Source: Kutzneria chonburiensis (GTDB taxonomy: Bacteria; Actinomycetota; Actinomycetes; Mycobacteriales; Pseudonocardiaceae). From it: a stretch of 64,000 nt of DNA. A model generated the notes under the pieces. The model ran no database searches. It saw only the letters and a list, made by a program, of their open reading frames with translations, and was not told where the DNA came from. Positions 1 to 64,000 of this stretch are shown one piece after another (the stretch's first letter is position 1; each line of letters starts with the position of its first letter). Made by a program: the position numbers and the translations under genes. The stretch covers positions 7,750,001-7,814,000 of the forward strand of contig NZ_CP097263.1 of the NCBI RefSeq assembly GCF_028622115.1, given 5' to 3'.

Positions 1-852
1 GTTCACCCGGACGACCGGGTAGTCGAACAGCACGGTGCCCTCGGCGGGATAGATCGCCACGGCCTTGGCCGGCGCGGCCGTCGTCACGTTGTACGACACG
101 ACCGACTGCTCGGTGGTGGTGAACAGCAGCGCGTTGGCCGGGTCCTTGCGGATGTTGTCGAAACCGTTGGACACCGAGTTCAGCGTGGTGCCGCGCAACC
201 GCAGCAGCACCGCGATCAGCTCCTGCGGCGGCAGCCCGTTGGACTGCACCGGCAGCAGGCCCTGCGCCAGGCCCAACGTGGCCACGCCCTCGGTGTTGGT
301 CAGCGGGTCGGTGATCGCGATCGGAGTCTGCCCGGTGACCAGCCGCTGCCAGCTCACCGGCGACTTGGGCCAGCCCAGCTTGTCGGCCTGCGCCGTGCTG
401 GCCGCCACCACCAGCGGCGACGAGGCCAGCGACGGGTGCTCGGTCAGCTTGGGGCTGTTGACCGGGTCCTTGTTGTCCAGGCCCTGCGCGGTCGACACCC
501 ACAGCGACGAGTCCGGGATCCACAGCGCCGGCGGGTCGATGGGTCTTGTCGGCAGCGACTGCACGACGTCGGCCGAGCCCTCGCTGACCACGGACACCTT
601 CACGCACTGCCCGTTGACCGACGTCTGGTCGTGTTCGAAGGCGTCGGCCACCGACTGCACCGCGGTGGCCGCGCTCGGCGTCACCGCCACCCGCAGCGGC
701 ACCTGGCCGGCGCACCGCACCGAGTTGGCGGTGTTGGCCACCACAACCCCGCCCACCGCCAGCACGGCGACCACAATGGGCAGGAAGAAGTGCCACTTTC
801 GACCCCGATCCGGCCGGGAGGGCGGCCGGTGGGCTCCGGTAGGAGTAGACAT
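1..852 (-). CDS. Membrane-anchored extracellular solute-binding protein, 3' end cut off (VWA-type family likely)
   Basis: The frame is open from an ATG at 850-852 to the window edge, 284 codons with no stop, so the C-terminus lies outside. The protein begins with a short basic Pro/Arg-rich cytoplasmic stretch, then one membrane segment near residues 22-40 (FFLPIVVAVLAVGGVVVA). An extracellular domain follows that reads like a bacterial periplasmic-binding fold: LRVAVTPSAATAVQSVADAF, a WIPDSSLWV segment, and later ITDPLTNTEG. This layout is typical of actinobacterial substrate-binding proteins that carry a von Willebrand A domain at the C-terminus. The VWA part is inferred, since it is not in the window. 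A GGAGG ribosome-binding site lies 13 nt upstream of the ATG. The gene is divergent from ftsH. The ligand cannot be told from the sequence. Confidence 0.75.
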   Translation of the reverse strand, partial: MSTPTGAHRPPSRPDRGRKWHFFLPIVVAVLAVGGVVVANTANSVRCAGQVPLRVAVTPSAATAVQSVADAFEHDQTSVNGQCVKVSVVSEGSADVVQSLPTRPIDPPALWIPDSSLWVSTAQGLDNKDPVNSPKLTEHPSLASSPLVVAASTAQADKLGWPKSPVSWQRLVTGQTPIAITDPLTNTEGVATLGLAQGLLPVQSNGLPPQELIAVLLRLRGTTLNSVSNGFDNIRKDPANALLFTTTEQSVVSYNVTTAAPAKAVAIYPAEGTVLFDYPVVRVN

Positions 853-1347
853 TGTGGTGCGCGAACCTCCTGGTCGGCGTCCCAGCGGGCGCGGGCTTTC
901 TGCTCGGATCGTCGACATGGCGGCCCCGACTCGTAACAGTCGAGGGCCCGGTCCGGACGGATTGAGCCGGATGGCGCAACTTTCGGGCCCGAACGGCTCA
1001 GCCTGGTGATGGCATTGGCACCCGGGCGCCCTCCTTCTTCCGGTGCAGAGCAGTGCACGGAGGTACGTGGCCGCCCTCGCCCCGGTTCAACCCGAACGGC
1101 CCCGGCGTGTCGCCGGTCATGTCGGGGAACCGTGCCCCAGCTCCGAGCGTTGGGACCGTCGTGAGGTCGCCGCCGGCCGAGCGCCGAACTTCCGGCCGTG
1201 GTCCGACGGCGGCGGGCGGTAAGCTAGCTGGACGGGGCTGTCCCGCCGAGCGCGGTGACATCGCCGCTCGACGTGTTGAGCAGTGTCGTGAGGCAGGGCT
1301 TGACGTAAACGCAGGGAGGGTCGAGGCCGCGTGACGGCCGTAGGTGC
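853..1347. other. Intergenic region between the divergent SBP gene and ftsH
   Basis: This 495-bp stretch between two divergent genes should hold both promoters. I see no convincing coding sequence: the open frames across it have no ribosome-binding site or recognisable protein. A TAAGCT hexamer at 1220-1225 could be a -10 element, but no matching -35 is present. No strong terminator or long repeat was seen. Confidence 0.4.
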
Positions 1348-3567
<2,220 letters not shown>

Positions 3568-3595
3568 GACGGTCCGCGACCCCGCGGAGGTGTGC

Positions 3596-4222
3596 ATGAC
3601 CAGCACTGTTGGCCGAAGCGGCCCCCTGAGTGGGGCCGCTTCGGCGGCTCACGGCCGGTTCGACCGGGCCAGGGCCGAGGCCGCGGTTCGCGAGCTGCTG
3701 ATCGCCTGCGGCGAGGACCCGGACCGCGACGGCCTGCGCGACACGCCGGCCCGGGTGGCCCGCTCCTACCGCGAGCTGTTCGCCGGCCTGTACACGGATC
3801 CCGAATCCGTGCTGGAGAAGACATTCGACGAAAGCCACGAGGAATTGGTTCTCGTCACCGATATTCCGATGTATTCCACCTGTGAGCACCATTTGGTTCC
3901 ATTTCATGGTGTTGCGCATATTGGCTACATTCCGAATGGCGACGGTCGGGTGACGGGGTTGTCGAAGCTGGCCAGGCTGGTCGATCTGTACGCGCGGCGG
4001 CCGCAGGTGCAGGAGCGGCTGACGTCGCAGATCGCCGATTCGCTTATGACCAAGCTGAATCCGCGCGGGGCGATCGTGGTGATCGAGGCGGAGCATTTGT
4101 GCATGGCGATGCGCGGGGTGCGTAAGCCGGGAGCCCGTACGACGACGTCGGCGGTGCGGGGCATTTTCAAGACTTCGGCGACCTCGCGGGCCGAGGCGAT
4201 CGAACTGATCAAGGGACGTTAG
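3596..4222 (+). CDS. folE: GTP cyclohydrolase I (type IA)
   Basis: Converts GTP to 7,8-dihydroneopterin triphosphate, the first step of folate synthesis. The ATG at 3596 sits 5 nt after GCGGAGG and gives a 208-aa protein, normal for the family. Zinc ligands are visible: Cys96 and His99 in [10 protein letters not shown], and Cys169 in [10 protein letters not shown]. Substrate-binding residues follow in [14 protein letters not shown]. It is the first gene of a folE-folP-folB-folK operon, and folP starts at the base after its stop codon. The first ~17 codons encode a Ser/Gly/Ala stretch that is also a perfect DNA hairpin (separate entry). From about 3815 onward the codons are richer in A/T at third positions than in the neighbouring genes. 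Confidence 0.97.
3613..3644 (+). promoter_or_regulatory. Perfect 13-bp hairpin inside the 5' coding region of folE
   Basis: Arms CCGAAGCGGCCCC (3613-3625) and GGGGCCGCTTCGG (3632-3644) enclose a 6-nt loop. The hairpin starts 15 nt after the folE ATG, within a non-conserved N-terminal extension. It could act as an ftsH/folE attenuator or a block to initiation. It has no T-run, so it is not a classical terminator. Confidence 0.5.
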
Positions 4223-5065
4223 GTGCACAGCCGGTTGCCGAATCCCGACCGCTGCGTCGTGATGGGTGTGGTGAACGTCACGGCCGACTCGTTCTCGGAC
4301 GGCGGGCGGTATCTACGGACCGACGACGCCATCAGGCACGGCCTTGAGCTGTGGGCGGAAGGCGCGGACCTGGTGGACGTGGGCGGCGAGTCGACGCGGC
4401 CGGGCGCGGACCGGGTGGACGCGGACGTGGAGATCGCCCGGGTGGTGCCGGTGATCGAGCAGCTGACGGCCGAAGGTGTGCTGGTCAGCGTGGACACGAC
4501 CAGGGCGGTGGTGGCCGACGCGGCGCTGGACGCGGGCGCGGCGGTGGTCAACGACGTGTCGGGCGGCCTGGCCGACCCGCAGATGGCCAAGGTGGTCGCG
4601 AGCTCGGGAGCGCCATGGATCCTGATGCACTGGCGCGGCCACAGCAAGAACATGAACGACCTGGCGACCTATCGGGACGTGGTGGCCGAGGTGCGCGACG
4701 AGCTGTCGGCCCGGGTGGATGCAGCGCTGGCGGCCGGGGTGTCGGCCGAGGCGCTGGTGTTGGACCCGGGACTGGGCTTTGCCAAGCAGCGCGAGCACGA
4801 CTGGGCCCTGCTGCACGGCCTGGACCAGCTGCTCGGTCTGGGTTTCCCACTGCTGGTCGGCGCTTCCCGCAAACGCTTTCTGGGTGCGCTGTTGGCCGAC
4901 GCCGACGGCAACCCGAGACCGCCGGATGGGCGTGAGGTGGCGACGACGACGGTCACGGCGCTGGCGGCGGCGGCCGGGGTGTGGGGTGTGCGAGTGCACG
5001 ACGTCCGCCGGTCGATGGACGCGGCGCTGGTGGTGCGGGCCTGGCAGAGGGGAAGCGGCGAATGA
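4223..5065 (+). CDS. folP: Dihydropteroate synthase
   Basis: Joins p-aminobenzoate to 6-hydroxymethyl-dihydropterin pyrophosphate; the target of sulfonamides. The protein (280 aa) is a TIM barrel with both family signatures: [13 protein letters not shown] near the N-terminus and GGESTRPGA about 45 residues later. Further conserved motifs are NDVSGG, a DPGLGFAK segment and [10 protein letters not shown]. The GTG start at 4223 follows the folE stop directly, so translation is coupled. Its stop overlaps the folB ATG. Confidence 0.97.
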
Positions 5066-5424
5066 GTGACCGGATCACGCTGACCGGGTTGCGCGTGTTC
5101 GGCTATCACGGCGTGTTCGAGCACGAGAAGCGCGACGGACAGGACTTCCTGATCGACGTGACGGTCTGGCTGGACCTGACGGCCGCGGCGGCGAGCGACG
5201 ACCTGACCCAGACCGTGCACTACGGCGAGCTGGCCGAGCGGGTGGCGGCGATCGTGGCCGGCGACCCGCGCGATCTCATCGAGACGGTCGCCGGCGACAT
5301 CGCCGACGAGGTGCTGACCGACGAACGGGTCGGCGAGGTGGAAGTGACCGTGCACAAGCCGTCGGCACCGATCCCACTGTCCTTCCAGGACGTCGCGGTC
5401 ACGGTGCGCAGGACGCGCTCGTGA
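5062..5424 (+). CDS. folB: Dihydroneopterin aldolase
   Basis: Cleaves 7,8-dihydroneopterin to 6-hydroxymethyl-7,8-dihydropterin and glycolaldehyde. The protein has 120 aa, the usual subunit size. It shows the family start [19 protein letters not shown] with the catalytic Tyr-His-Gly region, the [13 protein letters not shown] segment and the Glu of [12 protein letters not shown] C-termini. The ATG overlaps the folP stop (ATGA), which fixes the start. The stop overlaps the folK GTG. The genes lie in reaction order around folP. Confidence 0.95.
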
Positions 5425-5909
5425 CGCGGGCGGTGTTGTCGCTGGGGTCCAACCTGGGCGACCGGTTCGCGTTCCTCCAGGGCGCGGTGACGGGCCTGCG
5501 TGACCACGTTCGTGCGGTGTCCCCGGTGTACGAGACGGCGGCGTGGGGCGTGGAGGAGCAGCCGGACTTCCTGAACGCCATCGTCATCGTGCAGGCCGAC
5601 GACGTCGACGAGTGGGGCTGGCTGGCCAAGGGACAGGCCTTGGAGAACGAGGCCGGTCGCGTGCGGACGCTGCACTGGGGTCCGCGCACGCTTGATGTCG
5701 ATGTGGTCACTGTGGACGGTGTGACTTCTGAGCATCCCGATTTGCTGTTGCCGCATCCGGGCACCCCGGAGCGGGCCACGGTGCTCATCCCGTGGCTGGA
5801 TGTCGAGCCTGACGCGGTTTTGCCGGGGCACGGCCCGATCGCCGAGGTCATGGCCGGTGTGAGCGTGGCAGGCGTGCGCCGCCGGGACGATCTCCGGCTG
5901 GAGTGGTGA
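5421..5909 (+). CDS. folK: 2-amino-4-hydroxy-6-hydroxymethyldihydropteridine pyrophosphokinase
   Basis: HPPK transfers pyrophosphate from ATP to 6-hydroxymethyl-dihydropterin and so supplies the substrate of FolP. The protein (162 aa) opens with the family signature [11 protein letters not shown] and contains [17 protein letters not shown] and the [12 protein letters not shown] motif with the metal-binding Asp pair. The GTG start overlaps the folB stop by 4 nt (GTGA). The gene completes the folate branch. Its own stop overlaps the ATG of a small membrane protein. Confidence 0.96.
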
Positions 5910-6376
5910 TGAAGTTCACGAGATTTCGGGACCTGTTGGCAGTCGCGCTGGTAGCGGGCCTGCTGACCGTCCTCGTGCTCCGACTGGTCTACGCGGCGCT
6001 GCCGACCCTGCCGCGGTTGGCCGGCGTGACCTTCGGCGTGCTGGCCGTGGTCGAGGCGATCCTGGCCTGGCAGCTGCGCAACCGCATCGCCGGCAAGCCG
6101 GGGGTGCGGCCGGTGGAGCCGTTGACCGCGGCGCGGGCGGTCGCGCTGGCCAAGGCGTCGTCGCTGGTGGGCGCGCTCATGTCCGGGGTGTGGATCGCGG
6201 TGGTGCTGACCGTGCTGCCGCTGGCCGCGGTGTCCTCGGCGGCGGCCGATGACCGGACCACGGGCCTGGTCGGACTGGTCGGTTCGGCGGCACTGGTTGC
6301 CGCCGCTTTGTGGTTGGAACACTGCTGCAAGACGCCGGATCCCCCGCAGCAGGATGACAACGTCGGTCTCCGTTGA
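5909..6376 (+). CDS. DUF3180 family membrane protein
   Basis: A small integral membrane protein (155 aa) of the DUF3180 family, which usually follows folK in actinobacteria (Rv3605c position in M. tuberculosis). Four hydrophobic segments can be seen: near residues 10-30, 36-56, 80-105 and 120-140. No catalytic motif is visible and the function is unknown. The ATG at 5909 overlaps the folK stop (TGATG); GTG codons at 5903 and 5906 are alternative starts. Coupling to the folate operon is clear. A role in folate metabolism is only guilt by association. Confidence 0.85.
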   Translation: MKFTRFRDLLAVALVAGLLTVLVLRLVYAALPTLPRLAGVTFGVLAVVEAILAWQLRNRIAGKPGVRPVEPLTAARAVALAKASSLVGALMSGVWIAVVLTVLPLAAVSSAAADDRTTGLVGLVGSAALVAAALWLEHCCKTPDPPQQDDNVGLR

Positions 6377-6421
6377 GGGGCCAATCGGGTCCGGGTAGGT
6401 CTCGTTCGGGTAACTGACCGG

Positions 6422-6427
6422 TACCGT
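6422..6427 (+). promoter_or_regulatory. Candidate -10 element TACCGT, leaderless start
   Basis: The hexamer ends 7 nt before the first base of the ATG at 6435, so transcription would begin at or next to the start codon. No purine-rich ribosome-binding site precedes the gene. No clear -35 is seen. Confidence 0.4.
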
Positions 6428-6434
6428 AGAGCCC

Positions 6435-7961
6435 ATGACCGGCCGCAGCGGCTTGACCGAAGGCGAGCGCGGTGACAGTCGTGGATACGGTCGGCTACTC
6501 CTGGTAGCGGTTCTCGTCCTGGCCATCGCCGCGACCGCCGTGCTCGTCCTGAGCAACGACGCGAGGTTCTTGCGCCTCGGCGTCCTCGCCGCGCTGTGGG
6601 CCGCCCTCGTCGGCGCCTTCCTCGCCGTGAAGTACCGCAGAGAAGCCGCGGCCAGCGAGGACGAGGTCGCCGACCTGCAGGCCGTCTATGAGCTGGAGCT
6701 GGAGCGCGAGGTCGCGGCCCGCCGCGAGTACGAGCTGGAGATCGAGGCCGAGACCCGTCGCCGGGTCGAGGAGGAGTCGCGGGAGGACCTGGAGGCGCTG
6801 CGCGGTGAGCTGCGCGCCCTGCGGGAGAACCTCGAGGCGCTGCTGGGCGGCGAGGTGCTGGTCGAGCGGGTGGCGCTGCGCGCGGAGTCGACGCGGATGC
6901 GGTCGCTGTCCGACCAGTCGCGGCTGCTGGCCGTTGGCGAGGACCGGATCATCGCCAAGGAGGACCGCAAGCCGATCACCGTCGGTTCGGTCCGCAAGGA
7001 GACGCCGGCCGACAAGTCGCCGGCCACCGAGCTGATCGAACGCATTCCGCACGAGCCGCTGCGGGCCAAGGAGCAGGCGCCGCGCCGTCCGGAGCCGAGC
7101 CGTCCGGAGGCGACCCGCCAGCCCAGCCGCAGCAACGCCCAGACCGAGGCGCTGAGCCGGTCGGCAGCGGCCGGACAGGCCCGGCGAGAGCCGCAGCGTC
7201 CGGCCCAGCCGGCCGCCACCCAGTTCGTGAACCGCCCGGCCGCCGCGAAGGCAGCCGAGCCGCGGCCGGCCGAGCGTCGGCCCGAGGCCCGCCCGCCGGA
7301 GACCCGTCAGCCTGAGCCGCGCAAGCCGGCCGCCGGTGTGCCCAACGTCGTCGGCATGCGGGTGCAGCCCTCACAGGCCCTGTCGCAGCCGATGCGGGCG
7401 CCGGACGCGCGTGAGCCGCGTCGTGCCGAGCCGCCGCGTGCGCCGCAGCAGCAGCCTCAACAGCAGCCCCAGCGCCCCGAGCCGGCCGCCGCAACGATGG
7501 CCATGCGCCTCAATCCGGAGATGAAGCAGCAGGCGCCAAGCCGTCAGCCGGCTACTGCCCCCGTGGATGCTGCCGGTCGCCGTCGTCGGCCCGAGGCCGC
7601 GAACGAGGCCACTCAGATGAGCCCGCGGCCCACGCCGGCCGAGACGTCCGGCCGTCGTCGCCGTCCCGAGCCCGCGCAGCAGGCGGCCGCCGCGCCGCCG
7701 CCCGAGGTGGACGGCCCGGTGTGGGACCCCGAGCTGGGCGACTGGGTGCCGAACTCGCTGGAGCTGCCGATCCCGGTGCGCACCGCGCCGCCGGTCGCGC
7801 CGCCGCCCGGCCCGGTGCCGTCGGCCCCGCCGCCGCCCGTGACGCCGCCGCCGGTCGTCGACACCGGCGCGCACGCCGCCGGCAAGTCCGTCAGCGAGCT
7901 GCTGGCCTCGTTGGGCCAGGAAGAGTCGCGCGGCCGCCGTCGCCGCCGTAGCGAGGACTAG
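6435..7961 (+). CDS. Rv3604c-like membrane protein with coiled coil and Pro/Ala/Arg-rich tail
   Basis: This 508-aa protein has two adjacent membrane helices near residues 21-40 and 45-65. A strongly charged Glu/Arg coiled coil follows (about 75-145). A long low-complexity tail rich in Pro, Ala, Arg and Gln fills most of the rest. The final residues (VSELLASLGQEESRGRRRRRSED) are highly charged. It sits where mycobacteria encode the Ala/Pro-rich membrane protein Rv3604c, between DUF3180 and the pantothenate genes. The tail contains repeated RRRRPE-type blocks that may be phosphorylated or bind nucleic acid, but this is speculation. The function is unknown. It is convergent with the NuoD-like gene, 1 bp apart. 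Confidence 0.85.
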   Translation: MTGRSGLTEGERGDSRGYGRLLLVAVLVLAIAATAVLVLSNDARFLRLGVLAALWAALVGAFLAVKYRREAAASEDEVADLQAVYELELEREVAARREYELEIEAETRRRVEEESREDLEALRGELRALRENLEALLGGEVLVERVALRAESTRMRSLSDQSRLLAVGEDRIIAKEDRKPITVGSVRKETPADKSPATELIERIPHEPLRAKEQAPRRPEPSRPEATRQPSRSNAQTEALSRSAAAGQARREPQRPAQPAATQFVNRPAAAKAAEPRPAERRPEARPPETRQPEPRKPAAGVPNVVGMRVQPSQALSQPMRAPDAREPRRAEPPRAPQQQPQQQPQRPEPAAATMAMRLNPEMKQQAPSRQPATAPVDAAGRRRRPEAANEATQMSPRPTPAETSGRRRRPEPAQQAAAAPPPEVDGPVWDPELGDWVPNSLELPIPVRTAPPVAPPPGPVPSAPPPPVTPPPVVDTGAHAAGKSVSELLASLGQEESRGRRRRRSED

Positions 7962-7962
7962 C

Positions 7963-9102
7963 TCACTTGTCGATGTCGCCGACCACGACCGCGAAGGAAC
8001 CGAGCACCGCGGGCAGGTCGGCCACCGCAGTTCCAGGCAGTAGAGCCGACAGCGCCTGCACATTGTTGAACGACGGTGTGCGGAGCTTGAGTCGCCACGG
8101 AGTCTTCTCGCCGCGTGAGGCCAGGTGCACGCCGGAAATGCCCAGCGGGGCCTCGGTCCACACGTAGACGGAGCCCTCGGGTGCCTTGACCGCCTTGGGC
8201 AGCCGCAGGTTCACCGGTCCGGACGGCAGCTCGTCGAGGATCCCGGCGATCAGCCGCAGCGACAGCTCGATCTCGCCGACGACACACCCGACGCGGGTCA
8301 AGGCGTCGCCATCAGTGCCCACTACGGGCTGGAAGTCTTGGTACGCAAGGTGTTCGCCGTCGCGGCGCAGGTCGACGTCGACGCCGCTGGCCCGCCCGGT
8401 CGGCCCCGTGACACCCAGCGCCAGCGCGGCTTCGTGACTGAGGACGCCGAGTCCGGCATGGCGCTCACGAAACGCGGTGCTGTCCACAGTGGACACGCGA
8501 ATCGCCGGCAGCAGCTCGGACAACGTCGTCAACAATGCCCGCACATTGGGGATCCAGGTCGCGGGCACGTCTTCGCGCAGGCCGCCGATCCGGTTGGCCA
8601 TGAAGTGGATCCGCCCGCCGGACGCCTGCTCCATCACCGCCTGCACGGCCTCGCGACCCTGCACCGCAGCAGTCGTGCCGGCCGTCGGCTCGCCGGTGAG
8701 CTGACGGGTCAGCGGGGCCAGGAACACCAGGTGCGCCAGCATCCGGTTCAACTCGCACAGCACCATGCGCAGCCGAACTGCCCGCGGCGGCACGTCCATG
8801 CCGGTCATGCGCTCCACGGCCAGTGCGACGGTGAGCTCGTTGCAGAAGGCGGCCAGCCAGTCGTGCCGGTTGGCCAGGGTGAGCACCTGCCGGTAGTCGC
8901 GGACCTCGAACAGCTTCTCCGCGCCGCGGTGCAGGTGCCCGACCAGCGGCTCGGCCTCGGTGACCACGTTGTCCTCGACGCCCAGCCGCAACCGGTACGC
9001 GCCGTGGGCCGACGGGTGCAGCGGGCCGAGGTCGATGACGTGGTCGACGCCGAGGTACTTGGCGCCCGCGCCGACGCCGACGGTGATCTGCACGGGTGTC
9101 AT
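7963..9102 (-). CDS. Orphan NuoD-like (complex I 49-kDa subunit) protein
   Basis: A 379-aa homologue of NADH-quinone oxidoreductase subunit D without any other nuo gene nearby. Family marks are the LGPLHPSAHGAYRL motif (residues ~25-38), the GHLHRGAEKLFE motif, the NRHDWLAAFCNE segment and a C-terminus ending VVVGDIDK, like the GEVDR end of NuoD. Authentic NuoD works in the Q module of complex I with NuoB, NuoC and NuoI, so a lone copy is unlikely to be the respiratory subunit. It may be a NuoD2-type paralogue. Its ATG overlaps the stop of an NDUFAF7-like methyltransferase, so the two are translationally coupled. The arginine in HPSAHGAYR (Arg37) matches the position I recall as the NDUFAF7 target in mitochondrial NDUFS2. 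Confidence 0.85.
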   Translation of the reverse strand: MTPVQITVGVGAGAKYLGVDHVIDLGPLHPSAHGAYRLRLGVEDNVVTEAEPLVGHLHRGAEKLFEVRDYRQVLTLANRHDWLAAFCNELTVALAVERMTGMDVPPRAVRLRMVLCELNRMLAHLVFLAPLTRQLTGEPTAGTTAAVQGREAVQAVMEQASGGRIHFMANRIGGLREDVPATWIPNVRALLTTLSELLPAIRVSTVDSTAFRERHAGLGVLSHEAALALGVTGPTGRASGVDVDLRRDGEHLAYQDFQPVVGTDGDALTRVGCVVGEIELSLRLIAGILDELPSGPVNLRLPKAVKAPEGSVYVWTEAPLGISGVHLASRGEKTPWRLKLRTPSFNNVQALSALLPGTAVADLPAVLGSFAVVVGDIDK

Positions 9103-10055
9103 GCTCGCACGAGGCTGATCGGCGCGTTTCGGGGACAGAGCAGCCAGTGGAAGCCGCCGAGCCCGGCCGAATCACGCAGCTCCGCCACCCGGCCGGCCCG
9201 GGCCGTCGCCGCCATCCAGGCCGCCGGATCGGTCAGCGCGAGCCCCGCCGCTGGCTGATCACCGGCAATCCCCAAGGCCGCCAACGCTTCCCGCTGTGTC
9301 AGGAGCTCGCCGGGTGCGACGGCCCGCACCGAGTCGAAGGCGACGTGGGCGGTGATGTCACAGCTGCCGTCCGGCACCGGCGGCACCTGCCGTCCATGCC
9401 GGTAGCCGGTCAGCGAGCCGGCGAACGGCCGCGAGGCCAGGAAATGCCCGTAGTCCACGGCCAGCGCGGCGCCGGCGACCACCCGGGACACCAGGTCCGC
9501 CCACGCCGCGTCCCGCCCCGACCCGATCTCGGCCCGCTGCCCCTCGGCCGCCAACGGCCACCAGGCGTCCAGCCAAGGCGAGGACACCGGATCGCCCAAG
9601 GATTCCGTGCCATCGGTGGCCACCTCGACCTCGACGGTCCTTTGCCCGTGCATCTGCACAACGCGGCACGGCAGCGAGTCCAGCCACTCGTGGGCGATGA
9701 CCAAACCCGTCACCTGATCGGGCAATTCCGACGACCACTCGACGCCGGCCGGCAACTCCGGCCGGGTCAGCTCCACGGCGCGCACCCGTAGCCGTCCGCC
9801 GAAGCGCTCGGACCGTGCGAACACCTGCGCCGCCAGCTCGCCGCCGCCGGCCCCCACATCCACGAAATCCAGCGGATTCGGCCGGTCCAGGGCCATGTCC
9901 ACCCGGTCCAGCAGGACCACCACCGCCTCGGCCAGCTCCGGCCCGACCAAGGGGGAGGTGCGGAAGTGGTCAGCCGGGCGCGCGCCGCCGGCGAAGAAGC
10001 CTTTCGGGCCGTAGAGCGCTGCCCGCCAAGCCGAATGCCAGTCGTGCAGTGCCAT
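9099..10055 (-). CDS. NDUFAF7/MidA-like SAM-dependent methyltransferase
   Basis: A class I methyltransferase of the DUF185 (MidA/NDUFAF7) family, about 318 aa. It shows an FVDVGAGGGELAA SAM-binding loop near residue 67, an ANELLD-like HEWLDSLP segment, and ALAVDYGHF with the family's Asp-Tyr-Gly, followed by RQVPPVPDGSCDITAHV. Mitochondrial NDUFAF7 dimethylates an arginine of the NuoD homologue NDUFS2. Here the downstream, overlapping gene encodes a NuoD-like protein, which makes an enzyme-substrate pair plausible. The ATG at 10055 is preferred over a GTG just before it; GAGG lies about 15 nt upstream. It is divergent from the PrsW gene with very little space between them. Confidence 0.85.
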   Translation of the reverse strand: MALHDWHSAWRAALYGPKGFFAGGARPADHFRTSPLVGPELAEAVVVLLDRVDMALDRPNPLDFVDVGAGGGELAAQVFARSERFGGRLRVRAVELTRPELPAGVEWSSELPDQVTGLVIAHEWLDSLPCRVVQMHGQRTVEVEVATDGTESLGDPVSSPWLDAWWPLAAEGQRAEIGSGRDAAWADLVSRVVAGAALAVDYGHFLASRPFAGSLTGYRHGRQVPPVPDGSCDITAHVAFDSVRAVAPGELLTQREALAALGIAGDQPAAGLALTDPAAWMAATARAGRVAELRDSAGLGGFHWLLCPRNAPISLVRA

Positions 10056-10088
10056 CACGTCAACCTCATGGCCCTATGGTTCATCCCC

Positions 10089-11279
10089 GTGACGACAGCA
10101 GCGCCACGGACCCGGACCGTGCTGGCCCCGGCGGTCGGACTGATCGCCCTCGGGCTGGCCGCACTTGTCCTGCTGGGACTCGGAGTGGGCAAGGTAGGAC
10201 CGCTCGGCGTCGCGGTCGGCGCGGCCGCCGCGCTGTTGCCGGTCGGCCCGGTGATCGCGGCGTTCCTGTGGATAGACCGCTGGGAGCCCGAGCCGGCGAG
10301 GCTGCTGTGGGTGGCTTTCCTGTGGGGCGCCTGCGGGGCGACGATCTGCTCGCTGCTGCTCAACAGCACCGCCGAGACGCTGGGCGACATCGTGCTGGGA
10401 CACGGCAACGGGCACACCCTCGCGGCCGTGGCCACCGCGCCGGTCGCCGAGGAGGCGGCCAAGGGCATCTTCCTGGTCGGGCTGCTGGTGTGGCGGCGGC
10501 AGGAGTTCGACGGTCTGGTCGACGGCATCGTCTACGCCGGTTTCGTCGCCACCGGCTTCGCCTTCACCGAGAACATCGAGTACTTCGGGCTGGCCTTCGT
10601 GAAGTACGGCTTCGGCGGCGCGACCGGCGGCGTGATCGGGGCTTTCGTGCTGCGCGGGGTGCTCGCGCCGTTCACGCATCCGCTGTTCACCGGCATGACC
10701 GGGATCGGCATCGGGATCGCGGCCCGCAGCGTGAGCAAGCGGGTCCGGATCATCGCGCCGATCATCGGCTACGTGTGCGCGGTGCTGCTGCACTCGCTGT
10801 GGAACTCCTCGGCCACCCTCGGCGGTGCGGACACGTTTCTGATCGTCTACTTCCTGGTGATCCTGCCGATCCTGGGCGCGATGGCCTGGCTGGTGGTGTG
10901 GCAGCGGCGGCGTGAGCAGCGGGTGGTGACGGCGCAGCTGCCGGGCATGGCGGCCAACGGCTGGATCGCCGACAGCGAGGTGTCGCTGCTGTCCAGCCTG
11001 ACCGGTCGTCGAGGCTGGCGGGCAGCGGTGCGCAAGCGGGCCGGCAGCAACGCGGCCAAGGCCGTGTACGCCTACCAGACCGCCGCGACGGAATTGGCGT
11101 TTCTGCGGGACGCCGTCGAGCACGGCACCGCCGGACCCGATGCCGACGAGCGACAGCGGCATCTGTTGAAGACCATGTTGGCCGCTCGGCAGGCGGCGGT
11201 GAACGCCCCCGACGCGCTGCGGGCCACCCGTCACCACCTCGATGGGCGTGAGAACGGCACGGATGGCCTGCGCGCATGA
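10089..11279 (+). CDS. PrsW-family intramembrane metalloprotease
   Basis: A polytopic membrane protein of the PrsW/CAAX-protease-like family; in Bacillus, PrsW cleaves an anti-sigma factor. Conserved motifs are present: EEAAKG (Glu-Glu-x-x-Lys), AFTENIEYF, HPLFTGMTGIG and HSLWNS, spread over about eight membrane helices. A soluble C-terminal part of about 110 residues follows, with a charged helical segment ending near LDGRENGTDGLRA. The start is uncertain: GTG at 10089 is used, and an in-frame ATG at 10068 is possible. Neither has a clear ribosome-binding site, and both lie within 35 nt of the divergent methyltransferase start. The substrate is unknown. Confidence 0.85.
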   Translation: MTTAAPRTRTVLAPAVGLIALGLAALVLLGLGVGKVGPLGVAVGAAAALLPVGPVIAAFLWIDRWEPEPARLLWVAFLWGACGATICSLLLNSTAETLGDIVLGHGNGHTLAAVATAPVAEEAAKGIFLVGLLVWRRQEFDGLVDGIVYAGFVATGFAFTENIEYFGLAFVKYGFGGATGGVIGAFVLRGVLAPFTHPLFTGMTGIGIGIAARSVSKRVRIIAPIIGYVCAVLLHSLWNSSATLGGADTFLIVYFLVILPILGAMAWLVVWQRRREQRVVTAQLPGMAANGWIADSEVSLLSSLTGRRGWRAAVRKRAGSNAAKAVYAYQTAATELAFLRDAVEHGTAGPDADERQRHLLKTMLAARQAAVNAPDALRATRHHLDGRENGTDGLRA

Positions 11280-11282
11280 CCG

Positions 11283-11300
11283 ACCCGGCCTCAGCCGGGT
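11283..11300 (+). terminator. Short hairpin after the PrsW gene
   Basis: Arms ACCCGGC and GCCGGGT with a CTCA loop lie just after the stop codon at 11279. There is no T-run, so termination would be weak or T-independent. Confidence 0.4.
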
Positions 11301-11420
11301 CCGCGGCACCCGTGAAACTAGTCACGGCCAGGCGGCTGGATCGCGAACTGCGGTTAGCCTCGTCCGGTCCGGTACCCGGCGTCTGATCGGGCCTGGAACA
11401 GCAATAAGGGAGCTCCTGCC

Positions 11421-12314
11421 ATGACCCGCCCCGCCCGGCTCGCCGTGGGCGTGGTGTCCGCCGGCAGGGTCGGTTCGGTGCTCGGCGCCGCGCTGGCCCG
11501 GGCGGGCCACGTCGTCGTGGCGGCGTCCGCCGTCTCCAAGGCGTCGGTGCGCCGGGCCGAGGAGCTGCTGCCGGACGTGCCGCTGCTGCCGCCGGACGAA
11601 GTCGCCGCCCGTGCCGACCTCGTGCTGCTGGCCGTGCCGGACGACGCCCTCGGTGGCCTCGTCCGCGGCCTGGTGGCGACGGATTCGTTGCGTGCCGGCC
11701 AGATCGTGGTGCATACCTCGGGGGCGCACGGCGTCGACGTGCTGCGACCGGCCGCCGAGGTCGGGGTGCTGCCGCTGGCCCTGCACCCGGCGATGACCTT
11801 CACCGGCCGCGCCGAGGACCTGCACCGCGTGGTGGCGTGCTGCGTCGGCGTGACGGCTGGCGAGGACGACATGGCCGGCTGGAACGTCGGCGAGGCGCTG
11901 GTCGTGGAGATGGGCGCGGAGCCGGTGCGCGTGCCCGAGGCCGTGCGCCCGCTCTACCACGCGGCGTTGACCCACGGCGCGAATCACCTGGCCACGCTCG
12001 TCACCGAATGCGTGGACTTGCTACGCAATGCGGGCATCGAACCGGCCGAGCGGGTGATCAGCCCGCTGCTGTCGGCGGCCCTGGACAACGCGCTGCGCCA
12101 CGGTGACCGCGCTTTGACCGGCCCGGTCGCCCGCGGCGACGCCGGCACCGTCCGCAAGCACATCACCGTGCTGCGCGACGCCGCGCCGGCGACCGTGCCG
12201 GCGTACCTGGCGCTGGCCCGCCGCACCGCGAGCCGCGCCGCCGACGCCGGCGTGCTGCGTGCGGACGCCGTGCCCGAGATCCTTTCCGTGCTCGACGAGG
12301 AGACCGAGAGATGA
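11421..12314 (+). CDS. Rossmann-like/DUF2520 oxidoreductase, candidate ketopantoate reductase
   Basis: A 297-aa NAD(P)-binding protein with a Rossmann start (VGVVSAGRVGSVLGAALA), the LVLLAVPDDAL segment and HPAMTFTG before a helical C-terminal DUF2520 domain. The same gene precedes panC in mycobacteria (Rv3603c). It overlaps the panC ATG by 4 nt, so it is the first gene of DUF2520-panC-panD-coaX. That operon makes pantothenate and phosphorylates it but has no panE. A ketopantoate reductase function is therefore a reasonable inference, not shown. About 20 nt upstream the sequence AAGGGAGCTCC may provide the ribosome-binding site. Confidence 0.85.
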   Translation: MTRPARLAVGVVSAGRVGSVLGAALARAGHVVVAASAVSKASVRRAEELLPDVPLLPPDEVAARADLVLLAVPDDALGGLVRGLVATDSLRAGQIVVHTSGAHGVDVLRPAAEVGVLPLALHPAMTFTGRAEDLHRVVACCVGVTAGEDDMAGWNVGEALVVEMGAEPVRVPEAVRPLYHAALTHGANHLATLVTECVDLLRNAGIEPAERVISPLLSAALDNALRHGDRALTGPVARGDAGTVRKHITVLRDAAPATVPAYLALARRTASRAADAGVLRADAVPEILSVLDEETER

Positions 12315-13201
12315 ACCTGACCCGGACCGACTACGCGCCCGGGCAGCTCACCGTGCACGCCAGCCCGGAGAAGCTGGGCCGGGTCACCAGGGCGCTGCGG
12401 GTAGCCGGCCGCAAGGTCGTGCTGGTGCCGACCATGGGTGCGCTGCACGAGGGCCACCTGGAGCTGATCCGCCGGGCCAAGCGCTTCGCCGGCACGGTCG
12501 TCGTGGTGTCGATCTTCGTGAATCCCTTGCAGTTCGGGGCCAACGAGGACATCGACCGCTACCCGCGGCCGCTGGAGGCCGACCTGGACAAGCTCCGGGC
12601 CGAGGGCGTGGATCTGGCCTTCACGCCTGGCGTTGAGGACATGTACCCGGAGACGCCGCAGATCTCCGTGCAGGCCGGGCCGCTCGGCGACGAGCTGGAG
12701 GGCGCGGTCCGCAAGGGCCACTTCGCCGGCGTGCTGACCGTGGTGGCCAAGCTGTTCAACATCGTCCGGCCGGACATGGCCTTCTTCGGGGAGAAGGACT
12801 ACCAGCAGCTGACGCTGATCCGCCGGATGGTCCGCGAGCTCCAGTTCGACGTGAAGGTGGTCGGCGTGCCGATCATCAGGGAGGCCGACGGCCTGGCCCT
12901 GTCCTCCCGCAACGTCTACCTGAACGCCGAGCAGCGGGAGGCCGCCGTGGCGCTGTCCGCCGCGCTGGCCGCGGGCCGCCATGCCGGCTTCGACGGCGCC
13001 GAGGCCGCGCTGAAGGCCGCGGGTGACGTGCTGGCGGCGCAGGACGGCGTCGAGGTGTTCTACCTCGAGCTGCGCTCGCCCGACCTCGGCCCCGCGCCGG
13101 CCACCGGCGACGCGCGGCTGCTGGTCGCCGCCAGGGTCGGGGACACCCGGCTGATCGACAATGCCGCGGTGCAGCTCGGCGCCGTGGTCGCGAACCAGTA
13201 G
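12311..13201 (+). CDS. panC: Pantothenate synthetase
   Basis: Ligates pantoate and beta-alanine with ATP to give pantothenate. The 296-aa protein has the nucleotidyltransferase motif VPTMGALHEGHLELI (HxGH type), FVNPLQFG, the FFGEKDYQQL segment and ALSSRNVYL with the KMSKS-like loop. The ATG overlaps the stop of the DUF2520 gene (ATGA). The first ~25 residues before ALRVAGRK form a longer N-terminus than in E. coli PanC, as is usual in actinobacteria. Confidence 0.97.
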   Translation: MNLTRTDYAPGQLTVHASPEKLGRVTRALRVAGRKVVLVPTMGALHEGHLELIRRAKRFAGTVVVVSIFVNPLQFGANEDIDRYPRPLEADLDKLRAEGVDLAFTPGVEDMYPETPQISVQAGPLGDELEGAVRKGHFAGVLTVVAKLFNIVRPDMAFFGEKDYQQLTLIRRMVRELQFDVKVVGVPIIREADGLALSSRNVYLNAEQREAAVALSAALAAGRHAGFDGAEAALKAAGDVLAAQDGVEVFYLELRSPDLGPAPATGDARLLVAARVGDTRLIDNAAVQLGAVVANQ

Positions 13202-13213
13202 AGGGGGACGGAC

Positions 13214-13678
13214 ATGTTCCGGACAATGCTGAAGTCCAAGATCCACAGAGCCACGGTGACCCAGGCCGACCTGCACTACGTCGGCTCGGTGACCATCGAC
13301 GAGGACCTGATGCAGGCGGCCGACCTGCTGCCCGGCGAGCAGGTGTGCATCGTCGACGTGACCAACGGGGCCCGGCTCGAGACCTACGTCATCCCCGGCG
13401 AGCGGGGCAGCGGCGTGATCGGCATCAACGGCGCCGCCGCGCACCTGGTGCACCCCGGCGACCTGGTCATCCTCATCTCGTACGGCGTGATGGACGAGAT
13501 CGAGTCCATCGCCTACCGGCCGAAGGTGATCTTCGTCGACGCCGACAACAAGATCCTCGACCGCGGCGACGACCCGGCCCACGCGCCGTTCGGCTCCGGC
13601 CTGACCTCCGGGGCCGCGGTGCACGCCGAGACCTCCGACGCGGCCCGGCTCGACGCCATGCTCCGGGCGGAGGCGTAA
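13214..13678 (+). CDS. panD: Aspartate 1-decarboxylase proenzyme
   Basis: Makes beta-alanine from aspartate for PanC. The protein (154 aa) starts with the family sequence [20 protein letters not shown]. The self-cleavage site is Gly24-Ser25 in HYVGSVTI, where Ser25 becomes the pyruvoyl group. [14 protein letters not shown] residues follow, as [14 protein letters not shown]. The C-terminal ~25 residues past FVD form an Ala-rich extension seen in actinobacteria. It has a GAGGGGG ribosome-binding site and lies 12 nt after panC. Confidence 0.97.
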
Positions 13679-13684
13679 GCGCCC

Positions 13685-14458
13685 GTGCTGCTGTGCGTCG
13701 ACATCGGCAACACCAACATCTCCCTCGGGCTGTACCGGGGAGATGAGCTGGTGCACGACTGGCGGATGCGCACCGACCCCCGGATGACCGCCGACGAGCT
13801 GGCGCTGGGCATGCGAGGCATGCTCGGCCCGCTGGCCGACCAGGTCGCCGGCGTGTCGGCGCTGTCGACCGTGCCGGCGGTGCTGCGGGAGCTGCGAGTC
13901 ATGCTCGGCCGCTACTACGGCAATGTGCCGCGGATCGTGGTGCAGCCGGGCGTGCGGACCGGGGTGCCGCTGCTCGTCGACAACCCCAAGGAGGTGGGCG
14001 GCGACCGGCTGGTGAACACGATGGCCGCTCACCATCTGTACGGAACCGCCTGTGTGGTGGCCGATTTCGGCACCGTGACCAATATCGACGTGTCCACGGC
14101 CAAGGGCGAGTTCCTCGGTGGCGCGTTCCTGGCCGGCGTGGAGATCTCCGCCGAGGCGCTGGCCGTCAGCGGCGCGCAGCTGCGCAAGGTCGAGGTGGCG
14201 CGACCGCGGTCGGTGATCGGCCGCACCACCGTGGAATGCCTGCAGTCGGGGTTGCTGTACGGCTACGCCGGCCAGGTCGACGGCCTGGTCCGGCGGATGA
14301 CCCGTGAGCTCGATGCAGCCGGCGCCGGGCCGGTCAACGTGATCGGCACCGGCGGCTTGGCCCCGGTGATCGTGCCGGAGACCGAGACGATCCAGCACCA
14401 CGTGCCCGAGTTGACCTTGCTCGGGCTGCGCCTAGTCTACGAGCGCAACGCCACCTAA
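13685..14458 (+). CDS. coaX: Type III pantothenate kinase
   Basis: Phosphorylates pantothenate, the first committed step of CoA synthesis. The 257-aa protein belongs to the ASKHA fold: LLCVDIGNTNISLGLY holds the first phosphate-binding loop with Asp6. GGDRLVNTMAAHHLYG and VVADFGTVTNIDV supply the second and third motifs. It starts with GTG, 6 nt after panD, and closes the pantothenate operon. The palindrome at 14472 follows its stop. Confidence 0.96.
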   Translation: MLLCVDIGNTNISLGLYRGDELVHDWRMRTDPRMTADELALGMRGMLGPLADQVAGVSALSTVPAVLRELRVMLGRYYGNVPRIVVQPGVRTGVPLLVDNPKEVGGDRLVNTMAAHHLYGTACVVADFGTVTNIDVSTAKGEFLGGAFLAGVEISAEALAVSGAQLRKVEVARPRSVIGRTTVECLQSGLLYGYAGQVDGLVRRMTRELDAAGAGPVNVIGTGGLAPVIVPETETIQHHVPELTLLGLRLVYERNAT

Positions 14459-14471
14459 CCCCCATTTTTGC

Positions 14472-14520
14472 CACATGCGCTTCCTATGTGGCGTCAGGTG
14501 CCACATAGGAAGCGCATGTG
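14472..14520. repeat. Long palindrome, copy 1 (shared with 20756)
   Basis: Perfect 20-bp arms, cacatgcgcttcctatgtgg at 14472-14491 and its complement at 14501-14520, with a 9-nt centre. It lies between the convergent ends of coaX and the methyltransferase gene. The arms are identical to those at 20756-20804. Each arm is itself bounded by cacat and atgtg. It may act as a bidirectional terminator and belong to a REP-like repeat family. Confidence 0.85.
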
Positions 14521-14523
14521 CCG

Positions 14524-15285
14524 TCAAGGGGTGGCGCGGACGGTGCGGAGGACCTCGGTGCGCAGGGGGTAGTCGAACTCGCCGTCGGCGGTCTGCGGCT
14601 GGGACTTCAGGTAGGCGAGCATCGCGTCCAACGTCTCGGTGCGTGCCGGCTCGGCCATGGTCAGGAACAGCGAGTGCGTGCTGGCCGTGGCGACCAGCGA
14701 CTCCGCGGTCCGCCGCTGGGTGTGCCGGAACTCCTGCTGCGCCAGCTCGCCGAACGGTCCGAGATCCACCGGCAGGTCGATGCCCCGCTTGTTCTGGCGG
14801 TTGTCGGTCGAGGAGTGGATGCGGTCCAGGTTCCGCACCCATTCGATGCTCAGGTCGTCGTCGTTCCACAGCCCGGCCAGCGCGCCGCCGGGCCGCAGCA
14901 CCCGGCCGATCTCCGGCAGCGCCTTCTCGTGGTCGAACCAGTGCAGGGCCTGCCCGACCAGCACCGCGTCCACCGACGCGTCGGCCAGCGGGATCTGCTC
15001 CGCGGTCCCGGACAGCGCCGTGACCGCCGGCATCAGCGCCGCCAGCTCGGCCCGCATCGCGTCGTCCGGCTCGACCGCGACGACGTCCAGCCCGAGCGAG
15101 GCGATCACCGCGGTCAGCTTCCCGGTGCCGGCGGCCAGATCCAGCACGGTCGGCGTCGCCGTGCTGACCGGCGCCAGTGCCCACCGGACCGCGTCGACCG
15201 GATAGTCGGGACGGTGCTCGGCGTAGTCGGCCGCCCGGCTGCCGAACGAGGACGCCCGCCTGGAGATCAACTCATCGCGTGCCAT
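14524..15285 (-). CDS. Class I SAM-dependent methyltransferase
   Basis: A 253-aa methyltransferase of the type 11 (UbiE-like) group. The glycine-rich motif I is VLDLAAGTGKLTAVIA, followed by VVAVEPDDAMRAEL (acidic residue binding the ribose) and ADASVDAVLVGQALHWFDHEKAL. This pattern is common in actinobacterial small-molecule methyltransferases. The ATG at 15285 has a GAGG-like sequence close upstream. It is divergent from lysS with 57 bp between them. The substrate is unknown. Confidence 0.85.
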   Translation of the reverse strand: MARDELISRRASSFGSRAADYAEHRPDYPVDAVRWALAPVSTATPTVLDLAAGTGKLTAVIASLGLDVVAVEPDDAMRAELAALMPAVTALSGTAEQIPLADASVDAVLVGQALHWFDHEKALPEIGRVLRPGGALAGLWNDDDLSIEWVRNLDRIHSSTDNRQNKRGIDLPVDLGPFGELAQQEFRHTQRRTAESLVATASTHSLFLTMAEPARTETLDAMLAYLKSQPQTADGEFDYPLRTEVLRTVRATP

Positions 15286-15342
15286 GGCCTCGAAGTTATC
15301 CGGTTCGTGGTAACGGCGGGTGAGTCCGTAACCTTGTGAGCC

Positions 15343-16851
15343 GTGACCGAACACAACCCTTCCCATTCCGCCGCGGACGACGACCTTCCCGAGCAGCTCC
15401 GCATCCGCCGGGAGAAGCGTGAGCGGATGCTGGAACGGGGTGTGCAGCCCTATCCGGTCGAGCTGCCGCGGACCCACACGCTGAGCGAGGTCCGCGAATC
15501 GCACACGGATCTGGCGCCGGACACCGCGACCGGCGACATCGTCGGCGTGACCGGCCGCGTGATGTTCATCCGCAACACCGGCAAGCTCTGCTTCGCCACG
15601 TTGCGTGAGGGCGACGGAACCGAACTCCAGGCGATGCTCAGCCTCGCGCAGGTCGGGGAAGAGGCCCTTTCCGACTGGAAGTCCACGGTGGACCTCGGCG
15701 ATCACGTATTCGTTCACGGCGAGGTCATCACCTCGCGTCGTGGTGAACTCTCGGTGATGGCCGACGAGTGGCGGATGGCGGCCAAGTCGGTTCGCCCGCT
15801 GCCGGTGGCGCACAAGGAGCTCGCCGAGGAAACGCGCATTCGGCAGCGTTACGTCGACCTGATCGTTCGGCCGCAGGCCATGCAGACCGTCAAGACGCGG
15901 GCCGGTGTTGTGCGATCGCTGCGTGAATCGTTCCACGGCCGGGGTTTCCTCGAAGTCGAGACGCCGATGCTGCAAACGTTGCAGGGTGGTGCCAGCGCTC
16001 GTCCGTTCGTCACACACTCGAACGCGCTCGGCATTGACCTGTTCCTGCGGATCGCGCCGGAGCTTTACCTCAAGCGCTGTGTGGTCGGCGGTATCGAGAA
16101 GGTCTTCGAGATCAACAGGAACTTCCGGAACGAGGGATCCGACTCCTCGCACTCGCCGGAGTTCGCGATGCTCGAGTTCTACCAGGCTTATGGCACGTAC
16201 GACTCGATGGCCGTGCTGACCAGGCAGCTCATCCAGGAGGCGGCCCAGTCCGTGCTGGGCACCCAGGTCGCCACGCTGGCCGACGGCAGCGAGTACGACC
16301 TGTCCGGCGACTGGACGACGCTGACCATGTACGGGTCGCTGTCCGAGGCGCTGGACTCGGAGATCACCCCGCAGACCCCGGCCGAGCTGCTGCGCAAGCA
16401 CGCCGACTCCCGTGGGCTCGAGGTCGATCCGAAGCTCGGGCACGGAAAGCTCGTCGAAGAACTGTGGGAGCACCTGGTCGGCGACCACCTGCACGCGCCG
16501 ACATTCGTACGCGATTTCCCGGTGGAGACCTCGCCGCTGACCCGTGAGCACCGGGATACGCCGGGACTTGCCGAGAAGTGGGACCTCTACGTCCGCGGAT
16601 TCGAGCTGGCCACCGGTTACTCCGAGTTGGTCGATCCGGTGGTGGAGCGGCAGCGTCTGGTCGACCAGGCCCGGCTGGCCGCGGCCGGCGACGACGAGGC
16701 GATGCCGGTGGATGAGGACTTTCTGCGTTCGTTGGAGTACGGAATGCCACCGAGCGGTGGTGTCGGAATGGGCATCGATCGGCTCCTGATGGCGCTCACC
16801 GGTCTCGGTATCCGGGAGACGATCCTGTTCCCACTCGTGCGACCCGAATGA
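15343..16851 (+). CDS. lysS: Lysyl-tRNA synthetase, class II
   Basis: Charges tRNA-Lys. The 502-aa protein has an N-terminal anticodon-binding OB fold (about residues 60-170) and a class II catalytic core. Motif 2 is visible in [20 protein letters not shown] and motif 3 in [16 protein letters not shown]. The lysine-pocket region is [10 protein letters not shown]. It starts with GTG at 15343 (TAACCT lies 9 nt upstream, so the mRNA may have little or no leader). Position before lsr2 is conserved in actinobacteria. Codon use is more A/T-tolerant in the middle third than in the neighbours. Confidence 0.97.
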
Positions 16852-16870
16852 GGTGTTTCGGCGGCTGCCA

Positions 16871-16901
16871 TTGACGGGGCGCGATAGATATGCGCTAATC
16901 T
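16871..16901 (+). promoter_or_regulatory. Candidate lsr2 promoter
   Basis: TTGACG at 16871-16876 and TAATCT at 16896-16901, separated by 19 bp, lie about 70 bp before the lsr2 ATG. The spacing is slightly long, but both hexamers are close to the housekeeping consensus. Confidence 0.45.
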
Positions 16902-16971
16902 GTCCCCGAGGCAGATTTCAGGGCAGCCGCCGATACTCATTCCGCGGCGTACTTGGTGTAGGAGGCCGCTC

Positions 16972-17325
16972 ATGGCGCAGAAGGTGACTGTTGCCCTGAT
17001 CGACGACCTGGACGGGTCCGAGGCCAGTGAGACTCTCGAGTTCGCTCTCGATGGCGTGTCGTACCAGATCGATCTTTCGTCGGGCAATGCGAACAAGCTG
17101 CGTGACGGATTGGCGTCATTCGTCGCATCGGCGCGCCGTTCCGGTGGCCGCAAGCGCGCCGCCGGCCGGCCCCTCGGCGGTGGCGGCAAGGCGCCCCGTC
17201 CGGCCGCGGCCGACCGTGAGCAGAACCAGGCCATTCGGGAATGGGCTCGTAAGCAGGGCATGAAGGTGTCCGACCGGGGCCGCATCCCGGCCGAGGTCCT
17301 GGACGCCTACCACCAGCAGGCCTGA
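16972..17325 (+). CDS. lsr2: Nucleoid-associated protein Lsr2
   Basis: H-NS-like xenogeneic silencer that bridges AT-rich DNA. At 117 aa it is the normal size. The N-terminal dimerisation domain begins [19 protein letters not shown] Gly/Arg/Lys-rich linker precedes the C-terminal DNA-binding domain with [19 protein letters not shown], where the RGR minor-groove hook is seen. It has a GGAGG ribosome-binding site and its own likely promoter and terminator. The gene order lysS-lsr2-(clpC) matches mycobacteria, though five genes separate it from clpC here. Confidence 0.97.
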
Positions 17326-17341
17326 GCCGTAGCTTCCCGCC

Positions 17342-17369
17342 GAAGGGCCGTCCGCACGGACGGCCCTTC
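17342..17369 (+). terminator. lsr2 terminator hairpin
   Basis: A perfect 13-bp inverted repeat (GAAGGGCCGTCCG and its complement) lies 16 nt after the lsr2 stop codon, with only two bases in the centre. Confidence 0.75.
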
Positions 17370-17413
17370 CGCGTGTCCGGGCTTTTCCGGCCCTGACATG
17401 CGGATCCCCGCGG

Positions 17414-17529
17414 TTGTCCACAGCCCTCAGCGCTTCCGTCCGTCTATCCACAGGCTCCGCCGCTCCAAGATCAACGCGGCGTTTCCGCTGGTAGAATGGA
17501 CCGGGGATGGCCCCCTTGGGTTGGGTGGG
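17414..17529 (+). repeat. Dispersed repeat copy A with two DnaA-box-like 9-mers
   Basis: Begins with TTGTCCACA (17414-17422) and CTATCCACA (17444-17452), both close to actinobacterial DnaA boxes. It continues with tccaagatca (17464-17473), then cgctggtagaatgg (17486-17499) and a tail around cccccttgggttgggtggg (17511-17529). The same blocks, in the same order and with the same 12-nt spacing between the two core blocks, occur on the minus strand at 32017-32119. Confidence 0.8.
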
Positions 17530-17587
17530 CCGTGTTTTGGGCGGCCGGGGCGTGGGGACGGTCCTGCGTTCGGGTGCTGGCCCGCTT

Positions 17588-17800
17588 CGGATTCCGGCCC
17601 CGCCGAGATGTCTGCCGCTTTGGATTCCGGCCCGTCGAGGTGTCCGCCCGCGGCGTGTCCGCCTGCGGAGTGTCTGCTCGCTGCGGATTCCGGCCCGTCG
17701 ATGTGTCTGCCTGCGGCGTGTCCGCCTGCCCTGGTGTCTGCCTGCCGAGGTGTTCGCCTGCGGAGGTGTCTGCCCGGCGAGGTGTCTGCCTGCCGGGGCC
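17588..17800. repeat. Degenerate tandem repeat, unit about 15-17 bp
   Basis: Many imperfect copies of tgtctgcctgcggag(g) run head to tail, interspersed with three copies of gattccggcccgtcga-like sequence (near 17590, 17623 and 17687). All frames give low-complexity peptides with no ribosome-binding site, so I read it as non-coding. Together with its flanks it fills most of the 571-bp gap between lsr2 and the iron transporter. Confidence 0.7.
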
Positions 17801-17859
17801 CGGGCCCGTCCTCTGGTTGTTGCCTGCTCAACCAGGCCCCGCTCTTCCCCTCCCCGTAC

Positions 17860-17878
17860 TGCGGTTAGGCTAACCAAA
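17860..17878 (+). promoter_or_regulatory. Iron box (DmdR/IdeR operator)
   Basis: This 19-mer matches the IdeR/DmdR consensus TTAGGTTAGGCTAACCTAA at 16 of 19 positions, including the whole GGTTAGGCTAACC core. It lies 18 bp before the GTG of the first permease gene. Iron-dependent repression of the transporter operon is expected. Confidence 0.85.
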
Positions 17879-17896
17879 GTCTGAGGAGGAGGGCTG

Positions 17897-18907
17897 GTGG
17901 GCGCACTCGCGCGGCGTCGTCGGCGCATGGTGGGGCTGCTCGTCCTGCTCGGACTGGCCGTCATCGCGGTGCTGGCCAGCATCGCCATCGGGTCCAAGCC
18001 GATCGGGCTGGACGGGGTGTGGCACGGGCTCCTGACCCCCACCGGCAGCGAGAACGACATCATCATCCGGTCGCTGCGCGTCCCGAGGACGGAACTGGCG
18101 GTGCTGGCGGGTGTCGCGCTGGGGGTGGCGGGGGCGCTGATCCAAGGCCACACGCGCAACCCGCTGGCCGACCCGGGACTGCTCGGCGTCACGAGCGGGG
18201 CGGCGTTCGCGGTGGTGGTGGGGATCTTCGCGTTCGGCATGACGAGCCTGTACAGCTACGTCTGGCTGGCCTTCCTCGGCGCGGTCGCGACGACGGCGCT
18301 GGTGTTCCTGCTGGGGGCGGCGGGTCGTGGGGGACCGACGCCGCTGACCCTGGCGCTGGCGGGGGCGGCGGTCAGTGGGCTGATGGTCGGACTGATCTCG
18401 GCGATGGCGGTGATCGACCAACAGAGCCTGGAAGCGTTCCGGTTCTGGCGGGTGGGCGCGGTGGCCGGCCGCGATCCGGTGATCATCGGGCAGGTGCTGC
18501 CGTTCCTGGCGGTGGGCCTGGTGCTGGCGCTGGCCAACGCGCCGGGCCTGAATGCCCTGTCGCTGGGTGAAGACGTGGCCCGCTCGATCGGCCAACACGT
18601 GCTGAGGACCCGAATCCTGGGCATCGTGGCGATCACGCTGCTGACCGGCGGTGCGGTGGCGGCGTGCGGGCCGATCGGCTTCGTGGGCCTGGTGGTGCCG
18701 CACGTGGCCCGCTTCATCACCGGCCCGGACCACCGCTGGCTGCTGCCGTACTCGGGACTGATCGGCGCGGTCCTGCTGCTGGTGGCCGACATCATCGGCC
18801 GGGTGATCGCCTGGCCGAGCGAACTCCAGGTGGGCATCGTGCTGGCGCTGATCGGCGCGCCGGTGTTCGTGGGCATCGTGCGGCGCAAGCGGATGGTGCG
18901 ACTGTGA
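17897..18907 (+). CDS. Iron-siderophore ABC transporter permease 1 (FecCD family)
   Basis: A 336-aa permease of the BtuC/FecC/FecD family with about nine or ten membrane helices. Typical segments are RVPRTELAVLAGVALGVAGALIQ, HTRNPLADPGLLGVTSGAA and GPIGFVGLVVPHVARFITG; the last includes the coupling helix that meets the ATPase. The GTG at 17897 follows a strong AGGAGGAG ribosome-binding site and an iron box. Its stop overlaps the next GTG, so permease 1, permease 2 and the ATPase are one unit. Confidence 0.93.
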   Translation: MGALARRRRRMVGLLVLLGLAVIAVLASIAIGSKPIGLDGVWHGLLTPTGSENDIIIRSLRVPRTELAVLAGVALGVAGALIQGHTRNPLADPGLLGVTSGAAFAVVVGIFAFGMTSLYSYVWLAFLGAVATTALVFLLGAAGRGGPTPLTLALAGAAVSGLMVGLISAMAVIDQQSLEAFRFWRVGAVAGRDPVIIGQVLPFLAVGLVLALANAPGLNALSLGEDVARSIGQHVLRTRILGIVAITLLTGGAVAACGPIGFVGLVVPHVARFITGPDHRWLLPYSGLIGAVLLLVADIIGRVIAWPSELQVGIVLALIGAPVFVGIVRRKRMVRL

Positions 18908-19959
18908 CGGCATTGCCAGGCCTGAAGCTCGGCCCGGTCGGACTGCGGTTCCGCCTGCGGCCGCTGGTGGTGCCGCTCATCGCCCTGGCCGTGACGGTCT
19001 TCGTGGTGGCGCTGAACATCCGCCTCGGCGACTTCCCGATGTCGGTCGGCGACGTGCTGCGCGTGCTGGTCGGCGGCGCCGACGCGGCCGAGCAGTACAT
19101 CGTCTTCGACCTGCGGCTGCCGCGAACGCTGACCGGCCTGCTGATCGGGGCGGCGTTCGGCGTTTCCGGCGCGATCACGCAAGCCATCTCCCGCAACCCG
19201 TTGGCCAGCCCCGATGTCCTCGGTGTCACGCCGGGTGCCTCGGCCGGCGCGGTCGGCGTGATCGTGCTGGCCAGCACGTACGGCGGCGCGGCCAGCATCG
19301 CGGCGGCCATCGGCCTGCCGGTGGCGGCGCTGATCGGCGGCCTGCTGTCGGCCGCGCTGGTCTACCTGCTGGCCTGGCGGCGCGGCGTGGACGGTTACCG
19401 GCTCGTGCTGGTCGGCATCGGCGTGCAGGCGTTCATGCTCAACCTCACGTACTGGCTGCTCACGATCGGCGACATCAGCCAGGCCGGCCAAGCGCTGGTG
19501 TGGATCACCGGCAGCCTCAACGGCCGCAGCTGGGGCGACCTGATCCCGGTAGCCGTGGCGCTGGCCCTGTTCCTGCCGTTGTCGCTGGTCGGCGCGCACG
19601 CGCTGGGGGCGCTCCAGTTCGACGACGACACCGTGCGCAACCTGGGCACACGGGTGGAGCTGAGCCGGTTCGCATTGATCCTGATCGCGGTCATCCTGGC
19701 CGCCATCGCGACCGCAGCTGCCGGCCCGGTGTTCTTCGTCGCGCTGGCCACGCCGCAGATCGCCCAACGCCTCGCCGGCACCGCCCGGCCGCCGCTGGTG
19801 GCCTCCGCGATCATCGGTGCGCTCCTGGTCAGCGTCTCGGATCTGGTGGCGCGCACGGCTTTTGGCATCGAGCTGCCGGTCGGCGTGGTCACGGCCGTGC
19901 TCGGTGCGCCCTACCTGATGTTCCTGATCATTCGTAAGCGCCGGGAGGTGCGGGCGTGA
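18904..19959 (+). CDS. Iron-siderophore ABC transporter permease 2 (FecCD family)
   Basis: A second BtuC-type permease (351 aa) that should pair with the first as a heterodimer. Family segments are DLRLPRTLTGLLIGAAFGVSGAITQ, ISRNPLASPDVLGVTPGASAG and AAAGPVFFVALATPQIAQRL. The GTG at 18904 overlaps the upstream stop by 4 nt. The start is supported by this coupling rather than by a strong ribosome-binding site. Confidence 0.93.
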   Translation: MTALPGLKLGPVGLRFRLRPLVVPLIALAVTVFVVALNIRLGDFPMSVGDVLRVLVGGADAAEQYIVFDLRLPRTLTGLLIGAAFGVSGAITQAISRNPLASPDVLGVTPGASAGAVGVIVLASTYGGAASIAAAIGLPVAALIGGLLSAALVYLLAWRRGVDGYRLVLVGIGVQAFMLNLTYWLLTIGDISQAGQALVWITGSLNGRSWGDLIPVAVALALFLPLSLVGAHALGALQFDDDTVRNLGTRVELSRFALILIAVILAAIATAAAGPVFFVALATPQIAQRLAGTARPPLVASAIIGALLVSVSDLVARTAFGIELPVGVVTAVLGAPYLMFLIIRKRREVRA

Positions 19960-20750
19960 CGCCACGACTGCGGGCCGAGTCGCTTCAACTCGGCTACGGC
20001 GACTCGCTCGTCGTCGACGGGCTCGACCTGGACGTCGTCGCCGGCACCGTGACCGCGGTGATCGGCCCCAACGGCTGCGGCAAGTCCACTCTGCTCCGGG
20101 CCATGGGCCGGCTGCTCGCGCCGCGCGGCGGGCAGGTGCTGTTGGACGGCAAGCGCATCGACAAGATGCCCACCAAGGAGGTCGCCAAGATCCTCGGCGT
20201 GCTGCCGCAGTCGCCGCAGGCCCCCGAGGGACTCACCGTCGCCGACCTTGTCGCGCGCGGCCGGCACCCGCATCAGGCCTGGTATCGGCAGTGGTCGTCC
20301 GACGATCATGTGGCCATCGACGAGGCGCTGGAGATGACCGGTATGACCGAGTTCGCCGAGCGGACGCTCGACCAGCTCTCCGGCGGCCAGCGGCAGCGGG
20401 CGTGGATCTCCATGGCGTTGGCCCAGGGCACCGAGCTGCTTCTGCTCGACGAGCCCACGACGTACCTCGACCTCGCCCACCAGGTCGACGTGCTGGACCT
20501 GGTGCAACGACTGCACAGCGAGCTGGGGCGGACAGTCGTGATGGTGCTGCACGACCTCAATCTCGCCGCCCGCTACGCCGACCGGCTTGTCGCCCTGCGC
20601 GCCGGCAAGGTCGTCGCCCAGGGCAAGCCGCACGACGTGTTGACGGAGGACCTGCTCCGGGACGTCTTCGACCTGGAGGCCAAGGTCATCGACGACCCCG
20701 TCGCCGGCACACCCTTGGTCGTCCCGATCGGCACCCGGCACCGTACCTGA
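19956..20750 (+). CDS. Iron-siderophore ABC transporter ATPase (FecE-like)
   Basis: The 264-aa nucleotide-binding subunit. Walker A is GPNGCGKST near residue 30, the signature is LSGGQRQRAW, Walker B is LLLLDEPTTYLDLAHQ, and the switch His is in VMVLHDLNLAARYAD. The sequence is closest in style to siderophore and haem importers. GTG overlaps the upstream stop (GTGA). No periplasmic binding protein gene lies in the operon, so the importer must use one encoded elsewhere. A long palindrome follows the stop. Confidence 0.95.
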   Translation: MTPRLRAESLQLGYGDSLVVDGLDLDVVAGTVTAVIGPNGCGKSTLLRAMGRLLAPRGGQVLLDGKRIDKMPTKEVAKILGVLPQSPQAPEGLTVADLVARGRHPHQAWYRQWSSDDHVAIDEALEMTGMTEFAERTLDQLSGGQRQRAWISMALAQGTELLLLDEPTTYLDLAHQVDVLDLVQRLHSELGRTVVMVLHDLNLAARYADRLVALRAGKVVAQGKPHDVLTEDLLRDVFDLEAKVIDDPVAGTPLVVPIGTRHRT

Positions 20751-20754
20751 AACG

Positions 20755-20805
20755 CCACATGCGCTTCCTATGTGGCGTCAGACGCCACATAGGAAGCGCA
20801 TGTGG
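20755..20805. repeat. Long palindrome, copy 2 (shared with 14472)
   Basis: The stem is 24 bp with a 3-nt loop. The outer 20-bp arms (20756-20775 and 20785-20804) are identical to copy 1, while the centre differs. GGTTTTA follows on the plus strand, so it could terminate the transporter operon. It lies between convergent genes, as copy 1 does. Confidence 0.85.
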
Positions 20806-20854
20806 TTTTACCGATGGCTCGCCGACTCCCCCACAGAATCCGGCGAACCGGGGA

Positions 20855-22351
20855 TCAGACCTGGGCGAACTCCGGCTCCGGGGCGGCCTCCGCAGCCTTC
20901 TGCTCACGCGGCTTGCGCAGCCCGCTGATCGTCACGGTGGCGATCAGGCCGAGCAGCGCCACGCCGGTCACCACCGCCAGCGCCGGGTGGTAGCTGGCGA
21001 CGACCTCGGCGGTGGTCCGCGGCGTGACGGCGTTGAGCACCGCGGTCACCACGGCCAGCGCGATGGCCCCGCCGACCTGGAAGGACGTCTGGACCAGGCC
21101 GGCGGCCAGACCCTGCTCATCGTCCGCGACACCGGTGGTGGCCTGCATGTTCAGCGCCGGGAAGGACAGCGCGAAGCCGATGCCGACCAGGATCATGCTG
21201 GGCAGGATGGCGATCGCGTAGTTCGGGTTGGCGTCGATCTGCAGGAACAGGCCGTAGGCCACGACGAACGCGGCCAGGCCGACGGCGATCACCCGGCCGG
21301 AGCCGAAGCGGTTGACCAGCGCGCCGGTGCGCGGCCCGCCGAAGGCGACGATCAGGCCGGCCGGCAGGAAGGCCAGCGCCATGCTCAGCGGCGACCAGTG
21401 CAGCAGCGACTGCATGTAGATGGTGCCGATGAACTGGAAGCCGGCGTACGAGCCGAACACGGCCATCGCGGTCAGGTCGGCCGACAGCACGTTCTTGTTG
21501 CGCAGGATGCCCAGCCGCAGCAGCGGGTGCGCCACCCGGCGTTCGATGATCACGAAGGCGACGACCAGCGCGATCACCACGGCGAACGAGCCGAGCGTGA
21601 GCGGCGAGGCCCAGCCCACCGCGGACGCCGAGACGACGGTGTAGACGAGCAGCAGCAGCGCGAGCGTGCTGGTGACGGCGCCAAGCACGTCGTAGCCCTG
21701 TCGAGGGCCGTCGGGTCGACCGTGGTTGGGGATGAGCTTGATGCCGAGCAGCAGCACCAGGACGGCGAACGGGGCCGGCATCAGGAAGGTCCAGCGCCAG
21801 CCGACCTCGGTCATCAGGCCGCCGAGGATCAGGCCGGAGGAGAAGCCGCTGGCGCCGAAGGCCGTGTAGATGGACAGCGCCCGGTTGCGGGCCGGGCCCT
21901 CCGGGAACGTGGTGGTGATGATCGACAGGCCGGCCGGTGCGGTGAACGCGGCGGCGGCGCCCTTGATGAAGCGGGCGGCGATCAGCAGGGTCGGGTCGTC
22001 GACCAGGCCGCCGAGCAGCGACGCGGCGGCGAACACGCCCAGCGCGATCAGCAGCACGCGGCGGCGGCCGAGTAGGTCGGCGGTACGGCCGCCGAGCAGC
22101 AGGAAGCCGCCGTAGCCGAGCACGTAGCCGGAGATCACCCACTGCAGTGAGGAGGTGGTCATGTGCAGCTCGGAGCCGATCGAGGGCAGCGCGACGCCGA
22201 CCATGGAGACGTCGAGGCCGTCCAGGAACAGCACGCCGCACAGCAGCATCAGTGCCGCCCACAGGCTGGCGGGCCAACGCGCGCCGGGTTGGGCGGACAG
22301 GGCGGGTGTTGCGGGTGTGGTCACGTCGGTAGACACTACATGCATGTGCAT
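20855..22351 (-). CDS. MFS transporter, DHA2-type drug exporter
   Basis: A 498-aa major facilitator protein with many membrane helices, probably 14 as in the DHA2 group. It has the motif A-like loop GGRTADLLGRRRVLL after the second helix and the VGVALPSIGSEL motif of proton-coupled drug exporters. The N-terminus has several possible starts (ATG at 22351 and 22345), none with a clear ribosome-binding site. It is divergent from a MarR regulator, and the palindromes between them overlap its start. Export of an antibiotic or toxic metabolite under MarR control is likely. The drug is unknown. Confidence 0.9.
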   Translation of the reverse strand: MHMHVVSTDVTTPATPALSAQPGARWPASLWAALMLLCGVLFLDGLDVSMVGVALPSIGSELHMTTSSLQWVISGYVLGYGGFLLLGGRTADLLGRRRVLLIALGVFAAASLLGGLVDDPTLLIAARFIKGAAAAFTAPAGLSIITTTFPEGPARNRALSIYTAFGASGFSSGLILGGLMTEVGWRWTFLMPAPFAVLVLLLGIKLIPNHGRPDGPRQGYDVLGAVTSTLALLLLVYTVVSASAVGWASPLTLGSFAVVIALVVAFVIIERRVAHPLLRLGILRNKNVLSADLTAMAVFGSYAGFQFIGTIYMQSLLHWSPLSMALAFLPAGLIVAFGGPRTGALVNRFGSGRVIAVGLAAFVVAYGLFLQIDANPNYAIAILPSMILVGIGFALSFPALNMQATTGVADDEQGLAAGLVQTSFQVGGAIALAVVTAVLNAVTPRTTAEVVASYHPALAVVTGVALLGLIATVTISGLRKPREQKAAEAAPEPEFAQV

Positions 22352-22359
22352 CTAATGCA
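22338..22359. promoter_or_regulatory. Candidate MarR operator (two overlapping palindromes)
   Basis: ACATGCATGT (22338-22347) is a perfect palindrome and is followed by TGCATCTAATGCA (22347-22359), with 5-3-5 symmetry. They cover the MFS start codon and lie about 50 bp before the MarR start. Confidence 0.6.
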
Positions 22360-22411
22360 AGCGGATTTAATGCGTTGGAATTTTATGACGGCGAGGACTA
22401 AGATGCGGGGC

Positions 22412-22786
22412 GTGACCGAGAACGAGCTCGTCAGCACCTGGCGCGACCTGCTGGGGCGCTACCACGCCACGTGGTGCGCGCTGGATCGTGAGCTGCGTGA
22501 GGGGCACGGCCTCGGGGCCAGCGAGTTCGAGGTGCTCGACCAGCTCGCGGAGAGCTGCTGCGACAAGCCGGCGATACGGATGCAGGAGCTCGGCAAGAGC
22601 GTCCAGCTCAGTCAGAGTGCCCTGTCGAGGGTCGTTGCGCGGCTCGAAGCTGACGGACTGGTGACTCGAGCTCTGTGCGCCGACGATCGTCGGGGGATCT
22701 ACGTCGAGTTGACGGAGGACGGCCGGTCCCGGCACGCCGCCGCGGCCCCGGTCCATCGGTCGGTGCTGGCCGCCAATCTGAGCTGA
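22412..22786 (+). CDS. MarR-family transcriptional regulator
   Basis: A winged-helix regulator of about 124 aa. The core reads LRMQELGKSVQLSQSALSR-like (here IRMQELGKSVQLSQSALSRV), the recognition helix, then the wing ADDRRGIYVELTEDG with the family's D-x-R-(G/S) motif. The start is uncertain. GTG at 22412 lies 8 nt after TAAGAT, with TTGGAA 18 bp further upstream, which suggests a nearly leaderless mRNA; ATG codons upstream in frame are possible. It probably represses the divergent MFS gene and itself. Confidence 0.85.
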   Translation: MTENELVSTWRDLLGRYHATWCALDRELREGHGLGASEFEVLDQLAESCCDKPAIRMQELGKSVQLSQSALSRVVARLEADGLVTRALCADDRRGIYVELTEDGRSRHAAAAPVHRSVLAANLS

Positions 22787-22849
22787 GGCTGTCCGATTTT
22801 CACCCTTTTGGTGACCCCGCTCACAGTGAATGTCAGCTGATGGTGGCTT

Positions 22850-22866
22850 GTTCGCGGTAAGCGGAC
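22850..22866 (+). promoter_or_regulatory. Possible ClgR operator upstream of clpC
   Basis: GTTCGC-GGTAA-GCGGAC is an inverted repeat with one mismatch and a 5-bp centre, resembling the GTTCGC-N5-GCG sites of ClgR, the actinobacterial activator of clp genes. It lies about 180 bp before the clpC ATG. The match to published consensus forms is partial. Confidence 0.4.
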
Positions 22867-23047
22867 AGTGGGAATCTGCCTGTCAGAACCCACGTTGTGC
22901 CACGTGTCAGGGCGCTCGCGGGGTCTGCGGCTGCGAGCGGCACTGAGAGCAACGGGTCCGCCTACTACAGTGGACCCCAGGTGCTGACCCCACCGGCGAG
23001 GTCATGGGTGGGTGGAGGACCGCCGACGCAGCTGTCAGGGAGTGCAT

Positions 23048-25594
23048 ATGTTCGAGAGGTTCACCGACCGCGCGAGGCGGGTGGTCGTCCTGGCTCAAGA
23101 AGAGGCCAGGATGCTCAACCACAACTACATCGGCACCGAGCACATCCTCCTGGGTCTGATCCACGAGGGTGAGGGTGTCGCCGCCAAGGCGCTGGAGTCG
23201 CTGGGCATCGCCCTCGAGGGCGTTCGCCAGCAGGTGGAAGAGATCATCGGTCAGGGTCAGCAGGCGCCGAGCGGGCACATCCCGTTCACGCCCCGGGCCA
23301 AGAAGGTGCTCGAGCTGTCGCTGCGCGAGGCGCTGCAGCTCGGCCACAACTACATCGGCACCGAGCACATCCTGCTCGGACTGATCCGCGAGGGCGAGGG
23401 CGTGGCCGCCCAGGTCCTGGTCAAGCTGGGCGCGGACCTCAACCGCGTCCGCCAGCAGGTGCTTCAGCTGCTGTCCGGCTACCAGGGCAAGGAGCCGGCC
23501 GAGGCCGGCGGCCGCGGCGAGGGCACTCCGTCCTCCTCGCTCGTGCTGGACCAGTTCGGCCGCAATCTCACCGCGCTTGCCCGCGAGGGCAAGGTGGACC
23601 CGGTCATCGGCCGGGCCAAGGAGATCGAGCGGGTCATGCAGGTGCTCTCGCGCCGCACCAAGAACAACCCGGTGCTCATCGGCGAGCCGGGCGTCGGCAA
23701 GACCGCCGTCGTCGAGGGCCTTGCCCAGATGATCGTCAAGGGCGAGGTGCCCGAGACGCTCAAGGACAAGCAGCTCTACACCCTCGACCTGGGCTCGCTG
23801 GTCGCCGGCTCTCGCTACCGCGGTGACTTCGAGGAGCGCCTGAAGAAGGTGCTCAAGGAGATCCGCACCCGCGGCGACATCATCCTGTTCATCGACGAGA
23901 TCCACACCCTGGTCGGCGCGGGCGCCGCCGAGGGTGCGATCGACGCCGCCAGCATCCTCAAGCCGATGCTGGCCCGCGGCGAGCTCCAGACCATCGGCGC
24001 GACCACGCTCGACGAGTACCGCAAGTACGTCGAGAAGGACCCGGCCCTCGAGCGCCGGTTCCAGCCGATCCAGGTCGGCGAGCCGACGCTGGAGCAGACC
24101 ATCGAGATCCTCAAGGGTCTGCGCGACCGGTACGAGGCGCACCACCGCGTCTCGATCACCGACTCGGCGCTGGTGGCCGCGGCCACGCTGGCCGACCGGT
24201 ACATCAACGACCGGTTCCTGCCGGACAAGGCGATCGACCTGATCGACGAGGCCGGCGCCCGGATGCGCATCCGCCGCATGACCGCGCCGCCGGACCTGCG
24301 CGAGTTCGACGAGAAGATCGCCGACGTTCGCCGGGACAAGGAGTCCGCGATCGACGCGCAGGACTTCGAGCGCGCGGCCAAGCTCCGTGACCAGGAGAAG
24401 CAGCTGCTCGCGCAGAAGGCCGAGCGTGAGAAGCAGTGGAAGGACGGCGACCTCGACGTCGTCGCCGAGGTCGACGACGAGCAGATCGCGGAGGTGCTGG
24501 CCAACTGGACCGGTATCCCCGTCTTCAAGCTCACCGAGGAGGAGACCACCCGTCTGCTCCGCATGGAGGACGAGGTCCACAAGCGGATCATCGGCCAGGA
24601 AGAGGCGGTCAAGGCCGTCTCCAAGGCGATCCGCCGTACCCGTGCCGGCCTGAAGGACCCGAAGCGCCCGTCCGGCTCGTTCATCTTCGCCGGCCCGTCC
24701 GGTGTCGGTAAGACCGAGCTGTCCAAGGCGCTGGCCAACTTCCTGTTCGGCGACGACGACGCCCTGATCCAGATCGACATGGGCGAGTTCCACGACCGGT
24801 ACACCGCGTCCCGCCTGTTCGGTGCGCCTCCCGGCTACGTTGGCTACGAGGAGGGCGGCCAGCTCACCGAGAAGGTGCGCCGCAAGCCGTTCTCGGTCGT
24901 GCTGTTCGACGAGATCGAGAAGGCCCACCAGGAGGTCTACAACACCCTCCTGCAGGTGCTGGAGGACGGCCGCCTGACCGACGGCCAGGGGCGCACGGTG
25001 GACTTCAAGAACACCGTGATCATCTTCACCTCCAACCTGGGCACGCAGGACATCTCCAAGGCCGTCGGCCTCGGCTTCTCCGGTGGTGGTGTCGAAGGCA
25101 CCAACTACGAGCGGATGAAGATCAAGGTCAACGACGAGCTGAAGAAGCATTTCCGCCCGGAGTTCCTCAACCGCATCGACGACATCATCGTGTTCCACCA
25201 GCTGACCCAGGACGAGATCATCAAGATGGTCGACCTGATGATCACGCGCGTCGAGGCGCAGCTGAAGAACAAGGACATGTCGCTCGAGCTCACGCCGTTG
25301 GCCAAGCAGCTGCTGGCCAAGCGGGGCTTCGACCCGGTGCTGGGCGCGCGGCCGCTGCGTCGCACGATCCAGCGCGAGATCGAGGACCAGCTGTCGGAGA
25401 AGATCCTGTTCGGGGAGCTCCAGCCCGGCCAGATCGTGCTCTGCGACGTGGAGGGCTGGAGCGGCGAAGGCTCCGACGACAAGGCGCACTTCGTGTTCCG
25501 CGGCGAGACCCGTCCGCTGCGGATCCCGGACGCCCCGCCGGTCGGCCTGGCCGCGCACGGCGGCGACGTCGCGCAGGAGTTCGACGCCGAGTGA
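23048..25594 (+). CDS. clpC: ATP-dependent Clp protease ATPase subunit ClpC
   Basis: Hexameric AAA+ unfoldase that feeds proteins to ClpP. The 848-aa protein has two N-terminal Clp-N repeats (about residues 1-145). The first AAA+ module has GEPGVGKT at 212-219. A UVR motif ([15 protein letters not shown]) near 439 lies in the middle domain. The second AAA+ module has GPSGVGKT at 549-556. The ATG at 23048 has GGGAG 8 nt upstream. Its location after lsr2 matches the conserved order. A hairpin terminator follows. Confidence 0.98.
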
Positions 25595-25611
25595 GCTGAC
25601 GCATTGACGAG

Positions 25612-25643
25612 GGGCGGTTTCCCGGTTCGCCGGGGAACCGCCC
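25612..25643 (+). terminator. clpC terminator
   Basis: GGGCGGTT and AACCGCCC form the base of a GC-rich stem with near-complementary inner bases; TTTGTCG follows. It begins 17 nt after the clpC stop. Confidence 0.7.
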
Positions 25644-25656
25644 TTTGTCGTGTTCA

Positions 25657-26688
25657 ATGGATGGTGTGGCCAGCAGCGTGCGGAGCCGTCCCACCCGTCG
25701 GGCCCCCGTCTACCTGGACGAAGGTCGGCGGCGGATCGGCGGCGCCGGGCTGACCTTCCTGCTGTCCCTGTTCACCGCCGCCGTGATCGCCATGGTCGCG
25801 TTGCGGCTGCTCGGCATCGACGGTGATCACGTCATGGTCGTGCTCTTGGCCGGCACCCCGTTCGCCGCCGGCGGTGGGGGCCTGCTCGTGCTCGTCGCCA
25901 TGATGTGCCGGCGTTGGGCGGTCGCCGTCGTCGCGCTGGCCTTCACCGCCTGTCTCGTCGCCGCCGTCCTGCCGCGGACCTTCACCGCGCCTCGGCCGTA
26001 CGGTTCCGGGCCGGCCGTCCGCGTGCTCAGCCTTGACCTGGCCCAGGGCCGGGCCAACGCCGCCGACGTCGTCTCCTTGATCCGTGATCAGCACGTCGAC
26101 GTCGTCGCCTTCCAGGAGCTGACCCCTTCGTCGGTCACCGCCCTGAACGCCGCCGGCCTCTCGGCCGACATGCCTTCGCAGCTGTTCGCCCCCGGCGACG
26201 GGCCGACCGGCTCCGGCATCGCCTCCCGGTACCCGCTGCAAGAGGTCGTCATCGACCCGCCTACCACGTTCCCGCAGGTCACCGCCCGTGTTTCGCTGCC
26301 CCAGCAGCGGGCCGTCGAGGTCGAGTCCGTGCACGTCCGGCCGCCGACCGACGACAACACCACCGACACGTGGAAGCGGGAGCTCGACGCCCTCCCCGAT
26401 CCCGTCGACGGCGCCCCGCCCATGATCTTGGCCGGCGACTTCAACGCCACCGTCGACCATGCCGGCCTGCGTTCCACCCTCGTCAGCGGCTACGTCGACG
26501 CTGCCTCCGAGGCCGGCCAGGGCCTCACCCCCACCTGGCCCACCGGCGGCACCCTGCCCCCTCTGCTGCCCATCGACCACCTCCTCGTCGACAACCGCTG
26601 CCCCGTCGACTCCTTCGCCGCCTTCGACATCCCCGGCAGCGACCACAAGGCCGTCCTCACGCAGTTCGTCGCCACGATTCGCGGTTGA
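25657..26688 (+). CDS. Membrane-anchored endonuclease/exonuclease/phosphatase family protein
   Basis: The 343-aa protein has three N-terminal membrane helices (about residues 28-50, 60-80 and 87-107). An extracellular EEP (DNase I-like) domain follows. Fold marks are VVAFQELTPSS (catalytic Glu), ILAGDFNATVDH (Asp and Asn) and a final GSDHKAVLTQF with the catalytic Asp-His pair. Bacterial members act on nucleic acids, phospholipids or inositol phosphates, and the substrate here is not clear. ATG at 25657 is chosen; GTG at 25666 is possible. Confidence 0.85.
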   Translation: MDGVASSVRSRPTRRAPVYLDEGRRRIGGAGLTFLLSLFTAAVIAMVALRLLGIDGDHVMVVLLAGTPFAAGGGGLLVLVAMMCRRWAVAVVALAFTACLVAAVLPRTFTAPRPYGSGPAVRVLSLDLAQGRANAADVVSLIRDQHVDVVAFQELTPSSVTALNAAGLSADMPSQLFAPGDGPTGSGIASRYPLQEVVIDPPTTFPQVTARVSLPQQRAVEVESVHVRPPTDDNTTDTWKRELDALPDPVDGAPPMILAGDFNATVDHAGLRSTLVSGYVDAASEAGQGLTPTWPTGGTLPPLLPIDHLLVDNRCPVDSFAAFDIPGSDHKAVLTQFVATIRG

Positions 26689-26719
26689 TCTCCAGCGCGG
26701 CCGTGCCATGCTGTCGCGC

Positions 26720-27793
26720 ATGAGGGGGAGGAACTCTGTTGTAGTGCTGCTCGCGCTGGCTCTGGCCGGCTGCGGCGGCCCCGATCAGTCCACCGCGCCG
26801 GCCATGCCGCCGGGCAGCTTCGTCCAGCACTCGAACGCGGTTCAGGCGGCTCGGGTGGACAACACCATCAGCGCGGCGCCGGGCATCCGGACCCTGGTAC
26901 CCGTCGGCAAGTGCGCCATCGGCATCGGCACGTATGCCAGTGGCAACGGCACCGTCGGCACGCATTGGAACGGCAGCCCCGACTGCACGTCGTTCACGCT
27001 GCCGTCGAACGCCCAGCACGCGGGCATGAAGGCGTCATCCGCTGTCGCACTGGCCGACGGTTCGGTGGTCGGTGCCTACTCGGTGTTGCAGCGGCTTGGC
27101 CCGGACGGTGTCGTGACGTCACTGGCCGACCTGGGTGATGTCTCGGCCACGGCCATCGTGCGCGCCGGCAATCGGCTCGTGATCGGTGGTGCGCGGCTGG
27201 TCGACGGCAAGACCAGCCCGCTGCTGTGGACCTCGTCCGACGATGGCAAGACCGCGTCGCCGGTGTCGTTCCCGCCGGTCAGCGGCTATGTCGGCGCGAT
27301 GGCCGCCGGCGGTGACACCGTGGTGGCCGTCGAGCAGCAGGCCGACGACGCCGGGCTCGGCATCTGGCGGTCGGTGGACGACGGCCAGCATTGGCAACTC
27401 ACCGAGTTCACCGCCGGTCCGAAGACCGCGATGACCACCAAGCTGGTGCGGACCGGGCACGGCTGGCTCCTGGTCGGCTCCAGCCAGGACGACCCGGCCC
27501 ATTCATTCCTCGCCACCAGCTCCGACGGTGTCGCGTGGAAGATGATCGACACCGCCAAGTTGGGCGAGGGTCACGTCTGGGACGCCACCACCGTCAAGGA
27601 CGACGACGTCGTGTTGGTCGGCGAGACACTGAGCCCCGACGGTCGTTCCTACTGCGGTGTGGCCTGGACCGGCACCGTGGACGCACTCCGTCGCGTCGAT
27701 CTCGGCTGCGATGACGTGCCGCACGCTGTCGCCACACTGGCCGACGGTCGCGTGATCGTGGTGGGGCCCAAGGACGTGTGGGTCAGGGCTTGA
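26720..27793 (+). CDS. Secreted lipoprotein with beta-propeller-like repeats
   Basis: The N-terminus MRGRNSVVVLLALALAGCGG is a lipoprotein signal with lipobox LAGC. The remaining ~335 residues contain repeating blades with Asp-boxes of the S-x-D-x-G-x-T/S-W type (TSSDDGKT, SVDDGQHWQ, ATSSDGVAWK). This suggests a sialidase-like or WD-like beta-propeller on the outer face of the membrane. No catalytic residues can be assigned. An ATG at 26708 is an alternative start. Its 3' end overlaps the convergent M1 peptidase gene by 11 bp. Confidence 0.75.
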   Translation: MRGRNSVVVLLALALAGCGGPDQSTAPAMPPGSFVQHSNAVQAARVDNTISAAPGIRTLVPVGKCAIGIGTYASGNGTVGTHWNGSPDCTSFTLPSNAQHAGMKASSAVALADGSVVGAYSVLQRLGPDGVVTSLADLGDVSATAIVRAGNRLVIGGARLVDGKTSPLLWTSSDDGKTASPVSFPPVSGYVGAMAAGGDTVVAVEQQADDAGLGIWRSVDDGQHWQLTEFTAGPKTAMTTKLVRTGHGWLLVGSSQDDPAHSFLATSSDGVAWKMIDTAKLGEGHVWDATTVKDDDVVLVGETLSPDGRSYCGVAWTGTVDALRRVDLGCDDVPHAVATLADGRVIVVGPKDVWVRA

Positions 27794-29192
27794 GGGTGCC
27801 GGGCCAGAGGTACTGGTCGGCGGGCTGGGTGGTGCCGCGGAACCAGGCGTCGAAGAAGCCCTTCAGGTCCTTGCCGCTGATCTGCTGCACGTACGCCTCG
27901 AACGCGGGCCAGGTGGCGTTGCCCTCGCGGTGCAACGCCGGCCAGGTCTTGAGAACCGTGAAGAAGGCATCGTCGCCGATGGTGCGGCGCAGGGCGTGCA
28001 TGGCCATGGGGCCCTTGGTGTAGACGGCGCCGAACTCGTTGCCGGCGCCCATGTCGTAGAGCTTGCCGGCGAAGAGCTGCTGGCCCTTCTGCACGGCCTT
28101 GCGGTACGTGTCGTCGAGGTTCGCGCCCTCCTTGGCCTCCGACCACAGCCATTGGGCGTAGCTGGCCAGGCACTCGTTGAGGCAGACGTCCTTCCACTGC
28201 TGGACCGACACCGAGTCGCCCCACCACTGGTGGGCGTTCTCGTGCACGATCGTGCTCAGGTCGGTCCACTTCGCGTAGATCGGCCGGGTCTGCGTCTCCA
28301 GCGAGAAGCTGATCTTGTCGGCCAGGAAGATGCCACCGGCGGCGTCCTGCGGGTACTTGCCGAACTTGCCCGACAGGAAGTCGAGGATCTCCGGCAACCG
28401 GGCCTCCAGCGCCTTCTTGTCGTCGGCGCCGGGGGCGAAGGCCGACACCACCGGCGTGCCGTCGGCCAGCTTGCCGCTGGTCATCGTCCAGTGGTCGATG
28501 CCGACCGTGGTCAGGTACGAGGCGATCGGATCGGGCTCGTCCCAGCGGTAGGTCGTCCAGCCGCCGGCCGACTCGTTCTGGCCGGCCAGGCCGTTGGAGA
28601 TCACACTCCAGCCGTCCGGCACCTTGGCCGCCAGGTGGAAGGACGCCTTGTCCGTCGGCGTGTCGTTGACCGGATACCAGGTGGCCGCCGAATGTGGTTC
28701 GCCCGCCGCGAAAGCGCCGCCGCTGCTGGAGATCTGCCAGCCTTCCGAGCCCAGCTTCTTCGACTTCACCGCGTTCGGCACGCCGCCGTACTGCACTTCA
28801 ACGCTGAAGGTGCTGCCGTTGGCGATGGCCTCCGCCGGCTTGATCACCAGCTTGTCGTCGGCCCGTTCGGTCTGCGCCTCCTGGCCGTCCACCGTCACCG
28901 TGCGGACCTCCATGCCGACCAGGTCGAGGCTGAACTCGCTCAGGTTCTGCCCGGCCTTGGCCGTGATCGTGGTGTCGCCGTCCAGGTGGTGCGACTGCGG
29001 GTCGTAGGTGATCGCCACGACGTAGTTCGAGGCGTGGTAGCCGCCGTTCCCGCTGGTCGGGTAGTACGGGTCGTTCGCCGTCCGCGCGCCGGCCGTGCCC
29101 TCCACGCCGTTCTCCGTCGTTTTCGCCGCCGGCGTGCAGGCCACGCACAGCGCCGCGACCGCCAGCAGCGCCGCCACTTTCCCAACCCGCAT
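27783..29192 (-). CDS. M1-family zinc aminopeptidase, lipoprotein
   Basis: A 469-aa metallopeptidase with the zinc site HENAHQWWG and the third ligand Glu in NECLASYAQW, 18 residues on. The exopeptidase loop reads FSLETQTRP in place of GAMEN, as in many bacterial secreted M1 enzymes. The signal peptide MRVGKVAALLAVAALCVAC ends in a lipobox Cys, so it is probably anchored outside. The N-terminal beta-sandwich domain covers about residues 40-240. It is shorter than cytosolic PepN (about 850 aa) because the C-terminal helical domain is absent. It is divergent from a hydrolase gene. Confidence 0.92.
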   Translation of the reverse strand: MRVGKVAALLAVAALCVACTPAAKTTENGVEGTAGARTANDPYYPTSGNGGYHASNYVVAITYDPQSHHLDGDTTITAKAGQNLSEFSLDLVGMEVRTVTVDGQEAQTERADDKLVIKPAEAIANGSTFSVEVQYGGVPNAVKSKKLGSEGWQISSSGGAFAAGEPHSAATWYPVNDTPTDKASFHLAAKVPDGWSVISNGLAGQNESAGGWTTYRWDEPDPIASYLTTVGIDHWTMTSGKLADGTPVVSAFAPGADDKKALEARLPEILDFLSGKFGKYPQDAAGGIFLADKISFSLETQTRPIYAKWTDLSTIVHENAHQWWGDSVSVQQWKDVCLNECLASYAQWLWSEAKEGANLDDTYRKAVQKGQQLFAGKLYDMGAGNEFGAVYTKGPMAMHALRRTIGDDAFFTVLKTWPALHREGNATWPAFEAYVQQISGKDLKGFFDAWFRGTTQPADQYLWPGTLKP

Positions 29193-29225
29193 GCCGACGT
29201 GTGTACCAGGTGGTATGAGTGCTCC

Positions 29226-29981
29226 GTGTTCGATGTCGTCGAGTTCGGCGGCTCCGGCCCCGGGATCGTGTTGTTGCACGGCCTGATGGGCCGAGCCACC
29301 ACGTGGTGGCCGGTGGCCCGGTGGCTGGTCCGCTACGGGCGGGTGGTCGGTCTCGATGCGCGGGGACACGGTCGTAATACGCACCGCGGTGGCGTTTGGC
29401 GCACCGAGGACTTCGCTTCCGATGCCGCCGCCGTGATCCGCCGCCTTGACCTTGGCCCTTCCGTCGTCATCGGCCATTCCATGGGCGGTCTGCACGCCCT
29501 CGTCCTCGCCGCCCTCGAGCCTTCCCTCGTGCGCGGCGTCGTCGTCGAGGACTTCGCCCCCGATCAGCGTGGCCGCACCGTCGACCCTTGGCGGGCCGAG
29601 TTCTCCCGTTGGCCCGCTTTCCAGTCCCTGGCCCACGTCCGGTCGTTCTTCGGCCCCGTCGGCGACTACTTCGTCGAGTGCTTCGAGGAGCGTTCCGACG
29701 GCTACCACCTCATCGCCGACCTCGACGACCTCTACCGCATCGCCGCCGAATGGGGCCGCCGCGACTACTGGCCCTTCGTCGACCGCGTTCAGGCCCCTCT
29801 GCTCGTCATCGAGGCCGAGCACACCTTCATGCCCGCCGGCCAGCAGGCCGCCATGGCCTCCCGTGCTGTGGACGGCCGCCACATCCTGGTCGAAGGCGCC
29901 GGCCACCTCGTCCAGCTCAGCACCCCCGCCGTCTACCGCGGCGCCGTCGAGGCCTTCCTCTCTGAGCTGCTGGACAGCTGA
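29226..29981 (+). CDS. Alpha/beta hydrolase
   Basis: A 251-aa alpha/beta-hydrolase. The oxyanion region is VLLHGLMG, the nucleophile elbow is GHSMGG, the acidic residue lies in LLVIEAEHTF and the His in EGAGHLVQL. It resembles esterases and lactonases with broad substrates. The GTG at 29226 follows TATGAG by 6 nt, so a leaderless mRNA is possible. It is divergent from the M1 peptidase gene 33 bp away and convergent with the toxin remnant. Confidence 0.85.
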   Translation: MFDVVEFGGSGPGIVLLHGLMGRATTWWPVARWLVRYGRVVGLDARGHGRNTHRGGVWRTEDFASDAAAVIRRLDLGPSVVIGHSMGGLHALVLAALEPSLVRGVVVEDFAPDQRGRTVDPWRAEFSRWPAFQSLAHVRSFFGPVGDYFVECFEERSDGYHLIADLDDLYRIAAEWGRRDYWPFVDRVQAPLLVIEAEHTFMPAGQQAAMASRAVDGRHILVEGAGHLVQLSTPAVYRGAVEAFLSELLDS

Positions 29982-29982
29982 C

Positions 29983-30617
29983 TCAGCTCGCCGAGTTCAA
30001 CTCCGCCGCCCACTCGGCGAAGAAGGCGCGCAGGGCAGGCACATCGGCAGGAGCGACGGGAATGTTCCTGTCGCCGATCCGGCTTAGCTTGGCGAACATC
30101 TGAGCCAGCACTCCCGGGTCAAACCCGGCATCGACCTCAGCTGCTCGATCCATGAGTAGCCGTTTGCCATAGCGGGCCGCCAGCGCGTGAACATCGCTGA
30201 AATCTCGTGCTGCCGCTCGGTCGAACAGAGCGATCAGCTTTCGACCAGCGAGTTCCTCCGGATCGAAGCTTGGCCCCAGACACGTCACGACCGGCGGCCG
30301 ACGGGAGCAGAATCGACCGCAAGATCCACAGTCAGCTCGTCCGGGCCGGAGATCTTCAGCCGTCCGAACGTCGCGAGGTCGTCAAGGCGGCTGACCTGCC
30401 ACCCCCGCTCGACTCCGGCCGCCTCCAAGGCGGCAAGTGCAGTTGGCACGTCGCCGCCGCCCTGACGGGTGAAGAAGTCGAGATCGTAGGTGGGGCGTTC
30501 GGTCAGATGCTGTGCGAGGAGCGCCGCGCCGCCGGCGAGGAGAAAGCCGTTGCTCGCGTCGAGTCCGAAGAACAGCGTCGTGACCTCGACCTGGAAAGCA
30601 GTAAGTGGATCATGCAC
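29983..30617 (-). pseudogene. AbiEii/AbiGii-type nucleotidyltransferase toxin, broken by a frameshift
   Basis: Two overlapping frames together make one protein of about 210 residues. The first (30617 to 30285, GTG start) has the nucleotidyltransferase core FLLAGGAALLAQHLTERPTYDLDFF with the GG and DxD-like motifs. It stops after DSAPVGRRS. The second (30288 to 29983) continues with VTCLGPSFDPEELAGRKLIALFDR, the conserved next part. Restoring one base near 30298-30300 would give VG-PPVVTCLGP in one frame. AbiEii toxins add nucleotides to RNA and act in phage defence. The GTG overlaps the upstream antitoxin stop by 8 bp. The break may be real or a sequencing error. Confidence 0.8.
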
Positions 30618-31116
30618 GTTCTTGGACAACCTCGACGACTTGGTCCCACGCATCGCGGATGTCACGGGGCAGCACCATTTCTGGCCAGAGATCGACGAGC
30701 AACGCCCCGTCGACGTACGTGAGGATGTCCGCGGGCTTGCCTTCACGAAGCACTATCTCGTAGCAGAGAAGACGTTCCGGTCGATCACGCAAATCAAACC
30801 GAGCTCCTGGGGTCGACCAGTTCAGGTGAAGCGGCAGCGTCACTGTCGCCAGCGCCTGGCGCAGCGGAAGCCGAGGCAAGTGGCTGGGAACCCAGAATGG
30901 TCGACCTCGTTTGGTGAGCAGCTGGGCGAACGTGACGTCGGCGTCGATCGTGAGATGGTGGCCGGTCTCTGCGAGCAGGCGTGCAGCGGTGTCCAGCGTT
31001 GGGGACGTCCGACCGTTTTCGTACGCGGACAGTGTGGGCTGCGACGTGTGAGCGCGTCGGGCAAGTTCGCTCTGGCTCATGCCGGCCGCCATCCGGGCGT
31101 CCGCGAGCAAGCTCAT
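30610..31116 (-). CDS. XRE-family antitoxin of the AbiEii pair
   Basis: A 168-aa protein with an N-terminal helix-turn-helix of the Xre type (MAAGMSQSELARRAHTSQPTLSAYENGR, near residues 9-36) and a C-terminal domain with no motif I can name. It lies directly before the nucleotidyltransferase toxin gene with an 8-bp overlap. This is the layout of a type II or IV toxin-antitoxin pair in which the HTH protein autoregulates. The ATG at 31116 has a GGAGG site 6 nt upstream. A perfect 18-bp palindrome lies just upstream. Confidence 0.85.
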   Translation of the reverse strand: MSLLADARMAAGMSQSELARRAHTSQPTLSAYENGRTSPTLDTAARLLAETGHHLTIDADVTFAQLLTKRGRPFWVPSHLPRLPLRQALATVTLPLHLNWSTPGARFDLRDRPERLLCYEIVLREGKPADILTYVDGALLVDLWPEMVLPRDIRDAWDQVVEVVQERA

Positions 31117-31130
31117 CACGCACCTCCGCT

Positions 31131-31148
31131 CATATCTAATTAGATATG
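31131..31148. promoter_or_regulatory. Perfect 18-bp palindromic operator CATATCTAATTAGATATG
   Basis: A fully symmetrical AT-rich 18-mer in very GC-rich DNA, 14 bp before the antitoxin ATG and overlapping the likely -10 region. It is well placed as the autorepression site of the Xre antitoxin. Confidence 0.8.
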
Positions 31149-31676
31149 CTACCTCGTGAACAGGACGTCCACCTCGCCGGTGGCGGTGTCGGTGATGCCG
31201 ACCTCGTCCACCTTGGCCCGGATCGGCTGGACCGGGTGCAGGGCGGCGATGCCGGCGGCCAGGGTGGGGGTGTCGATCTCCTGGGCCAGGGCGCAGTGCG
31301 GGACCCAGGAGCCGGGCAGGTAGTAGGCGACCGGGTTCTTGACCTTCTTGGCCAACACGTCGTGCACGGCCGAGTGGACGGCCAGCAGCTCGTTGTCGAC
31401 GACGGCGGTGAGCACGAGGTTGTTCTCGGCGGTGGGGAAGGTGCCGAGGGTGTAGAGCCAGATGCTGGGCAGGGCCAGCAGGTTCAGCTCGGCGGCCAGG
31501 TCGGCACGGGTCTGGCGGGTGAAGGCGCCGCCGAGGGCGAAGGTGACGTGGGGCCGGTGGCGGCGGTGGCTGCGGGTCGCCAGGCTCGGCACGCCGGCCC
31601 GTTCCAGCCGCTGCCACAGCCCCCGCACGGTGGTGTCGGCCTCGCCGTCGAAGAAGAACTCCAGGGCCTGTGCCAT
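31149..31676 (-). CDS. 2'-5' RNA ligase/2H phosphoesterase family protein
   Basis: A 175-aa protein of the LigT/2H fold. The first H-x-T motif is present (RPHVTFAL). The second is at VPHCALA, where the usual Thr/Ser after His-x is Ala, so catalytic activity may be altered or lost. Enzymes of this fold cleave or join 2'-5' or 2',3'-cyclic phosphodiester bonds. The ATG at 31676 is chosen because the N-terminus MAQALEFFFD fits the family. Its stop abuts the antitoxin operator. Confidence 0.8.
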   Translation of the reverse strand: MAQALEFFFDGEADTTVRGLWQRLERAGVPSLATRSHRRHRPHVTFALGGAFTRQTRADLAAELNLLALPSIWLYTLGTFPTAENNLVLTAVVDNELLAVHSAVHDVLAKKVKNPVAYYLPGSWVPHCALAQEIDTPTLAAGIAALHPVQPIRAKVDEVGITDTATGEVDVLFTR

Positions 31677-31695
31677 GACCCCGTATCCAACACGG

Positions 31696-31953
31696 TCAGA
31701 CCGGGCGCACCCCCACCGCGTCACGGATCTGGTTGCCCAGCTCGGCCACGGCCCGGGCGCAGTGGGCGCAGCAGTAGAACCGGCCCTCGACCTCGACGCC
31801 GTGCCCGACGATGCGGCAGTTGCACCGCTCGCACCGCGGCGCCAGCTTCTCCATCGCGCACTCGAAGGAGTCGAACCAGTGGCTCTCGCCGCTCACGGTC
31901 CGGATCTCGAACGCCATCCAGTAGTCGTTGCCGCAGACATCGCAGGTCGCCAT
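31696..31953 (-). CDS. Cys-rich metallothionein-like protein
   Basis: An 85-aa protein with ten cysteines and several histidines: MATCDVCGND, FECAMEK, CERCNC and YCCAHC. The pattern CxxCxC followed by YCCxxC resembles prokaryotic metallothioneins of the SmtA type, so zinc binding or storage is likely. The ATG at 31953 is the only start before the first Cys pair. It lies 19 bp before the 2H phosphoesterase gene on the same strand, so the two may be co-transcribed. Confidence 0.7.
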   Translation of the reverse strand: MATCDVCGNDYWMAFEIRTVSGESHWFDSFECAMEKLAPRCERCNCRIVGHGVEVEGRFYCCAHCARAVAELGNQIRDAVGVRPV

Positions 31954-32016
31954 GGCGACAGGGTGAGGGGTCCCACCGAACCCGGCAACCGGAGCCCTTA
32001 CCGGTACCGGCGCAGC

Positions 32017-32119
32017 CCCCAACCCAACCCAGGGGGCGTCCCCAGGCCCATTCTACCAGCGATAACACGGTGATGATCTTGGAAACGCCCTCTCTGTGGA
32101 TAACTGGGGGTTGTCCACA
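32017..32119 (-). repeat. Dispersed repeat copy B with DnaA-box-like 9-mers
   Basis: Reverse-strand copy of the element at 17414-17529. It keeps cgctggtagaatgg (32048-32061), tccaagatca (32074-32083) and the tail at 32017-32036. TGTGGATAA at 32095-32103 is a perfect consensus DnaA box (TTATCCACA) on the minus strand, and TTGTCCACA at 32111-32119 is on the plus strand. It lies between the mutY 3' end and the metallothionein-like gene. Confidence 0.8.
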
Positions 32120-32126
32120 GGAAGGG

Positions 32127-32999
32127 TCAGTGTTCGCCCGGGAGGGCGAAGAGGCCGGTGTCGGTCTGCTCGATGAGGCCGTCGACGAGCAGGGAGTCGA
32201 GGCAGCGGTCGCGTTGACCAGGCTCGGACCAAGCGGCGTCGAGGGCGGAGCGGGTGACGGGGCCGGGGGCGCCGCGGAGGACGTCGAGGAGGCGGCCACG
32301 GACCTGGCGGTCGGTGCCGGCGAACTTCTGCACGGCCTTGACGGGGCCGGCGTAGGCGGGACGACCGGCGAGCTGCCAAGCGCAGGTGGCGAAGACGGGA
32401 CAGTCGGCGCAACGGGGCGTCCGGGCGGTGCAGACGAGGGCGCCGAGCTCCATGAGGGCGGCGGAGTAGCGGGCGGCGACGGAGTCGACGACCGGCAACA
32501 AAGCCTCGACGTCGGCCATGTCGCGGGTGGTGGACGGCGGCCCGGCGTCGCCGGCGCCATGGACGGCCCGGGCGACGACGCGGCGGACGTTGGTGTCGAC
32601 GACGGGACACCGCTGCCCATAAGCGAAAGCGGCGACGGCGCGAGCGGTGTACGCGCCGATGCCGGGCAAGGCGAGCAGGGTGTCGACGTCGGAAGGGACG
32701 ACGTCACCATGCAAGGTGGCGATGGCGGAAGCGGCCTCGTGCAGGCGGAGGGCCCGCCGGGGGTAACCGAGCTTGCCCCATGCCCGTACTACATCGCCCT
32801 GGCTGGCGGCGGCCAATGCCGAAGGCACCGGCCACCGCGCCATCCACTCGTGCCAGATCGGCTCGACCCGGGACACCGGGGTCTGCTGGAGCATGATCTC
32901 GCTGACCAGCACGCCCCAGGCGGTGCACTCGGGCCGTCGCCACGGCAGATCCCGCGCCGTGTCGTCGAACCAGCTCAGCAGTGTGTCGGCGGCAACCAT
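32127..32999 (-). CDS. mutY: A/G-specific adenine glycosylase
   Basis: Removes adenine mispaired with 8-oxoguanine. The 290-aa protein has the helix-hairpin-helix LPGIGAYTA (about 111-119), catalytic Glu34 in SEIMLQQTP and Asp135 in VVDTNVRRV. A [4Fe-4S] cluster is held by Cys190, 197, 200 and 206 (C-x6-C-x2-C-x5-C). The C-terminal NUDIX-like 8-oxoG recognition domain seen in E. coli MutY is absent; only about 80 residues follow the cluster, as in some actinobacteria. It is 9 bp downstream of the carbonic anhydrase gene. Confidence 0.95.
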   Translation of the reverse strand: MVAADTLLSWFDDTARDLPWRRPECTAWGVLVSEIMLQQTPVSRVEPIWHEWMARWPVPSALAAASQGDVVRAWGKLGYPRRALRLHEAASAIATLHGDVVPSDVDTLLALPGIGAYTARAVAAFAYGQRCPVVDTNVRRVVARAVHGAGDAGPPSTTRDMADVEALLPVVDSVAARYSAALMELGALVCTARTPRCADCPVFATCAWQLAGRPAYAGPVKAVQKFAGTDRQVRGRLLDVLRGAPGPVTRSALDAAWSEPGQRDRCLDSLLVDGLIEQTDTGLFALPGEH

Positions 33000-33008
33000 C
33001 GCCTCCGA

Positions 33009-33515
33009 TTATCCCTGGCCGGGTGACAACACCTCGTGCAGGGCACCGTTGTGCACGTCGTAGACGAAGCCGCGGATGTTGTCCTTGTACGGCAGGAAAA
33101 CGCTGTGCCGAAGCCGGGCAAGCGAGGTGCGGACACTGTCCTTGACCTCGCGGAAAGCCTCGACGGCCCAGGTCGGGCGCAGGCCGGTGTCGGCCTCCAG
33201 CTCGTCCTTGAACTCGTCGTCGGTGGTCATCGACAACCCGCACGACGTGTGCTGGACCAGCATGATCTCCCGGGTGCCCAGCTTGCGCTGGCTCAGCGCG
33301 AGCGACCGGATGACGTCGTCGGTCACCACGCCGCCGCCGTTGCGCAGCACGTGCGCCTCACCCTGTTGCAGCCCGAACAGCTCGAACACCCGGATCCGGG
33401 CGTCCATGCATGTCAGCACGGCGATGTGCAGCGAAGGGCTGGCCGAGGACCGGTCCCCGCGGGTCCGGTCGACCAGTGCGGCATTGCGTTCGAGCAGCTC
33501 GTCGATGGCGGTCAG
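33009..33515 (-). CDS. Beta-class carbonic anhydrase, probable CTG start
   Basis: Interconverts CO2 and bicarbonate. Zinc ligands are Cys36 (in VLTCMDARI, with Asp38 and Arg40), His89 and Cys92 (QHTSCG); positions count from the proposed start. The conserved N-terminus TAIDELLERNAALV is in frame but has no ATG, GTG or TTG before it. The stop codon upstream is close, and the next GTG (before LTCMDAR) would cut off the first 32 residues. GGGAGG at 33522-33527 lies 6 nt before a CTG at 33513-33515, which gives 168 aa, a normal length. It corresponds to M. tuberculosis canB (Rv3588c) by position next to mutY. Confidence 0.88.
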   Translation of the reverse strand: MTAIDELLERNAALVDRTRGDRSSASPSLHIAVLTCMDARIRVFELFGLQQGEAHVLRNGGGVVTDDVIRSLALSQRKLGTREIMLVQHTSCGLSMTTDDEFKDELEADTGLRPTWAVEAFREVKDSVRTSLARLRHSVFLPYKDNIRGFVYDVHNGALHEVLSPGQG

Positions 33516-33640
33516 GTCGCACCTCCCGTTGTCCTGTACCTATGGCACCTGGTCGAGTGACCCCTGACAAGGGCTCTTGAGCAAAGACACAACCGGATCG
33601 GGTGACCGCGACAATCCCTGGCCGTCGGTGTCGGCGGCGT

Positions 33641-33646
33641 TACGGT
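33641..33646 (+). promoter_or_regulatory. Candidate -10 element TACGGT, leaderless start
   Basis: The hexamer ends 7 nt before the ATG at 33653. No ribosome-binding site is seen. Confidence 0.4.
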
Positions 33647-33652
33647 CGGTGC

Positions 33653-34360
33653 ATGATCGAGCCAACCGGTCCGCTCGACCCGTCGGTGTACTGGCGCCGC
33701 CGGGTGGTCGCACTGGTCTGCTCGGTGCTGCTGGTCGTGCTGCTCGCAGTGATCATCTCAAGCTGGCTCGGCCACGGCTCCGCGGCCGACCCGCAGGGCG
33801 TGGCCAACAAACAGAGCGTGGTCCCCACGTCGAGCAAGCGCCTCACGTCCTCCCCGCCGACCAGCGGCACGATCGCCGCGGCCGGGGCGTCCTCGTCCTC
33901 GTCGGCCTCGCCAACGCCGACGATCAGCACGACGACGGGCCCGCCGCCACCGCCGCCCCCACCCGGCCCGTGCCCGGACACGTCGATCACGATCGAGGGC
34001 CGCATCGCGCAGGCCGCCTACCGAGTCGGCCAGGCCCCGCTGCTCACGCTGGTGGTCACCAACTCGGGCCCGGTGGCCTGCAAGCGTGAGGTCACCCGCC
34101 AGCTGCGCGAGCTGGTCGTGCTCACCGCGGACGGCAACACCCGGCTGTGGTCCAGCTCCGACTGCTACTACCAGCAGCCCGCGGACGTCCGGCTGCTCCA
34201 GCCGGGCGAGCAGGCCACCTTCAGCATCGCCTGGGCCGGCCGCACCTCGTCGCCGAACTGCGCGCCCAGCGGGGCCTGCTGCCGGCCGGGGATTACGTGG
34301 TGCTCGGAAAGCTCGGAAACCTCACGAGCAAGCCGACCCCGTTCAAGCTCACCTGATTAA
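33653..34360 (+). CDS. Rv3587c-like membrane protein, C-terminus frameshifted
   Basis: The protein has one membrane helix near residues 17-37 (VVALVCSVLLVVLLAVIIS), then a Ser/Thr/Pro-rich linker with a run of eight Pro. An extracellular beta-rich domain follows, with paired Cys (GPCPDTSIT and ACKREV). By place next to the carbonic anhydrase gene it matches mycobacterial Rv3587c. In the present frame the end reads NCAPSGACCRPG and becomes unlike the rest. Shifting frame near 34268 gives RGLLPAGDYVVLGKLGNL and ends at 34356, which looks like the natural end. A single missing base is the simplest cause. The function is unknown. Confidence 0.75.
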   Translation: MIEPTGPLDPSVYWRRRVVALVCSVLLVVLLAVIISSWLGHGSAADPQGVANKQSVVPTSSKRLTSSPPTSGTIAAAGASSSSSASPTPTISTTTGPPPPPPPPGPCPDTSITIEGRIAQAAYRVGQAPLLTLVVTNSGPVACKREVTRQLRELVVLTADGNTRLWSSSDCYYQQPADVRLLQPGEQATFSIAWAGRTSSPNCAPSGACCRPGITWCSESSETSRASRPRSSSPD

Positions 34361-34455
34361 CCCGAAGGTGTAACGGTCGGAAGTGTAATTCCCCATCACG
34401 AATCCAGTACGGTGTGGATCCACGGGAAGTCGTTCGAGAGGATCCGTTTCCGGTC

Positions 34456-35181
34456 ATGGACGCAACATCAGTGGTGGGAGACCGTTTCCGGTCGCTGCTG
34501 CTGCGCGTCCTGGTGCTGATCGGCGGCGTGCTCGCCGGCACCGCGCTGGCCTGGCTGCTCTCCTCGGCGACGGCTTCGGCCGCCGAGCCGACGACCCCGG
34601 TCTCCACCCTGTTGTCCACGGCCGGTGACGTCGTCGACAACTCCGTCGAGCACACCGTGCACATCGGGCAGGACGCGAAAGCGGCCGCGCAGGCGGCCGC
34701 GCCGTCGGTGCCGGCCATCGAGGTCCCGGTGCCGCACCTGGTCGCCCCGGTGATCCTGGTCGAGCAGCGGCTCGACGACTTCGCCTTGCCCAGGGCCGAT
34801 GAGCAGGTCGCCAACGCGGTCGTGACCAGGACTTTCGTCCCGGCTGTGGCCGGGACGACCAGCCAGTCGGCCGCGCCGGCCGCGGCGGTGAGCCGGGTCG
34901 AGCGCCCGGCCGCGCCGATGGTGGCCGGCCCGCAGTCCGGTATGGGCGCCCCGATCGACCCGCTGCGTCCGGACGGCTCGTCCAAGTCCGAGGCGCTGCC
35001 CTTCAGCGCGCTGCCCGGCGGCGCCTGTGGCCACGACGGCCCGTCCGGCACCAGCGGCGGCATGGCCCTGCACGACGGCGTCGCCGTCGTGCCCGCGGCC
35101 GCGCCGGCCCTGGTCACGCCCGCGTCCTCGCGCTGCGTGCCGATGACCGCGCGTCGCCAGCCCGGCATCACCCCTGACTGA
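34456..35181 (+). CDS. Secreted or membrane-anchored Ala/Pro-rich protein of unknown function
   Basis: The 241-aa product starts MDATSVVGDRFRSLLLRVLV with a hydrophobic segment at about residues 15-40 ending ASAAE, a likely signal peptidase site. The mature part is rich in Ala, Pro, Val and Ser. No family can be named. A GTG at 34414 is an alternative start. The C-terminal ~60 residues contain two Cys (GGACGHDG and SSRCVP). It lies just upstream of the secreted repeat protein on the same strand, with a hairpin between them. A cell-envelope role is plausible but not shown. Confidence 0.65.
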   Translation: MDATSVVGDRFRSLLLRVLVLIGGVLAGTALAWLLSSATASAAEPTTPVSTLLSTAGDVVDNSVEHTVHIGQDAKAAAQAAAPSVPAIEVPVPHLVAPVILVEQRLDDFALPRADEQVANAVVTRTFVPAVAGTTSQSAAPAAAVSRVERPAAPMVAGPQSGMGAPIDPLRPDGSSKSEALPFSALPGGACGHDGPSGTSGGMALHDGVAVVPAAAPALVTPASSRCVPMTARRQPGITPD

Positions 35182-35190
35182 TTCCCTCTC

Positions 35191-35219
35191 GACCGGATCG
35201 CCGCGCTAGGCGTCCGGTC
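35191..35219 (+). terminator. Hairpin after the Ala/Pro-rich protein gene
   Basis: GACCGGA-T-CGCC and GGCG-TCCGGTC pair around a 6-nt loop (GCGCTA), with one bulged T. It starts 10 nt after the stop codon. No T-run follows directly. Confidence 0.55.
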
Positions 35220-35253
35220 CGCTCGTCCATTTATCTCTTCATCCCCATTTTGT

Positions 35254-35294
35254 GGGTGATCCCTGCCCCGAATCGCTTTTTCGAGGGATCACCC
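35254..35294 (+). promoter_or_regulatory. 11-bp inverted repeat before the repeat-protein gene
   Basis: GGGTGATCCCT (35254-35264) and AGGGATCACCC (35284-35294) are perfect complements 19 nt apart. The loop contains CTTTTT. The element lies 45 nt before the ATG at 35339, so it may be an operator or a 5'UTR stem. Confidence 0.55.
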
Positions 35295-35338
35295 GTGTAC
35301 TCCCGTGACCCGGGAAATCGACAAGGAGAACATTCCCC

Positions 35339-37135
35339 ATGCTTACCTGGATGAGGCGCGGAATTCCGGTGGCTCTGCTCGCCGGTGGCGTGCTGGCCAT
35401 GACCGCCGGCAACGCCGCCGCCGCGCCCGCCCCGATCGGCGACCCGACCGGCGTCGCGGACACCGCGCTGCGGCTGACCGACCTGGTGGGTCACAAGGGC
35501 CTGCCGCCGCTGCCGTTCGCCTCCCAGCTCGAACTGCCGGCCATGCCGATCGGCCAGTCCCAGCGCGACCTCCCGGCCGGCCTCGACAACGGCAGCCTCT
35601 CGCTCAGCAACGTCGAGCTCAACGGCCAGGACCTGGCCCACCCGGGCCTGCCCGGCCTGTCCGCGATCCCCGGCCTCGGCGCCGACCAGCGCTCGCTGGA
35701 CCCCAGCCAGCTGGCCATCTCCGGCGTGCCGCAGCTCCAGCAGCTGCCCAAGCTGCCGGGCCTGCCCACCGCCGGCCTGCCGGTGTCGGTGCTGCCCGAG
35801 GTGAGCACCTCGCGGTCGCTGCCCAACTTCAGCTACAGCGGCTTCGTGCCCACCGGTGGCCTGCACAGCCTGACCAAGGTGCCAGACCTGGCCAACCCCA
35901 CCGCCCTGACCCAGGCTGACGGCCCGGTCGAGCTGCCGGCCGTGCCGGCGCTGCCGCTGGGTGGCGAGCAGCGGTCGCTGCCGGGCTTGAACCTGCTGTC
36001 GGCGCTGCCGATTCAGGGTCTGCTGGCCGGCGGTCTGCCGGTTGGTCGTTCGCTGCCGGGTACCGACATCCTGGGCACGCTGCCCGTGGGTGGCCTGCTG
36101 GGCGGCGTCGCCGCTGAGCGTGACCTGCCGGGTCTGCCGAAGCTGCCGCTGAACCTGCCGGGTGTGCCGGTCGGTCGTGAGCTGCCGGGTCTGAACCTGT
36201 TGTCGGCGCTGCCGATCCAGGGCTTGCTGGCCGGTGGCCTGCCGGTTGGTCGTTCGCTGCCGGGTACCGACATCCTGGGCACGCTGCCGGTCGGTGGCCT
36301 GCTGGCTGGTGGCCTGCCGGTCGGCCGGGAGCTCCCGGGCTTGAACCTGCTGTCGGCGCTGCCGATCCAGGGTCTGCTCGCCGGTGGGCTGCCCGTCGGT
36401 CGTGAGCTGCCGGGTCTGAACCTGTTGTCGGCGCTGCCGATCCAGGGTCTGCTGGCCGGCGGTCTGCCGGTTGGTCGTTCGCTGCCGGGTACCGACATCC
36501 TGGGCACGCTGCCGGTCGGTGGCCTGCTGGGCGGCGTCGCCGCCGAGCGTGACCTGCCGGGCCTCCCGGCGCTGCCGAAGCTGCCGCTGCCGGGCCTCGG
36601 TGCCGAGCGTGATCTGCCGGCGCTGCCGGGCCTCGAGTCCCTGAGCATGGTGTTCGGCCTGGTCAAGGCCACCCCGGTGGCCGCGCTGCTGGCCAACACC
36701 CCGCTGAGCTCGGTCGCCGGTCGTGACCTGCCGGGCCTGGGCTCGCTGCCGCTGGCCGGCCTGCTGGGCTCCGCCGCCCCCGCGATGACCGACAGCGACG
36801 CCGACACCGACGCCGACTTCACCGCCGACAGCGACGCCCGCGACCTGCCGGGCCTCCCGGCTCTGCCGAAGCTGCCGCTGCCGGGCCTGGGCGCCCAGCA
36901 GCGTGAGCTGCCGATCGTCGACTCGGTGCTGCCGAAGCTGCCGCTGGCCGTCCCGGCCGTCCCGGGCGCCACGATCTCCAACTTCCACGGCATCCCGGCC
37001 CTCGGCCCGTCGTTCGCCACGACCATGCCGGCCAACGACTCCGCCCGCACCATCGTGCCGGGCGTGCCCTCCACCGCCGACGTTCTGGGTGGCGTGCTCG
37101 GTCACGCGCCGCGTCTGCCGATCAGCGGCATCTGA
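35339..37135 (+). CDS. Secreted Leu/Pro/Gly-rich repeat protein
   Basis: This 598-aa protein has a strong ribosome-binding site (AAGGAGA) and a signal peptide (RRGIPVALLAGGVLAMTAG, cleaved near NAAAA-PAP). It has almost no Cys, few Lys and many hydrophobic turns. The middle (residues ~214-405) is built from two alternating modules: LPGLNLLSALPIQGLLAGG (four copies) and LPGTDILGTLPVGGLL (three copies). R-(S/D/E)-LP joints recur about 15 times along the whole chain. An acidic DSDADTDADFTADSDA stretch near residue 485 looks like a calcium-binding Asp repeat. The end has no sortase motif. I know no family for it. It could form a surface layer, fibre or hydrophobic sheath, but this is inference. 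A strong terminator follows. Confidence 0.85.
   Translation: MLTWMRRGIPVALLAGGVLAMTAGNAAAAPAPIGDPTGVADTALRLTDLVGHKGLPPLPFASQLELPAMPIGQSQRDLPAGLDNGSLSLSNVELNGQDLAHPGLPGLSAIPGLGADQRSLDPSQLAISGVPQLQQLPKLPGLPTAGLPVSVLPEVSTSRSLPNFSYSGFVPTGGLHSLTKVPDLANPTALTQADGPVELPAVPALPLGGEQRSLPGLNLLSALPIQGLLAGGLPVGRSLPGTDILGTLPVGGLLGGVAAERDLPGLPKLPLNLPGVPVGRELPGLNLLSALPIQGLLAGGLPVGRSLPGTDILGTLPVGGLLAGGLPVGRELPGLNLLSALPIQGLLAGGLPVGRELPGLNLLSALPIQGLLAGGLPVGRSLPGTDILGTLPVGGLLGGVAAERDLPGLPALPKLPLPGLGAERDLPALPGLESLSMVFGLVKATPVAALLANTPLSSVAGRDLPGLGSLPLAGLLGSAAPAMTDSDADTDADFTADSDARDLPGLPALPKLPLPGLGAQQRELPIVDSVLPKLPLAVPAVPGATISNFHGIPALGPSFATTMPANDSARTIVPGVPSTADVLGGVLGHAPRLPISGI
35978..36560 (+). repeat. Internal DNA repeats of the repeat-protein gene
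   Basis: Near-identical blocks encode the modules LPGLNLLSALPIQGLLAGG (four copies) and LPGTDILGTLPVGGLL (three copies). The DNA identity is high enough to suggest recent duplication or gene conversion, and the copy number may vary between strains. Confidence 0.85.
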
Positions 37136-37147
37136 GCCGTAACCACG

Positions 37148-37190
37148 AAAAACGGGCCCTGCCTTCCGCGCGAAGGCAGGGCCCGTTTTT
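37148..37190 (+). terminator. Strong intrinsic terminator
   Basis: Perfect 19-bp arms (aaaaacgggccctgccttc and its complement) with a 5-nt loop, ending in five T. It works in both directions in principle: it follows the repeat-protein gene and the convergent LacI gene ends 11 bp beyond it. Confidence 0.9.
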
Positions 37191-37201
37191 CATGCCTGAG
37201 A

Positions 37202-38302
37202 TCAGGGGCCGAACCAGCGTTCCTCGGTGATGCGGGGCGGCGCGGAGGTGGTGCCGATGACCAGCTCGGTGGACAGCGTCACGGTCCGCGGCTGGTGGTG
37301 GTCGGCCGCGTTGACCAGCAGCTTGCCGGCGGCGCGGCCCTTCTCCAGTACCGGCTGGCGCACGGTGGTGAGCCCGGCCCGCTCGCTCTCGGTGATGCCG
37401 TCGAAGCCGGTGATGGTCAGGTCCTGCGGCACCCGCAGACCCCGCCGCCTTGCCTCGCCCAGCGCGCCGAGCGCCAGGATGTCCGAGGTGCAGATCAGGG
37501 CCGTGACCTGGGGATCCCGGTCCAGCAGCTGCGCGGCGGCCGATGCGCCGGAGGCGATGCTGTGGTCGAAGCGCTCGACAACGGGGATGGACGTCCAGTC
37601 CACGTTGGCCGAGGTGAACGCCGTGGCCAGCGCCTCGAGCCGGGCCCGCTGCACGTGGAAGTGGGCGTTGTGCTGGCGTTCGGCGTTGACGAAGCCGTCG
37701 TTGCGGTCCCGGGCCAGCCGCATGCAGATCACGCCGACCCGGCGGTGGCCGAGCTCGATGAGGTGGCTGGCGATCTGCGTGATGGCCGCCCGGTCGTCGA
37801 TGCCGACCCGGTCCACGGTGTCCAGCTCGGGCTGGTCGCAGACGACGGTCGGCACCGGCCGCTCCAGGACGGCCGCCAGGTGCGGATCGTCGTCGGGCAC
37901 CGAATACACCACGAAGCCGTCGACACCGGCCCGGTGCACCGCGGCCACGTCCTCACGCTCCGGATTGGCCGGCACCAGCAGCAGCCCCTGGCCGGCGTCC
38001 TCGCACGCCAGCGCGAGGCCCTCCAGGAAGCCGACCGCGGCCGGGTCGCGGAACGCGTACGACAGGTTCTCGGTCAGCAGCAGTCCGACCGCGCCCGCCT
38101 TACGGGTGCGCAGCGACCGCGCCACCGGGTCCGGGCCGGGGTAACCCAGCCTTCGTGCCGTCTCCAACACCCGCCGGCGCAGCTCGGGCGAGAGCTGGTC
38201 GGGACGGTTGTATGCGTTGGACACCGTTGTCCGTGAAACGCCCAGCTCAGCGGCGAGGGACGCCAGCGTCGCCGGCCGTCGCACATGCATTGACCGCGCC
38301 AT
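37202..38302 (-). CDS. LacI-family transcriptional regulator 1
   Basis: A 366-aa repressor. The N-terminal HTH reads TLASLAAELGVSRTTVSNAYNRPDQLS and the hinge LGYPGPDPVARSLRT. A periplasmic-binding-like effector domain follows with GHRRVGVI and TSDILALGALGEARRRG. The ATG at 38302 or 38290 can serve as start, and neither has a strong ribosome-binding site. A perfect 15-bp palindrome lies 4 bp upstream, a probable autoregulation site. The inducer is presumably a sugar. It is convergent with the repeat-protein gene. Confidence 0.92.
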   Translation of the reverse strand: MARSMHVRRPATLASLAAELGVSRTTVSNAYNRPDQLSPELRRRVLETARRLGYPGPDPVARSLRTRKAGAVGLLLTENLSYAFRDPAAVGFLEGLALACEDAGQGLLLVPANPEREDVAAVHRAGVDGFVVYSVPDDDPHLAAVLERPVPTVVCDQPELDTVDRVGIDDRAAITQIASHLIELGHRRVGVICMRLARDRNDGFVNAERQHNAHFHVQRARLEALATAFTSANVDWTSIPVVERFDHSIASGASAAAQLLDRDPQVTALICTSDILALGALGEARRRGLRVPQDLTITGFDGITESERAGLTTVRQPVLEKGRAAGKLLVNAADHHQPRTVTLSTELVIGTTSAPPRITEERWFGP

Positions 38303-38306
38303 GGAG

Positions 38307-38321
38307 TGACCGTAACGGTCA
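38307..38321. promoter_or_regulatory. LacI-type operator TGACCGTAACGGTCA
   Basis: Perfect 7-1-7 palindrome directly before the start codon of LacI regulator 1. The odd-length symmetry with a central base fits LacI-family autoregulation. Confidence 0.65.
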
Positions 38322-38421
38322 AGAACCAATTCGTGAAGCCGACGACAGGCGTGTCCCCCTGAAGCACTATCCCGGCACGTCAACAGGTCTTTCGCGTCAA
38401 GCCGGCTTGGTGTAGACCAAG

Positions 38422-39456
38422 TCACAGCCTCGGAATCGGTCCTGTCGACTCCCTGACCACCAGTCTTGGCCGGAACAGGCGGGTGTGCGAGGCCGCCGAC
38501 TCGCGGCGGGAATCGGGGTCCAAACGCTGCACCAGCTCGTCCACGGCTGCGGCGGACATCTCACGAATGGGCTGCGCCACAGTGGTCAGCGCGGGGGTGC
38601 AATGTCCGGCGAACGGGATGTCGTCGAAGCCGACCACGGAGAGTTGCGCCGGCACCCGCACGCCCCGGCGGGCTGCCTCCCGCAGCGCCCCGATAGCCAT
38701 CTGGTCGGAGGAGCAGATCACCGCGGTCGGCGCGACGGTGTCGAGCAGCTGGGCCAGCGCGGAAGCGCCGCCGGCCGGCTCGAACGGGCCGTGGGCGACG
38801 AGGTCGGCCGGCGCGGGATGGCCGCTTTCCTCCAGCGCCGCGGCCCAGCCGGCGCGCTTGAGCCGTGACGGCAGGGCCCGGGCCGGACCACTGACGAACC
38901 CGATGCGGGTGTGCCCGAGACCGATCAGGTGTGAGGTGGCGAGGTAGCCGGCGAGTTGCTCGTCGACCGCGATGTCGGCCACGTCCAGCGCCGGGGTCGC
39001 GCCGTTGATGAACACCATGCGCACGCCGTCGGCCACCAGCCGCGTGTAGTACGCGGCCTCCGGGGCCTCGCCCGGCGGCGAGTTGGTGATCGCCGGCGAC
39101 ACGAAGATCATCCCCTCTACCCCGCGGGCCAGCACCATGCGCACGTACTCCTCTTCGCGCATGCCGGCCGAGCGCGTGTTGCACAGCAGCGAGGAGTAGC
39201 CGGCGGCCGCCGCCCTGGTCTCCAGCGCCTCGGCGAACGCCGGGAACACCGGGTTGGACAGTTCCGGCAGCAGCAGGCCGATCACCCCGGTCCGTTGCAG
39301 TGCGCCAAGGCCGCGCGGCGAGTACGGCAGGTCGGAGAGCGCGTCCAGCACCCGCTGCCTGGTCTCCTCGTTCACGCCGGCCCGGCGGTTGAGCACCCGG
39401 CTCACGGTGGAGACGCTGACGCCGGCGATCTTCGCGATCTCGGCCAGACCGGGCAC
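38422..39456 (-). CDS. LacI-family transcriptional regulator 2 (next to sugar ABC importer)
   Basis: A 344-aa repressor with HTH LAEIAKIAGVSVSTVSRVLNRRAGVNEETR and effector domain segments LPELSNPVFPAFAEAL, GLGHTRIGFVSG and SSDQMAIGALREAARRG. It starts with GTG at 39456 and is divergent from the sugar-binding protein gene. It probably represses the importer through palindromes in the 188-bp gap, as MalR-type repressors do in Streptomyces. The sugar is not known. Confidence 0.93.
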   Translation of the reverse strand: MPGLAEIAKIAGVSVSTVSRVLNRRAGVNEETRQRVLDALSDLPYSPRGLGALQRTGVIGLLLPELSNPVFPAFAEALETRAAAAGYSSLLCNTRSAGMREEEYVRMVLARGVEGMIFVSPAITNSPPGEAPEAAYYTRLVADGVRMVFINGATPALDVADIAVDEQLAGYLATSHLIGLGHTRIGFVSGPARALPSRLKRAGWAAALEESGHPAPADLVAHGPFEPAGGASALAQLLDTVAPTAVICSSDQMAIGALREAARRGVRVPAQLSVVGFDDIPFAGHCTPALTTVAQPIREMSAAAVDELVQRLDPDSRRESAASHTRLFRPRLVVRESTGPIPRL

Positions 39457-39582
39457 CCGCGTCCTCCTCGGTAATGGCGTGACGGGGGAAGCCTGCCCGT
39501 GCCGGAAAGCTTTTGCAACGACCGCGCCGAGTCACTGGGCCATTACGGTGCGGTTACCGCCTTGGCCTTGCCGGGCCTCCGG

Positions 39583-39613
39583 TCACAGCTGTGAAATCCC
39601 GGCAAAACTTTGC
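39583..39613. promoter_or_regulatory. Candidate operators of the sugar importer
   Basis: TCACAGCTGTGA (39583-39594) is a perfect 12-bp palindrome. GCAAAACTTTGC (39602-39613) has perfect 5-bp arms and lies 31 bp before the ATG at 39645. Either may bind the divergent LacI regulator. Confidence 0.5.
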
Positions 39614-39644
39614 AGGGTAAGCAACGGGGAACGGACGGTTACCA

Positions 39645-40871
39645 ATGCGACGCACTGCCCTCGTGATCGCCGGCGCGCTGTTACTCACAGCCTGCGGAGG
39701 CGGCGGAGGATCGGCCGCCGACTCCGGCAAGGTCGTCTTCTGGGACACCAGCGGCCCGAACGAGCACCCGGTGTTCGACCAGCTGGCCAAGGACTGCGCG
39801 GGCAAGGGCGGCTACACCGTCGACGTGCAGCAGGTGTCCTTCGACCAGGCGCTGGCCAACTACAAGACGGCCGCGCAGGGCGGGCAGGGCCCGGACGTGC
39901 TGCGTTCGGAGGTGGCCTGGGTGGCCCAGCTGGCGCAGAACGGGTTGATCACCGACCTGACCGACACCGACCTGGCCAAGGACACGTCCGACTTCCTCGA
40001 CGGCCCGCTGGGATCGACCAAGTACAACGGGAAGACCTACGCCGTGCCGCAGGTCACCGACACGCTTGCCTTGCTGTACAACAAGAAGCTGCTGGCTGAC
40101 GCCGGTGTGCAGCCGCCGACGAGCTGGGACGAGCTCAAGGCCGACGCGCCGAAACTGGGCGGTCCCAAGGCGATCTTCCTCAACAACGACGCCTACTACG
40201 CGCTGCCCTTCATCTACGGCGCCGGCGGCGACCTGCTCGACGTGGCCAACAAGAAGATCGTCGTCAACTCGGCCCAGAACGTGCAGGCGCTGGAGACGGC
40301 CAAGGGCCTGCTGGACGCCAAGGCTGCGACGACCGCGCTGGACCAGGCCAACTCGTACAACAACATGAAGGCGGCGTTCTCGGCCGGCCAGGTTGCGATG
40401 GAGATCGACGGTCCGTGGACGGTGGTCGACCTGCTCAAGGGCGACGCGTTCAAGGACCCGGCCAATCTCGGCGTCGCGCTGTTGCCGGGTAAGGACAGCG
40501 GACCGGTCGGCGGGCATGACTACGTTGTGCGGCAAGGAACCAAGGCCAAGACCTCGGCGCAGAAGTTCATCCAGTGCATGAGCTCCACCGAGTCGCAGGT
40601 GACGGTGTCGAAGAAGCTCGGCCTGCTGCCGACCCGCAAATCCGCTTACGACAGCCCGGATGTGAAGTCGCAGCCGACGGTCGCGGCGTTCGAGCCGGCG
40701 ATCAAGCAGACGCATCCGCGGCCGTGGGTGCCGGCCGGCGCGCAGCTGTTCGACCAACTGAAGATCGACTACGCCTACGTGCTCTCCGGCCAGAAGGACG
40801 CCAAGACGGCGCTGGACGAGGTGGCCAAGGCGTACAAGGACCAGGTCGTCCCCGACTACACGGTGGGCTGA
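39645..40871 (+). CDS. Sugar ABC transporter substrate-binding protein (MalE-like), lipoprotein
   Basis: A 408-aa extracellular solute-binding family 1 protein. The signal peptide MRRTALVIAGALLLTACGGG has lipobox LTAC. Family segments are GPDVLRSEVAWVAQLAQNGLI, YAVPQVTDTLALLYNKKLL and AFSAGQVAMEIDGPWTV, which closely resemble maltose/maltodextrin-binding proteins of Streptomyces. It is followed after 1 bp by two permeases. Maltose, maltodextrin or a related glucoside is a reasonable guess. Confidence 0.92.
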   Translation: MRRTALVIAGALLLTACGGGGGSAADSGKVVFWDTSGPNEHPVFDQLAKDCAGKGGYTVDVQQVSFDQALANYKTAAQGGQGPDVLRSEVAWVAQLAQNGLITDLTDTDLAKDTSDFLDGPLGSTKYNGKTYAVPQVTDTLALLYNKKLLADAGVQPPTSWDELKADAPKLGGPKAIFLNNDAYYALPFIYGAGGDLLDVANKKIVVNSAQNVQALETAKGLLDAKAATTALDQANSYNNMKAAFSAGQVAMEIDGPWTVVDLLKGDAFKDPANLGVALLPGKDSGPVGGHDYVVRQGTKAKTSAQKFIQCMSSTESQVTVSKKLGLLPTRKSAYDSPDVKSQPTVAAFEPAIKQTHPRPWVPAGAQLFDQLKIDYAYVLSGQKDAKTALDEVAKAYKDQVVPDYTVG

Positions 40872-40872
40872 C

Positions 40873-41796
40873 GTGCGCCGGTCGCTGGAACGGCACTGGT
40901 ACGCGTACGCCATGGTCGCGCCGGTCGTGGTGGTGCTGGCCGTGCTCGTGCTGTACCCGCTGGTGCAGGGCATCTGGTTCACCCTCACCGACATCAACGA
41001 GTCCACCATCGCCAACCCGGTGCTGGACCGTCCGGCGAGCTACTCCTTCGTCGGGCTGCGCAACTACCTCAACGTGCTGTCCGGCGACTCGAGCTTCGGG
41101 TCGTTCTGGTCGACGCTGCTGCGCACGATCATCTGGACGGCGTCCTGCGTGGTGCTGACCTACGGCGTCGGCCTCGGCCTGGCGTTGCTGCTCAACCGGC
41201 CGATGCGGGCCAGGGCGCTGTATCGGGTGCTGCTCATCCTTCCGTGGGCGGTGCCGGTGTTCATCAGCGCGTTCGCCTGGAAGTTCATGTTCAACAGCCA
41301 GTTCGGCGTGATCAACCAGCTGCTCGGGGCGGTCGGCCTCGGGCAGCCGGTGTGGCTGGGGCAGACCGATCTGGCCCTGGTCGCGGTGGTGATCGTCAAC
41401 GTCTGGGTCGGCGTGCCGTTCATGATGCTGGCGCTGCTCGGCGGCCTCCAGTCCATCCCGGCCGACCTGTACGAGGCGGCCGAGGTGGACGGCGCGACGC
41501 CGTGGCAGCGGTTCCGGGACATCACGCTGCCGGGGCTGCGGTCGGTGTCCAGCACGGTGGTGCTGCTGGGCATCATCTGGACGTTCAACATGTTCCCGGT
41601 GATCTACCTGGTGACCGGGCCGGCCGCGAACCCGAACACCCGGATCCTGGTCACGTACGCCTTCGAGCGCTTCTTCTCCGGCGCATCAAGGGATTACGCC
41701 GTGGCCTCCACGTACGGCGTGCTGATCCTGTCCGTGCTGTTGGTGTTCGCCACCTTCTACCGGCGGGCGCTGCGACGTCAGGAGGCGTTCGCGTGA
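40873..41796 (+). CDS. Sugar ABC transporter permease 1 (MalF-like)
   Basis: A 307-aa membrane protein of the MalFG family with about six helices. The EAA loop that contacts the ATPase is YEAAEVDGATPWQRFRDITLPGL, near residues 200-222. It starts with GTG, 1 nt after the binding-protein stop, and overlaps the next gene by 4 nt. Pairing with the following MalG-like protein is expected. Confidence 0.92.
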   Translation: MRRSLERHWYAYAMVAPVVVVLAVLVLYPLVQGIWFTLTDINESTIANPVLDRPASYSFVGLRNYLNVLSGDSSFGSFWSTLLRTIIWTASCVVLTYGVGLGLALLLNRPMRARALYRVLLILPWAVPVFISAFAWKFMFNSQFGVINQLLGAVGLGQPVWLGQTDLALVAVVIVNVWVGVPFMMLALLGGLQSIPADLYEAAEVDGATPWQRFRDITLPGLRSVSSTVVLLGIIWTFNMFPVIYLVTGPAANPNTRILVTYAFERFFSGASRDYAVASTYGVLILSVLLVFATFYRRALRRQEAFA

Positions 41797-42671
41797 GCAT
41801 CGTGCAAGTCCCTGTCACACGGATTCCGTTGCGGGGCAAGCGATCCCGGGGCCGCAGTGTTGCACTGCACGCCACGCTGGTCGTGGCCTCGCTGATCGCG
41901 GTGTTCCCGGTGTTCTGGGTACTGGTCACGTCGTTCAAGCCGGACGCCCGGGCCGTCGCGCCGACGATCCGGCTGTTCGACGAGTCGTCGCTGGCCAACT
42001 ACGGGGACGTGCTTTCCGGGCAGCAGGGCGACTTCCTGGCGTGGGTGGCCAACTCCGTGGAGATCGCGCTGCTGACCACGGTGATCGCGGTGTTCCTGTC
42101 GGCCACCACCGGCTACGCCGTCAGCCGCTTCCGCTTCCCGGGCAGCCGCAAGCTGTTGCTGTCGTTCCTGGTCGTGCAGATGTTCCCGTTCGCGGTGTTG
42201 ATCGTGCCGCTGTTCAACGTGCTGCTGACGCTGGGCCTTCAGGGCACGAGCATCGGGCTGGTGCTGGTCTACTGCACGACCTCGGTGCCGTTCTGCACGT
42301 ACATGCTCAAGGGGTACTTCGACACCATCCCCGGCGACATCGACGAGTCGGGCCGGGTCGACGGGCTGTCCCCGTTCGGCGTGTTCTGGCGGCTGGTGCT
42401 GCCGCTGGCCCGGCCGGGGCTGGCCGTCACGGCCTTCTACGCCTTCCTCACCGCGTGGGGTGAGGTGGCCTTCGCGTCGGCCTTCCTGAGCGCTTCGGAC
42501 GAGTCCAAGACGCTGGCGGTCGGGCTCCAGGTGTTCGTGCAACAGAACCGCGTCGAGTGGGGCCATCTGGCGGCTGCGTCGATACTCGTAGCGATCCCCG
42601 CGGTCGCGGTGTTCTACCTGGTCCAGCGTTTTCTGGTCACGGGACTGGCCGCCGGGGCGGTCAAGGGGTGA
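41793..42671 (+). CDS. Sugar ABC transporter permease 2 (MalG-like)
   Basis: A 292-aa permease with six helices and the EAA loop DESGRVDGLSPFGVFWRLVLPLARPG. The segment FLSFLVVQMFPFAVLIVPLF (here LLSFLVVQMFPFAVLIVPLF) is characteristic of MalG. GTG at 41793 overlaps the upstream stop (GTGA) and has AGGAGG about 9 nt before it. A partner ATPase follows 102 bp downstream behind its own operator-like site. Confidence 0.92.
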   Translation: MSIVQVPVTRIPLRGKRSRGRSVALHATLVVASLIAVFPVFWVLVTSFKPDARAVAPTIRLFDESSLANYGDVLSGQQGDFLAWVANSVEIALLTTVIAVFLSATTGYAVSRFRFPGSRKLLLSFLVVQMFPFAVLIVPLFNVLLTLGLQGTSIGLVLVYCTTSVPFCTYMLKGYFDTIPGDIDESGRVDGLSPFGVFWRLVLPLARPGLAVTAFYAFLTAWGEVAFASAFLSASDESKTLAVGLQVFVQQNRVEWGHLAAASILVAIPAVAVFYLVQRFLVTGLAAGAVKG

Positions 42672-42715
42672 CGATTCAGAAACGGTGAGTAGTCGGTGTA
42701 CGCCGAGGGGCTGAC

Positions 42716-42726
42716 GTAAACGCTTT
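42716..42726. promoter_or_regulatory. LacI/CcpA-like half-operator before the ATPase gene
   Basis: GTAAACGCTTT contains the AAACGCTTT core seen in LacI-family operators and lies 47 bp before the ATG at 42774. The 102-bp gap suggests that the ATPase gene has its own regulated promoter. Confidence 0.4.
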
Positions 42727-42773
42727 CTCGGGTTACTTTGTCGTCACACGTTTCGCAGTGAAAGGGACCACAC

Positions 42774-43874
42774 ATGGCCGAGGTCGCCTACGTCAGTGCC
42801 TCCCGGGTGTTCGCCGGGAACCCGCCGGTGCGCGCGGTCGACCAGCTGGAACTCGATGTCGCTGACGGTGAGTTCCTGGTGCTGGTCGGGCCGTCCGGCT
42901 CGGGCAAGTCCACCGCCCTGCGCATGCTCGCCGGTCTGGAGGACGTTGACGAGGGCGCCATCAAGATCGGCGGCAAGGACGTCACCAACGTGCCGCCGAA
43001 GGGCCGCGACATCGCCATGGTGTTCCAGTCCTACGCGCTGTACCCGCACATGACGGTCGCCGAGAACATGGGCTTCGCGCTCAAGCTGCGCGGCACGCCC
43101 AAGCAGGAGATCAAGGACAAGGTCGCCGAGGCGGCCAAGATGCTGGACCTGACCAAGTACCTGGACCGCAAGCCCAAGGCCCTGTCCGGTGGTCAGCGTC
43201 AGCGTGTCGCCATGGGTCGCGCCATCGTGCGCGAGCCCTCCGTCTTCCTGATGGACGAGCCGCTGTCCAACCTGGACGCCAAGCTCCGCGTGGAGACGCG
43301 CGCCAACATCGCCGCCCTCCAGCAGCGACTCGGCACCACCACCATCTACGTCACGCACGACCAGGTCGAGGCCATGACCATGGGCGACCGCGTCGCCGTG
43401 CTCAAGGACGGCCTGCTCCAGCAGTGCGCCTCGCCGCGTGAGCTGTACGACCGCCCGGCCAACGCCTTCGTGGCCGGCTTCATCGGCTCGCCCGCGATGA
43501 ACCTGAAGACCGTGCCGCTGACCGCCGAGGGCGCCCAGCTGGACGGCCTCACCGTGCCGCTGACCCGCTCCGCCCTGGACAAGGCGTCGACCGAGGGCCT
43601 CAAGGAGGTCACCTTCGGCGTCCGGCCCGAGACGCTGCGGCTGGCCGGCAGCGACGAGGACGGCATGGAGCTGACCGTCGAGCTGGTCGAGGAGCTCGGC
43701 GCCGACGCGTACGTCTACGGCTCGGTGCGCATCGGCGGCTCGCCGGAGCGCTTCATCGTCCGCGTCGACGGCCGCACGCCGCCGGCCTTCGGCCAGACCG
43801 TCAAGGTCGCCGTGCGCGACACCAGCGAGGTGCACCTCTTCCACCCGGAGAGCGGCGCCCGCCTGGAGGTCTGA
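42774..43874 (+). CDS. Sugar ABC transporter ATPase (MsiK/UgpC-type)
   Basis: A 366-aa ATPase of the carbohydrate-uptake type. Walker A is GPSGSGKST near residue 40, the signature is LSGGQRQRVAMGRA, Walker B is VFLMDEPLSNLDAKLR, and the switch His is in IYVTHDQVEAMTMGDR. The C-terminal ~130 residues form the MOP/TOBE regulatory domain. In Streptomyces, MsiK energises many sugar importers, so this protein may serve others besides the adjacent one. The codons are strongly optimised. A strong terminator follows. Confidence 0.95.
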   Translation: MAEVAYVSASRVFAGNPPVRAVDQLELDVADGEFLVLVGPSGSGKSTALRMLAGLEDVDEGAIKIGGKDVTNVPPKGRDIAMVFQSYALYPHMTVAENMGFALKLRGTPKQEIKDKVAEAAKMLDLTKYLDRKPKALSGGQRQRVAMGRAIVREPSVFLMDEPLSNLDAKLRVETRANIAALQQRLGTTTIYVTHDQVEAMTMGDRVAVLKDGLLQQCASPRELYDRPANAFVAGFIGSPAMNLKTVPLTAEGAQLDGLTVPLTRSALDKASTEGLKEVTFGVRPETLRLAGSDEDGMELTVELVEELGADAYVYGSVRIGGSPERFIVRVDGRTPPAFGQTVKVAVRDTSEVHLFHPESGARLEV

Positions 43875-43885
43875 AACTTTCACGC

Positions 43886-43928
43886 ACGTGTGGGGCCCGC
43901 CCGGGTTGCTGGGGCGGGCCCCACACGT
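43886..43928 (+). terminator. Strong terminator of the sugar importer
   Basis: Perfect 17-bp arms (acgtgtggggcccgccc and its complement) around a 9-nt loop, 12 nt after the ATPase stop. Confidence 0.85.
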
Positions 43929-43970
43929 ATGCCGAACAACCGGTGCGCGGGGCTCGTCGTCTGACCTGAC

Positions 43971-44621
43971 ATGCGCACCCTCTACCGGGACGGCTTCGAC
44001 TACTTCCTGTCGAAGCCCGACGTCACCGCGGCCCTGCTGGTCGGCGGCCTCGTGCTGGGGGCGTTGGCGCTGGTCGCGGCCCACCTGTTCCGCTGGAACA
44101 AGCCGGCATCGGCGCTGGCCGGCGTGAGCCTGGCGCTGGCGTTGTCGGTGACGCTGGTCCGGCCGTACTGGGGCGATGTCCGGCTCGGCGACCCGCTGCG
44201 GATGTGCGTGCCCGGCCACTTCTCGGTGACCGCCGGCGAGGCGCTGCTGAACTTCGTGATGCTCATGCCGCTCGGCTTCTTCGGCGTGCTGGCGACCAAG
44301 CGGCCGCTGCTGGTGGCGATGGGCTGTGTGTCGGTGAGCGCCGGCATCGAGATCACCCAGGCCATGTTCGAGCTGGGCGTGTGCGACGGCCAGGACTTCA
44401 TGAACAACAGCGTCGGCGGCGTGTTGGCCACGCTGGCCGGCTGGCTGCTCCTGCTGGCCGTCGGCCGCAACCGGCGTCGCCAGCAGCCCCCGCCGCCGCC
44501 CAGCCGTCCGGGCTACGGCCCGACCCGTTCGGGGTGGCTGGTGCAGGCCGACCGCGAAACCGTGCCGCTGGCCCGCCACGAGCAGGACACCGTGGCCATC
44601 GGGGCGTGGCGCAGGCCGTAA
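43971..44621 (+). CDS. VanZ-like family membrane protein
   Basis: A 216-aa protein with five hydrophobic segments. The VanZ core is seen in NFVMLMPLGFFGVL, then SAGIEITQAMFELGVCDGQDFMNNSVGGVLA, the usual EXXQ...D-x-x-x-N signature. The C-terminal ~50 residues are Pro/Arg-rich and cytoplasmic. VanZ itself gives low-level teicoplanin resistance, while most chromosomal homologues are uncharacterised. The start is a plain ATG with no strong ribosome-binding site. A hairpin terminator follows. Confidence 0.85.
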   Translation: MRTLYRDGFDYFLSKPDVTAALLVGGLVLGALALVAAHLFRWNKPASALAGVSLALALSVTLVRPYWGDVRLGDPLRMCVPGHFSVTAGEALLNFVMLMPLGFFGVLATKRPLLVAMGCVSVSAGIEITQAMFELGVCDGQDFMNNSVGGVLATLAGWLLLLAVGRNRRRQQPPPPPSRPGYGPTRSGWLVQADRETVPLARHEQDTVAIGAWRRP

Positions 44622-44655
44622 CCGCCCGACTGCGGCGAAGAACACACCGCACAGC

Positions 44656-44680
44656 ACCGGCAGGTCTCCGACCTGCCGGT
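44656..44680 (+). terminator. Terminator hairpin after the VanZ-like gene
   Basis: Perfect 11-bp arms (ACCGGCAGGTC and its complement) with a TCC loop, followed by TCTT. It separates this gene from the zinc operon. Confidence 0.75.
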
Positions 44681-44715
44681 TCTTCGGTCTTGGCGGGGCG
44701 GACCACCCGTCCAGG

Positions 44716-44730
44716 TGATAACGATTTTCA
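44716..44730 (+). promoter_or_regulatory. Zur-like box 1
   Basis: TGATAACGATTTTCA is a 7-1-7 imperfect palindrome very close to the actinobacterial Zur consensus TGAAAATGATTTTCA. It lies 93 bp before the zinc-binding protein ATG. Confidence 0.7.
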
Positions 44731-44773
44731 CTCCAACGAGGAAGTTGATCACTCTTCTCGCTTACGCTGCACA

Positions 44774-44788
44774 CGACAACGGTTTCCA
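44774..44788 (+). promoter_or_regulatory. Zur-like box 2
   Basis: CGACAACGGTTTCCA matches box 1 at 11 of 15 positions and lies 35 bp before the ATG at 44824. Two boxes suggest cooperative repression by Zur when zinc is sufficient. Confidence 0.5.
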
Positions 44789-44823
44789 TTACACGATCTT
44801 TCACGCGGTCGAGGGGTGCGCTG

Positions 44824-45720
44824 ATGACGGTCCGTTTCCGGTGGGCAGGTGTGGCCGCGCTGGCCATGGCGGCGGTGACCGCCACGGCATGCGGCAGCGG
44901 CTCGGCCGCCCCGGCCGACGGCAAGATCAAGGTCGTCGCGTCGACCGACGTGTGGGGCAGCGTGGTCAAGGCCGTCGGCGGCGAGGACGTGGCCGTCACC
45001 TCGATCATCGACGACCCGACCAAGGACCCGCACGACTACGAGGTCAAGCCGGCCGACACCGCCGCGGTGGCCGGCGCGCAGCTGCTGGTGTCCAACGGCA
45101 TCGGCTACGACGAGTTCTTCACCAAGGCGGTCTCCACCGTCGGCAAGGGCAAGCCGAGCGTGGTGGCGTTCGAGGTCTCGGGCAAGCAGCAGACCGCCGA
45201 CACCAACGAGCACCTGTTCTACGACCTGCCGACCGTGAAGAAGGTCGCGGACAAGATCGCCGCCGACCTCGGTGGCATCGACAGCACCAAGAAGGCGGCC
45301 TTCGACGCCAACGCCAAGGCGTTCGACACCAAGATCGACGGGCTGATCGCCCGGATCGGGCAGATCCCGCCCGGCAGGAAGGTCGTCGTCACCGAGCCGG
45401 TGGCCAACTACCTGCTGACCGCCGGCACCATCACCGACGCCACCCCGAAGGCGTTCGAGGAGGCCGTCGAGGCCGGCACCGACATCCCGGTGGCTGCGGT
45501 CGCCGAGGCCACCGCGCTGATCACCGACCGCAAGGTGGACGCGCTGGTCAACAACGCCCAGACCGAGACCGACCTGACCAATCAGCTCAAGGCCAAGGCC
45601 GCGGCGGCCAGCATCCCCGTCGTGGACGTGACCGAGACGCTGCCCGCCGGGACGACCGACTACGTTGGTTGGATCGGCAAGGAGGTCGACGCCCTATCGA
45701 AAGCGCTCGCGAAGCAGTGA
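44824..45720 (+). CDS. znuA: Zinc ABC transporter substrate-binding lipoprotein
   Basis: A 298-aa cluster A-I binding protein. The signal peptide ends in lipobox TATAC. Metal-binding residues are probably His in DPHDYEVKPAD, His in NEHLFYDLP, and acidic residues in the C-lobe (AQTETDL). There is no long His-rich loop, as in many actinobacterial zinc or manganese binders. Zinc is preferred over manganese because Zur-like boxes precede the gene. Its stop overlaps the ATPase GTG. Confidence 0.88.
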   Translation: MTVRFRWAGVAALAMAAVTATACGSGSAAPADGKIKVVASTDVWGSVVKAVGGEDVAVTSIIDDPTKDPHDYEVKPADTAAVAGAQLLVSNGIGYDEFFTKAVSTVGKGKPSVVAFEVSGKQQTADTNEHLFYDLPTVKKVADKIAADLGGIDSTKKAAFDANAKAFDTKIDGLIARIGQIPPGRKVVVTEPVANYLLTAGTITDATPKAFEEAVEAGTDIPVAAVAEATALITDRKVDALVNNAQTETDLTNQLKAKAAAASIPVVDVTETLPAGTTDYVGWIGKEVDALSKALAKQ

Positions 45721-46574
45721 CGACTGACGCGCTCGTCGACGCCGCCCCGGTCAGTGCGCCGGCGGCGGCGCTGCGCATGCGCGGGGCCCGGCTCGCCTAC
45801 GGCAGCCGTGTCCTGTGGGACGGGCTCGACCTGGACATCAGGCCGGGCGAGTTCCTGGCCGTGCTCGGCCCCAACGGCTCCGGCAAGACCAGCATGCTGC
45901 GGGTGCTGCTCGGCCAGCAGCCGCTGTCGGCCGGCGAGGTGTCCATCGCCGGCAGCCCGCCCGGCAAGGCCAATGCCAAGATCGGCTATATCCCGCAGCA
46001 GCGGTCCATCGACCCCAACCTGACCTTGCGCGGCCGCGACCTCGTCGGGCTCGGCCTTGACGGCCACCGTTGGGGTCTCGGCCTTCGTGGCCGAGCCGAG
46101 CGCCGGCTGCGCGTCGCCGCCGCGTTGGCCGAGGTCGGCGCCAGCGACTACGCGGACCATCCGGTCGGGCTGCTCTCCGGCGGCGAGCAGCAGCGGCTCC
46201 GGGTGGCGCAGGCCCTGGTCGGCGATCCCCAGCTCCTGTTGTGCGACGAGCCCCTGTTGTCGTTGGACCTCGCCCACCAGCGAGTCGTCAGCGACCTCAT
46301 CGACGCCCGCCGCCGCGCCGCGGGGACGGCGGTCCTGTTCGTGACCCACGAGATCAACCCCGTGCTGCCCCTGGTGGACCGGGTGTTGTACCTGGTCAAC
46401 GGCCGCTTCCGGATCGGCACCCCGGACGAGGTCATGACCTCCGAGAACCTGTCCGAGCTGTACCGGACGCCGGTGGACGTGTTGCGGGTGCGGGGGCAGA
46501 TCGTGGTGGTCGGCGCGCACCAGGAGTCCCACCACTGCGCGGAGACCACGCCATCGCCGGAGGTTCGGCCGTGA
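45717..46574 (+). CDS. znuC: Zinc ABC transporter ATPase
   Basis: The 285-aa ATPase has Walker A GPNGSGKTS, signature LLSGGEQQRLRVAQAL, Walker B LLLCDEPLLSLDLAHQ and switch His in VLFVTHEINPVLP. The GTG overlaps the binding-protein stop by 4 nt. A C-terminal extension after VVVGAHQESHHCAE holds a His-His-Cys group that might bind metal. It belongs with the binding protein upstream and the permease downstream. Confidence 0.9.
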   Translation: MTTDALVDAAPVSAPAAALRMRGARLAYGSRVLWDGLDLDIRPGEFLAVLGPNGSGKTSMLRVLLGQQPLSAGEVSIAGSPPGKANAKIGYIPQQRSIDPNLTLRGRDLVGLGLDGHRWGLGLRGRAERRLRVAAALAEVGASDYADHPVGLLSGGEQQRLRVAQALVGDPQLLLCDEPLLSLDLAHQRVVSDLIDARRRAAGTAVLFVTHEINPVLPLVDRVLYLVNGRFRIGTPDEVMTSENLSELYRTPVDVLRVRGQIVVVGAHQESHHCAETTPSPEVRP

Positions 46575-46651
46575 CGGCTGACCGCACCGCCTCGGCCCGC
46601 CCGGTCGCCCCGGCCCTGTCGCTTGCCCTGCGTCGGGAGGCGCGGCCCTAA
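46571..46651 (+). CDS. Possible 26-codon leader peptide within the zinc operon
   Basis: A GTG overlaps the ATPase stop (GTGA) and opens a frame of 26 codons ending in TAA at 46649-46651. The permease ATG begins at the next base, in the same frame. The peptide is Ala/Arg/Pro-rich. It may couple permease translation to the ATPase, or be a former N-terminal extension of the permease split by a stop codon. Confidence 0.4.
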   Translation: MTADRTASARPVAPALSLALRREARP

Positions 46652-47524
46652 ATGTCCGACTACATCTCCACCACCCTCATCCTCCTTCCCTTCGTCGGCA
46701 CCGCCCTGGTCGCCGCCGCCGTGCTGGGGGTGCTGGCCGGGGTGCTGGGGCCGCTGATCGTCACCCGCAACATGGCGTTCTCCGTGCACGGCACCAGCGA
46801 GCTGGCGCTGACCGGTGGCGCGGCGGCGCTGCTGGCCGGCATCAACGTCGGCTACGGCTCGCTGATCGGCGCGGTGGTCGCGGCGGTGATCCTGGGGCTG
46901 CTCACCCGCAAGGTGTCCGAGCACGACTCCGTCATCGGCGCGGTGCTGGCCTTCGGGCTGGGCGTCGGCGTGCTGCTGCTGTCCTTCTACGAAGGCAACT
47001 CGGCCAACAAGTTCGGCCTGCTCATCGGCCAGATCGCCAGCGTCGACTCGGGCAGCCTGGTGCTGCTGATCAGCGCGGCGGTCGGGGTGCTGGTGGTGCT
47101 GGCGCTGATCTACCGGCCGCTGCTGTTCGCCAGCGTGGACGCCGAGGTGGCAGCCGCGCGCGGTGTCCCGCTGCGGATCCTGTCGCCGGTGTTCGCCGTG
47201 CTGGTCGGCGTGGCCACGGCCCTTGGCGTGCAGACGGTCGGCTCGCTGCTGGTCCTGTCGTTGATGATCACGCCGGCGGCCGCGGCGTCCCGCGTGACGG
47301 CGTCGCCGGTGGTGGCGACGGTGCTGTCGATCGTGTTCGCGGAGCTGGCGGTGCTCGGCGGCATCGTGCTGTCGCTGGTGCCGGGCAAGCCGGTGAGCGC
47401 GTTCGTCACGGCCATCTCGTTCCTCATCTACCTGATCTGCCGGCTGGTCGGCGTGCTGCGGGCGCGGCGGATCGGCAGCGGACGGGGGATGGCCTCGGCC
47501 CACCTGGCGGTTGGCAGCTCCTGA
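46652..47524 (+). CDS. znuB: Zinc ABC transporter permease
   Basis: A 290-aa permease of the ABC-3 family with about eight or nine helices. Conserved segments are GPLIVTRNMAFSVHGTSELALTGGA, the family's coupling region, and LLVLSLMITPAAAASRV. The ATG at 46652 has GGGAGG 11 nt upstream and follows directly on a short in-frame leader frame. It completes the importer. Confidence 0.92.
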   Translation: MSDYISTTLILLPFVGTALVAAAVLGVLAGVLGPLIVTRNMAFSVHGTSELALTGGAAALLAGINVGYGSLIGAVVAAVILGLLTRKVSEHDSVIGAVLAFGLGVGVLLLSFYEGNSANKFGLLIGQIASVDSGSLVLLISAAVGVLVVLALIYRPLLFASVDAEVAAARGVPLRILSPVFAVLVGVATALGVQTVGSLLVLSLMITPAAAASRVTASPVVATVLSIVFAELAVLGGIVLSLVPGKPVSAFVTAISFLIYLICRLVGVLRARRIGSGRGMASAHLAVGSS

Positions 47525-47553
47525 TTCCCGGGAGAAGACCGGCGGATTCGTAC

Positions 47554-47559
47554 TAGCGT
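47554..47559 (+). promoter_or_regulatory. Candidate -10 element TAGCGT, leaderless start
   Basis: The hexamer ends 7 nt before the ATG at 47566. The same arrangement occurs before radA. Confidence 0.45.
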
Positions 47560-47565
47560 TGAGCC

Positions 47566-48138
47566 ATGACTGACCCGGGCAGCCTGAGAGTGTCCAACGT
47601 CGAGCGGGAGCGGGCCGGCGTGCTGCTGCAGGACGCGCTGGACCAGGGGATGATCACGATCGACGAGTACGGCGAGCGCAGCGCGATCGCCGCGTCGGCC
47701 AAGATCCGCGACGACCTGACCGCGGTGCTGGCCGACCTGCCGACCGCCGTGCAGAACGGCGTCGTGGCCCTGACCTCGCCGGCCCCGGTCGACGCCGAGC
47801 GGCCGCTCGAGCTCAACGCCGGCATGGGCAACGTGAACCAGGTCGGCGAGTGGGTCGTGCCGAGCCGGATCAACGCCCGCTGCTCGATGGGCAACGTGAA
47901 GATCGACTTCAGCGCCGCCGTCTGCCGGCACCGGGATGTGTGGCTGCACGCCGAGTGCGGCTGGGGCCATATCAAGGTGCTGGTGCCGCGCGGCTGGACC
48001 GTGGTGGTCGAGTCGGTGTCGGTCGGCAGCGGCCGGCTCGTCAACAAGGTCAACGAGCCGGGTCTGCCCCATCTGCCCGTGCTGCACGTCGAGGGCAGTG
48101 TGAGCGCCGGCGACATCAAAATCCGTTACGCCCACTGA
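47566..48138 (+). CDS. DUF1707 domain protein with LiaF-like C-terminus
   Basis: A 190-aa protein. The N-terminal ~55 residues are a DUF1707 (SHOCT-like) domain: LRVSNVERERAGVLLQDALDQGMITIDEYGER. The C-terminal part carries short beta-repeats such as GNVKIDFS and WGHIKVLVPRGW, like the cell-wall-stress LiaF/YvqF family. There is no membrane segment. Related proteins are linked to envelope stress responses, but the function here is unknown. It probably has a leaderless mRNA. Confidence 0.8.
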   Translation: MTDPGSLRVSNVERERAGVLLQDALDQGMITIDEYGERSAIAASAKIRDDLTAVLADLPTAVQNGVVALTSPAPVDAERPLELNAGMGNVNQVGEWVVPSRINARCSMGNVKIDFSAAVCRHRDVWLHAECGWGHIKVLVPRGWTVVVESVSVGSGRLVNKVNEPGLPHLPVLHVEGSVSAGDIKIRYAH

Positions 48139-48192
48139 TACTTGTCGAGTCCACTGTGGTCAGTGGTCGCCATCGCCCTTGGGGTGCAAGGG

Positions 48193-48702
48193 TCAGGCGT
48201 TCTGGCAGGCCCGGGCGTAGGCGCTGGTCAGCTTGAGCGTTGCCGGCATCGACGGGCGAGCCGGCCATACCTGCACCAGGTATTCGTCGACGATCTCGTC
48301 CTCGTGCTCGTCGGCCGTGTCCAGGTCGTGGCCCGCGTCCATTCCCCTTGCGTGGTAACGCAATCGGTGATTGCCCGGGCCCTTGGGCAGCGCGCCCAGC
48401 GGGTGGCTGTCCTCGCCCGCCCACTCGACGAGGTGCAGTTCGTCCTCGGTCGGCACGAAGTCGATCTCCACCACGTCCTCGTAGCGCTCCAGCTGCGCGC
48501 CCGGGTCGGCCGCCGCCACGTCGACCCGGATGCCGACGTGGCCGGTGTGCAGGCCGGTGAGCAGGATCGCCTCGCCGCCGTAGACCCCGACGATGCCGAC
48601 CGGGTTCGCGGTGAAGCAGCGGTCCCAGTCCGGGCTGCCGTGGGGGTTTCCGCTGAGGTAGAGCTGGCCGTCGTGGATCCAGACGTGACCGTCGAACGCC
48701 AT
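48193..48702 (-). CDS. Protein of unknown function
   Basis: A 169-aa protein starting MAFDGHVWIHDGQLYLSGNP. It is beta-rich, with conserved-looking aromatic residues, a Trp-Asp pair (PDWDRCF) and an acidic stretch DLDTADEHEDEIVDEYLVQVW. No signal peptide or membrane segment is seen. I do not recognise the family. It is convergent with the DUF1707 gene and divergent, 40 bp away, from a carboxymuconolactone decarboxylase-like gene. Confidence 0.6.
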   Translation of the reverse strand: MAFDGHVWIHDGQLYLSGNPHGSPDWDRCFTANPVGIVGVYGGEAILLTGLHTGHVGIRVDVAAADPGAQLERYEDVVEIDFVPTEDELHLVEWAGEDSHPLGALPKGPGNHRLRYHARGMDAGHDLDTADEHEDEIVDEYLVQVWPARPSMPATLKLTSAYARACQNA

Positions 48703-48730
48703 CACCGCATGATCCTAATGGGTGACGCCG

Positions 48731-48736
48731 TATGGT
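48731..48736 (+). promoter_or_regulatory. Candidate -10 element TATGGT, leaderless start
   Basis: The hexamer ends 7 nt before the ATG at 48743, and no ribosome-binding site is visible. Confidence 0.4.
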
Positions 48737-48742
48737 GGGCCT

Positions 48743-49156
48743 ATGACCGAGCATGAAGATCGACAGGCCCGGTACGACCGGGGGATGGCAGTGTTCAACG
48801 AGGTCAGCGGGGGACAGGGCCAGGCCGTCATCGACTCGCTCGCCGACGTGTCGCCCGAGCTGGCGCACCAGACCATCGCCTGGGGCTTCGGCGAGATCTA
48901 CCGCCGGCCGCAGCTCGTGCCGCGGGATCGGCAGCTTGTCACCATCGGCATGCTCACCGCGCTTGGTGGCTGCGAGGCCCAGCTGCGGGTGCACGTCAAC
49001 ACCTCGCTCAACGTCGGGCTCACCCCGGCCGAGATCGTCGAGGCCATGCTCCAGGCCGCCGGCTACTGCGGTTTTCCCCGTGCCCTCAACGCCACCGCCG
49101 TCGCCAAGGAGGTCTTCGCCGCCCGCGGACTGCTTCCCGTCGACACCGGCGAGTGA
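48743..49156 (+). CDS. Carboxymuconolactone decarboxylase family protein
   Basis: A 137-aa all-helical protein. The core GFGEIYRRPQLVPRDRQLVTIGMLTALGGCEAQLRVHVN has a Cys followed six residues later by His, as in the CMD/AhpD fold, and GLTPAEIVEAMLQAAGYCGFP follows. The members closest in pattern are decarboxylase-like proteins of unknown substrate; an AhpD-type peroxidase would have a C-x-x-C pair, which is missing. The ATG at 48743 fits the family N-terminus. Confidence 0.85.
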   Translation: MTEHEDRQARYDRGMAVFNEVSGGQGQAVIDSLADVSPELAHQTIAWGFGEIYRRPQLVPRDRQLVTIGMLTALGGCEAQLRVHVNTSLNVGLTPAEIVEAMLQAAGYCGFPRALNATAVAKEVFAARGLLPVDTGE

Positions 49157-49169
49157 CTACCGTTGGCCG

Positions 49170-49883
49170 GTGCTGGAATTCCTGCAACCGCTGGTCGACC
49201 TGATCGCCAAGGCGTTGCCGGCCCTGGCCAAGCGCCGGGAGCGTGACGAGGCCGCCAAGCTCGGCGCCGAGCTCTTCCTGCTCTACGTGCAGTGCAACGA
49301 GGCCCTCATCCAGGGCGAACGCATCGTGCTCGCCCTGGAGAGCTATCTCGTGCGGCGGGACGGCCGCCGCAACTTCCAGACCGGCCTGCTGTCCATGGTC
49401 CAGGAGCAGTCGCGCAACCTCGGCGGCGTCGCCGGACGGCTGCGTGACTTCCAGTTCGAGTTCCACGTGCTCGGCGGCGACTCGTACCGCGAGCTGCTGC
49501 TCCTGACCGACCAGAAGGCCAACGTCCTCCAGGCTTTGACCGGCGTGATCGAGCAGCAACAGTTACCGCTGCGGTCCACCGGCCTGTTCATCGACGGCGG
49601 CGTCCTGACACCGGGCGTCGAGCGGTCAATCGCGCAGCGCGTGAACCTGCGACACCAGCTCGCGGCCGAACTGGCGGCGAGCGCCTTGCCCCTGGACCGG
49701 CCGTGGGACCAGGACACGCCGGCCGTGATCGAGCACTACCTCGCCATCCGCAAGCCTCGCGAGGAGCTCGAACGGATCCGGGTCTCGCTGGAGAAGATCC
49801 GAACGGCGTTGCTGGCCAACTTCACCCTCGGCGACATCCTGCTCCGCGCCGGTGACCCTCGCGCCCACCGCAGCCGCCGATGA
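49170..49883 (+). CDS. Helical protein of unknown function
   Basis: A 237-aa soluble protein that is almost entirely helical and charged, with heptad-like regions near residues 15-60 and 180-230. It starts with GTG at 49170, 13 nt after the previous gene. The sequence FLYVQCNEALIQGERIVLALESYL (here LLYVQCNEALIQGERIVLAL) gives no family I recognise. Its stop overlaps the ATG of a hydrolase gene, so the two are probably co-translated. Confidence 0.6.
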   Translation: MLEFLQPLVDLIAKALPALAKRRERDEAAKLGAELFLLYVQCNEALIQGERIVLALESYLVRRDGRRNFQTGLLSMVQEQSRNLGGVAGRLRDFQFEFHVLGGDSYRELLLLTDQKANVLQALTGVIEQQQLPLRSTGLFIDGGVLTPGVERSIAQRVNLRHQLAAELAASALPLDRPWDQDTPAVIEHYLAIRKPREELERIRVSLEKIRTALLANFTLGDILLRAGDPRAHRSRR

Positions 49884-50680
49884 TGTTCACCGAGAGCCAT
49901 GTGCCGGTCGGCCCCGACGTCACCCTTTTCGTCGCGCGGACCGCGTCCGCCGCCGGCACGCCCCTGCTCGTCGTGCACGGTGGTCCCGACTGGGACCACA
50001 CCTATCTACGCGATCCCTTGTACCGCTTGGCCAACGTCGTGCTGCCCGACCTTCGCGGCTGCGGCCGCTCCACCCGTGACCTGCCGCCTCACCGCTACAC
50101 CTGGGACGCCGTCGTCGCCGACCTGCTCGCTCTGCTCGACGCCCTCGGCATCGTGCGGACCGATGTCCTCGGCTTCTCCACCGGCGGCTTGATCGCCCAG
50201 CGCCTCGTCCTCACCGCCCCACACCGCTTCCGCCGCTTGGTCGTCGCCTCTTCCAGCGTGCTCCCCGTGCCGCCGGGGCCGCCTCGGGACGTCGTCCCGC
50301 ACGGACTCGAAGGCGCCGAGGCCAACCGTGCCGACGCCGTCGCCGCGGCACCCGTCGAGGTCTGGCGGGACGAAGCCCGTGCCGACTACCTAGCCCGCGT
50401 CGCCGCCGTCCGCTTCTCCGGCGACTGGTGGTATCCGTGGACCGCCGGCACCCTCCCACCCGTCCGCGTTCCCGACGCCGCCGCGCGCCTCGCCGACCTC
50501 GGGCTCCCCATCCTCTTGCTGCACGGCCGCCAGGACATGACCTTCCCCGCCTTCCTCGCCACCGAAGCCGCCGCCCTCAACCCCGCCGCTCGCGCCGTGA
50601 TCCTCGACGACGCCGCCCACGCCGCCCACATCGACCAGCCCGACGCCTGGATCGCCGCCCTCACCGAGTTCCTGGACTGA
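49880..50680 (+). CDS. Alpha/beta hydrolase, prolyl-aminopeptidase-like
   Basis: A 266-aa hydrolase. The HGGPDWDHTYL motif after the first strands resembles the HGGPG of proline iminopeptidases (S33). The nucleophile elbow is GFSTGG, the acid lies in LLLHGRQDMTF and the His in DAAHAAHID. The GFSTGG elbow differs from the GGSWGS of true prolyl aminopeptidases, so another esterase function is possible. The ATG overlaps the upstream stop. Confidence 0.82.
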   Translation: MMFTESHVPVGPDVTLFVARTASAAGTPLLVVHGGPDWDHTYLRDPLYRLANVVLPDLRGCGRSTRDLPPHRYTWDAVVADLLALLDALGIVRTDVLGFSTGGLIAQRLVLTAPHRFRRLVVASSSVLPVPPGPPRDVVPHGLEGAEANRADAVAAAPVEVWRDEARADYLARVAAVRFSGDWWYPWTAGTLPPVRVPDAAARLADLGLPILLLHGRQDMTFPAFLATEAAALNPAARAVILDDAAHAAHIDQPDAWIAALTEFLD

Positions 50681-50724
50681 CCGAACAGCGTCCCGCCGGC
50701 CGACGGACTGGCCACACTGGGGCG

Positions 50725-51186
50725 ATGTACCAGGATCTGATCACTCGGCTGGAGCGGATCGAGGCCGAGCTGGCGCTGCATCGGCTGGCCCAGCAGTACT
50801 GCGTCGCGGCCGATCACCGTGACCTCGCGCTCTGGCGTGAGGTGTGGACGCCGGAGGCGGTGTGGGAGACCAGCGCCGAGCCCGACTACATCTTCACCAG
50901 CATCGACGCCATCTGTTCCGCGGTGCAGCGGCAGTGGGAGACCTTCCCGGTGATGCAGCACGGCACCGTGAACCACATCGTCGACATCGGCTCGGGTGTG
51001 GCGACCGGCCGCTGCGATGTGATCGTCCACGTACAGCTGCCGGACTGCAGCTGGATCACGGGCGGCGGCTCCTACACGGACGAGTATCGGTGGCACGACG
51101 GCCGGTGGCGGATCGCCCGGCGCGCGGTGACAGGGGCCTTCGACATCGGGCCTCTGCCGCCGATGCCCGCCCCGCCTGATGCCTGA
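50725..51186 (+). CDS. SnoaL-like (NTF2-fold) protein
   Basis: A 153-aa protein with the cone-shaped NTF2-like fold: an N-terminal helix (LIERIEAELALHRLAQQYC-like), then DHRDLALWREVWTPEAVWET. The ending WRIARRAVTGAFDIGPLPP is typical. Such proteins include polyketide cyclases, dehydratases and naphthalene-type oxygenase small subunits. The reaction here is unknown. The ATG at 50725 has no obvious ribosome-binding site. Confidence 0.8.
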   Translation: MYQDLITRLERIEAELALHRLAQQYCVAADHRDLALWREVWTPEAVWETSAEPDYIFTSIDAICSAVQRQWETFPVMQHGTVNHIVDIGSGVATGRCDVIVHVQLPDCSWITGGGSYTDEYRWHDGRWRIARRAVTGAFDIGPLPPMPAPPDA

Positions 51187-51205
51187 CGCCAGAAGTGGCG
51201 ACGAC

Positions 51206-51760
51206 CTACAGAACCACGCTCGCGCGGGCCAGGTCGGTCAGATCAGGGTTCTGCTGCACGAACAGGTCTTCCAACGCCGGCCAGCCGTGCTCGGTGGCGA
51301 ACCGGGCCTCCGCGTCGGTGAGGGGGATCAGCCACGTCAGCACGACCGGGGCCGCGGGCGTGTCGCACACGGCGAAGTCATCCGGCAGATAGACCGGCGC
51401 GGCGGCGACCAACGCGGTCATCCCGGTGTCCGGGAACAGGACTCCGCGCGGGCCAAGCACTTCGCCGCGTCCCAGCCCTCGCCCTCGTCCCAGCAGCTCC
51501 GCCGCGACCTGGAACAACACGCCGGCGAGATTGCCCGGCTGGCGCGTCGTCGGAACGTGCATCAGCAGCTCCTGATGGAGGCCGCCCTGCCCCAGGTGGT
51601 GGTTCGACAGGCCAAGCGTTGCCGACGTCGTCACCCCGGCAAAGGGCGCGCCGTCGCCGAAGTGGACGACTTGCACCCCGTTCGGAGTCGAGTCGTCGCC
51701 CCGAACCCCGGCCTCGATCGGCCCGAGAAAACGCTCCAGATGATCTGGCAGGTCGGTCAC
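51206..51760 (-). CDS. Suppressor-of-fused domain protein
   Basis: A 184-aa protein of the bacterial SUFU-like family. Marks are VVHFGDGAPFAGVTTSATLGLSNHHL near the start, then LLMHVPTT, LGRGEVLGP and PVVLTWLIPLTDAEARFA. Bacterial members often occur in polymorphic-toxin immunity clusters, but no toxin lies nearby. It starts with GTG at 51760 with GAGGA 8 nt upstream. It is 17 bp downstream of the MBOAT gene on the same strand. Confidence 0.78.
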   Translation of the reverse strand: MTDLPDHLERFLGPIEAGVRGDDSTPNGVQVVHFGDGAPFAGVTTSATLGLSNHHLGQGGLHQELLMHVPTTRQPGNLAGVLFQVAAELLGRGRGLGRGEVLGPRGVLFPDTGMTALVAAAPVYLPDDFAVCDTPAAPVVLTWLIPLTDAEARFATEHGWPALEDLFVQQNPDLTDLARASVVL

Positions 51761-51777
51761 GGCCCCATCCTCGCAAG

Positions 51778-53211
51778 TCAGAACTGGTAGTAGAGGAAAG
51801 GGCTGAAGGTGCCGGAGGCCAGGAGGATGGCGGCGTAGGGGAGACCGAGGATCATCACGGCGGCGCGCAGGGCTACGGCGGGGCGGGTGCGGGCGGACTC
51901 GAGGAAGCGGCCGGTGGCGGGGCGGGCGGGCATGAGGATGATGAGCAGCGCGAGGAGCAGGACCAAGGTGCGCTGGTGGTTGAGGGTGGGGCCGACGACG
52001 TCGCCGAGGCCGGCGAAGTCGGGGATGAGCATGTGGCCCATCATGACCATGGCCTGACCGAGGTCGGGGGCCCGGAAGAGGACCCAACCGAAGACGACCA
52101 GGATGAGGGTGCTGGCGCGGCGAAGTAGGCGCTGCCAACGGATGTCGGGAGCCTTGCCGGTTTCGAGGCCACGCTCGATGACGAGCAGAGCACCGTGATA
52201 GAGGCCCCAGATCAGGAAAGTCCAGTTGGCGCCGTGCCAGAAACCGGTGAGCACGAAGACGATCCCGAGATTCCGGTACGTCTTGGCCACGCCATGGCGG
52301 TTGCCGCCCAACGGAATGTAGACGTAGTCACGGAACCAACGGGACAAGGACATGTGCCACCGTCGCCAGAACTCGGTGACGGTGACCGAAGAATAGGGGC
52401 GGGCGAAGTTCTCGGGCAGGCGGAAACCGAGCATTCGTCCGAGACCGATGGCCATGTCGGAATAGCCGGAGAAGTCGAAGTACAGCTGGAGGGTGTACGC
52501 GATCGCACCGAGCCAGGCGATGGCGAAGGTCATGTCGTGCGGCGAGGTGTCGAAACACGTGGCGACGACCGGACCGAGCTGGTCGGCGACGATGACCTTC
52601 TTGGTCAGGCCCAGGGCGAACCGCGGGAAGCCGGCGGCGAAGTCGTCGAGCCGGTGAAAACGTTGCTGCGGCAACTGATCGGCGATCTCCCGGTACCGCA
52701 CGATCGGCCCGGCGACCAACTGCGGGAACATCGCGATGTAGGCGATGAACGCCACCGGATTGCGCGACGCGGCCCGCTCGCCGCGGTGGATGTCGACCAG
52801 GTACGAGATGTGGTGGAACGTGTAGAAGGAGATGCCGATGGGCAGCGCGACCTGCGCCACCTGCACGCCGCCGCCGAACAGCCGAGCCAGGTTGTCGGCC
52901 TGCTCGGTGAGGAACCCGGCGTACTTCCACACGACCAGCGCGGCCAGGTTGATCGCGATCACACCGGCCAGCACGACCTTGCGGTCGTTCTCACCCAGCT
53001 TGCTCCGCGCCGGCTCCAACACCATGCCGGCCAGGTAGTTCACGGTCATGCTGCACAGCAACAGCAACGTGGTCGGCCCGGCGCCGGCGGCGTAGAAGAA
53101 AAGGCTGGCCACGGCGACCACACCGTTGCGCCAACCGCGTGGCGTCACGAGCACGGCCAGCAGCACGACCGGCACGAAGTACCACAGGAAAAGCGGGCTG
53201 ACGAAGTTCAT
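51778..53211 (-). CDS. MBOAT-family O-acyltransferase
   Basis: A 477-aa polytopic enzyme resembling AlgI/DltB. It has QLVAGPIVRYREIADQLP, QLYFDFSGYSDMAIGLGRMLGF, EFWRRWHMSLSRWFRDYVYIPLGG and the catalytic His in GFWHGANWTFLIWG. These enzymes move acyl groups across the membrane to polysaccharides, teichoic acids or proteins, normally with a secreted SGNH partner such as AlgJ/AlgX or DltD. No partner gene is next to it. The acceptor could be a cell-wall glycan. Confidence 0.92.
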   Translation of the reverse strand: MNFVSPLFLWYFVPVVLLAVLVTPRGWRNGVVAVASLFFYAAGAGPTTLLLLCSMTVNYLAGMVLEPARSKLGENDRKVVLAGVIAINLAALVVWKYAGFLTEQADNLARLFGGGVQVAQVALPIGISFYTFHHISYLVDIHRGERAASRNPVAFIAYIAMFPQLVAGPIVRYREIADQLPQQRFHRLDDFAAGFPRFALGLTKKVIVADQLGPVVATCFDTSPHDMTFAIAWLGAIAYTLQLYFDFSGYSDMAIGLGRMLGFRLPENFARPYSSVTVTEFWRRWHMSLSRWFRDYVYIPLGGNRHGVAKTYRNLGIVFVLTGFWHGANWTFLIWGLYHGALLVIERGLETGKAPDIRWQRLLRRASTLILVVFGWVLFRAPDLGQAMVMMGHMLIPDFAGLGDVVGPTLNHQRTLVLLLALLIILMPARPATGRFLESARTRPAVALRAAVMILGLPYAAILLASGTFSPFLYYQF

Positions 53212-53280
53212 CCTCGGCCTCGGGTGAGGGACGCTGGCGGTCGACCCTAACCCAAGACCGAGCGGCCGATCGGCCGAACG

Positions 53281-54249
53281 TCAGATCCGGCCGGCCGCCC
53301 GCCGACGCCGGGCCACCTCGGCCAGCACGACGCCGGCCGCCACGGACGCGTTGAGCGACTCGACACCAGCGGCCATCGGGATGGACACCGTCTGGTCGCA
53401 CGTCTCCTTCACCAGCCGGGAGAGCCCGCGCCCCTCCGAGCCGACGACGACAACGAGCGGACCGGTGGCCAGCTCGAGTTCGTCGGAGGAGATCGTCGCG
53501 TCGGCGTCGAGGCCGATGATCATGAGCCCCTCGGACGCCCAGTCCTTCAGCGTCCGCGTGAGGTTGGTGGCCACGGCGATCGGCATCCGGGCGGCGGTGC
53601 CGGCGCTGGTCCGCCAAGCCACGGCGGTCATGCCGGCGCTGCGCCGCTGCGGCAGCAGCACGCCCTGCGCGCCGAACGCGGCGGCGGAGCGCACGACGGC
53701 ACCGAGGTTGCGCGGGTCGGTGACGCCGTCCAACGCGACCAGCAGCGGCGGCTCGCCGCTGTCCTGGGCCTGCTTGAGCAGCTCGTCGGGGTGCCGGTAC
53801 TCGTACGGCGGCACCTGGAGGCCGAGGCCCTGGTGCATGGCGCCGGCGGTGATCCGGTCCAGCTCGCCGCGGGCCACCTCCAGCACGGAGATGCCCCGGT
53901 TGCCGGCCAGCTTGATCGACTCGGACACGCGCTCGTCGGCGTCGATGCCGATGGCCACGTACAGCGCGGTGGCCGGCACGCCGGCCCGCAGACACTCGAC
54001 GACCGGGTTGCGGCCGGCGACCGTCTCGGCCGAGCTGCCAGCGCGCTTGGCCCGCTTCTGCTGGTCTTCCTTGCGCGCGGCAGCGGCGTTGGCCTTGCGC
54101 TGCGCCGGATGCCCGGTGCGCTCGGACGCCTTGGGCGTCGGGCCCTTGCCCTCGAGGCCCTTGGAACGCTGGCCACCCGAGCCGACGACGGCGCCCTTCT
54201 TCGTGCCAGTCTTGCGCATGGCGCCGCGCCGCTGGGAGTTACCGGCCAT
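53281..54249 (-). CDS. rlmB: 23S rRNA (guanosine-2'-O-)-methyltransferase RlmB
   Basis: SPOUT-class (TrmH) methyltransferase that modifies G2251 (E. coli numbering) of 23S rRNA. At 322 aa it has an actinobacterial basic, Lys/Arg/Gly-rich N-terminal tail of about 75 residues. A substrate-binding domain ([21 protein letters not shown]) follows. The SPOUT core has [34 protein letters not shown] and [21 protein letters not shown], the knot motifs. Its stop-start distance to cysS is 11 bp, the conserved order. Confidence 0.95.
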
Positions 54250-54260
54250 CAGTCAAATCC

Positions 54261-55649
54261 TCACAAGCTCCACTTAGGACCGCCGGGGGTGTCCTCGACG
54301 GTGACGCCGGCCTTGGACAGCCGGTCGCGCAACAGGTCCGCGGTCGCGAAGTCGCGCTCCGCCCGGGCCCGCTGCCGTTCTTCCAGCAGGTGGCCGACGA
54401 GCACGTCGAGCGCCTGCTGCATCGAATTGTCCGCTGTGGACGATCGGGACCACTGCTCGGACAACGGATCCATGCCCAGCACGCCCATCATCGCGCGCAC
54501 GGAGCCGGCCGCGCCGCGGGCCGCCTCCTGGTCACCGGCGTCCAGCGCCACGTTGCCCTCGCGCACGGTGCTGTGCACCGCCGCCAGCGCGGCCGGGGTG
54601 GCCAGGTCGTCGTCCATCGCGGTGGTGAAATCGGCGCACAGCACGCCCGGCTCAACGTTGCCGGTCTGCTGCACCACGCGCTGCACGAAGTTCTCGATCC
54701 GCCCGTACGCCGACACGGCCTCGTCCAGCGCCGGGTCCGAGTACTCGATGGTCGACCGGTAGTGCGGGCCGACCAGGTAGTACCGCAGCTCGACCGCCCT
54801 GGCCTTGGTCAGCATGGCCGGGATGGACATGACGTTGCCGAGCGACTTGGACATCTTCTCGCCGCTCATGGTCACCCACGACCAGTGCATCCAGTACCGG
54901 GAGAACGGGTCGCCGGCCGCACGGGACTGGGCCTGCTCGTTCTCGTGGTGCGGGAACACCAGGTCGAGCCCGCCGCCGTGGATGTCGAACTCCGGGCCCA
55001 GGTAGTACGTGGACATGGCCGAGCACTCCAGGTGCCAGCCGGGCCGTCCCGGGCCCCACGGCGTCGGCCAGGACGGCTCGCCCGGCTTGGCGCTCTTCCA
55101 CAACGTGAAGTCGCGGTGGTCGCGCTTGCCGGTGGCGGCCGACTCGCCTTGGGCGACCTCGTCCATCTTCTGCCCCGACAACGCGCCGTACTCCGGGAAC
55201 GAGGCGACCGAGAAGTACACGTCACCGTCGGCGGCGTAGGCGTGCCCGCGGTCGATCAGCCGCTGCATCAGCTCGATCATCTGCGTGATGTGCCCGGTGG
55301 CCCGCGGCGAGATGGACGCCGGCAGGCAGCCCAGCACGTCGTAGGCATCCAGGAACTCGCGCTCGTGCGTGGCCGCCCACTCCCACCAGGGGCGACCGGC
55401 CTCGGCGCTCTTGGTCAGCACCTTGTCGTCGATGTCGGTGACGTTGCGCACGTGCAGCACATCAGTGCCGTCGTGTTCGAGCCAGCGCCGCAGCACGTCG
55501 AAGTTGACCGCGCCCCGGATGTGTCCCAGATGCGGCGCGCCCTGCACGGTGGCCCCACACTCGTAGATCGACACGGTTCCACTGCGCGCAGGCTGGAACG
55601 CCCGCAGACTGCGGGTCGCGGTGTCGTAGAGGTGAAGGCTCACACGCAA
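54261..55649 (-). CDS. cysS: Cysteinyl-tRNA synthetase
   Basis: Class I synthetase, 462 aa. The HIGH-like motif is HLGH in [17 protein letters not shown]. The zinc ligands are Cys (ECGATV), Cys (LECSAM) and His ([11 protein letters not shown]). KMSKS appears in [11 protein letters not shown]. The length and C-terminal anticodon-binding helices indicate CysS rather than its mycothiol paralogue MshC, which lacks this tail. The ispDF-cysS-rlmB order is conserved in actinobacteria, here interrupted by a HAD gene. Confidence 0.94.
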
Positions 55650-55718
55650 ATGGTACGCACGACCGCGCGCCCATTACATTCGCCCAGGTCAAAGCCGAGA
55701 AGGAACGAAGAGCCCCGG

Positions 55719-56402
55719 TCAGATGCCGTAAGCGGACAGCGCCGCGAGCAGCGCGTCCGGCCGCTCGGCCGTGGGCAGCGGGTCGACGATGGCCACCGAG
55801 CAGCCCAGCGCCGCCGCGCCGCCGTCGGCCTCCTCGCTGTCGCCGACCATCAGCGTCCGGGCCGGCTCGAGGCCCAGCCGCGCGCAGGCGCCGGCGAAGA
55901 TCTCCGGCTCCGGCTTGACGTGACCCTCCACATAGGACATCACGATCTCGTCGACCAGCTCGGCGATGCCGTGCTTGGACAGCACCGGACGGATGTCCCA
56001 GCCGATGTTGCTGACCACGGCGCTGCGCAGTCCGGCGTTGCGCACGGCCCGCAGCGCCGGCAGCACGTCCGGGTACGGCACCCAGTTCTCGGCGTCCAGC
56101 ATCCGCCGGTAGACGATCTCCGCGGCGCCGGAGGGCAGGCCGGCGGCCCGCAGCGCGGCGGTGTAGACGGTGTGGTGCACATCGGTGTCGAGGTCGCGGC
56201 GGTGCCACGCCTCGTGCAGCTCCGGCGGCAGGCCCTCGGAGACGCCGACCGGCGCGGTGAGCCGGCGCATCAGCTCGACCTGGTCGGTGATCTCCAGCGG
56301 CGCGCCCGCGTCGTCCATCAGGCCGTCCAGCACACCGGAGCCGAACTCGAGGCGGCACAGCGTGCCGGAGAAGTCGAACAGGACACCTTGGATGTCAGCC
56401 AC
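55719..56402 (-). CDS. HAD-family hydrolase
   Basis: A 227-aa phosphatase-like protein. Motif I is GVLFDFSGTLCRL, with the nucleophile Asp, but the usual D-x-D is D-F-S, so the second Asp is replaced by Ser. Motif II is SAVVSNIG, motif III has the Lys of GHVKPEPEIFAGA, and motif IV is MVGDSEEADG. The Ser in place of the second Asp is found in some HAD members and may lower phosphatase activity. It starts with GTG at 56402. It sits between cysS and ispF; the substrate is unknown. Confidence 0.85.
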   Translation of the reverse strand: MADIQGVLFDFSGTLCRLEFGSGVLDGLMDDAGAPLEITDQVELMRRLTAPVGVSEGLPPELHEAWHRRDLDTDVHHTVYTAALRAAGLPSGAAEIVYRRMLDAENWVPYPDVLPALRAVRNAGLRSAVVSNIGWDIRPVLSKHGIAELVDEIVMSYVEGHVKPEPEIFAGACARLGLEPARTLMVGDSEEADGGAAALGCSVAIVDPLPTAERPDALLAALSAYGI

Positions 56403-56499
56403 GACACCAACGTAGTTGTCCGGACCACCTTGACCCAAGCGAAAGTGACGCGGCCATCGTCGTCCACAGTGGACAGTGACGGTGTGTTTCGCGGCGGTG

Positions 56500-56982
56500 T
56501 CAGCCCGCGGTCGCAACGACCAACGCGGTAGCCACCGCGGCGATGCCCTCGCCGCGTCCGGTGAGCCCGAGGCCGTCGGTCGTCGTGCCGGACACCGAGA
56601 CCGGACCGCCGACCACGTCCGAGAGCACCTGCTGCGCCTCGTCCCGACGCTTGCCGATCTTGGGACGGTTGCCGATCACCTGCACCGCGGCGTTGCCCAC
56701 GGTGAAGCCGGCCTCGTCCAGGCGTCGGCGGACCTCGGTGAGCAGTGTCACGCCGCTGGCCCCGGCCCACTTCGGATCACCGGTGCCGAACACCGCGCCG
56801 AGGTCGCCCAAGCCGGCTGCGGACAGCAGCGCGTCACACAGCGCGTGCGCGGCGACGTCGCCGTCGGAGTGGCCCTCACAGCCGTCGACGTCCGGCCAGT
56901 GCAGCCCGGCCAGCCAGCAGTCGCGGCCGGCCTCGATGGGGTGCACGTCGGTGCCGATGCCGACGCGGGGGAGGAAACTCAC
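56500..56982 (-). CDS. ispF: 2-C-methyl-D-erythritol 2,4-cyclodiphosphate synthase
   Basis: Makes MEcPP in the non-mevalonate isoprenoid pathway. The 160-aa protein has [21 protein letters not shown] (metal ligands Asp and His), [19 protein letters not shown] and DPKWAGASG. The end contains [22 protein letters not shown]. Its ATG overlaps the ispD stop by 4 nt, so ispD-ispF is coupled. IspF is normally fused or adjacent to IspD. Confidence 0.96.
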
Positions 56983-57689
56983 AGCTGGGCTCCTGAGAAC
57001 AGCGCCTCGGCAACCACCAGGTCGAACGGTGTGGTGATCTTCAGCGCGTGCGGGTGGCCGGCGACCGTGGCGACGGGCTCGCCCAGCCGCTCGACCAGAC
57101 CGGCGTCGTCGGTCACCGGGGCATCCTGCTGATCATGGGCTCTTCGGAGCAAATCGACGTCGAAGCCCTGCGGGGTCTGCACAATTCGCAGTCGCGACCG
57201 ATCCGGGGTGGCGACCACATGTCCGTCGACGTCGACCTGTTTGACCGTGTCCGTGACCGGCAGCACGGGAATCACCGCCGGCGCACCGGCCTTCACGGCG
57301 TCGACGACCGCTCGGACGACCTCCGGGGGCGTGAAACAGCGGGCCGCGTCGTGCACGAGGACGACGCGAGTGTCGGGATGAATGGCAACGGCCTCGTCGA
57401 GGGCGAGCCGGACCGAATCGGAGCGCTCTTCACCGCCGGGCACGACACGGACGGTGGGACCGAACTCACTGAGCGCGTCCAGGACCACGTCCACCATGTC
57501 CGGTGGCGCAGCGACGATCACCTGGTCGACACAGCCGGCGGCCAGCAGGCCGCGCACGGCGTGTACCAGAAGGGGAGCCCCGCACACGGGGACCAGCGCC
57601 TTCGGGATGGGGGCGCCGAGACGTACTCCCCGGCCGGCCGCGGGCACGAGCGCCACCACGCGCGCGTCCGCGGCCACCGGAGTGTTCAA
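56979..57689 (-). CDS. ispD: 2-C-methyl-D-erythritol 4-phosphate cytidylyltransferase
   Basis: Transfers CMP to MEP. The 236-aa protein has the nucleotidyltransferase start [39 protein letters not shown] and [19 protein letters not shown], followed by [12 protein letters not shown]. The start is a TTG at 57689, 5 nt after the carD stop; a GTG at 57677 is possible. The conserved carD-ispD-ispF order matches mycobacteria. Confidence 0.95.
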
Positions 57690-57694
57690 CGAAT

Positions 57695-58183
57695 TCAGGA
57701 TGCGGTAGCGAGGACCTCGTCCAGCAGGACCTCGGCCTTGTCTTCGTCAGTTCCTTCAGCCAGTGCGAGCTCACTGACCAGTATCTGCCGTGCCTTGGCC
57801 AACATGCGCTTCTCGCCGGCGGACAGCCCGCGGTCCTTCTCGCGTCGCCACAGATCACGCACCACTTCGGCCACCTTGTTCACGTCGCCGGACGCGAGCT
57901 TCTCCAGGTTGGCCTTGTACCGCCGGGACCAGTTGGTCGGCTCCTCGGTGTGGGGAGCACGCAGGACCTCGAAGACCCGGTTGAGCCCGTCCTGGCCCAC
58001 GACGTCCCGCACACCCACGATCTCGGCGTTGTCTGCGGGCACGCGGACCGTCAGGTCGCCCTGGGCGACCTTGAGGACGAGGTACTTCTTCTCCTCGCCC
58101 TTGATAAGACGGGTCTCGATCGCTTCGATGAGAGCGGCACCGTGGTGCGGGTAGACGACGGTCTCTCCGACCTTGAAAACCAT
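57695..58183 (-). CDS. carD: CarD-family transcription regulator
   Basis: Stabilises open complexes of RNA polymerase, including at rRNA promoters. At 162 aa it matches mycobacterial CarD. It begins [22 protein letters not shown], and the RNAP-interaction domain covers about the first 70 residues. A helical DNA-contacting part follows, with [19 protein letters not shown]; the Trp is the residue that wedges into the promoter. The AGAGGA ribosome-binding site is 7 nt before the ATG. Confidence 0.97.
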
Positions 58184-58436
58184 GTGTCCTCTGCCCCTTT
58201 CGCTGACCCCAGCTTAACACGTCCGGCAACTCGCGCGCCTCGGGCCGAAGATCCGTTACCGCAGGTCAGCGGCCGCACGGGGGTTGACAAACCCCGATTA
58301 GGCGTGCTGCCACCCCGTGGTCGATCCACTGTGGACAACACGAACGGGCACCGTGTGCGCGGGCCGTTCCGGGCTGTGGTTAGGCTTCGGGCCACGTGTC
58401 GGAGTTTCAGGTGCGCCAAGGAAGGATCCCGCCACA

Positions 58437-59144
58437 GTGAGCAGCGCTGAGCAGAACCTGATCACGCGACTGCGCCTGCTTCCCGTAGTGCTGGGGATCG
58501 GCGCCGCCATCGTGGTGTCGGGATGCAGTGCGGGCCAGATCACCCAGACCGACACCCAGGTGCCGGCCGTCAACGGGTCGATGGGCACGGTCAAGCAGAT
58601 CGCGGTGCGTGACGTCCGGCTGGCGTTCCCCGCCGGCAAGACCTACTTCAGCAAGGGCGAGAACGCGTCCCTGCTGGTCACCATCGCCAACTCCGGCCAG
58701 GCCGACGACAAGCTGGTCAGCGTCAGCAGCCCCGATTTCGGCTCCGGCGCCCAGATCGTCGGCGACGCCACTATCCCGGGCTTCCACGCCATCTCGGCCA
58801 CCGAGACCGCCGTCGCGCCGGTGACCACCACCACCACCACGACCGCCACGTCGACGACCGGCACGTCCACCACGGGCACCTCGACCACCGGCACCTCCAC
58901 GACCGGCACGTCGACCACGGGCACGTCCACCACCGGCACGTCGACCTCGACGTCGGCCACCGCGACCACCACCAGCGCGCCCGCGCTGCCCATCGGCAGC
59001 ATCCGGATCCAGCTCGTCGGCCTCACCGCCGACAAGCTCGTGCCCGGTCAGACCGTGCGGGTCACCTTCACCTTCGCCAACTCCGGCGACCTCACCCTGA
59101 ACGTCCCGATCGCGGCCAGCCCGCACCCGCGCGACGACAAGTGA
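58437..59144 (+). CDS. LpqE-like lipoprotein with STTGT repeats
   Basis: A 235-aa secreted protein divergent from carD, as lpqE is in mycobacteria. The signal region LLPVVLGIGAAIVVSGCSAG contains lipobox VSGC. The body resembles the DUF461/copper-chaperone-like fold (VRDVRLAFPAGKTYFSKGENASLLVTIANSG). In the middle is a Thr/Ser-rich insert with six STTGT repeats, encoded by near-perfect 15-bp DNA repeats at about 58852-58950. GTG at 58437 has GGAAGGA about 10 nt upstream. Confidence 0.8.
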   Translation: MSSAEQNLITRLRLLPVVLGIGAAIVVSGCSAGQITQTDTQVPAVNGSMGTVKQIAVRDVRLAFPAGKTYFSKGENASLLVTIANSGQADDKLVSVSSPDFGSGAQIVGDATIPGFHAISATETAVAPVTTTTTTTATSTTGTSTTGTSTTGTSTTGTSTTGTSTTGTSTSTSATATTTSAPALPIGSIRIQLVGLTADKLVPGQTVRVTFTFANSGDLTLNVPIAASPHPRDDK

Positions 59145-59176
59145 GCTGTGACATGGCGCCGCCTCCGGCGGCGCGG

Positions 59177-59302
59177 CGAGGCCGCTCGTGACCGGTGCCT
59201 TCGCTTGCCGGATTTAGCCCGCCGCATCCACTCGGATGGGTGGGCGCGTCGAGTGGCGGCGGGCGAAATCCGCCAACCGCTCCAGGCACCGGCGCGGCCT
59301 CG
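59177..59302. repeat. Long interrupted inverted repeat after the LpqE-like gene
   Basis: Five complementary segment pairs are nested in order: cgaggcc/ggcctcg, ggtgcct/aggcacc, ggattt/aaatcc, gcccgccgc/gcggcgggc and cactcg/cgagtg. They would form one stem of about 125 nt with internal loops. It lies in the 243-bp gap before radA. Confidence 0.65.
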
Positions 59303-59316
59303 CGTCCACATGACGA

Positions 59317-59349
59317 CAAGGCCCCGGCAGCCCCGCTGCCGGGGCCTTG
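59317..59349 (+). terminator. Terminator before radA
   Basis: Perfect 14-bp arms (caaggccccggcag and its complement) around a 5-nt loop. It should end transcripts from the LpqE-like gene. Confidence 0.75.
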
Positions 59350-59387
59350 CTCATGGAACTGTCAGACCTCGCCGCTAGCGTTGGCGC

Positions 59388-60770
59388 GTGGTCAAGAACG
59401 CGAAGCCGGCGAAGGCCAGTTATCGGTGCGCGGAGTGCGGCTTCGAGGTCGCCAAGTGGGTGGGACGCTGCCCGGAGTGCCAGGCCTGGGGCACGGTGGA
59501 GGAGCGCGCGCCGGCGAGGGCGGGACTGGCGCGGATCGCGGCGGGGGCGCCGACTTCGCCGGCCAGACGCATCTCCGAGGTCGACGTCGAGGAGAGCAAG
59601 GCGCGGCCGACCGGCGTGGATGAGCTGGACCGCGTGCTGGGTGGCGGCATCGTGCCGGGGGCGGTGGTGCTGCTGGCGGGCGAACCCGGCGTGGGCAAGT
59701 CGACCCTGCTGCTGGAGGTGGCCCACCGCTGGGCGGAGAAGGGCGACAGCGGCCCGGTCCTCTACGTCACGGGCGAGGAGTCGGCCGGCCAGGTTCGGCT
59801 GCGCGCGGAACGCACGGGCAACCTGCACCCGGAGATCTTCCTGGCGGCGGAGAGCGACCTGTCGGCGGTGCTGGGCCACGTCGACGAGGTGAAGCCGGGC
59901 CTGATGATCGTGGACTCGGTACAGACGGTCCAGTCGACCGAGGACACTGGTGTGGTCGGCGGCGTGACCCAGGTCCGGGCGGTGGCCTCGGCGGTGATCG
60001 CGCTGGCCAAGGAGAACGCGCTGCCGGTCGTCCTGGTGGGCCACGTGACCAAGGACGGCTCGATCGCGGGCCCGCGCGTCCTTGAGCACCTGGTGGACGT
60101 GGTGCTTCAGTTCGAGGGCGACCGGCACAGCACATTGCGGCTGGTCCGAGGGGTGAAGAACCGGTACGGCCCGGCCGACGAGGTGGGCTGCTTCGAGCTG
60201 CGTGACGACGGCATCGTGGGGGTGCCGGACCCGTCGGGCCTGTTCATGAACCGCAAGGACGTGGGCGTGGCCGGCACGGCGGTGACGGTGGTGATGGAGG
60301 GCAAGCGCCCGCTGCTGGCGGAGGTGCAGGCCCTGGTGTCGAAGACGGGCCTGCCGGCCCCGCGCCGCGCGGTGAGCGACCTGGACTCGGCCCGGCTGGC
60401 GATGATCCTCGCGGTGCTGGAACGACGCGGCCGGGTGCGGCTGACCGACCAGGACGTGTTCTCCGCCGCGGTCGGCGGCATGCGCATCACCGAGCCCGCG
60501 GCCGACCTCGCCATCGCGTTGGCGGTCGCCTCGGCCACGGTCGACGCGGCGCTGCCGGCGGACGTGGTCGCGGTGGGCGAGGTCGGCCTGGCCGGAGAGA
60601 TCCGGCGGGTCACCGGCGTCGGGCGGCGCCTGGCCGAGGCGGCTCGGCTGGGCTTCACCCGGGCGCTGGTCCCGCCGGACTCCGGCCCCCTGCCCCCGGA
60701 GATCCGGGCCCTGGTCGTCACCGACCTGGCGGCGGCCCTGCAGGTGCTCTACGACGTGGCGAAGAAGTGA
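59388..60770 (+). CDS. radA: DNA repair protein RadA
   Basis: RecA-like ATPase that extends branches in recombination. The 460-aa protein has a zinc finger with Cys13, Cys16, Cys27 and Cys30. Walker A is GEPGVGKS at 97-104 and the RadA-specific KNRYG at 255-259. The C-terminal domain is Lon-like, with [14 protein letters not shown]. The start is GTG; TAGCGT ends 7 nt before it, which suggests a leaderless mRNA. In mycobacteria and most actinobacteria disA follows directly, but here a metallo-beta-lactamase-fold gene follows instead. Confidence 0.97.
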
Positions 60771-60844
60771 GCGGCGGGGTCGTCTTTCCCGGCTGAGTGT
60801 CGCCATCGGCGGCTGCCAGCGGAAACGGCTGGGAGACTGAGCCC

Positions 60845-61744
60845 ATGTCGCATTCCCCGTTGGTGCACGCACTCGGCTCGGCCACGCACGCCTACGAGCA
60901 GCCGACCGGTGGCTGGTTCCTGAACAACGCCGGCTGGGTGACCGGCAGCGAGTCCACGCTCGTGGTCGACACGCTGGCCACCGAGGCCCGCACGGCCGCG
61001 TTGCTGGCGGCTGTCCGTGCGGAGAGCGGGCACGACGGCGCTCAGCTGATGGCCGCGATCACTCACTGGCACGGCGACCATGCCCATGGGGCCAACCAGA
61101 TCCACGACGCCGGCGGCACGACCGTCACCACGGGGCACTCGGCCGCGATGATCGCGGCCGGACCGCACCTGTTCGAGCAGGTCTTCGCGTTCGACGGCTG
61201 GGGCGACGTGACGCCGCCGAAGATCGACTTCGTGGTGTCCGAGCCGACGACCTACGACCTCGGCGGGGTCACCGTCGACCTGCTGCCGGTGCCGTGGGTC
61301 GCGCACACCGAGGGCGATCTCGTGGTGCACGTGCCCTCTGACGGCGTGCTGTTCACGGGCGACCTCGTGTTCGTCGGCGTCGTGCCGCTCGTGATGGCCG
61401 GCACCGCCGCGGGCTGGATCCAGGCCCTCGATTGGCTGCCCACACTGGAGCACCGGCACCTCGTGCCCGGCCACGGCCCGATGCAGGGCGCCGACTCCAC
61501 GGCCATCGCCGACCTGCGCGAGTACCTGAGCTGGCTGCTCGACGTGACGGCGGTGGACTCGCCGGACTTCGCCGCCCTCGACGCGCAGGCCCGTGAGCGC
61601 TGGGCGGCCTGGTCGGAGCACGAGCGGCACGCCGTCAACCTGATCAAGACGCACGCCGACCAGCACGGCCGGGTGGCCGACGTCCCGACCATGGCGATGG
61701 CCATGCTCAAGCCCTTCGGCGGCCCGATCAAGCTCGACATCTGA
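60845..61744 (+). CDS. Metallo-beta-lactamase fold hydrolase
   Basis: A 299-aa protein with the zinc motif THWHGDHAHGA (H-x-H-x-D-H), then further ligands His in VAHTEGDLVVHVPSDG, Asp in LFTGDLVFVG and His in LVPGHGPM. The general fold resembles cyclase/dehydratase-type or glyoxalase II-like enzymes. The N-terminus MSHSPLVHALGSATHAYEQPTGGWFLNNAGWV suggests an MBL of the polyketide/secondary-metabolism or unknown subgroup. The substrate cannot be told. It lies 74 bp after radA. Confidence 0.87.
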   Translation: MSHSPLVHALGSATHAYEQPTGGWFLNNAGWVTGSESTLVVDTLATEARTAALLAAVRAESGHDGAQLMAAITHWHGDHAHGANQIHDAGGTTVTTGHSAAMIAAGPHLFEQVFAFDGWGDVTPPKIDFVVSEPTTYDLGGVTVDLLPVPWVAHTEGDLVVHVPSDGVLFTGDLVFVGVVPLVMAGTAAGWIQALDWLPTLEHRHLVPGHGPMQGADSTAIADLREYLSWLLDVTAVDSPDFAALDAQARERWAAWSEHERHAVNLIKTHADQHGRVADVPTMAMAMLKPFGGPIKLDI

Positions 61745-61745
61745 G

Positions 61746-61800
61746 TTGTGCACAGTGATCCACAGTTGTGCACAACCTCTGTGCACAACCCTGTGGACAA
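61746..61800. other. Cluster of DnaA-box-like 9-mers
   Basis: Five 9-mers in 55 bp: TTGTGCACA (61746), TGATCCACA (61756), TTGTGCACA (61766), TGTGCACAA (61780) and TGTGGACAA (61792). The last is a good actinobacterial DnaA box (TTGTCCACA on the minus strand). The first three are exactly 10 bp apart, so they are on one face of the helix. It begins one base after the MBL-fold gene stop. Confidence 0.65.
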
Positions 61801-61884
61801 CTCCAGAAACCGGCCGCGGCGGCCACCGCGGAGTCGATCACGGAACGTAGTTTCGGCCGCGAAAGACCCGCTCCGAAATGCGGT

Positions 61885-61927
61885 GAAGGGGTCCTTCCTG
61901 ACGTTCAACGTCAGGAAGGACCCCTTC
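61885..61927. terminator. Perfect 21-bp inverted repeat at convergent gene ends
   Basis: Arms of 21 bp (61885-61905 and 61907-61927) are perfect complements around a single C. It lies between the MBL gene and the OtsB-GH15 gene, both of which end toward it, and probably terminates transcription from both sides. Confidence 0.8.
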
Positions 61928-61943
61928 CAAGCATCACTGCGTG

Positions 61944-64000
61944 TTACGAGTGCTTGGCCAGTAGCTGGGCACAGCGGATCAGGCCGAGGTGTGAATAAGC
62001 CTGGGGATGGTTGCCCAGCGAGCGCTCCGCGATGGGGTCGTACTCCTCGGGCAGCAGCCCGGTCGGACCGGCGCAGTCGACGAGCTGCGCGAACAGCTCC
62101 TCGGCCTCGGTGCGCCGGCCGGACATGAGGTACGCCTCGATCATCCACGCCGCGCAGAGATGGAAACCGCCCTCGTCGCCCGGCAGGCCGTCGTCGCGGT
62201 GGTAGCGGTAGACGGTCGACCCGGAGCGCAGCTCGGCCTCGATCGCGGTGACCGTGGACTGGAAGCGCTCGTCGGTCGGGTCGATCAGGCCGGTCAGGCC
62301 GACGTGCAGCGAAGCGGCGTCGAGGTCGGTGCCGTCGTAGGCGGTGGTGAAGGAGCCGACCTCCTCGTTCCAGCCGTTCTTCAGCACGTCGGTGGCGATG
62401 GCCTCACGCAGCGCCGGCCAGGACGGGTCGAGCTCACGCCCGTAGCCCTCGGCCAGCCGGATCGCCCGGTCGATGGTCATCCAGCACATGACCTTCGAGT
62501 AGACGTTGTGCCGCGGTGCGTGCCGCTCTTCCCAGATGCCGTGGTCGGGCTCGTGCCACCGGCGCGACACGGCCTCGGCCATGGCCTGCACCATGCGCCA
62601 GTCGTCGTCGGTGAGCTTGCCCCGCGCCTCGGTCAGCTGGGCGACGAGGTCGACCACCGGGCCGAACACGTCCAGCTGCACCTGCTGGTTGGCCAGGTTG
62701 CCGACGCGCACCGGCCGCGAGCCGGCATAGCCGGGCAGCGTGTCGATGACGGCCTCGGGACCGAGCGTGGTGCCGTGCAGCGTGTACAGCGGGTGCAGCC
62801 GCTCCGGACCGGGCAGCGTGTCCAGCACGCGGTGCACCCAGCCGAGGTAGGCCTCGGCCTCGCTGGTGGAACCCAGCGACACCAGGGCCTGCGCGGTCAG
62901 CGCCGCGTCACGCAGCCAGCAGTAGCGGTAGTCCCAGTTGCGGACGCCGCCGATCTCCTCGGGCAGCGACGTGGTGGCCGCGGCCATGATCGAGCCGGTC
63001 TCGGAGTGCACGAGCCCGCGCAGCGTGAGCGCCGAGCGGACCACGAGCTCCTTCTCCACCGGCGGCACGGTGAGCGTCTCCACCCACTCCGACCAGTACC
63101 GGCCGCTGCGGGCCCGCCGCTCCGACTCGCTGACCGGGTTGGGCGACAGGTCGTCGGTGCCGCAGCGCAGCTCCAGCACGACCGGGGCGTCGGGGCCGGG
63201 CGAGACGATGGCGGTCGCCGTCTCGTGCTGGCCGTCCGAGCTGATCTCCCAGGTCACGCCGGGGGAGCGCAGCACGATCGGGTCGCTGGTGCCGACCACG
63301 CGCAGGCCGTCCTCCTCGGCGACCAGGGCCACCGGCACCTGCCCGAACTCGGGTCGCGGCGCGAACTCGATCTTCGCGGTGGTCGCGCCGGAGATGACCC
63401 GGGTCAGGTCGGTGCGGTGCGGCGCGCTGTAGTGGTCCAGGTAGTCCGTGACCAGCAGCCGCGACCAGCGCGTCTCCACGGTCATCGTGTTCGGCAGGTA
63501 GCGCTGACCCAGCGGCAGGCCGTTGCGCTCCGGCTTGATCGAGAACACGCCCGCGCCGGGACCGCCGAGCAGGTCGGCGAACACCGCGGCCGAGTCCGGC
63601 TCCGGGTGGCACAGCCAGGTGATCTTGGCGTCCGGCGTCACCAGGGCCACCGAACGCTCGTTGGCCAGCATCGACAGCCGCTCGATCGGCGGCGCCTGCT
63701 CGCCGTAGAGCCAGGTCCGGCGCTCTTCCAGCAGGAAGGCCAGCACGGTGGCCACGGCGACCGTGTCGGTGATCTTGTAGCCGGCCAGGGTCTCGCCGTC
63801 GCCGACGTGGATGCCCAGGTCGGGGCCGGTGAGCCGGGCGAACGCCTTCTCGTCGGTGACGTCGTCGCCGATGAACACGGCGGCGGTCGCGCCGACCTGG
63901 TGGCGCAGCACGTCCAGGGCGTGGCCCTTGTCGGTCTGCACCACGGCCAGCTCGATCACCGCTTTGCCTTCGGTGACCTGCACGCCGTCCCAGGTCGCCG
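61944..64000 (-). CDS. Trehalose-6-phosphate phosphatase/GH15 glycoside hydrolase fusion, 5' end cut off
   Basis: The frame stays open to the window edge, so the N-terminus lies outside. The visible part has about 685 residues. The first ~85 are the end of an OtsB-type HAD phosphatase: TDKGHALDVLR and motif IV FIGDDVTDEKAFARL. The remaining ~600 are a GH15 (alpha/alpha)6 hydrolase, with GGVRNWDYRYCWLRDAALTAQ and the catalytic Glu in GLLPEEYDP. GH15 proteins of this kind include the trehalase of Mycobacterium smegmatis. The fusion could turn trehalose-6-phosphate into trehalose and then glucose. Glucoamylase-like activity on other glucans cannot be excluded. There is no signal peptide in the visible part. 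Confidence 0.88.
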   Translation of the reverse strand, partial: ATWDGVQVTEGKAVIELAVVQTDKGHALDVLRHQVGATAAVFIGDDVTDEKAFARLTGPDLGIHVGDGETLAGYKITDTVAVATVLAFLLEERRTWLYGEQAPPIERLSMLANERSVALVTPDAKITWLCHPEPDSAAVFADLLGGPGAGVFSIKPERNGLPLGQRYLPNTMTVETRWSRLLVTDYLDHYSAPHRTDLTRVISGATTAKIEFAPRPEFGQVPVALVAEEDGLRVVGTSDPIVLRSPGVTWEISSDGQHETATAIVSPGPDAPVVLELRCGTDDLSPNPVSESERRARSGRYWSEWVETLTVPPVEKELVVRSALTLRGLVHSETGSIMAAATTSLPEEIGGVRNWDYRYCWLRDAALTAQALVSLGSTSEAEAYLGWVHRVLDTLPGPERLHPLYTLHGTTLGPEAVIDTLPGYAGSRPVRVGNLANQQVQLDVFGPVVDLVAQLTEARGKLTDDDWRMVQAMAEAVSRRWHEPDHGIWEERHAPRHNVYSKVMCWMTIDRAIRLAEGYGRELDPSWPALREAIATDVLKNGWNEEVGSFTTAYDGTDLDAASLHVGLTGLIDPTDERFQSTVTAIEAELRSGSTVYRYHRDDGLPGDEGGFHLCAAWMIEAYLMSGRRTEAEELFAQLVDCAGPTGLLPEEYDPIAERSLGNHPQAYSHLGLIRCAQLLAKHS

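Follow-up and report, generated by a model that had tools for sequence, protein, structure and literature searches.

In mitochondria, the methyltransferase NDUFAF7 symmetrically dimethylates Arg85 of NDUFS2 (PMC3829151, as far as its accessible text goes). The available parts of Carroll et al. (PMC3750175) place this dimethyl-Arg where Thermus has a Thr, about 7 Å from cluster N2, and describe the same Arg as modified in Paracoccus and unmodified in E. coli. According to excerpts of PMC8042128, the space that Yarrowia NDUFS2-R121, the equivalent residue, takes up by N2 is filled in Thermus by an Arg of NuoB; the mutants of that study leave the effects of charge and methylation at this residue undecided. 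The prokaryotic function of MidA/NDUFAF7-type enzymes has been inferred in silico only, as stated in the accessible part of a 2025 paper (PMC12455994). In Streptomyces, from which nuoD2 is already known by name, excerpts of PMC3765725 and PMC8388888 describe a second nuo set without E, F and G, with nuoA2, B2 and H2-N2 together and nuoD2 apart. Complex I-like enzymes of 11 subunits, for example Desulfitobacterium nuoABCDHIJKLMN, likewise have no N-module, and their direct electron donor is given as unknown in the available part of PMC11238625.

Here we describe a nuoD2 gene of Kutzneria chonburiensis that lies beside the gene of an NDUFAF7-family methyltransferase (MT). Compared with NDUFAF7/MidA and NDUFS2 Arg85 (mitochondria, with the modification also in Paracoccus denitrificans), the MT family, the fold and the HRG Arg in a NuoD-type partner are the same; here, however, the predicted substrate is a paralogue of the main NuoD, which itself has no such Arg, and the genes of enzyme and substrate are linked. 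Unlike the Streptomyces nuo2 set, the window's lineage has no membrane arm genes beside nuoB2 and no second Nuo-type NuoH, and an MT goes unmentioned in the excerpts of PMC3765725 and PMC8388888. In contrast to the 11-subunit enzymes, the armless variant is reduced to B, C, D and I and has a Trp at the quinone-Tyr site. A search of the open-licence literature by titles and abstract starts returned no description of the MT–nuoD2 pairing, of a NuoB/NuoD arginine swap in actinobacteria or of an armless Q-module there.

The window, a stretch of 64,000 nucleotides, belongs to a genome of 10.4 Mb in one contig. On its minus strand, nuoD2 (7963..9102; 379 amino acids; Pfam Complex1_49kDa, 194 bits), the NuoD/49-kDa paralogue of a second complex I, follows the MT gene (9099..10055; 318 amino acids; Methyltransf_28). 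The sequence-only reading had described a 4-nt overlap of two genes, and the ORF coordinates bear this out: an ATGA at 9099..9102 holds both the start of nuoD2 and the stop of the MT gene. This overlap is not general among relatives. A gap of 0 between the two matches occurred in 2 of the 72 named loci with both genes, both from Kutzneria; in the others the genes stand apart, converge or diverge. The pair is flanked by what we take, from the translations, to be ftsH-folE-folP-folB-folK and panC-panD-coaX. A plus-strand gene (6435-7961) is convergent with nuoD2, one base separating their ends (window 7961-7963).

NuoD2 belongs to the PF00346 NuoD/complex I 49-kDa family by sequence and fold and falls below the canonical NuoD equivalog cut-offs (308 vs 360 bits for NF004739, 296 vs 459 for TIGR01962 and 291 vs 522 for NF008974). 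Its closest named matches, among the best 80 of 577 loci, are from Kutzneria and are 93% identical. Comparison with Kutzneria sp. CA-103260 gave dN 0.049 and dS 0.41, indicating purifying selection. A conserved strand, xLTVGxGxGA, opens the protein before the NuoD domain (residues 4-10 in the model; window 9076-9090).

The assignment of the second gene product to the NDUFAF7/MidA family (PF02636, COG1565), already proposed from the sequence, was confirmed by a PF02636 score of 81.5 bits against a cut-off of 23.3 and by a fold matching MidA/COG1565 structures. A whole-genome family search found no other PF02636 match in the window genome. The SAM-binding glycine motif VDVGAGGGEL (9834..9863, minus strand) is kept in 28 relatives and in relatives from the PDB, and the acidic motif EWLDSLP (9669..9689, minus strand) is the counterpart of EFFDALP in the NDUFAF7 homologue 5ztz. 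Residues G70, G72, E123 and D126 were invariant in the 28 relatives, so that both the SAM motif and the acidic ExxD motif are kept.

Arg37 (codon 8992..8994, minus strand), within HPSAHGAYR, had been named as the likely methylation target. The motif is indeed present in the translation, but the residue that matches bovine and human NDUFS2 Arg85 is Arg59 (codon 8926..8928, minus strand), in an HRG motif. In our alignment the Thr of Thermus HTG falls on Arg59 of NuoD2 (LHRGAEK), and because dimethyl-Arg replaces that Thr, Arg59 is the Arg85 equivalent. Arg59 was invariant in 25 aligned relatives, inside their longest invariant block; the Arg37 column in the same relatives reads R, Q or K. We therefore rejected Arg37 as the target; its poor conservation tells against the original proposal only in that the wrong residue had been named. 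Site 59 was Arg in 80 of 80 named loci (the best 80 of 577) and likewise in every long stretch of the order in which it could be read (48 of 48); a further stretch ended short of the site. The HRG loop is the worst-scored part of the NuoD2 structure model (pLDDT <50). On these sequence comparisons, we consider it quite likely that MT modifies Arg59.

NuoD2 had also been called an orphan with no other nuo gene present. Within the window this held: whole-genome searches of the NuoD, NuoC, NuoB and NuoH families gave no further match there. For the genome it did not. The window genome contains a full main nuo operon, whose NuoD reads HTG, with Thr at site 59. Elsewhere, searches with PF00329 and PF01058 revealed an additional NuoC and an additional NuoB adjoining each other; their locus is ordered NuoB2, NuoC2, NuoI2 (a two-cluster ferredoxin-type protein) and then an M48 peptidase, with no nuoD beside them. 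The redox set of this second enzyme (Nuo2) is thus split, with B2, C2 and I2 in one cluster and D2 in the window, nearly 1 Mb away with its MT. A third PF00346 match lies outside the window (G000:C1:2950054-2956987; L004, L008, L209) and is a fused NuoC/D-like gene with NuoB- and NuoH-like genes; we presume this set to be hydrogenase-4-type, with neighbours of the universal-stress type. A second nuoB2-C2-I2 cluster that lacks a nuoD in the same genome argues against an orphan, and NuoD2 very probably belongs with NuoB2-C2-I2.

The residues at the NuoB–NuoD joint are consistent with this assignment. Canonical NuoD1 had Thr at the site in all 71 loci, of which 41 belong to the order and 30 to other classes, and canonical NuoB1, paired with it, had Arg in all 68 readable loci. 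The second set shows the reverse: NuoB2 had Thr in every one of 51 stretches, drawn from 36 genomes, and NuoD2 has Arg. Three stretches from the phylum scan that read Arg and matched the NuoD1 query best were found to be NuoD2 pieces flanking MT genes (L170, L175, L178). Judged from the published geometry, NuoD2 would fit NuoB2, and with NuoB1 two arginines would meet at one place. Relative to the main 14-subunit-type actinobacterial complex I (mycobacterial 8e9g/8e9h), NuoD2 differs by Arg for Thr at 59 and by Trp for Tyr at 82, and its partner NuoB2 has Thr where NuoB1 has Arg.

The second of these changes concerns Trp82 (codon 8857..8859, minus strand), which stands at the site of Thermus Tyr87, the Tyr that binds the quinone headgroup. 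NuoD2 had Trp there in 128 of 128 readable stretches of the class (48 from the order and 80 named, the latter the best 80 of 577), whereas canonical NuoD had Tyr in 72 of 72. Outside the class, 40 stretches gave Trp in 31 and Tyr in 9. Among the quinone-headgroup residues of NuoD2, then, the His is kept and the Tyr is replaced by Trp; NDUFS2-Y144 is named as a headgroup ligand in the excerpts of PMC8042128. Trp82 was rejected as a mark of MT presence, since genomes without MT can have Trp, as seen in a regular-expression read-out of which only clear NuoD segments were used.

The distribution of the genes was surveyed in 150 genomes of the order. NuoD2 was called at E 2.1e-52 or better (the next match, at 4.4e-50, being canonical) and NuoB2 at 4.3e-34 or better (next 2.8e-30, canonical). 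NuoD2 occurred in 53 genomes, MT in 53 and NuoB2 in 51, with all three in 49 and NuoB2 in 50 of the 53 with NuoD2. Both NuoD2 and MT were present in 52 genomes, NuoD2 only in one (G008), MT only in one (G005, 86% complete) and neither in 96, so that 52 of 54 presences were concordant. NuoB2 was missing from G013, G096 and G024 (82, 82 and 93% complete), the last of which has NuoD2 and MT and gave no NuoB2 match. Presence was mixed within families (3 of 19 genomes in f1, 2 of 3 in f5 and 1 of 2 in f12, where the other genome is 86% complete), and, judged from these family counts, the pattern does not set a single clade apart from all others. Of 216 genomes in the class (thresholds of E 1e-100 for NuoD2 and 1e-6 for MT), 82 had both, 8 MT only and 6 NuoD2 only.

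The two genes are also repeatedly linked. Among the best 80 of 577 named loci, MT lay within 7 kb of NuoD2 in 72, upstream on the same strand in 55, downstream on the opposite strand in 11 and divergent in 6; seven of the other eight loci end at a contig end and one (L137) does not. Linkage thus survives rearrangement, and the set persists even where the genes are far apart, as in G070 (47 kb) and in G105 and G119 (different contigs). Co-occurrence in the order, exceeding chance, together with recurrent linkage led us to reject the idea of chance neighbours. The earlier proposal of an NDUFAF7-type enzyme beside a NuoD-type substrate is accordingly well supported by genomics, as the two are co-inherited, the target Arg is invariant in the class and the main NuoD lacks it.

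To describe the rest of Nuo2, we read the surroundings of NuoB2 (18-20 kb each) in 20 genomes and the window genome. Twelve genomes (families f5, f7, f13 and f15) had B2, C2 and H2, with A2 in nine and I2-N2 where the stretch reaches; in these full-arm stretches NuoD2 was seen only in G033 (74% complete), in two frames and with MT, beside N2 to A2. Nine genomes (f1, including the window genome, and f10) had B2-C2-I2 alone. None of A, H and J-N was found in the 18 kb read around B2 in the window genome, and a genome-wide search there gave a weaker match in the hydrogenase-4-like cluster but no second Nuo-type NuoH. Of 44 genomes searched for NuoH, 22 carried a second-type NuoH beside the canonical one; seven f18 genomes of the class are among them, and in G025 the second-type copy is partial. 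A single canonical-type NuoH, with the second type lacking, was found in G000, G111 and G083 (f1), in G008 and G022 (f9) and in 8 of the 10 f10 genomes; of the other two, G149 had three canonical-type matches and G075 none. G000, G044 and G082 had an additional weak match of 123-140 bits.

Loss of the arm genes goes with loss of particular segments. All 12 full-arm genomes and none of the 9 armless ones have PRQAD and SLW in NuoB2. The N-terminal helix of NuoI2 is present in all 7 full-arm genomes whose stretch includes I2 and in none of the 9 armless genomes, and PLEIGAITP of NuoD2 in 7 of 7 full-arm and 0 of 10 armless rows, arm status in this last case being taken from the NuoH search; G068 and G044 keep a related form. 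We assume all four segments to face the membrane arm. The N2 cysteine motifs were kept in 21 of 21 NuoB2 and both 4Fe-4S motifs in 16 of 16 NuoI2, including all nine armless NuoB2 and NuoI2. In the tree, the full-arm rows grouped at 85/95 with two out-group rows, and the armless rows fell outside this group, some on long branches; as the base was unresolved, a single event or a few may underlie the comparison with armless genomes. An armless lineage that lost its docking surfaces and kept the Fe-S cysteines, Arg59 and MT suggests a soluble, Q-module-like enzyme.

A different reading of the same genomes takes NuoB2-C2-D2-I2 for an extra Q-module: docked on the main complex I through the membrane arm of the latter, it would form a pump free of the NADH module. 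The absence of NuoH2 may be compatible with such docking, and in armless genomes a Nuo-type NuoH is supplied by the main operon alone. Moreover, B2-C2-I2 stands directly after nuoN of the main operon in all six f10 genomes read (L258-L262, L264), hinting at shared transcription with it, and about 13 kb from that operon in the window genome. We nevertheless regard this as unlikely, given that the armless genomes have lost segments presumed to face an arm.

It is also conceivable that MT methylates something else, or binds NuoD2 merely as a chaperone, and that the linkage has another reason. Arg59 was present in 6 of 6 NuoD2 genes of the class without an MT match. Outside the class, 40 NuoD2 stretches were taken and the site was readable in 19, all with Arg, 12 of these stretches being from genomes with MT and 7 from genomes without, "without" meaning no match to an Actinomycetes-built profile at 1e-6. 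These cases (6 of 6 in the class and 7 of 7 readable in other classes) made us reject the idea that Arg occurs only where MT is present. Arg is thus not tied to MT, and, as it outlives MT, MT may tune rather than enable. Conversely, MT occurred without NuoD2 in the 8 class genomes already counted, among them G501 and G573, both 100% complete, and in G420. The MT matches of G501 and G573 (L352, L353) are divergent and partial, and in one of them the scan shows an in-frame stop; they are perhaps remnants. NuoD2 of G530 and G583 (L346, L348), both without an MT match, reads HRS instead of HRG, and the MT-bearing ones read so far are mostly HRG; Ser after Arg was rejected as a mark of MT loss, being absent from G538, G606, G504 and G448. 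Wolbachia MidA is reported to methylate DNA in the accessible part of PMC12455994. Against another substrate stand the concordance of NuoD2 and MT in the order, the NDUFAF7 fold of MT and the fact that the residue known to be modified by this family is the counterpart of Arg59 in the counterpart of NuoD2, and we judge this explanation improbable, somewhat more so than docking.

That the armless genes are relics of a lost enzyme would account for the missing membrane arm and for several lost conserved segments. A NuoD2 dN/dS of about 0.12-0.14 between Kutzneria species, cysteine motifs intact in all nine armless NuoB2 and NuoI2 and the joint retention of B2, D2 and MT across f1 and f10 make such decay very improbable. 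The self-contained enzyme–substrate pair of the sequence-only reading, in which NuoD2 would work without other Nuo subunits and which accords with the lack of further nuo genes nearby, was given up once NuoB2, C2 and I2 turned up and is hardly credible beside the co-occurrence with NuoB2, the reciprocal Arg swap and the Streptomyces nuoA2-N2 operon with its displaced nuoD2 (excerpts of PMC3765725), all of which point to NuoD2 as the D subunit of a Nuo2 whose other genes lie elsewhere.

We therefore favor, as the likely reading of these sequences, a nuoD2 with a dedicated NDUFAF7-type arginine MT, NuoD2 being the D subunit of an N-module-less Nuo2. Its basis is co-inheritance, the reciprocal Arg swap, the missing second Nuo-type NuoH and docking motifs that decayed beside intact redox cysteines; methylation of Arg59, a role in assembly, solubility, and the electron donor and acceptor are inferred. 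MT would act on freshly synthesized NuoD2 and dimethylate its Arg59, much as NDUFAF7 modifies Arg85 of NDUFS2. The modified side chain would pack by cluster N2 of NuoB2, holding NuoD2 and NuoB2 together and steadying N2; the main complex I would have no need of methylation, as the NuoB1 Arg facing the NuoD1 Thr would fill the space. In many relatives Nuo2 has its own membrane arm. For the window's lineage we hold the chances of a soluble Nuo2 to be evenly balanced; its product would then be an Fe-S oxidoreductase of the Q-module type with four subunits (B2, C2, I2 and D2) and no membrane part. Electrons would pass from a donor, for which ferredoxin is a guess, to NuoI2, to N2 and to an acceptor at NuoD2, where Trp takes the place of the quinone-binding Tyr. 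More tentatively, and with slightly less than even confidence, we propose that in this enzyme N2 is the final cluster and the acceptor site is altered, and that the dimethyl-Arg is kept solely for building N2 and for the NuoB–NuoD joint, apart from proton pumping and NADH oxidation.

These findings bear on what mitochondria gain from dimethylating a single arginine next to the terminal Fe-S cluster of their complex I. They offer a natural comparison within one cell, in which the Arg comes from NuoB in one complex I and from NuoD, with a dedicated MT, in the second. The armless lineages would allow the modification to be considered apart from the membrane arm.
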